From assembly GCA_027482195.1 (NCBI GenBank), contig JAIXWE010000085.1, positions 1 to 60,016 of the forward strand: a stretch of 60,016 nucleotides of DNA, written 5' to 3'. The DNA comes from Alphaproteobacteria bacterium (GTDB lineage Bacteria > Pseudomonadota > Alphaproteobacteria > Micavibrionales > Micavibrionaceae). The position numbers and the translations under genes are program-made. Positions 1 to 60,016 of this stretch are shown here, piece after piece (within the stretch, counting starts at the first letter, position 1; each line of letters begins with the position of its first letter). Under the pieces are notes generated by a model. The model was not told where the DNA came from, searched no databases, and saw nothing but the letters and a program-made list of their open reading frames with translations.

Positions 1-948
1 AAATTACCCAAAGCTTTGGAACGTTATATCGAGATTGGAATTATTGATCGCCTGCGTGGCCTTGATCATATCCGATCAAAAATCACCGCGCGCGGACAAG
101 ATATTCTTGATCAAGGTCACAATAACCCAGGATTTGCTTACCAACATTTTTTTAAATTCATGAAAGTTGTGGAATCCGACCCCGTGCTTTGGGGTACACT
201 TCCCCGTGATATGATCACACAAGCGGCGCAAGTTTTATTGGACAATCCTTCTTTCGGAAAGCTTGCATTCCCCTATCTTTTGAAGGAATTGGGCCCGCGC
301 GCAGATTACCGAAGCGTCGTAACGGCCGACATGATTGCGCAAGCGGCGGCGCGCGCATTAAAATCTGAATCCTATAAATCTTTTGCACATCTTTACGAAA
401 GTACACGCGCTTATCCGGAATGGAAGGAAGCAATTTCACCATCTGATGTTAGGCGCGCGCTTGATACGATGTTGCAAAAAAATCTCTATGTCTATCCCGC
501 GACATTGATCATCAAAACCGCGCTTGACGATCAGCAAGGCCAAGATGTGGTGACAGCGGAGAGAGTGACAAAAACCGCAAACCTTGCATCCGATCTGCGC
601 GAGAACTCTGTTTTTTCCTTACTTGTAACGGCGGTGAGCACTTATCCCCATTTGCTTGATGCGATTAAACCCGATGCGCGTTTGATTTTCATGTCAAAAG
701 GCGAAACCGGTCACACGCATGATGTTCTGATCGCCTTCCCGAAAGAGGATGGTCGCCCGGTTGAACTCTCGGGTGGATGCAAACATGTTAGAGGTCTCAA
801 CATTCTGCAACGGCATTGGACAGGCAACCCAGCGCGCCAAGGAATCATGAGCCAAATTGTCGGCGTTTTCAAAACGGTGGCGAACGACCCGCATAACCCC
901 TCAGCCCCCATCGCCCAGCAAGAACTGCGCAAGGCTGGTTTGGGGTAA
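1..948 (+). CDS. hypothetical protein, probably 5'-truncated by the window edge
   Basis: Frame stays open from base 1 (KLPKA-LERYIEIG...); no recognised domain. Confidence 0.55.
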   Translation, partial: KLPKALERYIEIGIIDRLRGLDHIRSKITARGQDILDQGHNNPGFAYQHFFKFMKVVESDPVLWGTLPRDMITQAAQVLLDNPSFGKLAFPYLLKELGPRADYRSVVTADMIAQAAARALKSESYKSFAHLYESTRAYPEWKEAISPSDVRRALDTMLQKNLYVYPATLIIKTALDDQQGQDVVTAERVTKTANLASDLRENSVFSLLVTAVSTYPHLLDAIKPDARLIFMSKGETGHTHDVLIAFPKEDGRPVELSGGCKHVRGLNILQRHWTGNPARQGIMSQIVGVFKTVANDPHNPSAPIAQQELRKAGLG

Positions 949-1037
949 GGAAAAAACCACACCAAAACATCTTATTTAATTGACATAGTCATAAAAATAT
1001 CTCATGGTTATGTAATTAAATTTTAGGAGACAGCGAG

Positions 1038-1949
1038 ATGGGAAAAGGATTTAAACGTAGCATAGCGGCCGCCTGCTTCTTGGGCGCATCCGGGCTTACT
1101 TATGATGAAATTAATACCATTTCGGATAAAACGCCCGAGGATGTTGCAGCTTTTTATACCGCAAGAGATAGAGCGGAATATAACGGTCTCAAAATGGCTA
1201 CAGAAAAGCGTGGCCCCGTTTATGAAACTATTAACGCGGAATGTCAAAAATTATCCAAGAAAGAACCTTTTGTTTGGGGAGCCGGAGCCCTTTTTCATGA
1301 GCCGAAAACTGATACTGAAATAAAAGTGTCTTATAATTTTTGCATGGACAAAGAAATTAATGGAAGAATTCGTGAATTAGAGAAAGAGATCTCAGAAGTA
1401 CCAAGCCCAGAAATGGCCACACAAAGTTATAAAGAATTCCAAATAAATGGGCTTCAAAATTTTTTACTTCTCTGCCTTGGAATAGGCGGTGTACTCTCAC
1501 TTTCCGCGGGCATGGCTTTTAGAGAAAGCTTTAAAGATCGTGCAAGAGAGAAACTTCTTTCATCTGAAACAGATTCATTATTATCTCCGCGTGAATATTT
1601 TCAAGCCGCACTGAAAGGATTAGATAAACTTGATCCTGAAGAGCGCGCAAAGCTCGTGAATGATGTTTTGATGTTGGCCGCAGCGGAGCTTAACACCAGC
1701 GCTGGTAAGGCAATGACCGCAGCACATCAGGCTCAACAAGAGGCGGATATACTTTTAGAAGCAAAAAAACGTCATCTTTCTGAAATAGAAGATGCAATCG
1801 GAGTTTCAAGAAAATATTTGGAAAAACTTTTTCCAGACGCAACAGATGCGTTTTGGGAAGAGTTGAGAAAAGCCGCCGCAGCAGATCTTGCTGGAGAAAG
1901 GCCGCTTTTAACTGGTATGGTACACAAAAACGAGCCTTCGGGTCCATAA
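1038..1949 (+). CDS. hypothetical protein with one central TM segment
   Basis: 303 aa ORF preceded by aggaga SD; hydrophobic FLLLCLGIGGVLSLSAGMAF. Confidence 0.7.
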   Translation: MGKGFKRSIAAACFLGASGLTYDEINTISDKTPEDVAAFYTARDRAEYNGLKMATEKRGPVYETINAECQKLSKKEPFVWGAGALFHEPKTDTEIKVSYNFCMDKEINGRIRELEKEISEVPSPEMATQSYKEFQINGLQNFLLLCLGIGGVLSLSAGMAFRESFKDRAREKLLSSETDSLLSPREYFQAALKGLDKLDPEERAKLVNDVLMLAAAELNTSAGKAMTAAHQAQQEADILLEAKKRHLSEIEDAIGVSRKYLEKLFPDATDAFWEELRKAAAADLAGERPLLTGMVHKNEPSGP

Positions 1950-2025
1950 ATTGAGGTTCAACAATCCTTAACCCTTTCCGGGCAGAATAGAGGGTGGTAA
2001 TTCCACCCTTTTTTCATGATTCTGA

Positions 2026-2817
2026 TTGATGACCGAGCTTGTCCCCTCTGCCTTAAAAAATGAATTTCAAACCGCGTTGAATAACGGGCATTTGACCCTT
2101 CATTATCAACCTATTGTGAATATGAAAACGGGTGCACTTTTGGGGCTTGAAGCCTTGATGCGCTGGAACCACCCTGTTCACGGCCCCATCTCGCCGGGGG
2201 TGTTTATTCCCATCGCCGAAGAATCCGGACTTATTATTGATGCCAGCAAATGGGCATTGAAAGAAGCCTGCCGCGCCCTTAAACGAATCGAAGGCCGCAC
2301 TGGGCAAAACCGCAATTTATTCATCAGCGTGAATTTCTCCGCGCGCGATTTTGCAGAAGATAGCTTTCTAGAAGATCTTTACACCATCATCTCGGCGAGC
2401 GATGTGTTGCCCAACCAAATTCAATTGGAAATCAATGACGAATTATTGCTTTCACAACCTGATACGGCGGCGCGCAGCTTGGAGCTGTGCCGCAAGGCGG
2501 GGCTGAAGATTGCATTGGATGATTACGCAACGGCGCGTAATCCTCTTGAGATCCTTGCGCGCTTCCCTCTCGATACGGTGAAGATCGATAATATTTTATG
2601 CAAGACTCTCAGTAACTTGCCGGAACTTGTGCAAACCGCGCTTAATCGCAATATCACCGTCATTGCGGAACGTGTTGAAACGTCGGACGAGATGGCGCAT
2701 TTGCGCGCGCTGGGCTGTGGCGCAGGTCAAGGATTTTACTTTTCACGCCCCATGCCCGAACGCGATGTGACGGAGCTTATTCTCTCCCCGCAACTTTTCG
2801 CGGGAAAAGTCGCTTAA
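2026..2817 (+). CDS. EAL-domain protein (c-di-GMP phosphodiesterase-like)
   Basis: LEALMRW, SVNFSARDF, VKIDN, VIAERVET, GAGQGFYFSRPM motifs; true start probably ATG 2029. Confidence 0.88.
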   Translation: MMTELVPSALKNEFQTALNNGHLTLHYQPIVNMKTGALLGLEALMRWNHPVHGPISPGVFIPIAEESGLIIDASKWALKEACRALKRIEGRTGQNRNLFISVNFSARDFAEDSFLEDLYTIISASDVLPNQIQLEINDELLLSQPDTAARSLELCRKAGLKIALDDYATARNPLEILARFPLDTVKIDNILCKTLSNLPELVQTALNRNITVIAERVETSDEMAHLRALGCGAGQGFYFSRPMPERDVTELILSPQLFAGKVA

Positions 2818-2884
2818 AGCTTCACGGCTTCCCTTTTCATTTCACTGAAATTCATTAAGGTACTCACTTCATTTACAATGTGAG

Positions 2885-4018
2885 GTGAACCCCGTGACCC
2901 TTGTTCTTTCTGTTCTCAAGGAAACTGCCCTTGGCGAAGCCCGTGTGGCGGCAACGCCCGAAACTGTCAAAAAACTCATTGCCAAAAATTGCACCGTCAT
3001 GGTTGAACGCGGTGCGGGCACGCGCGCAAGTTTTACCGATGATGCTTATGAATCAGCCGGAGCACAATTGGTCTCACGCGATGAAGCTTTGCGCGGACAA
3101 ATTATTTTATGTGTGCAAGCACCGGAATCGGGAATCAAAAGCGGCGCAGTGCTGATCGGGCTTTTGAATCCTTACAAAGACCCGGCGCGACTTGAGAGTT
3201 GGGCGCAATCAGGATTAACGAGTGTGAGTTTGGAAATGGTGCCGCGCATTACGCGCGCCCAAGCGATGGATGTGTTGTCATCGCAATCCAACTTGGCCGG
3301 ATATCGCGCGGTGATTTTATCTTCCAATTATTTCACCCGTGCCTTTCCAATGATGATGACGGCCGCCGGCACGGTGGCACCGGCGCGCGTGTTTGTCATG
3401 GGGGCCGGTGTTGCGGGGTTGCAAGCGATTGCGACCGCAAAACGTTTGGGTGCGATTGTATCTGCCACGGACGTACGCCCGGCCGCGAAAGAACAAGTGC
3501 AATCCTTGGGTGCGAATTTCATCATGGTTGATAGTGACGAAGTCAAATCAGCCGAAACCGCGGGTGGTTACGCCAAAGAAATGTCAGACGATTTCAAACG
3601 CAAACAAGCCACATTGATTGCGGAGACCTTAACCAAGCAAGATATCGTCATCACCACCGCACTCATCCCCGGTCGCCCCGCGCCGCAATTGATTACGGCT
3701 GAGATGGCGCGCTCCATGAAGCCAGGATCGGTGATTATTGATTTGGCGGCCGAGCAAGGTGGAAATTGCGCATTGTCAAAAATTGATGAAGTGGTTGTTG
3801 AAAATGGTGTGAAAATTATTGCCCCGCGCAATATCGTGAGCGACATCGCAACCGATGCCTCCGCACTCTATGCGCGCAACATTCTCAATTTATTGGGATT
3901 GTTGATCACCAAAGACGGCAATCTTGAATTCAACATGGCGGATGACATCATCAAAGCATCCACCTTGACCAAAGATGGTCAGATTATTCACCCGCAATTT
4001 CAAAAAGCAGGAGCATAA
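2885..4018 (+). CDS. pntAA: NAD(P) transhydrogenase subunit alpha part 1
   Basis: AlaDH/PNT family sequence; followed by pntAB and pntB. Confidence 0.93.
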   Translation: MNPVTLVLSVLKETALGEARVAATPETVKKLIAKNCTVMVERGAGTRASFTDDAYESAGAQLVSRDEALRGQIILCVQAPESGIKSGAVLIGLLNPYKDPARLESWAQSGLTSVSLEMVPRITRAQAMDVLSSQSNLAGYRAVILSSNYFTRAFPMMMTAAGTVAPARVFVMGAGVAGLQAIATAKRLGAIVSATDVRPAAKEQVQSLGANFIMVDSDEVKSAETAGGYAKEMSDDFKRKQATLIAETLTKQDIVITTALIPGRPAPQLITAEMARSMKPGSVIIDLAAEQGGNCALSKIDEVVVENGVKIIAPRNIVSDIATDASALYARNILNLLGLLITKDGNLEFNMADDIIKASTLTKDGQIIHPQFQKAGA

Positions 4019-4021
4019 AAC

Positions 4022-4435
4022 ATGGACCCGCAAAGCAATATCGCTGGCCAAGCCTCGGACCTTTCCCGCATGGCGGAACAATTGTCACAACAGGCGCAAA
4101 AATTCGCGTTGGATGTCAGCTCATTTGATTACAACACGGCCGTGACACAAGACGGATCGTTTCTTGTCACGGGCTTGACCGTTTTTATGCTCGCGTGTTT
4201 TGTTGGATATTATGTGGTGTGGAAAGTGACCCCTGCCCTTCACTCCCCGTTGATGGGCATCACCAACGCCATTTCATCCGTGATTATTGTGGGTGCGTTG
4301 ATTGCCGCAGGCCCGCAAGATTTTTCATTCTCAAGTGTTCTTGGTTTCTTGGCGGTGATTTTAGCATCTATCAATATTTTCGGCGGCTTTATTGTCACAC
4401 GCCGCATGCTCTCCATGTTCCGTAAGCGAGGATAA
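4022..4435 (+). CDS. pntAB: NAD(P) transhydrogenase subunit alpha part 2
   Basis: Small TM protein between pntAA and pntB. Confidence 0.9.
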
Positions 4436-4439
4436 ATTC

Positions 4440-5825
4440 ATGACAACATTCGCACCGCTTCTCTATCTTGTCTCGTCTGTTTTTTTCATTCTTTCTTTAC
4501 GCGGACTTTCGTCACCGGAAACCGCAGGCAAAGGATTAAATTACGGTATCATCGGCATGGTGCTCGCCATCATCACCACACTTTTAACGCCTTCAGTGCA
4601 ATCATGGGGGTTGATTGTTGCGGGGATTATCATTGGCGGATTAATCGGATCGTTCATTGCGATTAAAATTCAAATGACCGCACTCCCGCAATTGGTCGCG
4701 GCGTTTCACTCGCTCGTCGGTCTTGCGGCCGTGTTTGTTGCGGCCGCCGCGTTTCACAATCCGGTCGCGTATAATATCGGCACACCTGGGCAAATTCATC
4801 TTGCAAGCTTGATTGAAATGGCCTTAGGCGTTGCGATTGGAGCCATCACCTTTACCGGATCCATCATCGCATGGGGCAAACTTCAAGGGGTTATTCCCGG
4901 AAAGCCCGTTCAATTTTCGGGACAAAATTTTGTCAATGCGGGTCTTGGGCTTTTGCTTGTTGGTCTTATTGTTGTCTTGTGTTTCACCGAAAGTATTTTT
5001 GTCTTTTGGATGATTGTGCTTCTTGCTCTGGCACTTGGTGTGTTGTTGATCATTCCCATTGGTGGGGCGGATATGCCGGTGATTGTTTCCATGCTCAACA
5101 GTTATTCCGGTTGGGCCGCGGCCGGAATTGGTTTTACGTTGCAAAATAATTTGCTCATCATCACCGGCGCGTTGGTCGGCGCATCGGGTGCCATTTTGTC
5201 GTATATCATGTGCAAAGGCATGAACCGTTCGTTTTTGTCCGTTGTGCTTGGTGGTTTTGGCGGTGAACAGCAAGTCAACGCGTTTTCATCTGGTGACAAA
5301 ACTGCGAAAATCGGCTCGGCGGAAGATGCGGCGTTCATCATGAAAAATGCCGCACGTGTCATCATCGTGCCCGGATACGGCATGGCGGTCGCCCAAGCGC
5401 AACATGTTGTGCGTGAAATGGCGGATATGTTGAAACATGCGGGCGTTGATGTGAAATATGCCATTCACCCGGTGGCGGGACGCATGCCCGGCCACATGAA
5501 CGTGCTTTTAGCCGAAGCGAATGTGCCTTACGACGAAGTGTTTGAGTTGGAAGACATCAACCGTGATTTTGCTCAGGCCGATGTCGCCTATGTGATTGGT
5601 GCAAATGACATCACCAACCCGGCGGCGAAGACCGATTCTTCATCCCCCATTTACGGCATGCCCGTGCTCGATGTTGAAAAAGCGAAAACGGTCTTGTTCG
5701 TGAAACGCTCGATGGGGTCGGGTTATGCCGGAATTGATAACCCACTTTTCTTTGAAGATAACACGCTCATGTTGTTGGGTGATGCCAAGAAGATGACCGA
5801 AGATATCGTCAAGGCGTTGGAATAA
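4440..5825 (+). CDS. pntB: NAD(P) transhydrogenase subunit beta
   Basis: Multi-TM N-terminus plus GYGMAVAQAQ NADP-binding domain; start refined to ATG 4440. Confidence 0.93.
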   Translation: MTTFAPLLYLVSSVFFILSLRGLSSPETAGKGLNYGIIGMVLAIITTLLTPSVQSWGLIVAGIIIGGLIGSFIAIKIQMTALPQLVAAFHSLVGLAAVFVAAAAFHNPVAYNIGTPGQIHLASLIEMALGVAIGAITFTGSIIAWGKLQGVIPGKPVQFSGQNFVNAGLGLLLVGLIVVLCFTESIFVFWMIVLLALALGVLLIIPIGGADMPVIVSMLNSYSGWAAAGIGFTLQNNLLIITGALVGASGAILSYIMCKGMNRSFLSVVLGGFGGEQQVNAFSSGDKTAKIGSAEDAAFIMKNAARVIIVPGYGMAVAQAQHVVREMADMLKHAGVDVKYAIHPVAGRMPGHMNVLLAEANVPYDEVFELEDINRDFAQADVAYVIGANDITNPAAKTDSSSPIYGMPVLDVEKAKTVLFVKRSMGSGYAGIDNPLFFEDNTLMLLGDAKKMTEDIVKALE

Positions 5826-5834
5826 TCCGCAAAG

Positions 5835-6827
5835 ATGATTGACAAAAATCTTCTGACTCAGGCGCGTTTTTCGCAACCTCACGGCTGGCGGTGGCACACA
5901 TTTCGCACCGCGCGCAATTACAAAATCCGCATGGGATCGGCGCAACCCGAACAATCCACCATCCCCGCCGCGGCGATTGTTATTCTTCCTGGCTTAAGCG
6001 AGTTTGCGGAGAAATATTTTGAGCTTGCTCATGAAATGTTGGCGCGCAATTGTTCGGTGTGGGTTTTGGATTGGTTTGGTCAAGGGGAATCAGACCGCCC
6101 ACTTGAAAACCGTCAAAAAATTTCATGTGATGATTTTGCTTATCATGTTGATGATTTAAACACTTTTATCATGGACTATATCAAGCCCGCTTCGATGCAC
6201 CCGCACGTGGGGAAAATTCCCATGATTATGCTGGGGCATTCCATGGGCGGGCATATTGGTTTGCGGTATTTGGCGGAAAAGCAAAATAAAATTTTCGCGG
6301 CCGCCGCGTTTTCGGCACCCATGCTTGAAATCAAACAAGTTGAAAATTTTCCTTTTTTCATCCAACGCGCTTTAACCACCTTGATGCAAACGTCAAAAGA
6401 TTCTTATTTGCCTGGCGCATCCGATTGGGGGCCGACACATCGCGCTGATCCCGCGGGGTTAAGCCCTTTCTCATCCGACCCGGTGCGGGATGTGCTGCAC
6501 CGCGCGTGGTTTGAACATTACCCTTATTTGCGTGTGGGTGGGCCCACATGGAAATGGGCACATGAAGCGATTAAGTCTTGCGCGCTTTTGGCACATAAAA
6601 ATCTTTTGAATATGATCAATATTCCGGTTCTTCTTGCGGCCGCCGGTGATGACCGGGTGGTGGGAAACCGCGCCATTGCACGTGCCGCCAAACTTATCCC
6701 GCATGCGCAACTTTTGGAGCTTCCCCAAGCCCGGCACGAAATTTTTATGGAGCGGGATCAATATCGCAAGCCCTTTTTGCGCAAAATTGACGCGCTCATT
6801 CAAGCGCATGCACGCAAAATTGGCTAA
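5835..6827 (+). CDS. alpha/beta hydrolase (lysophospholipase-like)
   Basis: GHSMGGH nucleophile elbow, WFGQGESDRP, C-terminal ARHEIF. Confidence 0.85.
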   Translation: MIDKNLLTQARFSQPHGWRWHTFRTARNYKIRMGSAQPEQSTIPAAAIVILPGLSEFAEKYFELAHEMLARNCSVWVLDWFGQGESDRPLENRQKISCDDFAYHVDDLNTFIMDYIKPASMHPHVGKIPMIMLGHSMGGHIGLRYLAEKQNKIFAAAAFSAPMLEIKQVENFPFFIQRALTTLMQTSKDSYLPGASDWGPTHRADPAGLSPFSSDPVRDVLHRAWFEHYPYLRVGGPTWKWAHEAIKSCALLAHKNLLNMINIPVLLAAAGDDRVVGNRAIARAAKLIPHAQLLELPQARHEIFMERDQYRKPFLRKIDALIQAHARKIG

Positions 6828-6868
6828 AATCAAAATTTATGCTTAAAGTAAGATAAAGGATAAAAAAC

Positions 6869-7102
6869 ATGGATGAGAGCCTTTTAAACAAACACCGCTT
6901 GGCAGACCGCATTCTTTACGCGTTGAAACTTGCGATTGAACAACAAGATATCAAAGTTGCCGACGCGTTGATGCAAGCGTTGGAATTATCCATGACGCGC
7001 AACACGGGCGGTGGTGAGTTTGTCGAACGCCGTGACTTCCCGCCTGAAATGGAAAAGGAATTAAGCAAGTTGCGACAAATCAAAGGCAAAGATAAAAAAT
7101 AA
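6869..7102 (+). CDS. small hypothetical protein
   Basis: 77 aa ORF, coding-like composition, fits between neighbours. Confidence 0.6.
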   Translation: MDESLLNKHRLADRILYALKLAIEQQDIKVADALMQALELSMTRNTGGGEFVERRDFPPEMEKELSKLRQIKGKDKK

Positions 7103-10845
<3,743 letters not shown>

Positions 10846-10846
10846 C

Positions 10847-11680
10847 TTACTCCGGCTTTAAAAGGGAATCCACGGTGCGATCGACCCAAGAACGTTGGTC
10901 GGCAATGCGCGCACGTTGTTGCGGATCAAGCAACGCGAAACTGTCTTGATACCACCGCGACCCGGGATAATTTGTACCCAACACGGCGGCGACGCGCGTG
11001 GCTTCGTCTTTCAATCCCAAGGTCGTATAAATTTCGACCAAGCGATGCAAGGCTTCGGGCACGTGGGTGGTGGTTTGATGATCTTGAATAACGGTGCGGA
11101 AACGATTAATCGCCGCATTCAACTCACCGCGGCGTTGATAATAACGCCCCACGGTCATTTCTTTTCCCGCCAAGTGATCAAGGGTGAGATCACGTTTGAA
11201 TTTCGCATCGCGCGCGTATTTGCTGTCGGGAAATTTTTGAATGAGTGTGTCAAAAGATTCCAACGCCAAACGTGTTGTTTCTTGATCACGGCGCACATCG
11301 GCCATCTGTTCGTAATAACACAAGGCCTTGAGGTAATGCGCATAATCCACATCCGGATGACCGGGATGCAAATCAATAAAACGATCGAGCGCAATCACGG
11401 CATCATCATAACGCAAGCCCTCATAAGCGGCTTTGGCCGATAATAATTGCGCCTGGGTTGCGAATTCGGAATAAGGATGTTGACGCTCAACTTCATCAAA
11501 AAGTTTTGTCGCTTTTTGAAATTCGCCTTTATCGTACGCAACCTTTGCCTCACCAAAAATTTGATCGGCAGGGCGTTCAATTTGCGCTTGACGTTTTGCG
11601 TCCTCATCGGCTGAAGAACACGCGGTCAACGCGACAGAAGAGACAAGTGCAACAAGGAAAAAACGGAAATAATTTTGCAT
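10847..11680 (-). CDS. bamD: outer membrane assembly lipoprotein BamD/ComL
   Basis: Lipobox LTAC, TPR-like repeats, location next to lpxC/recN. Confidence 0.9.
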   Translation of the reverse strand: MQNYFRFFLVALVSSVALTACSSADEDAKRQAQIERPADQIFGEAKVAYDKGEFQKATKLFDEVERQHPYSEFATQAQLLSAKAAYEGLRYDDAVIALDRFIDLHPGHPDVDYAHYLKALCYYEQMADVRRDQETTRLALESFDTLIQKFPDSKYARDAKFKRDLTLDHLAGKEMTVGRYYQRRGELNAAINRFRTVIQDHQTTTHVPEALHRLVEIYTTLGLKDEATRVAAVLGTNYPGSRWYQDSFALLDPQQRARIADQRSWVDRTVDSLLKPE

Positions 11681-11737
11681 GGGTTAACCTTAACCATGCG
11701 GCGCAAAACTTCAATATAAATCAGGTAAAAAAATGGC

Positions 11738-12664
11738 TTAAGCCACAGCCGCCACGCGGGTTTTTTCGCCAGTCACCGCCAAATCGGAGAGGGCCGCGTC
11801 AATATCGATAAAAAGATCCATGGTTGTCCAGCAATCGGGCGCGGCAAACATGGCCTTTAAGATCGCGTTATTCATCGCATGCCCGGCCTTGTGCCCGTCA
11901 TATTGGCCGATAATGGGCGCACCCGCCAAATATAAATCCCCCACCGCGTCCAAAACCTTGTGGCGGGCAAATTCATCATGGTAACGAAGCCCATCGGGGT
12001 TCAACACCGCGTTATTATCCAAGACAATGGCGTTATCCAACGACCCGCCCAATGCCAACCCTTGGGCGCGCAAGGCGGCCACTTCGTGTAAGAAACCGAA
12101 CGTACGGCAATCGGCCACATCGGTGATGAAACTTCCGTTCAACATTTCAATCTCATACGCTTGCTTGCCGATAGATGGATGTGCAAACTCAATACTCGCG
12201 CGGAATTTTGAACCAATGGCGGGGCGCAATGTGACGCGTTTGTCGCCTTCTTCAATCACAATCTCTTTGAGAATTTTAATGGCCTTGCGTGCGACCGCTT
12301 GTGTTTTCAATCCCGCATCAAAAATCGCATTGACAAAATCTTCGGATGATCCGTCCATGATCGGCACTTCGGGGCCATCGAGTTCAATCACCGCATTATC
12401 AACGCCGCAGGCGCGCAACGCCGCCATCACATGTTCGACCGTGCCCACCGTGACACCATGCGCATTTCCAACAACGGTGCATAAACGTGTATCAACCACA
12501 TGATCCCAACGGGCGGGAATCACATTCGGGCGGTCGGTGACATCCACGCGCACAAAAGAAATGCCCGCATGTGGCTCAGCCGGGCGCAATGTCATATGCG
12601 TTTCCGCACCGGAATGAAGACCAATGCCGTGAAGTGTAACGGGGCGTGAAACTGTGTGTTGCAT
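11738..12664 (-). CDS. lpxC: UDP-3-O-acyl-N-acetylglucosamine deacetylase
   Basis: LHGIGLHSG, VEHVMAAL, HEFARHKVLDAVGDL; start refined to MQHTVSR. Confidence 0.95.
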   Translation of the reverse strand: MQHTVSRPVTLHGIGLHSGAETHMTLRPAEPHAGISFVRVDVTDRPNVIPARWDHVVDTRLCTVVGNAHGVTVGTVEHVMAALRACGVDNAVIELDGPEVPIMDGSSEDFVNAIFDAGLKTQAVARKAIKILKEIVIEEGDKRVTLRPAIGSKFRASIEFAHPSIGKQAYEIEMLNGSFITDVADCRTFGFLHEVAALRAQGLALGGSLDNAIVLDNNAVLNPDGLRYHDEFARHKVLDAVGDLYLAGAPIIGQYDGHKAGHAMNNAILKAMFAAPDCWTTMDLFIDIDAALSDLAVTGEKTRVAAVA

Positions 12665-12870
12665 GAAGACCGAATCCGTAAGGGTTAACGCAGTATTATT
12701 TATAAAATATCGGACTTTGCCGCACTGCCACAACTCACCCTGTGTGACGGATTGTTACAGATATAAGACTTTGATTCTATTTATCTTTTTTTGAGTATCC
12801 GGGTTCATTTTTTATTTGACATAGCCTTACGGATTCTGTAATTCCTATTCTTTCCTAAAAAGCATTTTTA

Positions 12871-13290
12871 ATGAGTGAGTGTAAAATGAGTAAATTTGAA
12901 GATGTCAAAGACGGTTTCGCTAACAAATCCCTTAACCGAAGCCATGCCGCTGTGCGTGCGCGTATGCTTTATCTTATCACCCTTCCTTCCATCGTAGCGT
13001 CTTCGATCGGTGGAGCTTTTGCGGGCGCCGTGATTTTCTCACCCAGCCAAGAAAAAATTCGCGACACCTTGGTTGAATCCTGTGAAACACAAGTCGTCGA
13101 AGCTTTGGGTACAAAAGGTATCGGTAAGGGAGATATCATCACACAAGGTCAATCAAGCGAAACATACCGCGGAAGTTTTCAACGCAACGCCGATGGCAGC
13201 GCCACGTGTGTTTTTGTTACCAACGGGATCACAGAAAGCGGCGCATCGATGGAAGAGATACGCGTCAATCTTCCCGCACTGAAAATGTAA
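12871..13290 (+). CDS. hypothetical membrane-anchored protein
   Basis: 139 aa ORF with hydrophobic segment; followed by strong terminator. Confidence 0.7.
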   Translation: MSECKMSKFEDVKDGFANKSLNRSHAAVRARMLYLITLPSIVASSIGGAFAGAVIFSPSQEKIRDTLVESCETQVVEALGTKGIGKGDIITQGQSSETYRGSFQRNADGSATCVFVTNGITESGASMEEIRVNLPALKM

Positions 13291-13300
13291 GATTCATTAA

Positions 13301-13330
13301 AAAACCCCTCAGAAAATCTGAGGGGTTTTT
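13301..13330 (+). terminator. Rho-independent terminator
   Basis: aaaacccctcag/ctgaggggtttt hairpin followed by T run. Confidence 0.9.
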
Positions 13331-13337
13331 GATGATC

Positions 13338-13700
13338 TCAATCAAAAATATCTAAGATAGTTTTGAGCTTACTTTTCTTTTTATATTTGTATTTATAGTA
13401 ATCATCATAATCATCATCGTCATATTTTTTGTAAGGCTTGTGATAACCTTGCGGGGGCATGGGTTGTGGTGGAGCCTGATAATAATCGGGAGGCAGTTGG
13501 TTTTTGGCTTTTGCTTGTTTAAAGCGCACAAAATCTTCCTCAGAATCGTCCATCGCGTCATTGACCATGGAAAGAAGTTTTTCCAACTCCCCCTTATCCA
13601 ACCATACGCCGCCTGTGGTGGGGCACATGTCAATTTCAACCCCGTTGCGAATAATTTGCTTCATGGGTGACCCATCAATGGGGGATACAAGTAAAGGCAT
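13338..13700 (-). CDS. zf-TFIIB-like small protein with degenerate zinc ribbon
   Basis: GVEIDMCPTTGGVWLDKGELEKL matches the zf-TFIIB family core but lacks most cysteines. Confidence 0.75.
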   Translation of the reverse strand: MPLLVSPIDGSPMKQIIRNGVEIDMCPTTGGVWLDKGELEKLLSMVNDAMDDSEEDFVRFKQAKAKNQLPPDYYQAPPQPMPPQGYHKPYKKYDDDDYDDYYKYKYKKKSKLKTILDIFD

Positions 13701-13834
13701 ATTTTCCTCCTTTTTGAATGAAAATTTGATTTAGGTTTTTTGAACAAAAAGTCCATATGGGTTTTAACAAAAACCCCCGACCGAAATCAGGGGCTTTTGA
13801 GTAGTGGTATCAACTCAAAACTTTTGTGCGCTTT

Positions 13835-15604
13835 TTAATTCGCTTGGCGGCGCAAGAAGGCGGGAATGTCCAAATCCCCTTCCGCTTTTGGCGCGGCGGC
13901 TGGCGAGTCAATATTCAAACGCCCTTGAACAGGAAGCGGCGGAGCCGTGCGTTTTGCATTGCTTGCCTTTGCGGAATGACCAGCTTCTGCGCCCTCATCA
14001 CTCGTTGCAAAATCAGAGTCAGACGCGCGGTGTGTCGCCGCAACAATTTCACGACGAAGGCCGCCTGTGATCCGTTCAAACAAAGATGGTTTGCGCGGGG
14101 CGGTGTGTGCCACCTCTTCCTCAACCATCTGATCATAGGCCGCGTGAGAAGCAACAGGCTGAGCCGCATTATGATGCGCCACAAATTGCGCATAAGATGG
14201 AGCCGGTTCGCGTTGTGATTCCACCGGTTCGGGCGGAATAAATTGCCCTTGATAACGTGACCCGCGCGGTGTTGTTTGCGCTTCCGCCGCTTGCACCTGT
14301 TGCACAAATTGCGCGTAAGAAGGGACAGGCTGCTGAATAGGCTGTTGCACAGATTGTTGTTGCACACCTTGTTGCGCGTAAGCTTCAGAAGGTGCGTAAT
14401 AAGCTTCCTGCTGCTGAACTGGTTGCTGAACCGGTTGTTGCATGGGCTGTTGCATGGGTTGTTGGATTGGTTGCGGTTGCGCCGCATAAACAGGTTGCGC
14501 AACGGTGCGCGCAATCGGCTGAACAACCGGATTGGGTTGTTGAACCGGTGCCGTCATGCGCGCAGGTGTGCGCACCACATTAAAACCGGTTGTATAACCG
14601 CTGCGTGGTTTTTGCGCTTGCTGCCCGACCGCATCAATGCCCGTGGCAACAACAGAAATGCGCATTTTGCCTTCCATATTCGGGTCAAATGTGGATCCGA
14701 AAATAATGTTGGCATTGGAATCAACTTCATCCCTAATGCGGTTACAGGCTTCATCCACTTCGAACAAGGTCATGTCGAAACCACCCGTGACATTAACAAT
14801 AACGCCCTTCGCACCCTTCATCGAAATATCATCGAGCAACGGATTGCTGATTGCTTTTTCGGCCGCTTCCGTCGCACGACGTTCGCCCGAGGCTTCGCCC
14901 GCACCCATTACCGCCTTGCCCATTTCCTGCATCACTGTGCGGATATCGGCAAAGTCCAAATTGATCAAACCTTCCAGCACGATCAAATCAGTGACGGAAC
15001 GCACAGCCGATTGCAACACGCTGTCCGCCATGCGAAACGCATCGGCGAAGGTTGTTTTATCATTCACAACACGGAATAAATTTTGATTGGGAATGACGAT
15101 CAATGTATCAACATATTGCTGCATCTCGGCAATGCCGTCTTCGGCCATTTTCATGCGCAACGTGCCTTCATAATGAAACGGCTTTGTTACCACACCAACG
15201 GTGAGAATTCCGCGCTCACGGCATGCTTTGGCAATGACGGGTGCAGCACCCGTGCCCGTGCCACCGCCCATACCGGCGGTGATAAACACCATGTTCGCAT
15301 TATCCACTTGTTGAATGACGTCATCGAGTGACTCTTGTGCGGCCGCGCGCCCAATGTCGGGCTTTGCCCCGGCGCCAAGACCGGATGTTAAAGTTGTGCC
15401 AAGCTGGATTTTCGTGTCCGCCATATTTCCGGCCAAAGCTTGGGCATCGGTATTGGCGACGACAAATTTCACACCCATCATGTTTGAGGTGATCATATTA
15501 TTGACGGCATTGCCGCCCGCACCCCCAACGCCAATGACGGTGATATTCGGGGTAAGTTGAGGAGCTTTTGACACAGTATTCATCCTTAAGTTAGTAAGTG
15601 GCAT
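13835..15604 (-). CDS. ftsZ: cell division protein FtsZ with long Q/P-rich C-terminal linker
   Basis: [29 protein letters not shown]; linker [18 protein letters not shown]. Confidence 0.96.
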
Positions 15605-16007
15605 AAGAGACAGCCTCCTGCTGAGGTTTGTTTTTTTATTTTCCGAACAACCACGATGGTTGCTTCGGATGGCACCGCGATTCTATCGTGCGGTTTGTGA
15701 ATGGGAATCCCTGAAATGTGCTGGATCACGCAATCATTCCCGTGGGATGGCGGGTTTGACCTCAAAACCGTTGAATCAATCTCTGCACAAAGGGCGTTAA
15801 GTGATTCAAATGATTCTGTTTTGTTGATTGTGAATCAAATCCATTTCTTGTCCAAGTAAAAAATCACCAAAATTGTGGATAAGTGGATAAATGCACCCAC
15901 AAACTGCCCTGTTGCGATTCCGCCTGTATCCCAACGACTCTCTTGCGGCTTTTGGTGATTCGTTCCATGCTTGCCCCCAAGGTTAATCACAGTTTTGGAG
16001 GCTGAAG

Positions 16008-16868
16008 ATGCGCATCCTTTTCACCCATGGGCTTTTGTTTCTCAGCCTCACTTTTGCAAGCTTGGCTCAGGCAAATCCAAGCGTGTTACGCACATCCCCT
16101 CCCTCTTCTTCCGAACCGCCCGCACAATGCCCTGATACGGGTCTTAAAGTGGGGCTTGTGACATCGGATGAAAAAGTTGTTCCGCCCGTCTGTTTCGAAG
16201 CTTTGGCGGTACAAGGATTATCACCACGCGCAGTTGATACAAAAAATTGCGAAAAAGATTCCGGATTGAAAATTGTTGGCACAGCCACCAGCGAAGGCTA
16301 TGTGCAATCGCGTTATGAGATGGAAGGGTTAAGCGATTTAGGAATTATCATGTACCGCAAAATTGGGTCGGTTGCGGATGGGGATGTTGTTCAGACATTA
16401 AGTTACTCCGGCGGGTCTGGACATTTCTCAGAAGTTTTTGTGGTGACGTTAGAGGGCACAAAACTTACCCATGTACGCTCCATTGCGGCCGGAGATCGTT
16501 GTAACAACGGAATCACAGATGTGACGGTAAAAGACGGAAAAATTCTGATCAGCCAAAACATCACGCCGATTGATTTTATCACCCTTGCCACTGGGTCTGA
16601 ACAAAATCTCAAGGCTTATGAAGATCTTGAAGCCTCGGCCGCAAGTTGTTTTGCCGTGGCGACGGTGGATGAATCGGGCGCGTTGACACGCGTTCAATTC
16701 GACAAAGATGTTTTGGAAGGGCGCGATGCGGAATGGGTGGCGCGCTTTGGGCTTCAAGCTTGCTTTGATAAATTATTTCAACAAAGTTTGGTGGAAGAAA
16801 AATTCGCGTTTGATAAAACTTCCTTCCAATCTTGGGTTCAGAATTTTTTGAAAACTTGTAAGAAGTAA
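16008..16868 (+). CDS. hypothetical secreted protein
   Basis: N-terminal signal peptide MRILFTHGLLFLSLTFASLAQA; no recognised domain. Confidence 0.75.
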   Translation: MRILFTHGLLFLSLTFASLAQANPSVLRTSPPSSSEPPAQCPDTGLKVGLVTSDEKVVPPVCFEALAVQGLSPRAVDTKNCEKDSGLKIVGTATSEGYVQSRYEMEGLSDLGIIMYRKIGSVADGDVVQTLSYSGGSGHFSEVFVVTLEGTKLTHVRSIAAGDRCNNGITDVTVKDGKILISQNITPIDFITLATGSEQNLKAYEDLEASAASCFAVATVDESGALTRVQFDKDVLEGRDAEWVARFGLQACFDKLFQQSLVEEKFAFDKTSFQSWVQNFLKTCKK

Positions 16869-16974
16869 GAGCCTCACACAAAGATCACGGAGGAACCACA
16901 AAGCTCGCAGAGAATTATTTTATATTTTATCCTCTGTGTTCTTTGTGAACCCTTTGCGCACTCTGCGTGAGGTG
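16869..16974. repeat. imperfect ~44-bp inverted repeat between convergent genes
   Basis: Arms 16869-16912 and 16931-16974 share CTCTG.G..CTTTGTG...GTGAGG in inverted orientation. Confidence 0.7.
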
Positions 16975-17035
16975 CTTTATTTTCTGCGAACAAATCTGCG
17001 ATTTGCTTTATTTTCTACGAACAAATCTGCGATTT
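16974..17035. repeat. two-copy 31-bp tandem repeat
   Basis: gctttattttct[g/a]cgaacaaatctgcgattt at 16974-17004 and 17005-17035, one mismatch. Confidence 0.9.
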
Positions 17036-17042
17036 GCTTCGC

Positions 17043-18320
17043 TTACCAATTCTCACGTAGCCACATTTTCACGCGTTGCCACACATTGCCCGATTCCACA
17101 TTCGATAAAATATCACCCGGCATTTCATGCGTGCGTTCCGTGACATAGGTTAATAATCCGGCCGCCACAGAAAATGCGGGGCCCGACACGGCATCGGGCA
17201 AACCATCAATGCGCACCGGGCGGCCCAAGCGCACTTGTTTATCAAGAACCAATTGCGACAATTCCCTCAATCCCGCAATTTGCGATGCGCCTCCGGTTAA
17301 AATGACCCGCCGCCCCGCAACACCGGCGATTCCATTATCGTGAAGACGCGCGCGCACCATCTCGAACGTTTCTTCCAACCGTGGTTGAATAATGCTCACC
17401 AAATAAGAACGCGGCACATGATTGGGCGCAATGTGATCATCCTCACCCAAAGGTGGTACATCGAGTAAATCTTTATCATCCGTCATGGTGGCAATGGCCG
17501 ACCCATAAAGTGTTTTCAAACGTTCGGCCGCGGTCAAGGATGTCGTCAACCCTTTGGCGATGTCGGATGTGACATGATGCCCACCCACGGGAATGGCGTC
17601 GGTGAAAATCAATTCCCGCCCTTGAAAAACGGCGATCGATGTTGTGCCGCCGCCCATGTCAATGACGGTGCATCCCAAATCCAATTCATCATCCACAACC
17701 GACGACAACGCGGCCGCATAAGGGGACGAGGTCAGCGCGGTAATATCAAGATGGGATCTGCGAATACACGATGCCATGTTGCGCAAAGCGCCCATTTGTC
17801 CGGTGACAAGATGCACATCCACTTCCAAAGATTGCCCATATAATCCGCGCGGTTCTTTGATACCTTCGTGGCCGTCAATGCGATACGCAACCGGAATGGT
17901 GTGAATAAGTTCAATGTCGGTTGCACCCGCTTCGCGCACCGCTTGGTCTTGTGCCTTGGCCAATGCGCGGCGAATGTCATTATTGGTGACAGCTTCGCCC
18001 ATAATTTGCACATCAACCCGCATGAGATGCGAATGGGTGTGAAGAGCGGGCACATTCACCACCACTTCACGCAAAGGGTAACCGCGCATGACTTCGGCCG
18101 CCATATTTTCGGCCGCATCCACCGCTTGGCGAATGGCTTGCTCGGCCGCATCCAAATCAACAACTGTGCCCGATTTTATGCCCTTTGACGCTTGGTGCCC
18201 AATGCCGATAACATCAACATTTCCCGCATCATCTTTCACACGCGCGATAAAACATGCAATCTTGCTTGACCCAATATCAAGCGCCGCAATCAATGATCCT
18301 TTGGAAGTGCGCGCTGTCAT
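17043..18320 (-). CDS. ftsA: cell division protein FtsA
   Basis: Actin-like ATPase (ALDIGSSKIACFIA, VIDMGGGTTSIAVF, LTGGASQIAGL). Confidence 0.95.
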   Translation of the reverse strand: MTARTSKGSLIAALDIGSSKIACFIARVKDDAGNVDVIGIGHQASKGIKSGTVVDLDAAEQAIRQAVDAAENMAAEVMRGYPLREVVVNVPALHTHSHLMRVDVQIMGEAVTNNDIRRALAKAQDQAVREAGATDIELIHTIPVAYRIDGHEGIKEPRGLYGQSLEVDVHLVTGQMGALRNMASCIRRSHLDITALTSSPYAAALSSVVDDELDLGCTVIDMGGGTTSIAVFQGRELIFTDAIPVGGHHVTSDIAKGLTTSLTAAERLKTLYGSAIATMTDDKDLLDVPPLGEDDHIAPNHVPRSYLVSIIQPRLEETFEMVRARLHDNGIAGVAGRRVILTGGASQIAGLRELSQLVLDKQVRLGRPVRIDGLPDAVSGPAFSVAAGLLTYVTERTHEMPGDILSNVESGNVWQRVKMWLRENW

Positions 18321-18321
18321 C

Positions 18322-19191
18322 TTAAATACTTTTATCTTTGGTAAAAGAAGCGTTTAAGGGCGCGGCCGCACCCGGTTCGGTTTGCACAATAATGCGGCCC
18401 GCATCACGCAAATCGACCGTATCAATCCGCCGATCCAAAATTTTCTCTGTGGCTTGCGCATCCGCCAAACGTGCAATCGCCGCACCCATATCCTCTTCCG
18501 GTAAGCGAATGGTGATTCCGTTTTTCAACATCACATCCCACCGCCGGTCACCGACCCATTTCGCCGCCTCAACACGTGTGTTTAATTCCGGCTCCGCCTT
18601 GAGAATATCTAAAAGTGCGGCCGCATTTTGTGGTGCATTTTGCCCGACAATAATCATCAAATGGGAAAACCGCCCCAAATCGCGGGTGGTGAGCTCCACC
18701 CCTTCGCGATCGACCAATGCTAATTTGCCGCCCCGTTGCCACAGAGCAAGCGGCGTGCGTTCGGTTAAATGCACATAAAGCGTATTGGGAAAGCGGCGTT
18801 CAATACGGGCATATTTAACCCATGTTAATTGCGTGACTTTTTCTTGAAGTGTCGCAATATCAACCGCAAAAATAGGCGTGCCCTTTGAAACATTCAACAA
18901 TGTTTTCAAACCGGCGCGGTCAACATAATGCCGCCCTTCGACAAAAATATTGCGCACCTCAAAACCTTGCGATGCGGTTTTTTCATGAAAGGCGGTTTGC
19001 ACATTTTCCATGCGTGCTTGCACCCAAGGGGAGTGGGTGAAGAAATAACCAATTCCGCCCAAGATCGCCACACTTAAGCCCACCACCGCAACGCGGCGCA
19101 GACCGTAAATTACGCGCGCTGTTGCGCCCGCGCGGCGGTTGAGGATGGTTGTGCGGCGGGTGCCGCGTGAGGTTGAATTTGTCCGTGACAT
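18322..19191 (-). CDS. ftsQ: cell division protein FtsQ
   Basis: N-terminal TM plus POTRA-like VEGRHYVDRAGLKTLL; between ddl and ftsA. Confidence 0.9.
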   Translation of the reverse strand: MSRTNSTSRGTRRTTILNRRAGATARVIYGLRRVAVVGLSVAILGGIGYFFTHSPWVQARMENVQTAFHEKTASQGFEVRNIFVEGRHYVDRAGLKTLLNVSKGTPIFAVDIATLQEKVTQLTWVKYARIERRFPNTLYVHLTERTPLALWQRGGKLALVDREGVELTTRDLGRFSHLMIIVGQNAPQNAAALLDILKAEPELNTRVEAAKWVGDRRWDVMLKNGITIRLPEEDMGAAIARLADAQATEKILDRRIDTVDLRDAGRIIVQTEPGAAAPLNASFTKDKSI

Positions 19192-20099
19192 AAAGCCGTT
19201 TCAACAAGATGGGAACAAAGTTGCACAAAAGATAAACTATTATAAACGCATTGCGAAGGCCCGATTGATTCCGGTGTTAAGCCGGGCGGGTTATTAATTT
19301 CAAGAAAATATAATCCATCAACCCCGCGCGTTTCATCAAAACGAAAATCACACCGTGCCAAGCCGTGACATCCAATCGCCTTATAAACTTTCTCCGCATT
19401 GCTTAAGGCCAGATCGTAAACCTCTTGCGGAATTTTCGCCGGCAACACAATTTCGGTGCGCGTGTCGTGATATTTCGCTTCATAATCAAAAAAGCCGGTG
19501 TGGGACACAATTTCGGATACGGCTTGGGCCTTGCCGTCCAACACGGCCACGGTTAATTCACGCCCGGGGATATATTCTTCCACCAAGGCCTGATCGCCAT
19601 ACACCCATGATGCTTTTAAATTGTGAAGCGTGTTGTCGCCCTCTTTGATAATCAACACCCCCACACTCGATCCTTCGTTATAACGTTTGATCACATAAGG
19701 GCGCGGTAATAACTTTTCACTTAAAACGTCCTCACATGTGGCCAACATGCCGCGCGGCGATTTGACACCGACCGTCGCCGCAATTAATTTCGCCATCGGC
19801 TTGTCCATATTGATGGCGGAGGCCATGATGCCGGAACAGGTGTAAGGAATTTCCATCAACTCACACAAACCTTGAAGCGCACCATCTTCGCCCATGCGGC
19901 CGTAAATATTGTTAAAAATCGCGTCGGGTTTTATGGCCGCAATTTTGGTGACAAGACCCACAATATCTTTTGTGACATCCAAGGTTGTGACGTTGTAACC
20001 GCCGTCACGCAAAGCCTGTTCCACCACCCGGCCTTTGGTGATAGAAACTTCGCGTTCGGCGTTCCACCCGCCGACAAGAAGAATGATATTTTTGCGCAT
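19110..20099 (-). CDS. ddl: D-alanine--D-alanine ligase
   Basis: GWNAEREVSI, YVIKRYNEGSSVGV, FLEINNPPGLTPES; start refined to MRKNII. Confidence 0.93.
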   Translation of the reverse strand: MRKNIILLVGGWNAEREVSITKGRVVEQALRDGGYNVTTLDVTKDIVGLVTKIAAIKPDAIFNNIYGRMGEDGALQGLCELMEIPYTCSGIMASAINMDKPMAKLIAATVGVKSPRGMLATCEDVLSEKLLPRPYVIKRYNEGSSVGVLIIKEGDNTLHNLKASWVYGDQALVEEYIPGRELTVAVLDGKAQAVSEIVSHTGFFDYEAKYHDTRTEIVLPAKIPQEVYDLALSNAEKVYKAIGCHGLARCDFRFDETRGVDGLYFLEINNPPGLTPESIGPSQCVYNSLSFVQLCSHLVETALCHGQIQPHAAPAAQPSSTAARAQQRA

Positions 20100-20166
20100 G
20101 AAATCCCAATGGGGTTGACGTGATTTCATTATGAAGAAACCCGTGGAAAAAACCAGCGAAAAATGA

Positions 20167-21102
20167 TTAAAGCAGCACGCCGATCCGGCGAATTTCCCAA
20201 CGCAAATCAATATGAAAGCGATCTAAAACGCGGCGTTTCACTTCTTCGCCCAAATCTTCCAGGTCTTGTGCCGTGGCGGTGCCTGTGTTGATCATAAAAT
20301 TCGTGTGCTTTTCCGACATTTGCGCACCACCCATCCTTAAGCCGCGCCCACCCACTTGATCGATCAACCACCATGTTTTGGTGTCGGGTGGTAATCCCAC
20401 CGCCTCCAATTCCTGTGCGGATGGGTTGGCGAAAGTTGACCCTCCCGTTTGCGATTTAATCGGTTGTGATTCTTCACGCCGCGTTTTGATGTCACTCATG
20501 CGTGCGTTAATCACGTCTTTGTCTTCTTTTAATCCACGCATCGTGCATTGCGTGAAAATAAAATCTTCCGCCACACCACAATGGCGATATGTCATGTTCA
20601 TATCTTGGGGCATGAATGTCACACGCTCACCACTGCGCGTTATACCTTGCGCGTTGATCAAGATATCTTTCATCTCGCGCGCATACGCTCCCGCATTCAT
20701 GCGCAACGCCCCACCCATACTTCCCGGCACGCCACAGAGAAATTCCAATCCGCCCACACCATGTTCCATGGCCGCATTTGCCACATTGATATCAAGTGCG
20801 GCCGCACCTGCCGTGACGTGAGTATCTTCAAAAGAAATATCGGTAAAGCCGCGCCCCATACGCACAACCACACCGCGCACACCGCCATCACGCACAATGG
20901 TGTTCGATAAAACACCCAACACCGTGACCGGAATGTCGGTGGGGCAGTTTTTCAAAAATTCTTGCAAATCATCCGGGTCTTCGGGCTTGAATAAAATTTC
21001 CGCCACACCGCCACACCGAAACCATCCCACCGCACCCAAAGGTGCGTTCTCAGTATAACGCCCGCGCACCATCGGTAAATGATCGCGCAAATTATCCGGC
21101 AT
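20167..21102 (-). CDS. murB: UDP-N-acetylmuramate dehydrogenase
   Basis: FAD-binding [31 protein letters not shown]; start refined to MPDNLRD. Confidence 0.94.
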
Positions 21103-22537
21103 GTGATTTTTTCTGTTGGGCAAAAATTTTGTCCAACTCGCCGGGTAAATTTTGCGCCCAATTGGTGATCGACCCCGCACCCAAACAAATTACAAAATCA
21201 TGCGGTTGCGCAATCTCGGCAATGACATCCGCTAATGATTCCGGATTCTCCAACGCGCGCACATCACGATGGCCATAGCTGTGAATACCGCGTACTAAAT
21301 TTTGTTTATCAAAACCCTCAATCGGGCTTTCGCCAGCGGTGTAAACATCGGCGATGATCACGGAATCGGCATCATTGAAACATGTACAAAACTCATCAAA
21401 TAAAGATTGCAAGCGCGTGTAACGGTGGGGTTGCATCACCGCAATCACCTTGCCGCCGCTTTCTGCAACTGCTTGGCGTGCGGCTTTTAACACGGCCGTA
21501 ATTTCAACCGGATGATGCCCGTAATCATCAATCACCGTGATGCCGTTACTCACGCCTGTGCGTGTGAATCTGCGTTTCACACCCGCAAAAGAAGAAAGCG
21601 CATTTTTAATCTGCGCATGCGGCATTTTAAGACGCACCGCAACGACCACAGATGCAAGAGCGTTTAAAATATTATGCGCACCCAACATTGGCAAAAAGAC
21701 ATCTGAAATTTTCTCCGCCGTTTCATGAAGCAAAATATCGAATGTGGATCCAAGCGCGCTGTGACGGATATTCACCGCCTGAACATCGGCTTGCGGGTTA
21801 AATCCGTAAGTTAAAATCAAACGATTGGTCAAGCGCGGAATAAGCGATTGCACAACCGGGTGATCGGAACACACTACGGCAAAACCGTAAAAAGGAATAT
21901 TGGTCACGAAACTTTCATATGCATCAATAACACCATCAAAATCACCGTAATGATCCATATGTTCGGCATCAATATTGGTAATAACCGTCACGGTTGCGGG
22001 AAGACGCGTGAAAGATCCGTCGCTTTCATCCGCTTCGACCACCATCCATTCCCCATGGCCCAAACGCGTGTTCGTGCCGTAAGAATTCACAATGCCGCCA
22101 TTGATGACGGTTGGGTCAAAATCACCTTGCTCTAACATATGGCCAACCAAAGATGTCGTGGTTGTTTTGCCGTGCGTGCCGCCAATCGCCACCGTCCATT
22201 TCAAACGCATGAGTTGCGCCAACATATCGGCTCTGGGCACAATCGGAATAAAATGTTCGGCTGCATAAATCCATTCCGGATTGTCGGGCTTCACCGCCGA
22301 TGACACCACCACCGCACTTACCTGTTCACCGTTTTGCGTCTGTAAATTTTCCGCTGCATGCCCGATGAAAATTTTCACACCTTTTTTGCGCAAACGCGTG
22401 ACGTTATAATTCTCGGCAATATCACTTCCTTGAACTTTATATCCAAGATCAATCAAAATCTCGGCAATGCCGGACATGCCAATGCCGCCAATTCCGGTGA
22501 AATGCAAAACCCCAATATTGGCGGGCAAATGGCGCAT
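21092..22537 (-). CDS. murC: UDP-N-acetylmuramate--L-alanine ligase
   Basis: [23 protein letters not shown]. Confidence 0.96.
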
Positions 22538-22585
22538 GATGTATCCTTTATATCTGGTGTGCTTGGCGTTTTTTTACGCGAAATT

Positions 22586-23662
22586 TTACCGCCTGGCAAG
22601 AATATCTGCCCAAATTTTCGCCGTATCGGGCTGCGCAAGGGCGCGCGCATTTTGGGCTTTTCGTTGCAATATGTCCGGCGCCGTTAAAATTTCAGAAAGC
22701 TTTGCCGCAACGCTTGCCACTGTCATCTGCTTTTCCTCCATCATCCACCCCGCATCCCCATTGACCGCAATGCGTGCATTATAATCTTGTTGATGATCCC
22801 GATTCCATGGATATGGCACATAAAAAGCGGGGCGGCCAGCGGCGAAATTCTCACTCAACGTGCTTGCGCCCGCGCGCGCAATCATCATGTGACATGTGTT
22901 TAAACGCTCTGGCATATCATCAAAAAAACTTTTTAATTCATACGCAATTTCGGCTTGGTTATAAATTTCTGCAACGCGCGGTTGGTCGTCTTCTTTTACT
23001 TGATGCACGACCGCTATTTTTTCTCGCATATCGGGGTCAAGTTGCGCCAAAGATTGAGGAATAAGATCAGTAAAAACTTTTGCGCCTTGTGACCCCCCAA
23101 CGACCAGTATATGAATTTTATCACTCATATCTGGATAAGGTCTTAAACCAATTGCGGCAATGGCCGCCCGCACCGGATTTCCGACTAGGTGCGTTTTTGT
23201 TTTAAAATTTTGCGACATTTTTGAAGTATTGTGAAAAGACAGAAAAATATCTTTGGCCAAAAATCCCAAAATTTTATTCGCCGCACCTAAGATCGCATTT
23301 TGCTCATGCACCGCAGTGTAAATTCCCAAAATTTGTGCGGCGAAAACGGGCGGTGCCGAAGGATACCCACCAAAACCAATCACCCTTTTCGGGCGGGTGC
23401 GCAAAAAAAGCATGAGCGCTTGAAAAAACCCGTAAAACAAAGGGAAAATGAATTTTATTTTGCCCATAACACCCCCACCCCACGTGCCGGATGATAAAAT
23501 TGTGACATCTTCCGCGGGTTGGCTGTGTAAATATTTTTTACCGCGCGCATCGGTTAAAAACTTCACGCGCACTCCGCGCGCACGCAACTCATCCGCCAAA
23601 GCAATGCTCGGGAAAACATGGCCACCGGTTCCGCCCGCACATAAGAAAATAGTTTCCGCCAT
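22586..23662 (-). CDS. murG: MurG glycosyltransferase
   Basis: CAGGTGGHVFPSIALA, VVGGSQGAKVF, RAGASTLSE. Confidence 0.95.
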   Translation of the reverse strand: MAETIFLCAGGTGGHVFPSIALADELRARGVRVKFLTDARGKKYLHSQPAEDVTILSSGTWGGGVMGKIKFIFPLFYGFFQALMLFLRTRPKRVIGFGGYPSAPPVFAAQILGIYTAVHEQNAILGAANKILGFLAKDIFLSFHNTSKMSQNFKTKTHLVGNPVRAAIAAIGLRPYPDMSDKIHILVVGGSQGAKVFTDLIPQSLAQLDPDMREKIAVVHQVKEDDQPRVAEIYNQAEIAYELKSFFDDMPERLNTCHMMIARAGASTLSENFAAGRPAFYVPYPWNRDHQQDYNARIAVNGDAGWMMEEKQMTVASVAAKLSEILTAPDILQRKAQNARALAQPDTAKIWADILARR

Positions 23663-24834
23663 TATAAATTTCCTCGGCGCGTTGATACACTTAATCCCGC
23701 ACGGGCGATTGCCGAGCGCGTTTGACGCCGCGTTAAACCCAGCACAACACCCATCGCAAATCCCATCGCGATAATCGAAGATCCGCCATAACTGATAAAC
23801 GGCAACGTCATTCCCTTTGTTGGCAAGATATGAAGACTTGATCCCATATGAACAAAAGCTTGAAGTCCGAACATGGCTAAAATTCCGCCGACGGCCAAAA
23901 CACCAAACAAATCATTGCTCTCCATCAAACGGTTATATCCGCGCAAAAGAATGAACAAATAAAGCCCGACAATAATCAGCGTGAAAAATAATCCAAACTC
24001 TTCCCCCGCAACGGCAAAAATAAAATCGGCGTGCGAATCCGGAATCGAATTTTTGATCGTGCCCTGACCGGGGCCTGTGCCGAAAAAACCCCCATTTGCA
24101 AAGGCTTCTAACGACCGATCAACCTGATAGGTATCGCCGCTTTCGGGGTTCATAAACCGGTCAATCCGTGACTTGACGTGATCCAATGTTGAGTAAGCCA
24201 AAACCAACCCCACCGCCCCAATCACCAACATCACCACCATGTAACGAAACGGAAAACCCGCCAGAAAAATTTGCACGGCGAACATCGCACTTAAAACAAC
24301 CGTCATCCCGAAATCCGGTTGAATGATTAACAACACCACACATGATAAAAATAAAAGTGCGGCAAATAAATTTCCGTGAAAAGATGCATATTGTTTTTGA
24401 TGCGCCATGAACCATGCGGCAACAATTGCAAAAGACGGCTTTACAAACTCACTTGGCTGTAACGATAGTCCGAATAGTGAGATCCAACGCTGCGCGCCCT
24501 TCACTTCCGCCCCGACAAAGGGAATAATCATCATCAAAAAAATTCCACCCAGTAAAATAACTGTGCCAAGGCGGCGAATATATTGAGGGGACAAAACCGA
24601 AACCACAATCATCACCAAAAAAGCCGGCACGGCCATGATAATGTGACGCGTAATAAAATGTGCATCATCAACGCCAATACGAATGGCCACAGGGGGGCTT
24701 GCGGTCGCGACCAAGGCAACGCCAAATGCAAATAAAATAGTCACCGCAACCAATAATCCGCGGTCAACAGTCCACCACCACTCGGCAATTGCCGATCGGT
24801 TGGTGCGCGAAAAAACTTGTTGGAACTGGAACAT
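23662..24834 (-). CDS. ftsW: putative peptidoglycan polymerase FtsW
   Basis: SEDS-family multi-TM protein; LQPSEFVK, ILPTKGMTLPFISYGGSS. Confidence 0.95.
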   Translation of the reverse strand: MFQFQQVFSRTNRSAIAEWWWTVDRGLLVAVTILFAFGVALVATASPPVAIRIGVDDAHFITRHIIMAVPAFLVMIVVSVLSPQYIRRLGTVILLGGIFLMMIIPFVGAEVKGAQRWISLFGLSLQPSEFVKPSFAIVAAWFMAHQKQYASFHGNLFAALLFLSCVVLLIIQPDFGMTVVLSAMFAVQIFLAGFPFRYMVVMLVIGAVGLVLAYSTLDHVKSRIDRFMNPESGDTYQVDRSLEAFANGGFFGTGPGQGTIKNSIPDSHADFIFAVAGEEFGLFFTLIIVGLYLFILLRGYNRLMESNDLFGVLAVGGILAMFGLQAFVHMGSSLHILPTKGMTLPFISYGGSSIIAMGFAMGVVLGLTRRQTRSAIARAGLSVSTRRGNL

Positions 24835-26180
24835 TATAACTCCTTCACCATATGGGCGAATTGATCACCGCGATCTTCGAATGATAAAAATTGATCCCAA
24901 GAGGCGCACGCGGGAGAAAGCAAAACAACCGCATCTTGTGAAAAACCCTGCGCATCTTGATGCGCTTTTTTCAAAGCCTTATCCAATGTGCCGCACGCGG
25001 TGACATTCACATTTTTTTCACTCAACCATTGTGTAAAATTTTCCTGCGCTTCACCAATTGTATAAGCACGGTGAATTTTCGGCATAAAACTTTCCAAGCC
25101 GTTTAATCCCCCGTCTTTCATTTGCCCACCACAAATCCAAAAGATATTATCAAATGTGGCCAGGGCCTTGGCCGTCGCATCCGTATTCGTCGCTTTACTA
25201 TCGTTAATATAAGTAACGCGGTTTATTTTTCGCACCTGATATTGCCGATGTGGCAAACCGGCAAAACTTTTCATCGCATTGAAGATTGCATCGGATTCAT
25301 AAGCATAAAGGCGACGTAAAGTGGCATAAACAGCAGCCACATTTTCATGATTATGCTGCCCCGAAAGGGTGGGAATCTCACGCAGATCGCCCACATGTTG
25401 CACGATTCCTTCGGATGAATCATATAAAATTCCGTTTTTAACAAAAACGCCTTGCGCAACCTCATGCTGTGTTGAGAAGGGAATGACATGACGGTTTGAT
25501 TTTTTTAAACGCTCATATATTTGCGCGGTTGATGACGTGTCGATACCGACAACACTCAAGCCATTTTTGTTTTTATCAAATATTTTTTCTTTGGCGACAA
25601 TATACCCATCCATTCCCCCATGGCGCGGCAAATGATCAGGCGTAATATTTAAAAGTACGGATGCGCTTAAAGATATATGTGGCGTTAGTTCCAATTGATA
25701 AGAGGATAACTCAAGAACATATGTCTCGCCGCGGGAAAGAAGTGGCAAATCAAGTGCGGGTACGCCGATATTTCCACCCATCTCACAACGGCGAAATTGT
25801 TGCAAACAATGCGCCATGAGTGCCGTGGTTGTTGATTTACCATTCGTGCCAGTAATACCAATGAAATCAGCATTTTTTTGAATTTGTGCCAAAATATCAA
25901 CATCACATATCAAAGGAATATTGTGCGCCTTCGCGTAAACCGCCAATGGATGAGGTTTTGGATAAGTGTGAGGAATTCCCGGCGACCATAAAAAGAAATC
26001 AAAGGCAGCGGGGCCATTCAAAACATCGTGCACAATAAAGTTATTTTTATAAGCTTCATCGCGTAAATTTTCTTTATCGTCCCATACGCTTACTTGTGCG
26101 CCGTGATGTTGCAAAAACCGCGCCGCCGATAATCCGGTTTTTCCCAATCCAACGACGTGAATTTTTTTTCCAGCAAACAT
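24834..26180 (-). CDS. murD: UDP-N-acetylmuramoylalanine--D-glutamate ligase
   Basis: ITGTNGKSTTTALM, NDSKATNTDA; start refined to MFAGKK. Confidence 0.95.
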   Translation of the reverse strand: MFAGKKIHVVGLGKTGLSAARFLQHHGAQVSVWDDKENLRDEAYKNNFIVHDVLNGPAAFDFFLWSPGIPHTYPKPHPLAVYAKAHNIPLICDVDILAQIQKNADFIGITGTNGKSTTTALMAHCLQQFRRCEMGGNIGVPALDLPLLSRGETYVLELSSYQLELTPHISLSASVLLNITPDHLPRHGGMDGYIVAKEKIFDKNKNGLSVVGIDTSSTAQIYERLKKSNRHVIPFSTQHEVAQGVFVKNGILYDSSEGIVQHVGDLREIPTLSGQHNHENVAAVYATLRRLYAYESDAIFNAMKSFAGLPHRQYQVRKINRVTYINDSKATNTDATAKALATFDNIFWICGGQMKDGGLNGLESFMPKIHRAYTIGEAQENFTQWLSEKNVNVTACGTLDKALKKAHQDAQGFSQDAVVLLSPACASWDQFLSFEDRGDQFAHMVKEL

Positions 26181-26182
26181 GT

Positions 26183-27268
26183 CTAACGCAACTTTAATGT
26201 GGAAAGACCAATAAGCGCCAAGACCACGGCAATAATCCAAAAACGAATAACGACAGTCGGTTCCGACCAACCACTTTTTTCAAAATGGTGGTGAAGCGGT
26301 GCCATTTTAAACACACGCTTTCCGGTCAACTTGAACGACGCAACTTGAATAATCACCGAAAGTGTTTCAATCACAAAAAGCCCGCCAATAATGGCCAAAA
26401 CCAATTCATGCTTGACCATGATCGCAATCGCACCCAACACGCCGCCCATGGCGAGTGAGCCCGTATCACCCATAAAAATCATTGCGGGTGGCGTGTTATA
26501 CCACAAAAATCCCATCGCACCGCCGACCAACGCCCCGCAAATAATTGCAAGCTCCGCCGTGCCCGGCACATAAGGAATTTGCAGGTAAGTTGAGAAATCA
26601 ACACGCCCAACCAAATAAGCAATTAAACCAAAACATGCAGCCGCGATTGCAACGGGTACAATCGCCAACCCATCAAGCCCATCGGTCAAATTCACGGCGT
26701 TCGATGCGCCAATCATCACCAACACCGCCCAAAGGAAAAAGAAAATTCCCAAAGGAATAAAAAAATCTTTGAAGAAAGGAACGGCAACACTTGTGGCAAT
26801 TTTTTCAGGCAAAGCAAGTGTTATTCCCCATGTCGCAACAACCGCAATAAAAAATTGACAGACCAGTTTTAATTTCCCCGACAGCCCTTTTGTATTGCGT
26901 TTCGTAAGCTTTAAAAAATCGTCCCCAAAGCCGATAAGACCAAACCCGACCATGACCAATAACGCGATCCAGATGAAAAGATTGTTCAAATCAGCCCATA
27001 AAAACGTCGCGAATGTCACACTGATGAGAATCATCACACCGCCCATTGTCGGTGTTCCCGCTTTTTTAAAATGCGTTTCCGGCCCATCATCACGGATCGG
27101 CTGACCAGCACCTTGCAATGATTTTAAAGTGCGAATGACCATCGGACCAATCGCAAGCCCGATAAACAGCGCCGTGAGAATGGCTCCGCCCGTGCGAAAG
27201 GTAATATAATTAAAAAGATTAAAAACAATATATTCGTCCGCCAACGGGGTGAGAAGATGATACAACAT
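26183..27268 (-). CDS. mraY: phospho-MurNAc-pentapeptide-transferase
   Basis: [27 protein letters not shown]; start refined to MLYHLL. Confidence 0.96.
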
Positions 27269-27272
27269 CACA

Positions 27273-28724
27273 TTATCCTTTACTTTTCTTTGACTGAGGA
27301 AGATGACGCAACGCTTCGACAATGACACTCATGCGACTTCCCAAAGACCCCTTCACCATCACCACATCACCAGGCACCAAAACATCGGGCACGATTTCCG
27401 CCAATTCCTTTGATGTCGTACGGTGAATTTTGCGGTTATCATTTGGCAAAGCGTCATGTAAATTTTTCATCAACGCGCCGCATGTATAAACAAAATCAAC
27501 ATTCGCCGACTTAATCGGTAATGCCAAATCGGCGTGCAAACGCGCTGAATCCGGGCCTAATTCCAACATGTCGCCCAAAACCGCAATGCGCCGCCCACCG
27601 CGCCCGGGATCAATCAACGCCAAGACACGAAATGCCGCCTTCATCGCAACCGGTGAGGCATTATAACTCTCATCAATCAACGTGATGGGGTTTTCAGGAT
27701 CACCGGAATCAATCAATTCCCGCCGTCCGCGTCCCGCCATCGGCTCGATATTGCCCAAAATCTTTGCGGCTTTTTGTATATCAAGATTCATGAGCTTCAA
27801 AGCAAGCAAAACCGCTAATGCATTACGCGCATGATGGGCACCCCCATCACGCAATGTGAACACAATTTCCTCATCAAGAATACGCGCCTTTGCACGCACA
27901 CCATTGCGCGCGACCAAAGTTTCAATCAACACCGCATCATTATTTTCATGATCACCAAATGTGTAAACGTGCGCGACGCCGAAACGTTGTGCTTGCTCTT
28001 TTAAAATCGGCAATTGATCCACATCGCCGTGCACAATGGCAACACCACCCGGGCGAATCCCTTTAAAAACCTCAGCTTTTGCATAGGCAATGCCATCAAT
28101 CCCTTCGGGGAAATTTTCAATATGAACGGGGGCAATGGTGGTAATCACGGCAATATCTGGCTTGACCATATCCGATAAGGGTTCAATTTCTTTGTGATGA
28201 TTCATCCCCATTTCAAATACGGCGTAATCACACCCCGCATGCATGCGCGCCAATGATAACGGTACACCAAAATGGTTATTATAACTTTTTGTTGACCAAT
28301 GCGTTTGCCCAAAGGTGGACAATACCGCACCAAACATTTCTTTGGTGCCTGATTTTCCAACACTGCCCGTGATACCCACTGTTTTGGCGGCACATCGCGC
28401 GCGTGCTGCATGCCCTAAAATTTGCAAAGCGTGAAATGTATCATCCACAACAATCAATTTTTTTGAATCACAATCGAGAATCGGATGATGAACAAACGCC
28501 GCCACCGCCCCCTTCTCAAAAGCCGTCTTCACATGATCATGACCATCGCCGTGATCACCTTTAAGGGCGATAAAAAGATCACCCGGCTGCAAAGTGCGCG
28601 TGTCAATCGACACGCCGGTTGCAACCCACTCACTCGGGATCGTGATGTTAAAAACCCTTGCTAATTCAGCAGAACTCCACAATGTATGGGGCGGGGCAAG
28701 AGAGAGGTCGCAAAAATTGGTCAT
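27273..28724 (-). CDS. murF: UDP-MurNAc-tripeptide--D-Ala-D-Ala ligase
   Basis: [24 protein letters not shown]. Confidence 0.95.
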
Positions 28725-28765
28725 TAAAAAAGGTCCTTTGGTTACAGTTTTTTACGCAAAAAATT

Positions 28766-30208
28766 TTAATTCATCATGGCCGTGCGGGCTTCCTCAGCAT
28801 CATCAAAAGGTTCAATGAAATCTTCGAAAATTTGGCCTTGCTCATGCCCTTTTCCGGCAATCAGAACAACATCGCCTTTTTTGGCAATTTGAATTGCGCG
28901 GCGAATGGCGGCGCGACGATCATTAATTTCTTCCGCTTCTGGTGCGCCTTCTAAAATCATATTGCGAATAAGTTGCGGATCTTCTGAACGCGGATTATCA
29001 TCGGTGACAATCACATGGTCAGAAAGTTGTGTTGCCAATCTTCCCATCACCGCACGCTTGCCGCGATCACGGTCACCGCCACAGCCAAAAACACAAATCA
29101 ATTTTTCCATTGTATGCGGACGCAAGGCTTTCAACACTTGCTCCAATGCATCCGGCGTATGGGCGTAATCAACGTAAATCGCCGCGTCTTGCGGGTGACC
29201 TTTTACCAACTGTAAACGTCCAGGAACACCTGATAAATTGGGTAAAATATCAATCACGGCTTGCAAACATTTCTCGCGTCGCGCCAAAACGAGTCCGGCG
29301 GCACATAAGACATTCATCAACTGAAACTCCCCGACAAGCGGAAGAATAAATTCAATTTCTTGACCAAAAATATCAAGCTTCACAACTTGACCTTGTGGAC
29401 GTGGTGTGCGTGCAAGAATTTTTAAATGTTCTCCTTGATATCCGTATGACCAAAAACGTATATCTCGGCTTGCACAAATTTCTTTGATCATCGCACCTTC
29501 GGGAATATCGGCATTTATAACCGCTGTGCCACCGTCGCATAAAACTTCTGAGAATAAGCGCAACTTGGCCGCACGGTACTTATCCATCGTCAGATGGTAA
29601 TCAAGATGATCACGGGTGAGGTTTGTGAATCCGGCGGCGGAAATTTTGACACCGTGCAAACGATGTTGTTCCAATCCATGACTGGATGCTTCCATCGCAA
29701 GATAAGAAATTCCGGCGGCGGCCATATCGGCCAAGGTCGCGTGCAACGCTACCGGGTCGGGCGTGGTCATGCTCAACGGCAAAGGCACATGCACACCTTG
29801 CGCGCCCAATGTTCCCAAAGAGGCCGCCTCAACACCCAATTTATGCCATATTTGTTGACAAAAAGTGACCACGGATGTTTTGCCATTTGTGCCCGTCACC
29901 GCCACAACCGTTTCGGGCTGCGCGCCATAAAAACGTGCGGCGATGTGCGGTAACAAAGCCCGCGGATCAGAATCAGAAATCCATACAATGTGATCAAGAA
30001 GATCATCGGGCGCGGATTGATCGGCGATAATTACATCCGCGCCATTGGTGATGGCATCAGAAATAAAATCGCGTCCGTCAAAACGTGTACCGGTCACGGC
30101 CACATATACAAAATGACGGCGCACGGCGCGGCTGTCTGATGTGACACCTTTAATCTCAATATCAACGTCAAGTTCTTTTTGAAGAAGGGTTGAAAGTTTC
30201 ATGTTCAA
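28766..30208 (-). CDS. murE: UDP-MurNAc-L-Ala-D-Glu ligase (MurE)
   Basis: VTGTNGKTSVVTF, DDNPRSEDP meso-DAP signature. Confidence 0.95.
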   Translation of the reverse strand: MNMKLSTLLQKELDVDIEIKGVTSDSRAVRRHFVYVAVTGTRFDGRDFISDAITNGADVIIADQSAPDDLLDHIVWISDSDPRALLPHIAARFYGAQPETVVAVTGTNGKTSVVTFCQQIWHKLGVEAASLGTLGAQGVHVPLPLSMTTPDPVALHATLADMAAAGISYLAMEASSHGLEQHRLHGVKISAAGFTNLTRDHLDYHLTMDKYRAAKLRLFSEVLCDGGTAVINADIPEGAMIKEICASRDIRFWSYGYQGEHLKILARTPRPQGQVVKLDIFGQEIEFILPLVGEFQLMNVLCAAGLVLARREKCLQAVIDILPNLSGVPGRLQLVKGHPQDAAIYVDYAHTPDALEQVLKALRPHTMEKLICVFGCGGDRDRGKRAVMGRLATQLSDHVIVTDDNPRSEDPQLIRNMILEGAPEAEEINDRRAAIRRAIQIAKKGDVVLIAGKGHEQGQIFEDFIEPFDDAEEARTAMMN

Positions 30209-31920
30209 TGCCCCTCTCCCGAAACTTTGTGCAAGAAAGGACGAAGCGGTTCCGCTAAATCGGGGGCATCTTGTTCAGGTGCTAAATTATAAAGCGGTGC
30301 GAAACTGCTTATCACACGCGCCACCGCCGGAACCGCAACCCATCCGGCGGTTGCGTATCCAAAACTATCTTTATTCGGTTTTGGTTCGTCAACCATAATA
30401 AAAACAGCATATTCCGGATCTGTCATCGGAAAGACGCTGACGAAAGATGAGATGCGTTTATCATCCAAATAACGACCATTGACGTTCTTTTGCGCGGTGC
30501 CGGTTTTGCCGCCGACCATATATCCTTTGACATCTGCTTTGCGCGCGGTTCCATCGGATACAACAAGGCGCATGAGCTGGCGCATTTTTAACGATGTCTC
30601 TTTTGAGATGACACGTACCGATGTTTGTGGTTTTGATTTTTCATCCTTCATCACCAAAGTTGGGCGCACCAATGTCCCGCCATTGACAATCGCACTCACC
30701 GCCGAAACCAATTGAAGGGGAGTCACCGCAATTCCGTGCCCATAAGATGCGGTCAGTGTATTAATATCGCGCCATGGCGTGGGCATCAGAGGACGACCCA
30801 TTTCATCAATCTCAAAATCCATCCGCTTCATCAAGCCAAGGTCAGAGTACATCGCTTTTAAGCCCTGTGTCCCAATCGCTTCGCCCATCAAGGCGGTTCC
30901 GATATTCGAGGAATACATGAATACTTCCGGTACGGTCATGACACGTTTTTCGGGACGAAAATCACGGATAATGCGGTTGCCGCGATGAAGGGGGCTGCGT
31001 GCATCAAATGTTGTCGCCATACTGACTTTCTTTTTTTCCAACAAGGCAGCGGCGGTAAAAATTTTGAAAGTTGAGCCAAGCTCATAAACACCTAATGTCA
31101 CACGATTAAAACGATGCAGATCGTTTTGTGCCGCACTTGGGTCATGCGGATCAAAATCGGGAAGTGAAATGGCCGCCAAAATTTCACCATTCTTGACATT
31201 CATAATCACACCGGCTCCACCGATACCATTAAAATCGGAAATGGCTTTTTGGGTTTCGCGGCGCAAAATATGTTGCAAACGAATATCAAGACTTAAACGA
31301 ATTGTGTCTGAACTTTTTGTCAAAAAGCTATTAAAACTGCGCTCAATTCCACCCAATCCTCGGCCGTCAACATCCGTATAACCGACCATGTGCGCGGTCA
31401 AACGCCCTTGCGGATAAATGCGTTTATAATCATACGCAAAGCCCAAACCCGGATCGCCAATATTGAGAATCTTTTGTTGTTCTTGCGGTGTCAAGTTGCG
31501 GTGAATCCAAATAAAGCGGCGTTCCGATTGAAATTTTTTCAACAAATCGCCATAAACCAAATTCGGAAATATTTTTGTCAGCTGTCTCGCGGTGCCTTCG
31601 GCATCCGTCATTAATTTTGCATCCGCATAAAGCGATGCGGTTTTTAGCGAGGTTGCCAAAATCACACCATTGCGATCAACAATATCACCACGCCGTGCAA
31701 GATGTGTCTTGCTCACATCATCTTCACGCGTGGCTGTTTCCTCAGCGGCATGAAAATATCCTTGGATAATTGTGACATCAAACAAACGCCCCGCCACCAC
31801 GATATAAGCCAATAAAATAAAGCCCACAATCAACACAATGCGCCCACGCGCCTGGTCTAAGGCAGAAGACCGTTCACCATCAATACGCATTGAGAAATTG
31901 AAAGGAGAGCGTGAGATCAT
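30205..31920 (-). CDS. ftsI: FtsI/PBP3 transpeptidase
   Basis: Transpeptidase motifs STFK, SSN, GKTGTAQK. Confidence 0.95.
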   Translation of the reverse strand: MISRSPFNFSMRIDGERSSALDQARGRIVLIVGFILLAYIVVAGRLFDVTIIQGYFHAAEETATREDDVSKTHLARRGDIVDRNGVILATSLKTASLYADAKLMTDAEGTARQLTKIFPNLVYGDLLKKFQSERRFIWIHRNLTPQEQQKILNIGDPGLGFAYDYKRIYPQGRLTAHMVGYTDVDGRGLGGIERSFNSFLTKSSDTIRLSLDIRLQHILRRETQKAISDFNGIGGAGVIMNVKNGEILAAISLPDFDPHDPSAAQNDLHRFNRVTLGVYELGSTFKIFTAAALLEKKKVSMATTFDARSPLHRGNRIIRDFRPEKRVMTVPEVFMYSSNIGTALMGEAIGTQGLKAMYSDLGLMKRMDFEIDEMGRPLMPTPWRDINTLTASYGHGIAVTPLQLVSAVSAIVNGGTLVRPTLVMKDEKSKPQTSVRVISKETSLKMRQLMRLVVSDGTARKADVKGYMVGGKTGTAQKNVNGRYLDDKRISSFVSVFPMTDPEYAVFIMVDEPKPNKDSFGYATAGWVAVPAVARVISSFAPLYNLAPEQDAPDLAEPLRPFLHKVSGEGH

Positions 31921-32396
31921 GGCACACTCTCTTGGGGGGTATCAGGCATCAATGCATTTTGCAACACGGCGTTAAAATCATCTTCCCCTGTTGGGCTTGC
32001 CGAGTCGATGGCGGGCGAAGCGTGTTCGCTTAATTCTTTTTTCGGTGTATTTTCTGAAGATATGTCGGTTGAGACGTGTTGAATTTCGGGAGCAGTAACT
32101 TCTTCTTCAGGTTGCGGAATCGCACTTACAGATTCCACAACATGATCAACCGTAACCGATTGCATGTTGAGATATTTTGACGCCAATTCTTCCAAACGGT
32201 CGGGCCGGTTTAAATAATCCCATTCCGCTTTTAAAACGCGCAATGATTCTTCTTCTGCCTGTTTTTGATCTTGCAAACGCGCCAAAATACGTTCTTTTTC
32301 TTGCACATTTTGCGACACCCAAAACAGCAAGCTTGCGGATATCACCGCCAAAACCAAAGATAAAACTGTCGAAAGCTTGAGCGCAAATTTCATCAA
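31917..32396 (-). CDS. ftsL: FtsL-like cell division protein
   Basis: N-terminal TM + coiled coil (LEELASKYLNMQ); between ftsI and rsmH. Confidence 0.8.
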   Translation of the reverse strand: MMKFALKLSTVLSLVLAVISASLLFWVSQNVQEKERILARLQDQKQAEEESLRVLKAEWDYLNRPDRLEELASKYLNMQSVTVDHVVESVSAIPQPEEEVTAPEIQHVSTDISSENTPKKELSEHASPAIDSASPTGEDDFNAVLQNALMPDTPQESVP

Positions 32397-33334
32397 CTCT
32401 CCTCCCTGATACGTAAGGCGGCACGAAGTTTTGCAGAACGAGAACGGGGATTGACGCGAAGCTCAGAAGGGGAAGGAGCAAGGGGCTTGCGTGTGAGGAG
32501 GGAAAATGTGCGACGGGTTTGTACAGTCTCAAACGGAACGTGGCGTGAGGATTTGGGGGCCTCTTTCGCACGGGCGTTAAGAAAATTTTTGACGATGCGA
32601 TCTTCCAAAGAATGAAAAGTGACAATCACCAAACGCCCTTGGTCTTTCAGAATATTTTCGGCCGCCTCGAGGGCGCGTTCTAACTGACCTAATTCATCAT
32701 TGACTTTAAGGCGCAGCGCCTGGAATGTTCGTGTTGCGGGGTCTGATTTATCCTTGTGTACGTAAGGTAAAACACTGCGGACGATGTTTGCCAGCTGAAA
32801 CGTCGTTGTGATTTTTTCAATCTGGCGTGCCTTGACGATGGCCGCCGCAACACGGCGCGAATAACGCTCCTCCCCATAAGTCCAAATGAGAAAGGCTAAA
32901 TCATCTTGCGAAAGCTCATTCACCAAATCGGCCGCGGTGATCTCTTGCGTTGTGTCCATACGCATATCAAGCGGGCCATCAAAACGAAAAGAAAATCCGC
33001 GCGCTGGCGTGTCAATTTGCATCGAGGACACACCCAGATCAAGAACAATGCCGTCCACATAATCTTGACCTAAATTTTTAATCTGTTGATCCATCGCGTC
33101 AAAACTGCCTTGAACAAGGCGTAAGCGACCCGAGAAATTTTTACCCCATTGTTGAGCCAAATCATGCGCAAGTGGATCACGGTCAATGCCGATCACATGA
33201 CACTCTGTTTGATTTAAAATAGCGCGTGTATAGCCGCCCGCACCAAGCGTGCCGTCAATAATGACTTCGCCCGCTTGCGGGTTTAAATATTGCAATACTT
33301 CATCGCACATGACGGGGACATGAGGATCAGACAT
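32393..33334 (-). CDS. rsmH: 16S rRNA m4C1402 methyltransferase
   Basis: HVPVMCDEVLQYL, DGTLGAGGYTRAIL, VIVTFHSLEDRIVKNF. Confidence 0.96.
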   Translation of the reverse strand: MSDPHVPVMCDEVLQYLNPQAGEVIIDGTLGAGGYTRAILNQTECHVIGIDRDPLAHDLAQQWGKNFSGRLRLVQGSFDAMDQQIKNLGQDYVDGIVLDLGVSSMQIDTPARGFSFRFDGPLDMRMDTTQEITAADLVNELSQDDLAFLIWTYGEERYSRRVAAAIVKARQIEKITTTFQLANIVRSVLPYVHKDKSDPATRTFQALRLKVNDELGQLERALEAAENILKDQGRLVIVTFHSLEDRIVKNFLNARAKEAPKSSRHVPFETVQTRRTFSLLTRKPLAPSPSELRVNPRSRSAKLRAALRIREES

Positions 33335-33822
33335 TATTCCACATCCCTGTCTTTAATTTTAACCGGCCCATTTTGCATGAAAGACGGCAAGGTAATTTGA
33401 CCTGACTTGATATTGTTGCGCGCTTTTGTCATGCGCTCTGCAAATAATCCTTCATTCCAAATTTGAAATTTTCGCCCCAACCCGACAAACATCGCCGTAT
33501 CATCAATACGCGCATGTTTGATAAAATTATCCGGTAATAAAATACGTCCCTCATTATCAAACGGGCACACACATGAATCTGCGAAGATGGATGTTGCAAG
33601 ATCATCTTGTTCGGGTGAAAACAAATCGAAATGATCAAGGCGCGCGGCCAGCTCCTTCATCATCATTTGCGTGAAACCTTCAAGACAAGGTTGCGCAGCC
33701 GAGCGAAAAAGAACCACACCTTTGAAACTATAGCCCGAGATTTCCGCGCGAAAAGAAGCCGGAACCGACACGCGATTCTTGCGATCCATCTTGTTAACAA
33801 AATTCGACAGAAATAACGTCAC
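33334..33822 (-). CDS. mraZ: transcriptional regulator MraZ
   Basis: LFLSNFVNKMDRKNRVSVPASFR; GTG 33822 preceded by GAGGGG is the likely start. Confidence 0.92.
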   Translation of the reverse strand: MTLFLSNFVNKMDRKNRVSVPASFRAEISGYSFKGVVLFRSAAQPCLEGFTQMMMKELAARLDHFDLFSPEQDDLATSIFADSCVCPFDNEGRILLPDNFIKHARIDDTAMFVGLGRKFQIWNEGLFAERMTKARNNIKSGQITLPSFMQNGPVKIKDRDVE

Positions 33823-33875
33823 ACGACGCCCCTCGGAAAAAGAAAATAACAACCCCGTAAGCTTACACCATTACA

Positions 33876-33920
33876 TGGGTTTAAGCCGTACTTTTATGGG
33901 ATAGCATGGGATTTTATGGG
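33876..33920. promoter_or_regulatory. candidate MraZ operator (TGGG repeats)
   Basis: TGGG at 33876, 33897, 33907, 33917; last three are ATGGG-N5 direct repeats at 10-bp spacing, upstream of mraZ. Confidence 0.7.
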
Positions 33921-34105
33921 CCGTCAAAGGCTGATTCTGGCAAAAAAGAGTTTTCCCACGAATTTCTGTGGGTAGATCTGGGGGTAAGTTTGAAGATAAA
34001 ATTATATGACATAATCATGAGGGACAGTGAGGAAATGAAGAGCTTCTCGGCGGTGTGATGGCCGTCACAAGAAGCTGTTTCATAAAAATTTTGAGGAGAG
34101 GAAAT

Positions 34106-36028
34106 TTACGAGGCTTTGGTGTCTTTTATCTGAGCCGCATCGTGAACCAATTGCGCCACCACGGATGGATCAGCAAGCGTGGAAACATCACCAAGTGAAT
34201 CAATTTCGCCCGATGCAATTTTGCGCAAAATGCGGCGCATGATTTTCCCCGACCGCGTTTTTGGCAAACCGGGTGTAACGTGAATAATGTCCGGTGTTGC
34301 AATCGGACCGATAATTTTGCGCACTTTTTGAATGATATCTTTTTTGATGTCATCACTTGGTGCAAGACCTGCATTTAAAATCACAAAAGCATAAATACCT
34401 TGACCTTTGATATCATGCGGAAATCCAACCACGGCTGATTCCGCAACTGCCGCGCTTTCATTAATCGCACTTTCAATTTCGGCTGTGCCCAAACGGTGAC
34501 CCGAAACATTGATGACATCATCAACGCGCCCCGTGATCCAATAATCACCATCTATGTCACGGCGTGCGCCGTCACCTGTGAAATAAAATCCTTGATAAGT
34601 TGAAAAATAGGTTTGCTCAAAGCGCGCGTGATCACGAAAAACCGTGCGCATTTGTCCGGGCCAACTGTCGGTAATCACCAAACTTCCTTCACAATTCCCC
34701 TCTTGAATAACACCGTTTTGATCAACAATGGCGGGCTTAATTCCAAAAAACGGCAAGGTGGCGGAGCCCGGTTTTTGTGTCACACCGTCAAAAATAATTG
34801 GTGTGATCAAATGCCCACCCGTTTCGGTTTGCCACCACGTGTCAACAATTTTACACCGACCCTCTCCGACCACATCATGATACCAATGCCAGGCTTCCGC
34901 ATTAATCGGCTCCCCCACCGTTCCCAAAACGCGCAACGATTTGCGCGCGGTGGATGTTACAAATTCATCCCCTTGCGCCAGCAATGACCGTATCGCCGTA
35001 GGTGCCGTGTAGAAAATATTCACCTGATGTTTATCAATCACATTCCAAAAACGAGACCATGTTGGATAATTTGGCACACCTTCAAACACCAACGATTTTG
35101 CCCCATTCGCAAGCGGGCCATAGACAATATAAGAATGTCCCGTCACCCACCCGACATCCGCCGTGCACCAATAAACATCATCTTTGCGGTAATCAAATGT
35201 CACAAGATGTGTCAACGCCGCATAAACCAGATAGCCACCGGTTGTGTGCAACACACCCTTTGGTTTGCCGGTTGAGCCCGATGTATAAAGGATAAAAAGC
35301 GGGTCTTCCGCCATCATGGGAACGCAATCACATTGCGTATTTTGCTCCTCAACAAAATGCCACGCCACATCGCGTGGCGATGTCAGTACGAGCTCAGCAC
35401 CCGTGCGCGGATAAACAAAAACGGTGTGCACATGATTTAAATTCTTAATCGCTTCATCGACATTTTCTTTCAACGGAATAATTTTTCCGCCGCGCACGCC
35501 CTGATCCGCCGTGATCACCACATGCGATTCACAATCTTCAATCCGGTCGCGCAAAGATTGCGGCGAGAAACCACCAAAGACAACCGAATGAACCGCACCA
35601 ATGCGCGCGCATGCCAACATCGCATAAACCGCTTGTGGAATCATCGGCATGTAAATGGTGACACGATCACCTTTTTTCACACCGCGCGCCTTTAAGGCAT
35701 TGGCAAGACGACACACCTCATCTTTCACGTGCGCATAGGTAATGTGCGCGGAATCTTTTGGATCATCGCCCTCCCAGATCAAGGCCACATCCTGCGCCTT
35801 GTGCGGCAAATGCCGATCCACGCAATTATAACAGGCATTTAAGACACCATCCTCAAACCAACGAATGGTGACCGGATGTTCAAAAGATGAAGTGCGAACA
35901 TGGGTTGGAAATTTTTCCCATGATAAAATCTCGGCCGCCTTTGACCAAAAACCGTTTGAATCTGTGATCGACCAGTCATAAAGACGGTCATACTCCGCAC
36001 GTGTTTTTGGCTTAAGGTCGTCCATCAC
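34106..36028 (-). CDS. acs: acetyl-CoA synthetase
   Basis: [45 protein letters not shown]. Confidence 0.96.
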
Positions 36029-36322
36029 TTAATCAAGCCCGACGGCCGCTTTGTAAAGCTCCAAAAGCTCTTCTTCCTCGCGGCGTTTATCGGTGTTCAT
36101 TTTGCGCAAACGGTACACTTTGCGCAAAGTTTTGGCATCAAAGCCAACACCTTTAGCTTCGGCATAAATATCTTTAATGTCATCCGCTAATGCTTTTTTT
36201 TCTTCTTCCAATTTCTCGATACGATCCAGATAAGCGCGCAAACGTTGCCCGGAAACACCGCCCACATCTTTTGTTTCCGTCATATCATTCGCAGTATTCG
36301 CGCGTGCGTTTGCAGTCGCCAT
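36029..36322 (-). CDS. gapR: DUF2312/GapR-family DNA-binding protein
   Basis: RIEKLEEEKKALADDIKDIYAEAKGVGFDAKTLRKVYRLRK. Confidence 0.88.
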   Translation of the reverse strand: MATANARANTANDMTETKDVGGVSGQRLRAYLDRIEKLEEEKKALADDIKDIYAEAKGVGFDAKTLRKVYRLRKMNTDKRREEEELLELYKAAVGLD

Positions 36323-36422
36323 AGGTTACTCCTTATCAATGTCAAAGTGAAAAATCACCTTAAGGCAAAAGAGGACGAAAGCCCAGATAAAAGAAAAAAA
36401 TACCTGTGAAACATGGGGAAAA

Positions 36423-37097
36423 TTAAGAAGCGGACGACCAACGTTCGATGAAAACACGGGTGTCATTTTGTGCATTTACCCGGCCAATTTGCACACGAAG
36501 CGTGAAATTGCGACTTTGCGGCATCGCCGCCGCGGCCTTCAAGGATGTTGTGCCGCGCGGAACATACGACACAAGCACAGGTATTTCAAAAACCCAACGA
36601 TATGTCCCGCTTAATACCCCTTGGGACAATAATTGCGGTGGTGCTGCGGCCACGGCACGAAGCGTAATATCTCCATTTTGAAGATCCGTGACCACACCCG
36701 AATTTTGTAACCACGTTTGAAATTCTTGCACCGCGTAAGGTTCAAAATTCATGCTCAGTTTTTGTGGATCAGGTTGCGGCTTATCCAGCGTCAAAGAATT
36801 TGTGACGGCCTGGCTCACCCATTCTTGAAGTGCGTGGGTGGTCATGTGCGGTTGATCGGGCGATGTCAGCACACCCGCTTGGCCTTTGCGTGTGTCATAA
36901 ATTGTCATCAAATTATTTTGCGGCACCTGTGCCGATTTATCCGTTGGAAAGGGGGCTTTCAACGTATCTTCCGGTTGTGGCCCCACCGGTTCATTCAACA
37001 CTTTGCGCAAAACTTGGCTGACAATATTCTCGGCCATAACGGTTTGCGGCATCATAACGATACCGATACAAAAAACGAAAAGAAGAAAACGTGTCAT
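36423..37097 (-). CDS. DotI/IcmL-like secreted protein
   Basis: Signal peptide; ALQEWVSQAVTNSLTLD...LSMNFEPYAVQEFQTWLQNSG resembles the DotI/IcmL family. Confidence 0.6.
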   Translation of the reverse strand: MTRFLLFVFCIGIVMMPQTVMAENIVSQVLRKVLNEPVGPQPEDTLKAPFPTDKSAQVPQNNLMTIYDTRKGQAGVLTSPDQPHMTTHALQEWVSQAVTNSLTLDKPQPDPQKLSMNFEPYAVQEFQTWLQNSGVVTDLQNGDITLRAVAAAPPQLLSQGVLSGTYRWVFEIPVLVSYVPRGTTSLKAAAAMPQSRNFTLRVQIGRVNAQNDTRVFIERWSSAS

Positions 37098-37726
37098 GTG
37101 CGTGTGGTGCGAAACCCCTGAAAGGCAGAGGCCGTATCTTTGATCTTACCCAAAGTGCGGCCAATTTCCATGATATTTTGAATGCGCCGGTCTAAAAACG
37201 CGTTTGTGATCACGCCGCCCTCGGATTCATCATTCACCCACACCATCGTTGTGCCTAATAAAATCGAGGATAAAAGACCGCGTTTGGTGTGGCGGTTGTA
37301 ATCGGTTGCGGTGTCGCCCGCCCATGTCCAAATACGGTCGGCCGTGCGCCACAAAACGCGTTGGCCTTGCATCACCCGCATGGGCAACGCCCAAAACGCA
37401 AGGGATGATTTGACCACCTCGCGGTGTGGTTCCAAAATTTGAAACCGTGTGGTCACGGCCAAACGAATGCGATCGCGCACGCGCAAACTTTCCAAGGGCA
37501 CGCGCGCCAATTTTTCCATCATCAACCGATCCGTTTTATCGGTGAAATGTGCCACGACATCCGACAAACCATTGGGAAACACGGCCAGCGCCATACCGTC
37601 TTGATACCCCGCCTTGGTGGCCGCCTTGACCACAGAGTCCCACACCCAACCTTCTTGCGCGACATCTGACAAAACAGTGTCAATAATTCGGTCACGCATA
37701 ATTTCAACATTATCCGGCATAAACAT
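37094..37726 (-). CDS. COQ9-family ubiquinone biosynthesis protein
   Basis: GWVWDSVVKAATKAGYQ...AFWALPMRVMQGQRVLWRTADRIWTWAGDTATDYNRHTKRGLL typical of COQ9. Confidence 0.88.
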   Translation of the reverse strand: MFMPDNVEIMRDRIIDTVLSDVAQEGWVWDSVVKAATKAGYQDGMALAVFPNGLSDVVAHFTDKTDRLMMEKLARVPLESLRVRDRIRLAVTTRFQILEPHREVVKSSLAFWALPMRVMQGQRVLWRTADRIWTWAGDTATDYNRHTKRGLLSSILLGTTMVWVNDESEGGVITNAFLDRRIQNIMEIGRTLGKIKDTASAFQGFRTTRT

Positions 37727-37814
37727 CCCTTTTGTTTGATGTGTGAGCTTAGCATAAAAATATCCGGTTTTGTACTTTTGACTTTATTGCGCTGCACATC
37801 CATATTGAAACCTT

Positions 37815-39182
37815 ATGCGTAAAAGGAAAAAGGATTTTGCAATGCAAGATTTTGACGAAAATTCGATGGGCGGGCGCGTCAAGCGTTACGGGCGTGTGTC
37901 AACCACCATGGCGGGGTTGGCCGCACGCTTGATGGGTGAAAAATTTTTAGGAATAAAAATCGCGCGCTCTGATCACGCGGCTGAGTTGACACAGGCTTTG
38001 GGCAATCTCAAAGGCCCGTTGATGAAGGTCGGGCAAATTTTATCAACCATTCCCGAAGCTTTGCCCGCCGAGTACGCGCAAGCTTTTCAACAATTGCAAT
38101 CAAACGCGCCACCCATGGGATGGGCGTTTGTGCGCCGGCGCATGAAGGCGGAATTGGGAGTGGATTGGGAAAAGCACTTTCAAAATTTCTCACAAGAGGC
38201 CGTCGCCGCCGCATCGTTGGGACAGGTTCATAAGGCAACAGATCACAAGGGTCGGGTTTTAGCATGCAAGCTTCAATATCCGGACATGGCATCCGCCATC
38301 ACCGCTGACCTCAATCAATTGAAAATTATTTTTTCAATTTATGAAGCGTATGACAAAGCGATCAAGACATCACAAATTTATGATGAATTAAAAGACCGTC
38401 TTTTCGAGGAATTGGATTATGTGCGTGAGGCCAATGCGTGCCGCATGTACAGCCACATCTTACGCCATGAGAAAAATATTCATGTGCCGGAAGTGATTGA
38501 CGAATTATCCACCACGCGGCTTTTAACTTCGACCTGGCTTGAGGGTAAAAAAATTCTCACCTATGTTGACCGGTCAGTGGAAGAACGTAATATCGTTGCG
38601 ATGAATATGTTTCGCGCATGGTATATTCCGCTTTATTTTTACGGCATTATTCATGGCGACCCGCATTTGGGAAATTACACAATTCGCCCCGATCACGGTG
38701 TCAATTTACTCGATTTCGGGTGTATTCGCGTCTTTCGCCCCGATTTTGTCAACGGGGTGATTGAGCTTTATCGTGCTTTGCAAAATAATGATATGGAGCG
38801 CGCCGTTCATGCGTACGAGATTTGGGGATTCAAAAATCTTTCCAAGGAAAAATTGGAAACCTTAAGCATTTGGGCGCGGTTTTTATATGAACCAGTTTTG
38901 GAAGATCGTGTGCGTGTGATTGGTGAAGCAAAACACGGTGTGTATGGCCGCGAGACCGCGCAAAAAGTTCATCAAAAATTGCGCGAATTGGGCGGCGGCA
39001 TCACCATTCCACGTGAATTTGTGTTCATGGATCGCGCGGCATTGGGTTTGGGGTCTGTTTTTATTCATCTGCAAGCTGAGATTAACTGGCATCAGCTTTT
39101 TGAAGATATGATCAAAGATTTTGATGAGGCTTCTATCGCCAAAAATCAAAAAGAAATTCTGACACAATTTCATCTTGCGTAA
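37815..39182 (+). CDS. ABC1/AarF (UbiB/COQ8) atypical kinase
   Basis: LMKVGQILSTIPEALPAEY, AAASLGQVHKA, IHGDPHLGNY; alternative start MQDF 37842. Confidence 0.92.
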   Translation: MRKRKKDFAMQDFDENSMGGRVKRYGRVSTTMAGLAARLMGEKFLGIKIARSDHAAELTQALGNLKGPLMKVGQILSTIPEALPAEYAQAFQQLQSNAPPMGWAFVRRRMKAELGVDWEKHFQNFSQEAVAAASLGQVHKATDHKGRVLACKLQYPDMASAITADLNQLKIIFSIYEAYDKAIKTSQIYDELKDRLFEELDYVREANACRMYSHILRHEKNIHVPEVIDELSTTRLLTSTWLEGKKILTYVDRSVEERNIVAMNMFRAWYIPLYFYGIIHGDPHLGNYTIRPDHGVNLLDFGCIRVFRPDFVNGVIELYRALQNNDMERAVHAYEIWGFKNLSKEKLETLSIWARFLYEPVLEDRVRVIGEAKHGVYGRETAQKVHQKLRELGGGITIPREFVFMDRAALGLGSVFIHLQAEINWHQLFEDMIKDFDEASIAKNQKEILTQFHLA

Positions 39183-39201
39183 TTTTTTTTGCGAGGGATT
39201 T

Positions 39202-39621
39202 ATGAAACTTTTTATATGTCTTGTGATCAGCTGTTTTGTGTTCTTAAGCGGGTGTGTGCAAGCGCATAACCCTGATCCCGCGCATAATAGCCGCAACGCC
39301 CTTGATTGGCCGGGCGTTTATCACGGTGTTTTGCCATGTGCAGATTGCACAGGAATTGACACCACCCTCACCCTGAATGCTGATCAAAGTTTTGTGAAAA
39401 AAATGCGTTACCTGGGTAAATCGAAGAAAGTTTTTGAAAGCGCGGGGCGATTTACCTGGATCAAAAATAATTCATCCATTCATCTTAAAGATGCCCAAGG
39501 ACGCGATGACGGACGTTTTCAGGTGGGCGAAAATCGCCTTTTTATGTTGGATCAAACGGGGCAAAGAATTCAAGGCGCATTAGAAGATAATTATATCCTT
39601 GAGAAAAAGTCCGCTTTTTGA
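39202..39621 (+). CDS. NlpE-like lipoprotein
   Basis: Lipobox FLSGC; WPGVYHGVLPCADCTGIDTTLTLNAD. Confidence 0.85.
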   Translation: MKLFICLVISCFVFLSGCVQAHNPDPAHNSRNALDWPGVYHGVLPCADCTGIDTTLTLNADQSFVKKMRYLGKSKKVFESAGRFTWIKNNSSIHLKDAQGRDDGRFQVGENRLFMLDQTGQRIQGALEDNYILEKKSAF

Positions 39622-39640
39622 TTCAAGCTTGCGCATTAAA

Positions 39641-40459
39641 TTACGGGCGCGGTGCACTTACATTCGCCTGACCCGCGAGTAATTTCATCACCGCGCGGCT
39701 TTGCTCGACGCTATCAAGCCTTACAACCGCGTTATCGGGCGCCTTGTCACCCACACCAAAGGAAACACCATTCATATCATTGACAACCGCCATCATCGGT
39801 TGATCCGCCACCGTATCACCAAAACAAATTGGCACGGATCCTGACTTTAAAAGTTTTTGAAAAATGAAATCCGTCGCACTTCCTTTATCAATACCGTGTG
39901 GCACAATTTCAATATAGGTATCAATGCCGGGTTTATGAACCGCGATGATGTTTGCAACATCCCCCGCTTCTTGACGGGCGATATGTTGAAAGTGGTTATA
40001 TGCGCGGATAATATTTGCAGGATCAACATTTTTTAAGCTTAAGGTAATTGCACAGCTTTTGTGATCTTCGACAATCACGCCCGGATAATCGGGTACCAAA
40101 GTGTGAAAAAGTTTTACAAGCTGACCATGCCCTTCAACCGCTTTTTTAAAGGCGGCTTTTAAGGAGACAGGCTCAGCGATATGTGCACCGGTTTCTGTCG
40201 CCACCCACATATTGGGAGATGAAGATGGGAAAAGATTGCGCACAAAAATATCAGGCCGACCGGTGTTGATCGAAACCGGGTTGCCCGCGCTTTGAATCTG
40301 GGTAAAAATTGCATCAAGCTCAAAGTCCGGCTCAACCGGATCGTGAATTGCGGGTTTACGATTGACCAAAGCGCCATCAAGATCGGTGACAACAAGAAGT
40401 TTGCCGTTGATCACCGCATCAATCAAGCGCGGCAAATGGGTTTCCAAACGGTGAGGCAT
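39641..40459 (-). CDS. HAD-family sugar-phosphatase-like hydrolase
   Basis: VVTDLDGALVNRKP motif I; GDTVADQPMM motif. Confidence 0.75.
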   Translation of the reverse strand: MPHRLETHLPRLIDAVINGKLLVVTDLDGALVNRKPAIHDPVEPDFELDAIFTQIQSAGNPVSINTGRPDIFVRNLFPSSSPNMWVATETGAHIAEPVSLKAAFKKAVEGHGQLVKLFHTLVPDYPGVIVEDHKSCAITLSLKNVDPANIIRAYNHFQHIARQEAGDVANIIAVHKPGIDTYIEIVPHGIDKGSATDFIFQKLLKSGSVPICFGDTVADQPMMAVVNDMNGVSFGVGDKAPDNAVVRLDSVEQSRAVMKLLAGQANVSAPRP

Positions 40460-40528
40460 ACGCAGTCCCTTTCACGCAGATAATTTTTATGAAAAGAATA
40501 TACAGGATTGCGATGATCTTTGTCAAAA

Positions 40529-41173
40529 TTAATTTGGTGACATGGCTGGATCGAAGCCCGCTCCAGATTTTGCCGGTGCGCCTGATTCCAAGCGCGCCAA
40601 AAGGCTTTTGGAGGATTGCCAGCCAATTCCATGTTGCTGAGCCAGATCTTGCGTCATCGGTTTGATATCAGAACTTTTTAAGACATTTGCGGCATCTGCT
40701 GTGAGGTCGTGCAAAATTTCAACCTCATAACCCAAAGCAACAGCATCAAGAGCCGTTTGCGCCACGCAGATACTTCTGTTCAAACCCAACACTGAAACCC
40801 GAGTCACATTTTGATTTTGTAAGAAATAATGCAAATCACCATGCACGCCGTATTTTTCTATTTCAAAAGCCGAGCTTGAATCTTTTTGAAATGTTTGCCC
40901 GCGCGCAAGGCGCGCAACGCCCAACTGGTTTTGCTGCGCGTAATTATCATCTAAAAAATCTTGGTTGAGAACACTGCTCATATAAATAATGTCGACAGTC
41001 TCAGGAAGCTTTTGCAGAAAGTCGTCCACCCGCGCCACAAGCTCGGCGCTGTTATCAATCATCTCCAAAAAATAATTCTGCATATCAATGACAAGACATG
41101 CCGCGCGCGCAGGTGAATCCGCCACGTCTTCTGAGGCCGCGGAAAAGCTTTGAGATGCTTTTATATGTGTCAT
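40529..41173 (-). CDS. isochorismatase-like cysteine hydrolase
   Basis: CLVIDMQNYF, GLNRSICVAQTALDAVALGY. Confidence 0.85.
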   Translation of the reverse strand: MTHIKASQSFSAASEDVADSPARAACLVIDMQNYFLEMIDNSAELVARVDDFLQKLPETVDIIYMSSVLNQDFLDDNYAQQNQLGVARLARGQTFQKDSSSAFEIEKYGVHGDLHYFLQNQNVTRVSVLGLNRSICVAQTALDAVALGYEVEILHDLTADAANVLKSSDIKPMTQDLAQQHGIGWQSSKSLLARLESGAPAKSGAGFDPAMSPN

Positions 41174-41375
41174 GCGTTTTAAACTGCTCGTTTTTATTAT
41201 TATGAAAAAATCTTAACGAATATTTGCCCTTAATGCAAGTTTTATATCCTTAAAACCAAACTTTATGAACCGTTTTTCCCTGCTGCGCTGCGGGATAAAG
41301 GGATGTGGTATCCGCGCTTTAAGCCTGCTAATACTTGCCATCTTTTAATCTTACTTTTGTTGCGAGGGCGCTCCC

Positions 41376-41906
41376 ATGTCCATTCAAGATGTCTTGATGA
41401 CCAATATTATTTCATTAAATAAAAACGCGACCATTGGCGAAGCCATGGCCACCTTAAAGCAATATCATTTAAGTTCCGCCCCCGTGACGGATGATAACGG
41501 CGTTTATCTTGGCAAATTCGGCATACGGTGTCTTTTGCGCGCCCTTCTTCCCGCGGCTGTGACAATGGAAGGCGGATTGGGGCATGTTGACTTTTTATTG
41601 GGCACCATGCCGGGCATTGCCAAGAAAATGAAAAAGTTAGAGAGCCAAAAAATTTCTGAATTTCTCGATAATGATCTTGCACCTCTCACGCTCGAAAGCT
41701 CGTTACCTGAGGCGATGCGTTTGATGTGTGCCTATAGCGGATCTTTACCGGTGATTGATAGTGCCACAAAAAAATTGGCCGGTGTAGTTTCCGCACGCTC
41801 TGTTTTAAGCAATCTTGAAATTCTCTATACGGCTATTTCCTTGCGCCCTGATGAGATTAACGAAGATGATTTAGAGCTTCTCAGAAAACACAAAGTTATT
41901 TCGTAA
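41376..41906 (+). CDS. CBS-domain protein
   Basis: Tandem CBS motifs (IQDVLMTNIISLNKNATIGEAM; LPVIDSATKKLAGVVSARSVL). Confidence 0.85.
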   Translation: MSIQDVLMTNIISLNKNATIGEAMATLKQYHLSSAPVTDDNGVYLGKFGIRCLLRALLPAAVTMEGGLGHVDFLLGTMPGIAKKMKKLESQKISEFLDNDLAPLTLESSLPEAMRLMCAYSGSLPVIDSATKKLAGVVSARSVLSNLEILYTAISLRPDEINEDDLELLRKHKVIS

Positions 41907-41931
41907 TATTTATTCGTGAAAGGGTAACCCT

Positions 41932-43245
41932 ATGAGTATTCTTGATCCGCTTCTTCTTGCCTGTTTGGTTATGGTGATGGTGTATTATTTTGTCATTAGT
42001 GACAAAATGAACCAAGCCGTTGTCGCCCTTCTTGGTATGGTTTTGGTTATCGTTTTGGGTGTGGTGACACAAGAAGAAGCCATCGCCGCGATTGATTTCA
42101 ACACTTTGTTTCTTCTTATCGGCATGATGGTCATTGTTTTGACCATGAAACGATCAGGGGTGTTCCAGTTTCTGGCGATTTGGGCGGCGCGGGCATCGCG
42201 TGGAAATCCCCGCGTTCTTTTTATTCTTCTGTCATTAATAACGGCCTCATTATCCGGGCTCCTTGATAACGTGACCACGGTTATGCTGATTGTGCCAGTT
42301 GTTCTTTTGATCACCGAGCAATTAAAATTGAAAGCCTGGCCGTTTTTATTGGCCCAAGCCTTTTTCTCGAATGTTGGCGGAACGGCGACCTTGATCGGGG
42401 ATCCACCAAACATCATTATCGGCTCGGCCGTTGGTTTTTCCTTTATGGATTTCGTTTATAACGCAGGCCCCGTGGTGGTTATGTGTCTGGTTGTTTATGT
42501 CGCTCTTTTTGATTTTATCTGGGGACGCCACATGACCACATCCTTGCGCGCCCGCGCGCATTTGTTGCGTTATAACCCGGTTGCCGCCCTTGAAGACATT
42601 CCCCTTTTGTACAAATCGTTGTTCGTTTTGGCATTGACGATTGGAAGCTTTATCTTCGGCCACATGTATTTTCACATCCAAACCGGAACATCGGCGCTTG
42701 CGGGTGCGGTGTTGCTTTTACTTCTCGATAGCTGGAAAATTGACAAAGAAGAACGCAACAAGCGCGTGCAAAAAGCTTTTGAGCATGTGGAGTGGGAAAC
42801 GGTTTTCTTTTTCCTTGGTCTTTTTGTTGTCGTGGCCGCGCTTGAAAAAGTTGGTGTGCTCAATTTCTTCGCCGAACAAATGGTTACCTTTACCCAAGGT
42901 GATTTCAACACAATGGCGATGGTGATTTTATGGGGCTCTGGGCTTCTCTCCGCCTTCATCAATAACATCCCCTTCGTGGCGACGATGATTCCGATTATCA
43001 AAGATATGGCTCCGCAATTTGGCGGCGCAGAAGCGATTAACCCATTATGGTGGTCGTTGGTCTTGGGTGCCTGTTTCGGTGGGAACGGATCATTGATCGG
43101 AGCCAGCGCGAACGTGATCGTTGCGGCTTATGCCGGACGGGCGAGCCAACCAATTTCATTTATGAAATTCACCTTGGCCGGATTCCCGTTGATGTTGATC
43201 TCGATTGTTATCAGCACAATCTATATCTACTGGCGTTACCTGTAA
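41932..43245 (+). CDS. ArsB/NhaD/SLC13-type permease
   Basis: Multi-TM; LLDNVTTVMLIVPVVLL, GGTATLIGDPPNIIIGSA, FINNIPFVATMIPII. Confidence 0.9.
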   Translation: MSILDPLLLACLVMVMVYYFVISDKMNQAVVALLGMVLVIVLGVVTQEEAIAAIDFNTLFLLIGMMVIVLTMKRSGVFQFLAIWAARASRGNPRVLFILLSLITASLSGLLDNVTTVMLIVPVVLLITEQLKLKAWPFLLAQAFFSNVGGTATLIGDPPNIIIGSAVGFSFMDFVYNAGPVVVMCLVVYVALFDFIWGRHMTTSLRARAHLLRYNPVAALEDIPLLYKSLFVLALTIGSFIFGHMYFHIQTGTSALAGAVLLLLLDSWKIDKEERNKRVQKAFEHVEWETVFFFLGLFVVVAALEKVGVLNFFAEQMVTFTQGDFNTMAMVILWGSGLLSAFINNIPFVATMIPIIKDMAPQFGGAEAINPLWWSLVLGACFGGNGSLIGASANVIVAAYAGRASQPISFMKFTLAGFPLMLISIVISTIYIYWRYL

Positions 43246-43336
43246 AAACACGGCTTGGTTGTTTGAATATTATTGATTCTTAGATAGTTGCTATGAATGG
43301 TTTTCGAGCGCACTATAGCCTTGCGCTCGGTTAACT

Positions 43337-45214
43337 ATGTTCCTCTGTGAGCCAAAAATGAAAAACAAGCAACACATCACGTTCCAGGATCTGAATAAAT
43401 GGGAGATTTTAATTGTGATCGCCGCACTTGCTGCGATTGCATTTCATTTCTTGCTCCTCACCACATCTTTTCGTGACATTCCTCTTCAAATAATAATCGT
43501 GGCTGGGGGCTTGCCGCTTCTTGCACAGATTGTTGCAAAACTTCTCAAGGGTGATTTTGGCGCAGACCTTATGGCGATTATTGCCTTGATCACCGCGGCC
43601 ATTCTTGGCGAGTACCTTGCCGGAGTTTTGATTATTATCATGCTCTCTGGCGGGCAAGCGTTAGAGTTTTACGCGATGCGCAAAGCGTCTTCGGTTTTGC
43701 GTCTTTTGGCGGAGCGCATGCCGTCTGTTGCACATCGTAAAAATGGTACAGAAATTGAAGACATCGCACTTGATCAGATCAAAATTGGTGATGAGATTGT
43801 TATCTACCCGCATGAAACTGCGCCCGTTGACGGTGTTGTTATTGAAGGCCACGGGACGATGGATGAATCTTATCTGACAGGTGAGCCGTATAGCATTACC
43901 AAAACCCCCGGTGTGGGTGTTTTATCTGGTGCGATTAATGGGGAAGCGGTGTTGGTTATTCGTGCAGAAAAAATCGCAAGCGATTCCCGCTATGCCCAGA
44001 TTATGCATGTGATGCAAGACGCCGAACAAAAACGCCCCGCCATACGACGGATCGGTGATCAGATTGGTGCAATTTTTGCACCCTTTGCATTGCTTGTTGC
44101 GGTTGCTGCGTGGTATTTCACCGGTGATTCCACACGCTTTTTAGCCGTGTTGGTGGTTGCAACGCCCTGCCCGCTTTTGATTGCTATTCCGATCACGCTT
44201 ATCAGCGCGATTTCAATGGCGGCCAAACGCGGAATTATTATCAAAGACCCCACTGTGTTGGAACGTCTTCCGACATGCCGCACGGCCATCTTTGATAAAA
44301 CCGGCACACTCACCTATGGCAAGCCGGAAGTGACCGAAATTCTTCCAAGACCCGGGCTTGACGGCGATGATATTTTGCGCCGCGCAGCCAGTCTTGAGCG
44401 TTATTCCAAACACCCGTTGGCGGAAGCAATATTGGCGGCAGCGAAAAAGAAAAATCTTATATTAATGGATGCAACCACGGTCTCCGAAAAACCTGGCCAA
44501 GGCTTAAGCGGAATTGTTGATGGACATGAAGTTAATGTCACCAGCCGCAAGAAATTTCTTGCCGCACATCCTGAAATGAATGCACATCTTCCCGCGACCG
44601 CCGCCGGGCTTGAATGTTTGATTGTCATTGATAATCAATATGCCGCGACCATTCGTTTGCGGGACGCACCGCGCGATGACGGAAAGCCTTTTATCGCCCA
44701 TTTATCACCCACTCATAAATTTGATAAGGTGATGATTGTATCGGGCGACCGTGAATCGGAAGTTTCTTATCTTGCCAATCTTTTGGGTATCACAGAAACA
44801 TATGCGTCACAAAGCCCCGAACAAAAGGTGGAAATTGTGCGTGCGCAAACGGCACTTGCCCCAACGCTTTATATGGGCGACGGCATCAATGACGCGCCCG
44901 CCTTGGCGTCGGCCACTGTGGGAATCGCATTCGGGCAACACAGCAGTGTCACCGCAGAAGCCGCCGGCGCCGTCATCATGGAAAATTCATTGGTGAAAGT
45001 GGATGAACTTATTCACATCTCAACCGACATGCGCAAAATTGTTTTGCAAAGCGCTCTGGGCGGTATGGCATTGAGCATTATCGCGATGGGTTTTGCGGTG
45101 GGGGGATATATCACGCCCGTTGCCGGCGCCTTGCTTCAAGAAGTGATTGACATTCTTGCCATTGCCAACGCCCTGCGCATGACATGGCAAAAACAAGTCA
45201 AAGTGGATATTTAG
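43337..45214 (+). CDS. P1B-type heavy-metal ATPase with TPC motif, no N-terminal metal-binding domain
   Basis: TPCPLLIAIP, DKTGTLTYG, HPLAEA, MGDGINDAPALASA. Confidence 0.93.
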   Translation: MFLCEPKMKNKQHITFQDLNKWEILIVIAALAAIAFHFLLLTTSFRDIPLQIIIVAGGLPLLAQIVAKLLKGDFGADLMAIIALITAAILGEYLAGVLIIIMLSGGQALEFYAMRKASSVLRLLAERMPSVAHRKNGTEIEDIALDQIKIGDEIVIYPHETAPVDGVVIEGHGTMDESYLTGEPYSITKTPGVGVLSGAINGEAVLVIRAEKIASDSRYAQIMHVMQDAEQKRPAIRRIGDQIGAIFAPFALLVAVAAWYFTGDSTRFLAVLVVATPCPLLIAIPITLISAISMAAKRGIIIKDPTVLERLPTCRTAIFDKTGTLTYGKPEVTEILPRPGLDGDDILRRAASLERYSKHPLAEAILAAAKKKNLILMDATTVSEKPGQGLSGIVDGHEVNVTSRKKFLAAHPEMNAHLPATAAGLECLIVIDNQYAATIRLRDAPRDDGKPFIAHLSPTHKFDKVMIVSGDRESEVSYLANLLGITETYASQSPEQKVEIVRAQTALAPTLYMGDGINDAPALASATVGIAFGQHSSVTAEAAGAVIMENSLVKVDELIHISTDMRKIVLQSALGGMALSIIAMGFAVGGYITPVAGALLQEVIDILAIANALRMTWQKQVKVDI

Positions 45215-45242
45215 TTTCGAGAAATAACGCGCTTTTAACAAA

Positions 45243-45644
45243 CTAAACCGTGGTGATTTCAATTTTTCCTTCAAGAGTGCGTTGCACTGGGCATTTGGCG
45301 GCAATTTCGATGAGTTTTTTGCGCTGATCTTCCGTCAATAAATCGCCTTGTACGCTGATGTGTTTTTTGAACACGCCGACCTTGTCAATTTTTTGGAAGG
45401 TGAGCGTGACCTCCACTTTCTCAAGCGGCCATTTTTGTTGAAGCGCGTACCAACGCACGGTCATCGCGGTGCATTCCCCCAACGCCGCCGTGAGAAGATC
45501 ATATGGCGCGGGACCAAGATTTTTTCCGCCCGCACCTTCCGGTTCGTCACCCGTAAAAATGTGACCGGAAACATCAATGGACACAGCATAATTACTTTGT
45601 CCGGTTTCATTGATATGCGCGGTAATTATTTTATCTTCTGACAT
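45243..45644 (-). CDS. OsmC-family protein
   Basis: PYDLLTAALGECTAMTVRWYA; C-terminal CPVQRTLEGKIEI. Confidence 0.9.
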   Translation of the reverse strand: MSEDKIITAHINETGQSNYAVSIDVSGHIFTGDEPEGAGGKNLGPAPYDLLTAALGECTAMTVRWYALQQKWPLEKVEVTLTFQKIDKVGVFKKHISVQGDLLTEDQRKKLIEIAAKCPVQRTLEGKIEITTV

Positions 45645-45656
45645 GATGTTTTCCCT

Positions 45657-46658
45657 TTAGAAATATTTGCAATGTCCGCCTTCATTTTCCCAGCGCGCAA
45701 GAGCCTTCTTTTCCTGTAGCATGGATTTGCAACCCCGCGCCATCACAAGTTCTTCATTTGCGGGAATAACATAGACCTTAAAATCACCAACCCATCGTAA
45801 ATGCGCGATAATTTTATCGCGAATGGGGGCGGCGTGCTCACCAATTCCACCCGTGATGTCGTCACGTTGCGCCATTTTGCAAAGTACGGCCGCATCAATG
45901 GTGGACGGCATTTTCTCATTGACCATTTCCACCGCGGATAAGATTGCGACTTTTGGTGTGCCCAACCCCAGCCCACGAAATAAATCAATCGCGTTTTGAA
46001 CAATATCCCTTTTATCCATCAAATCTGGTTTGATATTTATGGCGGCGTCGGTGAGAAAAAGTGGCTTGTGATAGCGCGGGACATCCAAAACAAAAATAGG
46101 ACTCATGCGCTTTCCTGTGCGCAGACCTTTATTTTTATCAACAACCGCCTCCATCAACTCATCAGTGTGAATATTGCCTTTCATCAACGCCTCGACATCG
46201 CCATTGCGTGCCATGTTCACGGCCATCTCGGCGCTGGCGTGACTGTGAGATGTTGTGATGATCTTATAATCCCTCAGATCAATATGGGCATCATCCGCCA
46301 CTTTGCGAATTTTATCTTCTGGCCCAATTAAAACAGGATCTATAAGCCCGGCTTTGGCTGCCTCAATTGCACCCGCCAGGGAGTAAATATCAACCGGGTG
46401 AACCACGGCAACACGCAAAGGTTTTAAACCCGATGCCTTATTCATCAGCCATTGTTGGTAATTATGATTGCCGCTTTTAATTTGCACTTCAGGCAATGGA
46501 AGCGCTTCCCAACTTATTTTCTCAGAAGGCGCGAGGACAAGCGCCTCGCCCTCCACCACATGATCACCCTCATCATCGGCGCACAATGTTTGGAATGTAA
46601 TATGTTTGTGTTTCGCATCTTTAGTTTTATTTATGATGCAGTGTTTTGTAAGTGTCAT
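45657..46658 (-). CDS. phosphate acetyl/butyryltransferase family
   Basis: ALMKGNIHTDELMEAV, FLTDAAINIKPDLMDK, AILSAVEMVNEKMPSTIDAA. Confidence 0.9.
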   Translation of the reverse strand: MTLTKHCIINKTKDAKHKHITFQTLCADDEGDHVVEGEALVLAPSEKISWEALPLPEVQIKSGNHNYQQWLMNKASGLKPLRVAVVHPVDIYSLAGAIEAAKAGLIDPVLIGPEDKIRKVADDAHIDLRDYKIITTSHSHASAEMAVNMARNGDVEALMKGNIHTDELMEAVVDKNKGLRTGKRMSPIFVLDVPRYHKPLFLTDAAINIKPDLMDKRDIVQNAIDLFRGLGLGTPKVAILSAVEMVNEKMPSTIDAAVLCKMAQRDDITGGIGEHAAPIRDKIIAHLRWVGDFKVYVIPANEELVMARGCKSMLQEKKALARWENEGGHCKYF

Positions 46659-46671
46659 TTTGAAATTTCAA

Positions 46672-47339
46672 TCATGATCTTGTCGCACCACCACCATCAA
46701 CCATATGCACGCCGCCAGTAATATTTTTTGAAAGATCGCTCACAAGAAAGGCGGCCATGTTGCCGATATCATTGAGATCAATCATACGATGAAGTGGCAT
46801 TTTCACGGCGGTAGATTTCAAAAGCCCGTCGAAATCGGCAATCCCCGATCCGGCGCGGGTTTCGATCGCACTGGGGGATATCGCATTGACGCGAATATTT
46901 TTTTCCCCAAGCTCCGCGGCCATGTAACGCACACTTGATTCCAACGCCGCCTTAACAGGCCCCATAAGCCCATAATTTCTTACAACTTCCCGGCTGCCGA
47001 TATAGGTCAATGTTAAAAGACTGCCGCCTTTTGCCATCAAAGGTTCGGCGTGCTTTGTCAAACGAAGAAAGGAATGGCACGAAATATCCATGGCCTCAAG
47101 AAAACCTTCTCTTGAGCTATCGGTCACGCGCCCTTGAAGATCCACTTTTGGTGCATAGGCAATGGCGTGAAGAAGAAAATCTAACCCCCCCATTCTTTTT
47201 GGATGGATTCAAATAATCCCTCCATTTGCGCTTCATCACGGACATCACAAGGCAGAATAATTCTCGCATTAAGCTCTTCTGCCAATGGGCGCACATAAGG
47301 CTCGTCTTTTTTTCCTTTAAGATCTAATAATGCCATCAT
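46672..47339 (-). pseudogene. fabI: enoyl-ACP reductase (fabI) remnant, frameshifted and missing the NAD-binding motif
   Basis: C-terminal ORF 46672-47193; N-terminal piece MMALLDLKGKKDEPYVRPLAEELNARIILPCDVRDEAQMEGLFESIQKEWGG* in another frame, joined at a 7-C run. Confidence 0.8.
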
Positions 47340-47714
47340 CTTTATATGCCTTTTTGTAACGAATATCTGTCATAGAGCATATTCGCCACGCTGTGGCTTT
47401 GACTGCAATCAAATGATCTGAAATTTTCAAGCTTGAATCCTTTGGCGTGTAGCAACGGGGGTGCAACGACAAAATTAGAACCACTCGTAAGGCGGCTAAA
47501 TATTTGAAAAGATTGGTTGCGGGGGCCGTAACCGAACTATGCATATAAGCATTGAAAATAAAAGGATATTTTGTTTTATACCCTAAAAATATACCCTGCT
47601 CTGTACCCTAAAAAATAATTATCAGCGTCTGGGAATTGAACTTACGGCGCGTCAAAAGTCTCTACACTAACCTTGATTGACATTTATCCAAATTTAGGAT
47701 AATATTCCTTTATT

Positions 47715-47751
47715 AACGCCACAAATGTATCCGCATTTGGGGCGTTTTTTT
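47715..47751 (+). terminator. intrinsic terminator-like hairpin
   Basis: aacgccacaaatg...catttggggcgtt followed by TTTTTT. Confidence 0.75.
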
Positions 47752-47782
47752 ATTTCTAACCCAAGCAACCGCCGGAGGCAAT

Positions 47783-48523
47783 ATGACGCTTTTGCCATCC
47801 GAGGCAGATATTCAAAAACTGATGGGATCCGAAGCCTACAGAAACTCAACGCACCGTGATCATACGAAAATACAATCTCTTGTGCGTAATTGGTTTATCA
47901 AAAAATATAATCAGAAAAGCGACGATGCTGATACCGCTACTCAAGCGCTCTGGGAAAATTTGGGAAATATTTTGCTCGTTGGCGAAGGAAACTTGAGTTT
48001 TGCAAGAAGTATATTAAACATATCCGCGCTTGTCATATCAGACATGACCGCAACAACATATGAGGATAAAAAATCTCTTTCTCACGAAGCTAAAATCAAT
48101 GCTGCTCATCTCCAGCAGACAGGCGCAATTGTTATTCATGGTATAGATGCCACTAAATTAGCTGACGAATTTAATGGGCAAAAATTTGACACAATTATTT
48201 TTCAATTTCCTCATGTGGGCTCTCGTGACCCTAAATACGGCCATAATCCTAATCATATTCTTGTGCGCCGTTTTTTATCAAGCGTCGTTGATATTCTGAA
48301 CCCATCGGGCCAGGTTCTGATTTCGAGCGTTGACACCCCTCACTATGAGGGTGCTTTTCAATTTGAAGAAGCAGCGAAATTTGCAGGTTATGAGACACCC
48401 ACAATTTTCCCTTTTGACCCCGAAGATTTTCCAGGCTACGTTCATGCCAATACCAATGATGACAAAAGCGCTCTTGATAACCACACTAAATTCTCAACAT
48501 GGATGTTCAGGTTGAAAAAATGA
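47783..48523 (+). CDS. Bmt5-like (DUF2431) Rossmann methyltransferase
   Basis: LLVGEGNLSFARS, IVIHGIDATKL, FDTIIFQFPHVG...ILVRRFLSSVVDILNPSGQVLIS. Confidence 0.8.
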   Translation: MTLLPSEADIQKLMGSEAYRNSTHRDHTKIQSLVRNWFIKKYNQKSDDADTATQALWENLGNILLVGEGNLSFARSILNISALVISDMTATTYEDKKSLSHEAKINAAHLQQTGAIVIHGIDATKLADEFNGQKFDTIIFQFPHVGSRDPKYGHNPNHILVRRFLSSVVDILNPSGQVLISSVDTPHYEGAFQFEEAAKFAGYETPTIFPFDPEDFPGYVHANTNDDKSALDNHTKFSTWMFRLKK

Positions 48524-49113
48524 ACACGCTATTTGCAATCCAGCTCACAATAGAAACTGATATTCAAGGGCTAAGCTATATCCCGGATTTTATCACGGCC
48601 ACTCAAGAGACAGATTTGATCAACTACATTGATCAACAAAGCTGGATCACGGATTTGAAACGCCGCGTGCAACATTACGGTTACCGTTATGATTATAAGG
48701 CGCGTGCGGTAACTAATCACGCGTATCTCGGCGAACTCCCTCAATGGACTGCGCCACTTACCAAACGTTTATATGATGAAAAAATCTTCGATAAAAACCC
48801 AGACCAAATAATTGTGAATGAATATGAACCTGGGCAAGGTATTTCCGCACATGTGGATTGCGTGCCGTGCTTTGGCGATGTAATTGCATCTTTAAGCCTT
48901 GGGTCAGGTGCGGTGATGCAATTCACAAATCTGCATTCAGGCGAAAAGCAAGATATTTACTTACAAGAACGCAGCTTGATTATTCTCTCCGGCCCCGCCC
49001 GTTATGAATGGGCCCATGCTATCCCGTCCAGGAAATCAGACACTGTTCATGGATTTAAGAAAGAACGGACGCGCCGATTATCTTTAACTTTCCGTACTGT
49101 GATTATCGATTAA
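48520..49113 (+). CDS. AlkB-like 2OG-Fe(II) dioxygenase
   Basis: NEYEPGQGISAHVDCVPCFGDVIASLSLGSGAVMQF (HxD), RYEWAHAIPSR, RRLSLTFR. Confidence 0.88.
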   Translation: MNTLFAIQLTIETDIQGLSYIPDFITATQETDLINYIDQQSWITDLKRRVQHYGYRYDYKARAVTNHAYLGELPQWTAPLTKRLYDEKIFDKNPDQIIVNEYEPGQGISAHVDCVPCFGDVIASLSLGSGAVMQFTNLHSGEKQDIYLQERSLIILSGPARYEWAHAIPSRKSDTVHGFKKERTRRLSLTFRTVIID

Positions 49114-49161
49114 CCACATAACGGCTGTCTTAATAACTCGACAAGATAGAGGGTGCGCGTT

Positions 49162-50283
49162 TCATTTCCAGCTCTCAAAATCAATGTTCACTTCATATCG
49201 CCGTGCCCGACCTTCACCAATCGGCAAGAATATACCTAAATCAACTAAGTCCTGAATATCTCTTGTGGCTGTTGGCTTTGATGTATGGGTAATCGCAATA
49301 TATTTCTTCGCACTCATGCCCCCCTCAAAACCATATAAACCATCCTCTAACATCTTGCTTAAAACTCTGACTTGGCGGTCATTCAGGACTTTCTCGAAAT
49401 GATCAAAGAACCTAACCTTTTTAAGGGTAAAAGTAATTTGCGTTTCAGCTTGCTCCTGCGCCGCCAGGATTTCTGCACAAAAATATTTGATCCATTCTGT
49501 AATTTCGTTGGATTTTTGCGCTTGTTGAAGAGCCTCGTAATAATTGTTCTTTCTAGCCTCTATCGCATGCGAGAGGCTTAATAATACTGGACGACCTAAG
49601 CCCTGTGATAAAGCTTTTTCTGAGAGTGCACGACCCAATCTACCATTTCCATCTTCGAATGGGTGAAGCGTTTCAAAATATATGTGAACAATTGCAGATC
49701 GAATGATTGCCTTTTTTATTTCATATGGTCCGTTTGGGCCCGTTTCATTAAACCATTTAATAAATCGATCCATTTCGCGTGGAATGATCTTCGATGGGGG
49801 CGCTTCGAAATGAACAATCTCTTTACCCATACGCCCCGATACAACTTGCATCGGCTCTTCATGCGTACGCCATTGACCAATCTCACCCATGCGCCGCCCC
49901 TTCATAACCATTCTTTGCCAGGAGAATAGTGTCTCAGCTGTCAAAGGCTCCGCGTAGGTTTTTCTAACCGCAACCATCAACTCAGCTATCCCTCGCGCAC
50001 GCTTGTCACTTCCCTCTTCCTGAGGCGGATGAAGCCCAAGGTTATTCTTGATAGAGGACATGACATCTTTGCGACTTAAATACTCACCCTCGATTTCAGA
50101 TGTTTTGATTGCCTCAGACACCATCATATCGATGATCGCTTCGGAACGAACACTCTCAGGCAATGTGCCAATAATACCGCTCACAACCCCAACTTTTTCT
50201 GCAAAGGCTAAAACAATGTCGTCTACCACAGAGAGATCATATTTGAAGTTAGGCCAGTCATTTTGTTGCCAATTATAGGTCAT
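49162..50283 (-). CDS. Fic-family protein with DUF4172-like N-terminus and C-terminal wHTH
   Basis: LHPFEDGNGRLGRALS Fic motif; start refined to MTYNWQQNDWPNF; C-terminal TSKPTATRDIQDLVDLGIF. Confidence 0.9.
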   Translation of the reverse strand: MTYNWQQNDWPNFKYDLSVVDDIVLAFAEKVGVVSGIIGTLPESVRSEAIIDMMVSEAIKTSEIEGEYLSRKDVMSSIKNNLGLHPPQEEGSDKRARGIAELMVAVRKTYAEPLTAETLFSWQRMVMKGRRMGEIGQWRTHEEPMQVVSGRMGKEIVHFEAPPSKIIPREMDRFIKWFNETGPNGPYEIKKAIIRSAIVHIYFETLHPFEDGNGRLGRALSEKALSQGLGRPVLLSLSHAIEARKNNYYEALQQAQKSNEITEWIKYFCAEILAAQEQAETQITFTLKKVRFFDHFEKVLNDRQVRVLSKMLEDGLYGFEGGMSAKKYIAITHTSKPTATRDIQDLVDLGIFLPIGEGRARRYEVNIDFESWK

Positions 50284-50356
50284 GAGCCGATTATAACAGA
50301 AAATCGGCTCACAAATCATCATAAATATGAGCCGATTAGGGCTCTGAATCGGCTCA
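50283..50356. promoter_or_regulatory. tandem palindromic operator upstream of fic
   Basis: TGAGCCGATT-N9-AATCGGCTCA at 50283-50311 and 50328-50356. Confidence 0.8.
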
Positions 50357-50677
50357 TCACACAAAATCTAGAAAACAGGCAACAACTTAAAACTCAGCGG
50401 GTACAGGGCCGGAAGGCCTCGGACAAAAGAATGCCGATTTTTCTTTATAAATCAGATGTTTAAGGAAGATTTAGGAGTGTCTAGGAAGTAAGATTGGTTG
50501 TGTATGCGAACCGTCGGTTCAAACTTTCGAAATGATTATCAATTGTTGCCCTTCATGGCAAGTAATTTCAGCATTATCAAGCCAAATGTAGCCCTAGGCC
50601 ACATTACGTCCGCCAGTTCAAATCCCGACATGGTAATTGAACCAGAGACCTAAATAATTGGGTGTAATTGGGTATTT

Positions 50678-51064
50678 TTATGGGTGCTTATTAAGGTCTT
50701 CTTTTTCACAATCCAGGCTGGGATCAATCTGCGGTTCTGGTGCATCCCATTTGGCAGAAACGCGCTCAAAATAGTTTACCTGCTTTTGAAAGCGCGGATC
50801 CTCTTCCTGGATAAAGAAGGTGTACAGGCGATTGACAATACGCTTCATGAGAGTTTTCATCTCGTCATCAGAGATGCGCGATACCTCATTCCAGGGGATT
50901 TCATGTCCTTCTGCATCAATCACTTTGACGTCAGAATAATCGCCTGTTTTGGTGACTGGAGATTTTCCAGCATGAATGTTTTCAATCTCGGTATGCCGCA
51001 CACACATGGCGGTGAGTGTTTTTGCCAGTCGCCCCGCGATAGTTTTACTCTCTTTAAGATTCAT
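50678..51064 (-). CDS. hypothetical protein
   Basis: 128 aa ORF, GGAGC SD-like sequence; divergent from the vWA gene; no recognised domain. Confidence 0.6.
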   Translation of the reverse strand: MNLKESKTIAGRLAKTLTAMCVRHTEIENIHAGKSPVTKTGDYSDVKVIDAEGHEIPWNEVSRISDDEMKTLMKRIVNRLYTFFIQEEDPRFQKQVNYFERVSAKWDAPEPQIDPSLDCEKEDLNKHP

Positions 51065-51158
51065 ATGGTGCTCCTATAACGCCTGTACAATACACTTACG
51101 TTTGATAGAAAAACGAAGTCAAGCAACATCTTAAACCCCATTCGTTGATATTTTAAAT

Positions 51159-51186
51159 TTGACTTTTTGTTTTTTTATGGTAAAAT
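51159..51186 (+). promoter_or_regulatory. candidate sigma70-type promoter
   Basis: TTGACT-N16-TAAAAT upstream of the vWA gene. Confidence 0.5.
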
Positions 51187-51264
51187 ATGACATCTTTCTT
51201 AACTAAACCTTAACTATTGAGATTGGTTTAAAAAAGATAATTAAAAACAAAGGGTTGCGACTTA

Positions 51265-54126
51265 ATGGCGTTATATGATCTCAATCAATCCACCAGAACT
51301 CCTGGCGATGAAATGCCAGGGAGCAATGACTTGGATAGGATATTTAATGATCCGAGCACCGCTCATGCGCTTGATTTATCGGAGCGTTTTGCCAAGCGGG
51401 AATTGAGCGAAGCTGGTTTCAAGGATTTTTTAAATAGCCTGCCGTCAGATGCCGCCGCAGAACGCGCGAAGCTCGAACAGCTTTTGACGGGCAACGCCAT
51501 TGAGGCCGATCTTTCAACCCGCTCTGGCCAGCTGGTCTGGGCGGCGGGTCTTGCCTATGCCTTTCAAAATAATCCGCCCGGTTCTATCCGCTCTCACGCC
51601 GTCTGGCGCACCCTGACGCGCAATCCGCAAGTGTCGGGATCTCTGGGTGCTGCCGCCCGCTATGTCGATTTATCGCTGACCAATCGCAGCGCGACGATGG
51701 ATTGGGGAACGCCGGGAAGCTGGTTCTGGTTCGCGCCCGATAAAAACCATATCAATATCGACCTGTTTCACACGCTCCTGACCGGCTTTGGCAAAGACCC
51801 TGCGCCCGGCGTCAAGGGGATGGCCCACGCTGCCGGCGTAATGATGCACGAGGTCGGCCACTCGCAGTTGACGACCCGCTTTACCAAGCGCATGGCGGAA
51901 CTGCAAAAGCGCGAAAAAGAAATGATGGAGGCTTCCAAAGAACGGAAGCTGACACGCGATGAATTCAAGGAACTGACTCGTGTCCGCAAGGAATTCCAGC
52001 TTCGCATGAATGTTTTTAACGCAGCGGAAGATAACTGCGTCAACCAATATGCCGCCAACTATGGGCAGGAATTTCCCCACGATTTCGGCGCATCGCTGAA
52101 TGTCTGCAATATCCTTCTGCAAGGCTCCGGCGCGTATATACGCGCGGCGCAAGCGGGGAAACTGCCGCCGGGCGCGGATGCTGTCGCCGACCCGCAGCAA
52201 AGGGAAATCGAAAAAGCGAAAGAGACTCTGGGCAAACTTAATCAGGCTATCGCGCTTTCATTTTATACGACGAATGGCCTGTTTGACCGTGACGATGTGG
52301 AAACATGGAAACGGCTCGGTGTAAATCCCGATGATATCGATGCCATTGATACAAGCGCGCTTCATACTGCCGCCGACCATTTCCTGACAACGGGAAAAAG
52401 CGATTTTGAGCGACTTCTTGATCTCAATGTCGGCGTGAGCGGCATGTCGCAACAGCAGCCCGTCAGCCGCGACCGCTGGCTGTTGCGGAGCGTGTTCGCC
52501 CGCAGCGTGGACTCCTATGCCGACCGCCGTTGCCAGATCGTGGATGAAATCTGGGATAAATACGCCGCGCCGTATGCGAAAATCCTGATCGATGCCGCCG
52601 AAGAAAACGCCGAAAATAAAATGAACCAAAAGCAAAACGGCCAGCAGCAGGACGGCCAAGGACAAGATGGCCAAGGCGAAGGCCAGGGTCAAAGCGATGA
52701 CCAAAATCAAAGCCCCAGCCAGCAATCTTCGGGCGGCGGCAGTCCTTCCCAATCACAAGGCGGCGATGACCCATCGCCCTCGCAGGGCGGCGAAGAAAGT
52801 GGTGGCGGTTCCGGCTCCGTCGAGGTTGAAGGCGTCGGTAAAATGGATGTTGACGGCAATCCACTGCCCTCGACGCCGGAGGAAGCCCGTAAACAAGGGC
52901 GCAAAGGCGCAGAGAATGATGCGAAACCGGAAGACGCGCAAAGTGTGCGCGATCTGGCAAAAGACGCTAAGCAGGGTGATACGAAACCTCAGCAAGGCCG
53001 CAAAAACGAACCGACCCACAATAAAAGCAAGGACGATAAGGGCGGCCAAGAAGGAATGGATTCAGGCGGAACGCCGACCGACGGGCTGGATGGTTTGAAT
53101 GGCCGTTCCGGTGAGTATAGCCGCAGGCAGGATGTCGATCTTGCGGCGTTGGCGGTGGGAAGCTGGACCGAGTTTCGCAAGCGCATTAACGAACTGGAGC
53201 CGGTCATCGCCCGCGTGGCCGAGGATTTGAAAGTCGTGCGTGAGCAGCAAAAGCAGCCTGTCCGCGCTATCGTTCCCCAGCGCGAGAAAATTCCACGCGG
53301 CGGTGATATTCACCAACGTCTTGATATGCGTGCGCACATGAATTTTGCCATCAAACGGGCGACAGGTCAGAAAATAGAAGAGCCTGATATGCGCCGCTGG
53401 AAAATGGATCATGTGTCAAAAGAGCCAACGACTGTGGAATTGTGGATTTTAGGAGACGGATCGGGCAGCACGCGCCAATCACTATCGCATGGCGTTCGCC
53501 GTATTGATTCCTGTCTTCAAACGATGGCTATCCTGCATGAAGGCGGTAAGCGCGCCGATCTGGATGTCTATGCCGGAATTTGGGAAAATCATCAGGTGCG
53601 GATGCTTTCCGAGCCGACTTTCACGGAAGCACAGATTGGCAGAAATTTTGACTCCGTGCGCTTAAGTGGTGGCGTCGGCACGATCTACAACACGCCGCTT
53701 CCACAAATCATCGACCGCCTGTCCAGGCAGAGAACGAACGCGCAGGGCCAGTCTCACCGTTTCGGCGGCATGACGCATTTTTTGATCGTTCTGGACGGTA
53801 CGAAGAACGACCTGGAAATTCAGGAAACCGCCAACATGCTTTTGACGCTATTCCGCGTCGGCCCGGCAGTATCGGTCGATATCGCCTATCTGGGCGGCCA
53901 CCAGGATTGTGAGGCGCAGGAAATCGTGCGCCGGGTAAAAGAGAAAAACCCCAGAGCGGCTATTGATATTCTGGAAGCCAACGATGCAAGGGATGCCCCG
54001 TTGCTTTTGGTCAGAAAAATAAAGCAGCGCATGGAAAGAGCGTTGCATCAGGCCGTGCCGGATTCCCAGAAAAGGGACGCTTTTGGAGAGGCTTACAGAG
54101 GCATGACAAGGGCGGATTTGGGTTAA
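51265..54126 (+). CDS. metallopeptidase-like + vWA domain protein (CobT/DUF2201-VWA-like)
   Basis: HEVGH (HExxH) in AAGVMMHEVGHSQLTTRF; Q/G/S/D-rich linker; MIDAS-like LGDGSGSTRQSLSHGV. Confidence 0.85.
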   Translation: MALYDLNQSTRTPGDEMPGSNDLDRIFNDPSTAHALDLSERFAKRELSEAGFKDFLNSLPSDAAAERAKLEQLLTGNAIEADLSTRSGQLVWAAGLAYAFQNNPPGSIRSHAVWRTLTRNPQVSGSLGAAARYVDLSLTNRSATMDWGTPGSWFWFAPDKNHINIDLFHTLLTGFGKDPAPGVKGMAHAAGVMMHEVGHSQLTTRFTKRMAELQKREKEMMEASKERKLTRDEFKELTRVRKEFQLRMNVFNAAEDNCVNQYAANYGQEFPHDFGASLNVCNILLQGSGAYIRAAQAGKLPPGADAVADPQQREIEKAKETLGKLNQAIALSFYTTNGLFDRDDVETWKRLGVNPDDIDAIDTSALHTAADHFLTTGKSDFERLLDLNVGVSGMSQQQPVSRDRWLLRSVFARSVDSYADRRCQIVDEIWDKYAAPYAKILIDAAEENAENKMNQKQNGQQQDGQGQDGQGEGQGQSDDQNQSPSQQSSGGGSPSQSQGGDDPSPSQGGEESGGGSGSVEVEGVGKMDVDGNPLPSTPEEARKQGRKGAENDAKPEDAQSVRDLAKDAKQGDTKPQQGRKNEPTHNKSKDDKGGQEGMDSGGTPTDGLDGLNGRSGEYSRRQDVDLAALAVGSWTEFRKRINELEPVIARVAEDLKVVREQQKQPVRAIVPQREKIPRGGDIHQRLDMRAHMNFAIKRATGQKIEEPDMRRWKMDHVSKEPTTVELWILGDGSGSTRQSLSHGVRRIDSCLQTMAILHEGGKRADLDVYAGIWENHQVRMLSEPTFTEAQIGRNFDSVRLSGGVGTIYNTPLPQIIDRLSRQRTNAQGQSHRFGGMTHFLIVLDGTKNDLEIQETANMLLTLFRVGPAVSVDIAYLGGHQDCEAQEIVRRVKEKNPRAAIDILEANDARDAPLLLVRKIKQRMERALHQAVPDSQKRDAFGEAYRGMTRADLG

Positions 54127-54133
54127 CAAAAGA

Positions 54134-54162
54134 TTGACATGTTATTAAAAATGTATTAATAT
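54134..54162 (+). promoter_or_regulatory. strong sigma70-type promoter
   Basis: TTGACA-N17-TAATAT directly upstream of the AAA+ gene. Confidence 0.65.
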
Positions 54163-54199
54163 GCAAAATAACTTACAGGGTGGCACAAGCGGAGGCATT

Positions 54200-56800
54200 A
54201 TGAGTTTACTGGAAAAAACGTATGGAGAGCTGACCGAGGCTGATAAAGACAGCCTCCGTAAGCCATTGGGTGTGGCCGGTATTTCCTACCCTGAAGCCTA
54301 TCGACCAAAAGGTCAATCAGAGGTTGATCTGGCCATGAGCGGTCCCATTCCTTTGACCAGTGCAAGACCATACGAAGAGGTTGTCGGCCTTGCCTATTCG
54401 AACATGGCCGTGCCTTCGATGCTGGAGTTTGAACGCCGGATCATGGAGAAATCCAATCCGCAATCAAAAGGTTTTTTTACATTGGTGATTTCACCTCCGG
54501 GCTGGGGTAAAACGGAAGGCGCAGAAAACTTAGCCACAATAATTGACGATCGTGAAAGCCCTTATGTTTTCGTGAACTGTGCCGGCCGTAACCTTGAAGA
54601 ATTACTGTGGGAAACGGTGATTGATTTGGGCGAAGATTATCGCACTGCGTTGCTCGAAAAAATGAAGACCGAGGCGTTAAAGCCTAAAAGCAAGGAGATT
54701 TTAGAGAGGGAATTCAGTTCTGATGCCCTCATAAAAGATCGTCATGGTAATATTATCGGGATTAATGAAGATAAAACCGCAACGCCGCGCGTCATCGGTA
54801 AAGATAGCGAAGGAAAAAATATCTATGAAACCCCGCTTGAGGCCTTTGAGCGGGATATAAAAGTTCTGCGCCTGATTGCAGAATTTGAAGGGATTCCCAC
54901 GCAAGCCCAAAACACGCTAGGCATGAGAAAGGTTTTCAACCGCGCCCTTGAAAAGGCGATGACCGAAGGCCGTATGCTGATCTGGGATGAATTTGCAAAA
55001 GGGGTTGAAGCATCTGAAGAACCATTGTTGGAATTCGTTCAATGGGCGAACGGAATGGGCAAGGATACCATTACTGTCAGCAGTACATTCAGCGTGCATG
55101 GACGTAATGAAACAGCAGCGCGGGTTTTAAGGCGCAGCGACCGCGCCGCCGGATTTCAGATTGTCGCAACGGCCAATCCTGAAGATCCAATGTTTCAACA
55201 ATCCGACTCTTCCCCGATTTTATCCCGTATGGATATGTTTCCTATGGGTGAGCCGTCTGAAAGAGATTTGCAACACAGAGCAGGACAATTTTTAACCGGC
55301 CTACCCTTGTCAACGCACATGGCTTTTTTTGCTGATATCTGGAAAAGCGATGAGGATGAATTTAGAGAGCTACTATTAGAATGGCGTGAGAGCAAGGCCA
55401 AGGCCGAAGGAAAAGAAATTCCAATTGGTGAAGCACTGCGTTTGCGTGAGTTTACAAATACACGTGATGCCATTGAAAAAATCGCACAAGCCATCTTTTT
55501 TGCCAAACGCCTGATTGATACTAAATCTTCTCTTCATATAGCAGACGTAAACAAAGAAGGCACAACTCGGTTATACGATGCTGTACGCAATGAAATCCCT
55601 TCAGGTTTTGCAGCAAAAAATCCGATTGACCCGCGTTTGCTTGTAAAAAGAATTCTTCCTGAAGTAGAGAGCGGACGGCAAGCCCCCCAGATACCGGATG
55701 CTGAAAAAGGAATTAAACCTGTTTTTGATCGCAAGGCTCTGCGTCAGCCAGCCGCGAAACCTCCCTCAAGTGATCCCCATATGATGGAGGCTGAATTCGG
55801 AACAAGATTGCAAGCGGCGCTTGAACGCTGGGTGTTGGAATTAACGGCAAACTTACCTGATACACAAAAAATGCTGATAGCTGAATTTCAACAACGCGGC
55901 GTGGCCTTCACTCTCCCCGATCAGAAAAACACGGTCGCCTCACTTTTGAATCAGGATATGTTCGCGCATATCGGCGGAATCAAGAGCATCGTCGCGCTGA
56001 GGGAAATTCTGGCTAAACGCATGCGCCAAGGCAATTCGGCGCTGCGTGGTTCCACGGATAACGATCTTATTCCGATGGATGAAGCGGCGGCTCTTTGTGA
56101 GCAGCTTTCTCGTCTGCCGACGAATGACAACGCCAATCCGAACGTGGGACGCATTGTCACTCTCGGCAATGATCCTAAAAACGCTTTTAATCAGGCCGCT
56201 GCCATTGATGGCATCGTCACGGAAAAGCATAAGCCGAAAAAGCCTACAGCCTCCCAGCTTGTGCGATCCTCCGATTTTCTGGATACGCTCAAGGTTCCTA
56301 CGCTGGCCAATATCAACATGCGCTCGATTTGGAGAAAAACCCTGTCGAACGACAATGTTCTCCCGCGTAACCATGCTTACGCGCAGCTGGCCCAGATCGC
56401 CGAAGGAACGCATAAGAGCAAGATCGGCATCACGACCGTGATGACGCAGGGTGATACCGGCGAAGCCGTACCAATGCATGTGATGATCGACGGCGAACGC
56501 AAGAAAAGCCTGATTGTGGCCGATAACGTGGATGCCGATACGAAAGCCGCGCTTGGAAAGGATTACACGGTCGTTGCGTTTGATGACGCTGACGCTGAGG
56601 AACAAGTCACGGCCTTTATCCGCGATACGCTGCGCCATGCTTCCCGCCGTGATCAGGCGGCAGAGCTTGAAGGGCAGCTGGCAGCAGCCTTTTTGTTCCG
56701 CGCTGGCGATACGGCTAATGTGCAGTCGCTGGCTAAAATGATGTCGCGCAAGGATACGCAAGCCAAGGCGCCGGTTTATATGGTACAACAGTTAGGCTAA
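54200..56800 (+). CDS. MoxR/CobS-like AAA+ ATPase with long C-terminal extension
   Basis: Walker A SPPGWGKTE; Walker B-like RMLIWDEFAKG; start refined to ATG 54200 with GGAGG at 54191. Confidence 0.85.
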   Translation: MSLLEKTYGELTEADKDSLRKPLGVAGISYPEAYRPKGQSEVDLAMSGPIPLTSARPYEEVVGLAYSNMAVPSMLEFERRIMEKSNPQSKGFFTLVISPPGWGKTEGAENLATIIDDRESPYVFVNCAGRNLEELLWETVIDLGEDYRTALLEKMKTEALKPKSKEILEREFSSDALIKDRHGNIIGINEDKTATPRVIGKDSEGKNIYETPLEAFERDIKVLRLIAEFEGIPTQAQNTLGMRKVFNRALEKAMTEGRMLIWDEFAKGVEASEEPLLEFVQWANGMGKDTITVSSTFSVHGRNETAARVLRRSDRAAGFQIVATANPEDPMFQQSDSSPILSRMDMFPMGEPSERDLQHRAGQFLTGLPLSTHMAFFADIWKSDEDEFRELLLEWRESKAKAEGKEIPIGEALRLREFTNTRDAIEKIAQAIFFAKRLIDTKSSLHIADVNKEGTTRLYDAVRNEIPSGFAAKNPIDPRLLVKRILPEVESGRQAPQIPDAEKGIKPVFDRKALRQPAAKPPSSDPHMMEAEFGTRLQAALERWVLELTANLPDTQKMLIAEFQQRGVAFTLPDQKNTVASLLNQDMFAHIGGIKSIVALREILAKRMRQGNSALRGSTDNDLIPMDEAAALCEQLSRLPTNDNANPNVGRIVTLGNDPKNAFNQAAAIDGIVTEKHKPKKPTASQLVRSSDFLDTLKVPTLANINMRSIWRKTLSNDNVLPRNHAYAQLAQIAEGTHKSKIGITTVMTQGDTGEAVPMHVMIDGERKKSLIVADNVDADTKAALGKDYTVVAFDDADAEEQVTAFIRDTLRHASRRDQAAELEGQLAAAFLFRAGDTANVQSLAKMMSRKDTQAKAPVYMVQQLG

Positions 56801-56811
56801 GGGAAAGAGAG

Positions 56812-57591
56812 ATGTCCATGTTTTCATCGGTTTTAGGAAAAAAAGACGAAATTAAAATTCCCGGCATTCCGGCTGATTTCGCTGCCGTGGTGGCTCGTTT
56901 ACAAGGGCGTGCGCCTTCGAATAACGACCGTTTGCGTCTGTCTTCCGGGATGACCGTCGAGCAATTCCTGCCGATTTCAACGGAAATTCTGGCCAAGCCA
57001 CCGGAGCCGCCGAAGCCGGTCTTTGACCCCAGCCAGCTTGAGGCCGGAAAACTAATCGAGGGCAAAGGCATTTATCTCGGCACATGGGAGCCGAAGGACA
57101 AAAATGGTCGGACGCTGGGCAAGATTTTTGATATTTACGCCGCGCCGGAAGATATCAGGAATGGCAGCGGCAATCTTTTGATGACCTTCAATAATGCCGT
57201 AAAGCATGTCGCGGGTCTGAGAAATTACCACGGTCACGACGGCGGCAATTTTGCGAACGAAAAAGCCATTCTGGAAGCTGTTCGCAACAATCCTGCTGCT
57301 CTTGCACAATGGTTTCTCCCGACGAAGGAACTGCTGCATGGCAAGACGAGTGGCGGCGATAAAATCCAGCCTGCGAACCTTTATGATAGCCGCAACACCG
57401 GTGCTTTCAAGAACACGTTTATAACGAAGAGTGGCTCCGGCTTCGCCCATTGGTACTGGTCGCTTACGGAGCATCCGGACTACCCGTCCTACGTCTCCGG
57501 CGTCGGCTTCACGGACGGCGGCGACGATTGGGACCGTAAGGACTACGGCGAGCTGTCCTCACGGGTCGTCCGCGCGGAACTGCGACCGTAG
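56812..57591 (+). CDS. DGR target protein with C-type-lectin-like variable C-terminus
   Basis: VR spans its last ~50 codons; FAHWYWSLTEHPDYPSYVSGVGFTDGGDDWDRKDYGELSSRVVRAE typical of DGR CLec variable regions. Confidence 0.92.
   Translation: MSMFSSVLGKKDEIKIPGIPADFAAVVARLQGRAPSNNDRLRLSSGMTVEQFLPISTEILAKPPEPPKPVFDPSQLEAGKLIEGKGIYLGTWEPKDKNGRTLGKIFDIYAAPEDIRNGSGNLLMTFNNAVKHVAGLRNYHGHDGGNFANEKAILEAVRNNPAALAQWFLPTKELLHGKTSGGDKIQPANLYDSRNTGAFKNTFITKSGSGFAHWYWSLTEHPDYPSYVSGVGFTDGGDDWDRKDYGELSSRVVRAELRP
57430..57579 (+). repeat. DGR variable repeat (VR)
   Basis: 150 bp aligned without gaps to TR 58232-58381; 12 mismatches, all at TR adenines. Confidence 0.95.
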
Positions 57592-57633
57592 CGTAAGCGA
57601 AGGTCGTTAGTCATTTAATCATTTAATTATTTA

Positions 57634-57660
57634 GTTGCGCGCATCGCGCGCAACTTTTTT
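57634..57660 (+). terminator. intrinsic terminator between target gene and avd
   Basis: gttgcgcgc-atc-gcgcgcaac followed by TTTTTT. Confidence 0.8.
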
Positions 57661-57717
57661 AAGACGGACCCCGCGAAGCGGGGCCACAAAAAAATTTTGG
57701 GGCGGGTTTAAGGAAAA

Positions 57718-58080
57718 ATGGCGCAATATCAACACCTTCCGATATATAAACAAACCTATGACATTCTTCTGCGGACGATGATCGCGACAAAAGACTTTCC
57801 CCGCGAATATAAATACAGCCTGGGCCAGAAAATTAAGGACGAACTGATCGAGCTGGTCGTTTTGATTTATCGCGCCAATTCTGCTACAGATAAGAAACAG
57901 CATATCGAATCTATTTTAGAGCGTGTTCAGGCGATCCAGCTTCTTATGCGTCTGTCGCACGACATGAAAATTTTGTCGCGGAAACATTACGCGGCTTTAT
58001 CAGAGATGACCGAAAGCCTGGCGAAACAAGCGCAAGGCTGGTTAAACAGTTCGGGGAAGGGGAGGCCAGAACGGAAATAG
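57718..58080 (+). CDS. avd: DGR accessory variability determinant (Avd)-like protein
   Basis: 120 aa helical; LPIYKQTYDILLRTMIATKDFPREYKYSLGQKIKDELIELVVLIYRAN typical of the Avd/four-helix family; between VR and TR. Confidence 0.88.
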   Translation: MAQYQHLPIYKQTYDILLRTMIATKDFPREYKYSLGQKIKDELIELVVLIYRANSATDKKQHIESILERVQAIQLLMRLSHDMKILSRKHYAALSEMTESLAKQAQGWLNSSGKGRPERK

Positions 58081-58231
58081 GTTACGGCCTATCCGGTGAG
58101 CATATTCAGTTCGGATGGTGGCGGTATCTGCCCCATAAGGGGTGGAATACCAAAGCAGAAACCTGAAAGGGTGGAAGACTTGGCGAATGATTATTCGCTC
58201 GCCCGGATCATGAGACTGCCATCGACACGCT

Positions 58232-58381
58232 AGTGGCTCCGGCAACGCCCATTGGTACTGGTCGCTTACGGAGCATCCGGACAACCCGTCCAACGTCTAC
58301 GACGTCGACTTCACGGACGGCGACGACGATTGGGACCATAAGGACAACAACGAGCTGTCCTCACGGGTCGTCCGCGCGGAA
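58232..58381 (+). repeat. DGR template repeat (TR)
   Basis: Same 150 bp as VR with adenines at all variable positions; five AAC codons in VR frame. Confidence 0.95.
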
Positions 58382-58409
58382 TTGAACTACCCTTTCTCGA
58401 TCCCTTTTG

Positions 58410-58444
58410 AAACCGGCCTCCTAATCAGAGGCCGGTTTTATTTT
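58410..58444 (+). terminator. intrinsic terminator just after TR
   Basis: aaaccggcctc-ctaatca-gaggccggttt (11-bp stem) then TATTTT on + strand. Confidence 0.85.
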
Positions 58445-59548
58445 GGTGCAATCTTCATCGGCCTGCAGGAACAGGCTTTCGATGCGTTTGCAGACGGATT
58501 TTCGGGCATTGTATCCGTCAACCTGGCGCAGCATGCCGAGATAACTGTTCACGCTTTCGGCCAGATCGTCCAGCGCTTCTGGATCGATGGGTTTTCCCTT
58601 GCGCTCCCACGCCCTGATTTTCTGTTTACAGTTGATCACGGCGGTCTGGCGAAGATAGGTGCGGCCAGGCTTGATAATGAAACCGGTGAAATCAATACCC
58701 TTATCGGCAAAGTTTATATGTTTCTTTTTGGGGTGCAGGCGGATGGCTAAAGTTTCCTGCAGGAATTGATCTATGCGTTCATACCAATCATTCAGCACGG
58801 CGGGGTCTTCATGAAAAAGCACCATGTCATCGACATAACGACCATAGTACCGCGCCCTCAGCGTTTTCTTTACGAATTGATCCAGCGGATTCATATAGAC
58901 ATTGGCAAAAAACTGGCTTGTCAGATTACCAATCGGAAGTCCCTTACCATCGCCAGCGTGAAAAAGGCTTTTATGGCGCGGCACCATCGCAAATTCTTTA
59001 TCGGGAGAGCGCGGCTGGTAATTGGTGCTTGGGTCATGCAGCGCCACCTGCCGGATAAGCGCCATAAGCCAGTCCTCATGCACGTGCTGCTCTAACAGCT
59101 TGACAAGGATGGATCTGTCGATGGAATTGAAGAAATTGGCGACATCTGCTTTCATATAGTAAGCGGGCCGTGACCAGCTTTGCGTTATCGAGCGCGCATG
59201 CGCTGTAACCCGGCGTAAACCATCATGCGTTCCGCGTCCAGGTATGCATGCATAGTTGTCACGGATGAAGCGCCGGTGAAAACGATCACAAATGGCGTTG
59301 TATATTAAATGATGAACAACGCGGTCACGGAAATCCGCCGCCCATACTTCCCGAATTTTTGGATGTGTAATAACAAAAGCAATGCTTCGCCCGATTTTGT
59401 AACTCCCGCTGGTGAGGTCTTCGTAAAGCTCAACGAGGTTTTTTTCTAAATCGGCTTCAAATCTAAGCTGGTTTATTGTGTTCCGTTTTTCCCTGCGGCA
59501 ATCAAAATAAGCATCAAAAACAGCATATATGGTGAGTTTGGCATCCAT
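58421..59548 (-). CDS. DGR-type reverse transcriptase
   Basis: YYMKADVANFFNSID, GLPIGNLTSQFFANVYMNPLDQFV, YYGRYVDDMVLF, GFIIKPGRTYLR. Confidence 0.95.
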   Translation of the reverse strand: MDAKLTIYAVFDAYFDCRREKRNTINQLRFEADLEKNLVELYEDLTSGSYKIGRSIAFVITHPKIREVWAADFRDRVVHHLIYNAICDRFHRRFIRDNYACIPGRGTHDGLRRVTAHARSITQSWSRPAYYMKADVANFFNSIDRSILVKLLEQHVHEDWLMALIRQVALHDPSTNYQPRSPDKEFAMVPRHKSLFHAGDGKGLPIGNLTSQFFANVYMNPLDQFVKKTLRARYYGRYVDDMVLFHEDPAVLNDWYERIDQFLQETLAIRLHPKKKHINFADKGIDFTGFIIKPGRTYLRQTAVINCKQKIRAWERKGKPIDPEALDDLAESVNSYLGMLRQVDGYNARKSVCKRIESLFLQADEDCTKIKPASD

Positions 59549-59560
59549 AAAGATACCCTC

Positions 59561-59863
59561 TTATTCAACGCCCTTAAGAAAATCCTTGAAGCCCGAATTT
59601 GGATTATTAAGTCGCGTTTTATAGATTTGGATTAACTCCCAAGCTTCGTTAAACAGTTGATTGAACAGTTTGGGATCAATCTGCCCCCTGATATAAACTG
59701 TACAGGGCATAACGCTGTCAGGATCTTGCTGCACAATCATCAGCGGGGCATCTGTGTGGGTGACGTAGAGGCTATTTGTGCTAAGGCCCGTGCCCACAAC
59801 CCATTTATCCGGAATCAAATTAGTTTCTTCCCCTTTTGTTTTTATGACTACATTATCTGCCAT
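59561..59863 (-). CDS. hypothetical protein upstream of and likely co-transcribed with the RT
   Basis: 100 aa ORF, AGGAGG SD upstream of ATG, 12-nt gap to RT. Confidence 0.7.
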   Translation of the reverse strand: MADNVVIKTKGEETNLIPDKWVVGTGLSTNSLYVTHTDAPLMIVQQDPDSVMPCTVYIRGQIDPKLFNQLFNEAWELIQIYKTRLNNPNSGFKDFLKGVE

Positions 59864-60016
59864 TGTGTGAGCCCTCCTTTTTCTTCAATGATAAGCGATT
59901 CTTATTGTTTATGTAAATAATTGATGAGTGCTGCCTGTGTATAACTTCAAAGGTAAAATCAAATTGTGTAAAGTTTTGTCGGTTAGGCATTTTTGCTTTC
60001 TTCCAACTTTATTGTT

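Follow-up and report, generated by a model that had tools for sequence, protein, structure and literature searches.

A chromosomal diversity-generating retroelement with an inverted reverse transcriptase and a structured leader RNA in a Micavibrio-like bacterium

The window, by which we mean the whole 60,016-nt stretch of DNA analysed here, is one entire contig of a 1.8-Mb assembly from a Micavibrio-like bacterium. Close to its end lies a diversity-generating retroelement (DGR) in which the target gene, avd and the template repeat (TR) are encoded on the plus strand, and the reverse transcriptase (RT) together with a small open reading frame, P100, on the minus strand (Table 1). The RT gene is convergent with all of the former, the variable region (VR) included, which is the arrangement that defines inverted (group 4) DGRs. 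The end of TR and the stop codon of the RT gene are only ~36 nt apart; past P100 the contig continues for ~150 bp. The neighbouring genes are chromosomal (mur ligase, PBP, ligA, acetyl-CoA synthetase-like). A prophage origin of the window was rejected, with no phage structural gene among the ~20 window genes scanned. A Fic/DOC family protein with a DUF4172 domain is encoded at 49162-50364 on the minus strand, close to the operon of the target. No further VR, TR or RT of the same kind was detected elsewhere in the 1.8-Mb assembly.

Table 1. Features of the element and of the operon that contains its target gene.
Feature	Position	Strand	Basis
VWA protein, 953 aa; HEVGH (residue 195), MIDAS-like DGSGS (731); first operon gene	51265..54126	+	ORF, motifs, relatives
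MoxR-like AAA ATPase, 879 aa; P-loop PPGWGKT at 112	54161..56800	+	motif, sub-threshold Pfam
DGR target protein, 259 aa; VR forms the C-terminus	56812..57591	+	ORF; weak Lcl_C match
VR	57430..57579	+	pairwise alignment with TR
Weak stem-loop immediately past VR	57583..57606	+	z -1.5, alone not significant
AT-rich element GTCATTTAATCATTTAATTATTT	57610..57632	+	single occurrence in window; 0 expected
Terminator-like hairpin with T run, 3' of target gene	57633..57655	+	hairpin search
avd, 120 aa	57718..58080	+	Pfam bAvd, NCBIfam, PHROG
Structured leader RNA up to TR; three hairpins inside an enclosing helix	58075..58227	+	covariation; model R1 143 bits
TR	58232..58381	+	pairwise alignment with VR
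Short conserved tail past TR (..CCCTTTC..CGATCC)	58385..58407	+	comparison of loci
Terminator-like hairpin, overlapping the RT stop codon (58421-58423, minus strand)	58408..58440	+	hairpin search
DGR RT, 375 aa; IGNLTSQ and YVDD; inverted relative to TR	58421..59548	-	ORF, Pfam, PHROG, PDB, tree
P100, 100-aa ORF, 12 bp upstream of RT	59561..59863	-	ORF; homologs 54-60% identical

VR and TR align over 150 bp without gaps, and their similarity stops sharply on both flanks. All 12 mismatches fall on TR adenines, which make up 34 of the 150 TR bases (hypergeometric P = 3.2e-9), and realignment yielded no mismatch at any other base. Ten codons are changed (AAC>TTC, AAC>TAC three times, AAC>GGC, TAC>TCC, GAC>GGC three times and CAT>CGT), every one of them non-synonymously, and all five AAC codons of TR are altered in VR. 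The sole TR codon that could become a stop through an A>N change, AAG, is unchanged, and VR is free of stop codons. VR occupies the 3' end of the target gene, as is seen in DGRs. The product of avd matches Pfam bAvd (3.9e-17, 63.1 bits against a cut-off of 40), NCBIfam DivGenRetAVD (2e-17, 63.4 bits against a cut-off of 80) and the PHROG family “Avd protein of DGR” (1.4e-28). A sequence-only reading had proposed a complete DGR with an Avd-like protein and a DGR-type RT that has acted at this VR. The adenine-only pair, Avd, an RT of the DGR kind (below) and a target gene ending in VR together identify the element as a DGR, and the adenine-only signature bears out that it has acted at this site. 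That reading was thus right as far as it went; it overlooked the inversion of the RT, the small ORF, the leader RNA and the VWA-MoxR operon.

The RT matches Pfam RVT_1 (3e-16) and the PHROG reverse transcriptase family phrog_1423 (1e-108), and its best PDB chain is 8ub7, “Reverse transcriptase”, which we take to be the RT of BPP-1. In a tree of DGR and group II intron RTs it was placed among the DGR RTs with those of BPP-1, BalMu-1, Lagaffe, Magia, Haboob and Cruim01, and the group II intron RTs were set apart by a branch with 100/100 support. Retron and Abi RTs were assessed by models instead of the tree: the NCBIfam and PADLOC models for these two classes scored far below their cut-offs on the window RT. 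RTs of the same kind are present in 8 of 104 genomes of the family, the window's own included, and the relatives comprise “Micavibrio sp. UBA6139”, other Alphaproteobacteria MAGs and contigs binned as Acidobacteriota. Seven loci are canonical, with avd-TR-RT in that order on a single strand (L040, L042, L051, L052, L053, L056 and L058). The inverted order is seen in the window, at L041/L060 (MAG OFTM372) and on the phage contigs L012, L013 and L032, which are among the nearest inverted relatives. A terminase gene is present on L012 and an integrase gene on L032; L041 lies near tail-spike-like genes. Because the same layout recurs in these independent assemblies, an assembly error was rejected as its source. 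Pieces of Micavibrio-type DGRs also occur on Acidobacteriota-binned contigs (L051, L056 and L061; isolates “palsa”), by horizontal transfer or misbinning.

Inverted DGRs were described by Schillinger et al. in 2012 from three marine gammaproteobacteria and were read as a one-time event; the published group 4 elements are those of Shewanella baltica OS155, Vibrio RC586 and Photobacterium S14 (PMC3521204). They resemble the window element in having the RT on one strand and TR, VR and target on the other, in adenine-only substitutions and in a TR end that adjoins the 3' end of the RT gene (L104, L109). They differ in their large Ig-like targets (Shewanella and Aeromonas cases) and in having neither the Micavibrio-type leader RNA nor P100. 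Their RTs differ as well: a separate, well-supported group (100/99) is formed by the RTs of Shewanella OS155, Yersinia and Aeromonas, in which TR and RT likewise lie on different strands. The 12 Micavibrio-type RTs form a single, mostly canonical clade with 100/100 support, in which the three inverted members cluster at 94/86 and adjoin canonical L053 and L056. A second, smaller RT tree gave the same picture, with the inverted trio at 90/84. One joint clade of all inverted RTs is rejected by the AU test (p=0.0024), and parsimony on the RT tree needs two changes of layout. Since this rejection is accompanied by nesting of the inverted trio within canonical relatives, inversion of the RT arose at least twice, and the Micavibrio-type trio likely goes back to one such event. 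The shared layout, in which TR ends beside the 3' end of an RT gene encoded opposite to target and TR, and the modest support for monophyly of the trio in both trees would fit a single ancient inversion common to the Micavibrio and Shewanella/Yersinia/Aeromonas types, after which the canonical Micavibrio-type members re-inverted. Against the AU result, the two changes required by parsimony and the fully supported, mostly canonical clade, we consider that history very improbable.

A comparison of VR between strains, which the sequence-only reading had suggested for the window, was carried out on a sister inverted element, that of L012 and L032, two contigs from separate IMG/VR records. Their alignment of 1,982 bases, covering the 3' part of the RT gene, TR, leader, avd and target, contains 18 differences, and all 18 lie within the 142-bp VR at TR adenines (P=1.3e-11); TR is identical and the 1,840 bp of flank show no difference. 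The VR of L013 equals that of L032. The inverted layout is therefore active in nature, as shown for this sister element. The RT gene of L032 carries a 206-bp deletion around position 8474 relative to L012 that is absent from L013 over the same stretch, and which is either a real loss or an assembly error. L040 (G041:C24, 1152-3323) is a canonical DGR with two avd copies: the upstream one is frameshifted, and the other, which is truncated, lies right behind the RT gene on the opposite strand. This locus is a possible rearrangement intermediate between the canonical and inverted layouts. Broken relatives are also found at L061 (fused remnants) and L046 (partial RT).

A leader of ~150 nt between avd and TR is common to all complete Micavibrio-type members, canonical or inverted. 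Its covariation was assessed with RNAalifold and pair counting. The alignment tested is also the one from which the structure was derived, which somewhat favours the structure; on this footing 17 of 35 pairs show two-sided changes, 94.6% of the alignment cells are paired and 47 cells carry two-sided changes vs. 13 in shuffles. None of 500 shuffles reached the observed value on any measure, and the signal collapsed when the partners were slid by 1-3 columns. Every Micavibrio-type locus that covers this region is found by the covariance model built from the leader (R1), at 104-150 bits; the training rows match by construction and L044 lay outside the training set. The model finds no other DGR among 58 loci. 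The leader has no match in Rfam. A pairing of GAAAGGG in the leader with CCCTTTC of the tail past TR, seen in the window, was rejected as a general feature, since a covarying hairpin has GAAA as its loop.

The element shares with the BPP-1 DGR an Avd, a TR, an RT with a YxDD motif, a C-terminal VR and the adenine bias, in addition to the structural match of the RT. In BPP-1, however, all genes are on one strand, and a ~144-nt spacer between TR and brt, downstream of TR, recruits RT-Avd (PMC12875486). The window has a convergent RT and a far shorter downstream stretch, and its evident structured RNA lies upstream of TR. By analogy, the upstream leader may have taken over the recruiting role of the BPP-1 spacer. 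The stem-loop immediately past VR is a candidate counterpart of the post-IMH hairpin of BPP-1. An AT-rich element resembling TTAGTCATTTAATCATTTAATTATTT is found 3' of VR in most Micavibrio-type loci, usually ahead of a GC-rich hairpin, and is a candidate target-recognition element. A possible second target on contig C102, flagged by the AT-rich motif, sits among PBP/MreC-type genes and was dismissed as a chance match. Past the TR end, CCCTTTC is present in eight of the ten Micavibrio-type loci compared. The hairpin that follows could mark the end of the TR transcript; no counterpart of it is evident in L012 or L060.

Homologs of P100 are present in every inverted relative and at none of the canonical loci, and a direct search for P100 in phages and further viral contigs returned none. 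A promoter-like site precedes the gene at 59917-59888, but the count of such sites is no higher than expected by chance. An AlphaFold model of P100 was of too poor quality for use.

The target gene follows the gene of the MoxR-like ATPase by 11 bp and is the third in an operon that begins with the VWA protein. The latter has no Pfam match of its own, and its assignment is based on the DGSGS motif and on sub-threshold VWA_CoxE/VWA_2 matches of a relative; its relatives in the same family are 22-29% identical and are paired with MoxR. The ATPase matches AAA_22 (3e-4) and AAA_5 (4e-3), both under the cut-off, and has relatives in six other genomes of the family. A lectin fold of the target is suggested by a weak match to Lcl_C (0.0097), to which the target of L012 matches at 1e-6. 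The target profile had no match in the PDB, an AlphaFold model of the target was uninformative (pLDDT 36), and no evident signal peptide or transmembrane stretch was seen by eye. The target is best described as a probably cytoplasmic, putatively lectin-like product of the VWA-MoxR operon.

In the canonical relative L053 a VWA gene and a MoxR gene are followed by three related proteins, the last of which ends in VR, and then by a canonical DGR. The L053 target is 51% identical to that of the window, and the likeness of the two VWA-MoxR pairs is one of gene order, with proteins just 23-26% identical. Lectin C-termini were considered for the two extra L053 operon proteins and rejected, as their ends are unlike the VR region and contain no VR; their other parts are common with the L053 target. 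In five genomes of the family VWA-MoxR pairs occur without an adjacent DGR and are followed by genes of ~120 aa and ~485 aa, a conserved four-gene operon (L094-L098). Another locus, L100 (720-2042, minus strand), encodes a 440-aa protein with two target-like modules (71% and 43% identical); its genome yielded no RT of the same kind.

DGR-diversified proteins encoded beside MoxR and vWA have been proposed to be sensors of conflict systems (PMC7159879, PMC10907252). The window resembles these ternary systems in that a predicted MoxR-like ATPase lies directly upstream of the DGR target, a predicted VWA gene is in the operon and the N-terminal part of the target is uncharacterised. It differs in that its RT groups with phage DGR RTs, the VWA protein is separate from the target and no VMAP, peptidase or adapter domain was found in the genes of 49-60 kb, up to the contig end at 60,016. 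By this comparison the window would match the conflict-system pattern only loosely. A role as a variable sensor that signals through the VWA-MoxR pair is the likeliest one for the target, with chances that we put at about even.

Overall, we are confident that this is a chromosomal, probably functional DGR with target, avd and template expressed from the plus strand and a convergent RT expressed from the minus strand. In the likely mechanism, plus-strand transcription would yield an avd-leader-TR RNA. The RT would be made with P100 from a separate minus-strand unit and act on this RNA in trans, together with Avd. The folded leader beside TR may be where the RT-Avd complex recognises its template or stops. 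The 3' end of the target gene, VR, would then be replaced by adenine-mutagenised TR cDNA through retrohoming in the living cell, and the target would sense a signal to be relayed by the VWA-MoxR pair.

The same data could also describe a DGR that was formerly active and is now fixed, with a VR left by past retrohoming and no more turnover. The strain comparison concerns the sister element rather than the window locus, and the defective copies of avd and RT among the relatives fit such decay. In the window itself, however, every component is open and intact, from target, avd and leader to TR and an RT with both motifs; VR has no stops, and the related inverted element varies between strains, so that we regard fixation as unlikely. 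A role of the target at the surface or in prey/host recognition, instead of an intracellular one in a conflict system, is slightly less unlikely and still doubtful. The family includes a MAG deposited as Micavibrio, a genus known for preying on other bacteria. The L012/L032 element resides in phage with terminase and integrase, with L041 near tail-spike-like genes, and DGR targets in phages are usually receptor-binding. This is opposed by the apparent lack of export signals, by the position of the target gene directly behind MoxR and by the chromosomal neighbourhood.

The preferred reading, a functional convergent DGR with an operon-encoded target, belongs in its core to a known kind of DGR; the second-origin inversion, the leader RNA of its own and the small partner gene are moderately novel. 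Inversion is more than a single accident, and the activity of an inverted element in nature means that a shared transcript for RT and template RNA is dispensable. The inversion also narrows the cis-acting RNA to the few nucleotides between TR and the RT stop and to the conserved upstream fold, which was kept, so that upstream and downstream RNA roles become directly testable. We suggest tentatively, as a reading less likely than not, that inversion is a recurrent, functional uncoupling of RT and template, here in a second lineage derived from phage-type DGRs, in which the leader replaced the BPP-1 spacer and P100 was gained, and which a bacterium captured to diversify the sensor of a VWA-MoxR defence operon.

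The RT-15 RNA of phage DGRs (Rfam RF03018) resembles the Micavibrio-type leader in its position between avd and TR and in its enclosing helix with three inner hairpins. The two differ in sequence models: RT-15 has no match in the window even at E<=1, remaining below the gathering threshold, and R1 finds none of the RT-15 loci. At L048, L049, L050, L018 and L019, RT-15 is placed exactly between avd and TR of phage DGRs, and RT-15 is therefore the DGR leader RNA of that phage clade.
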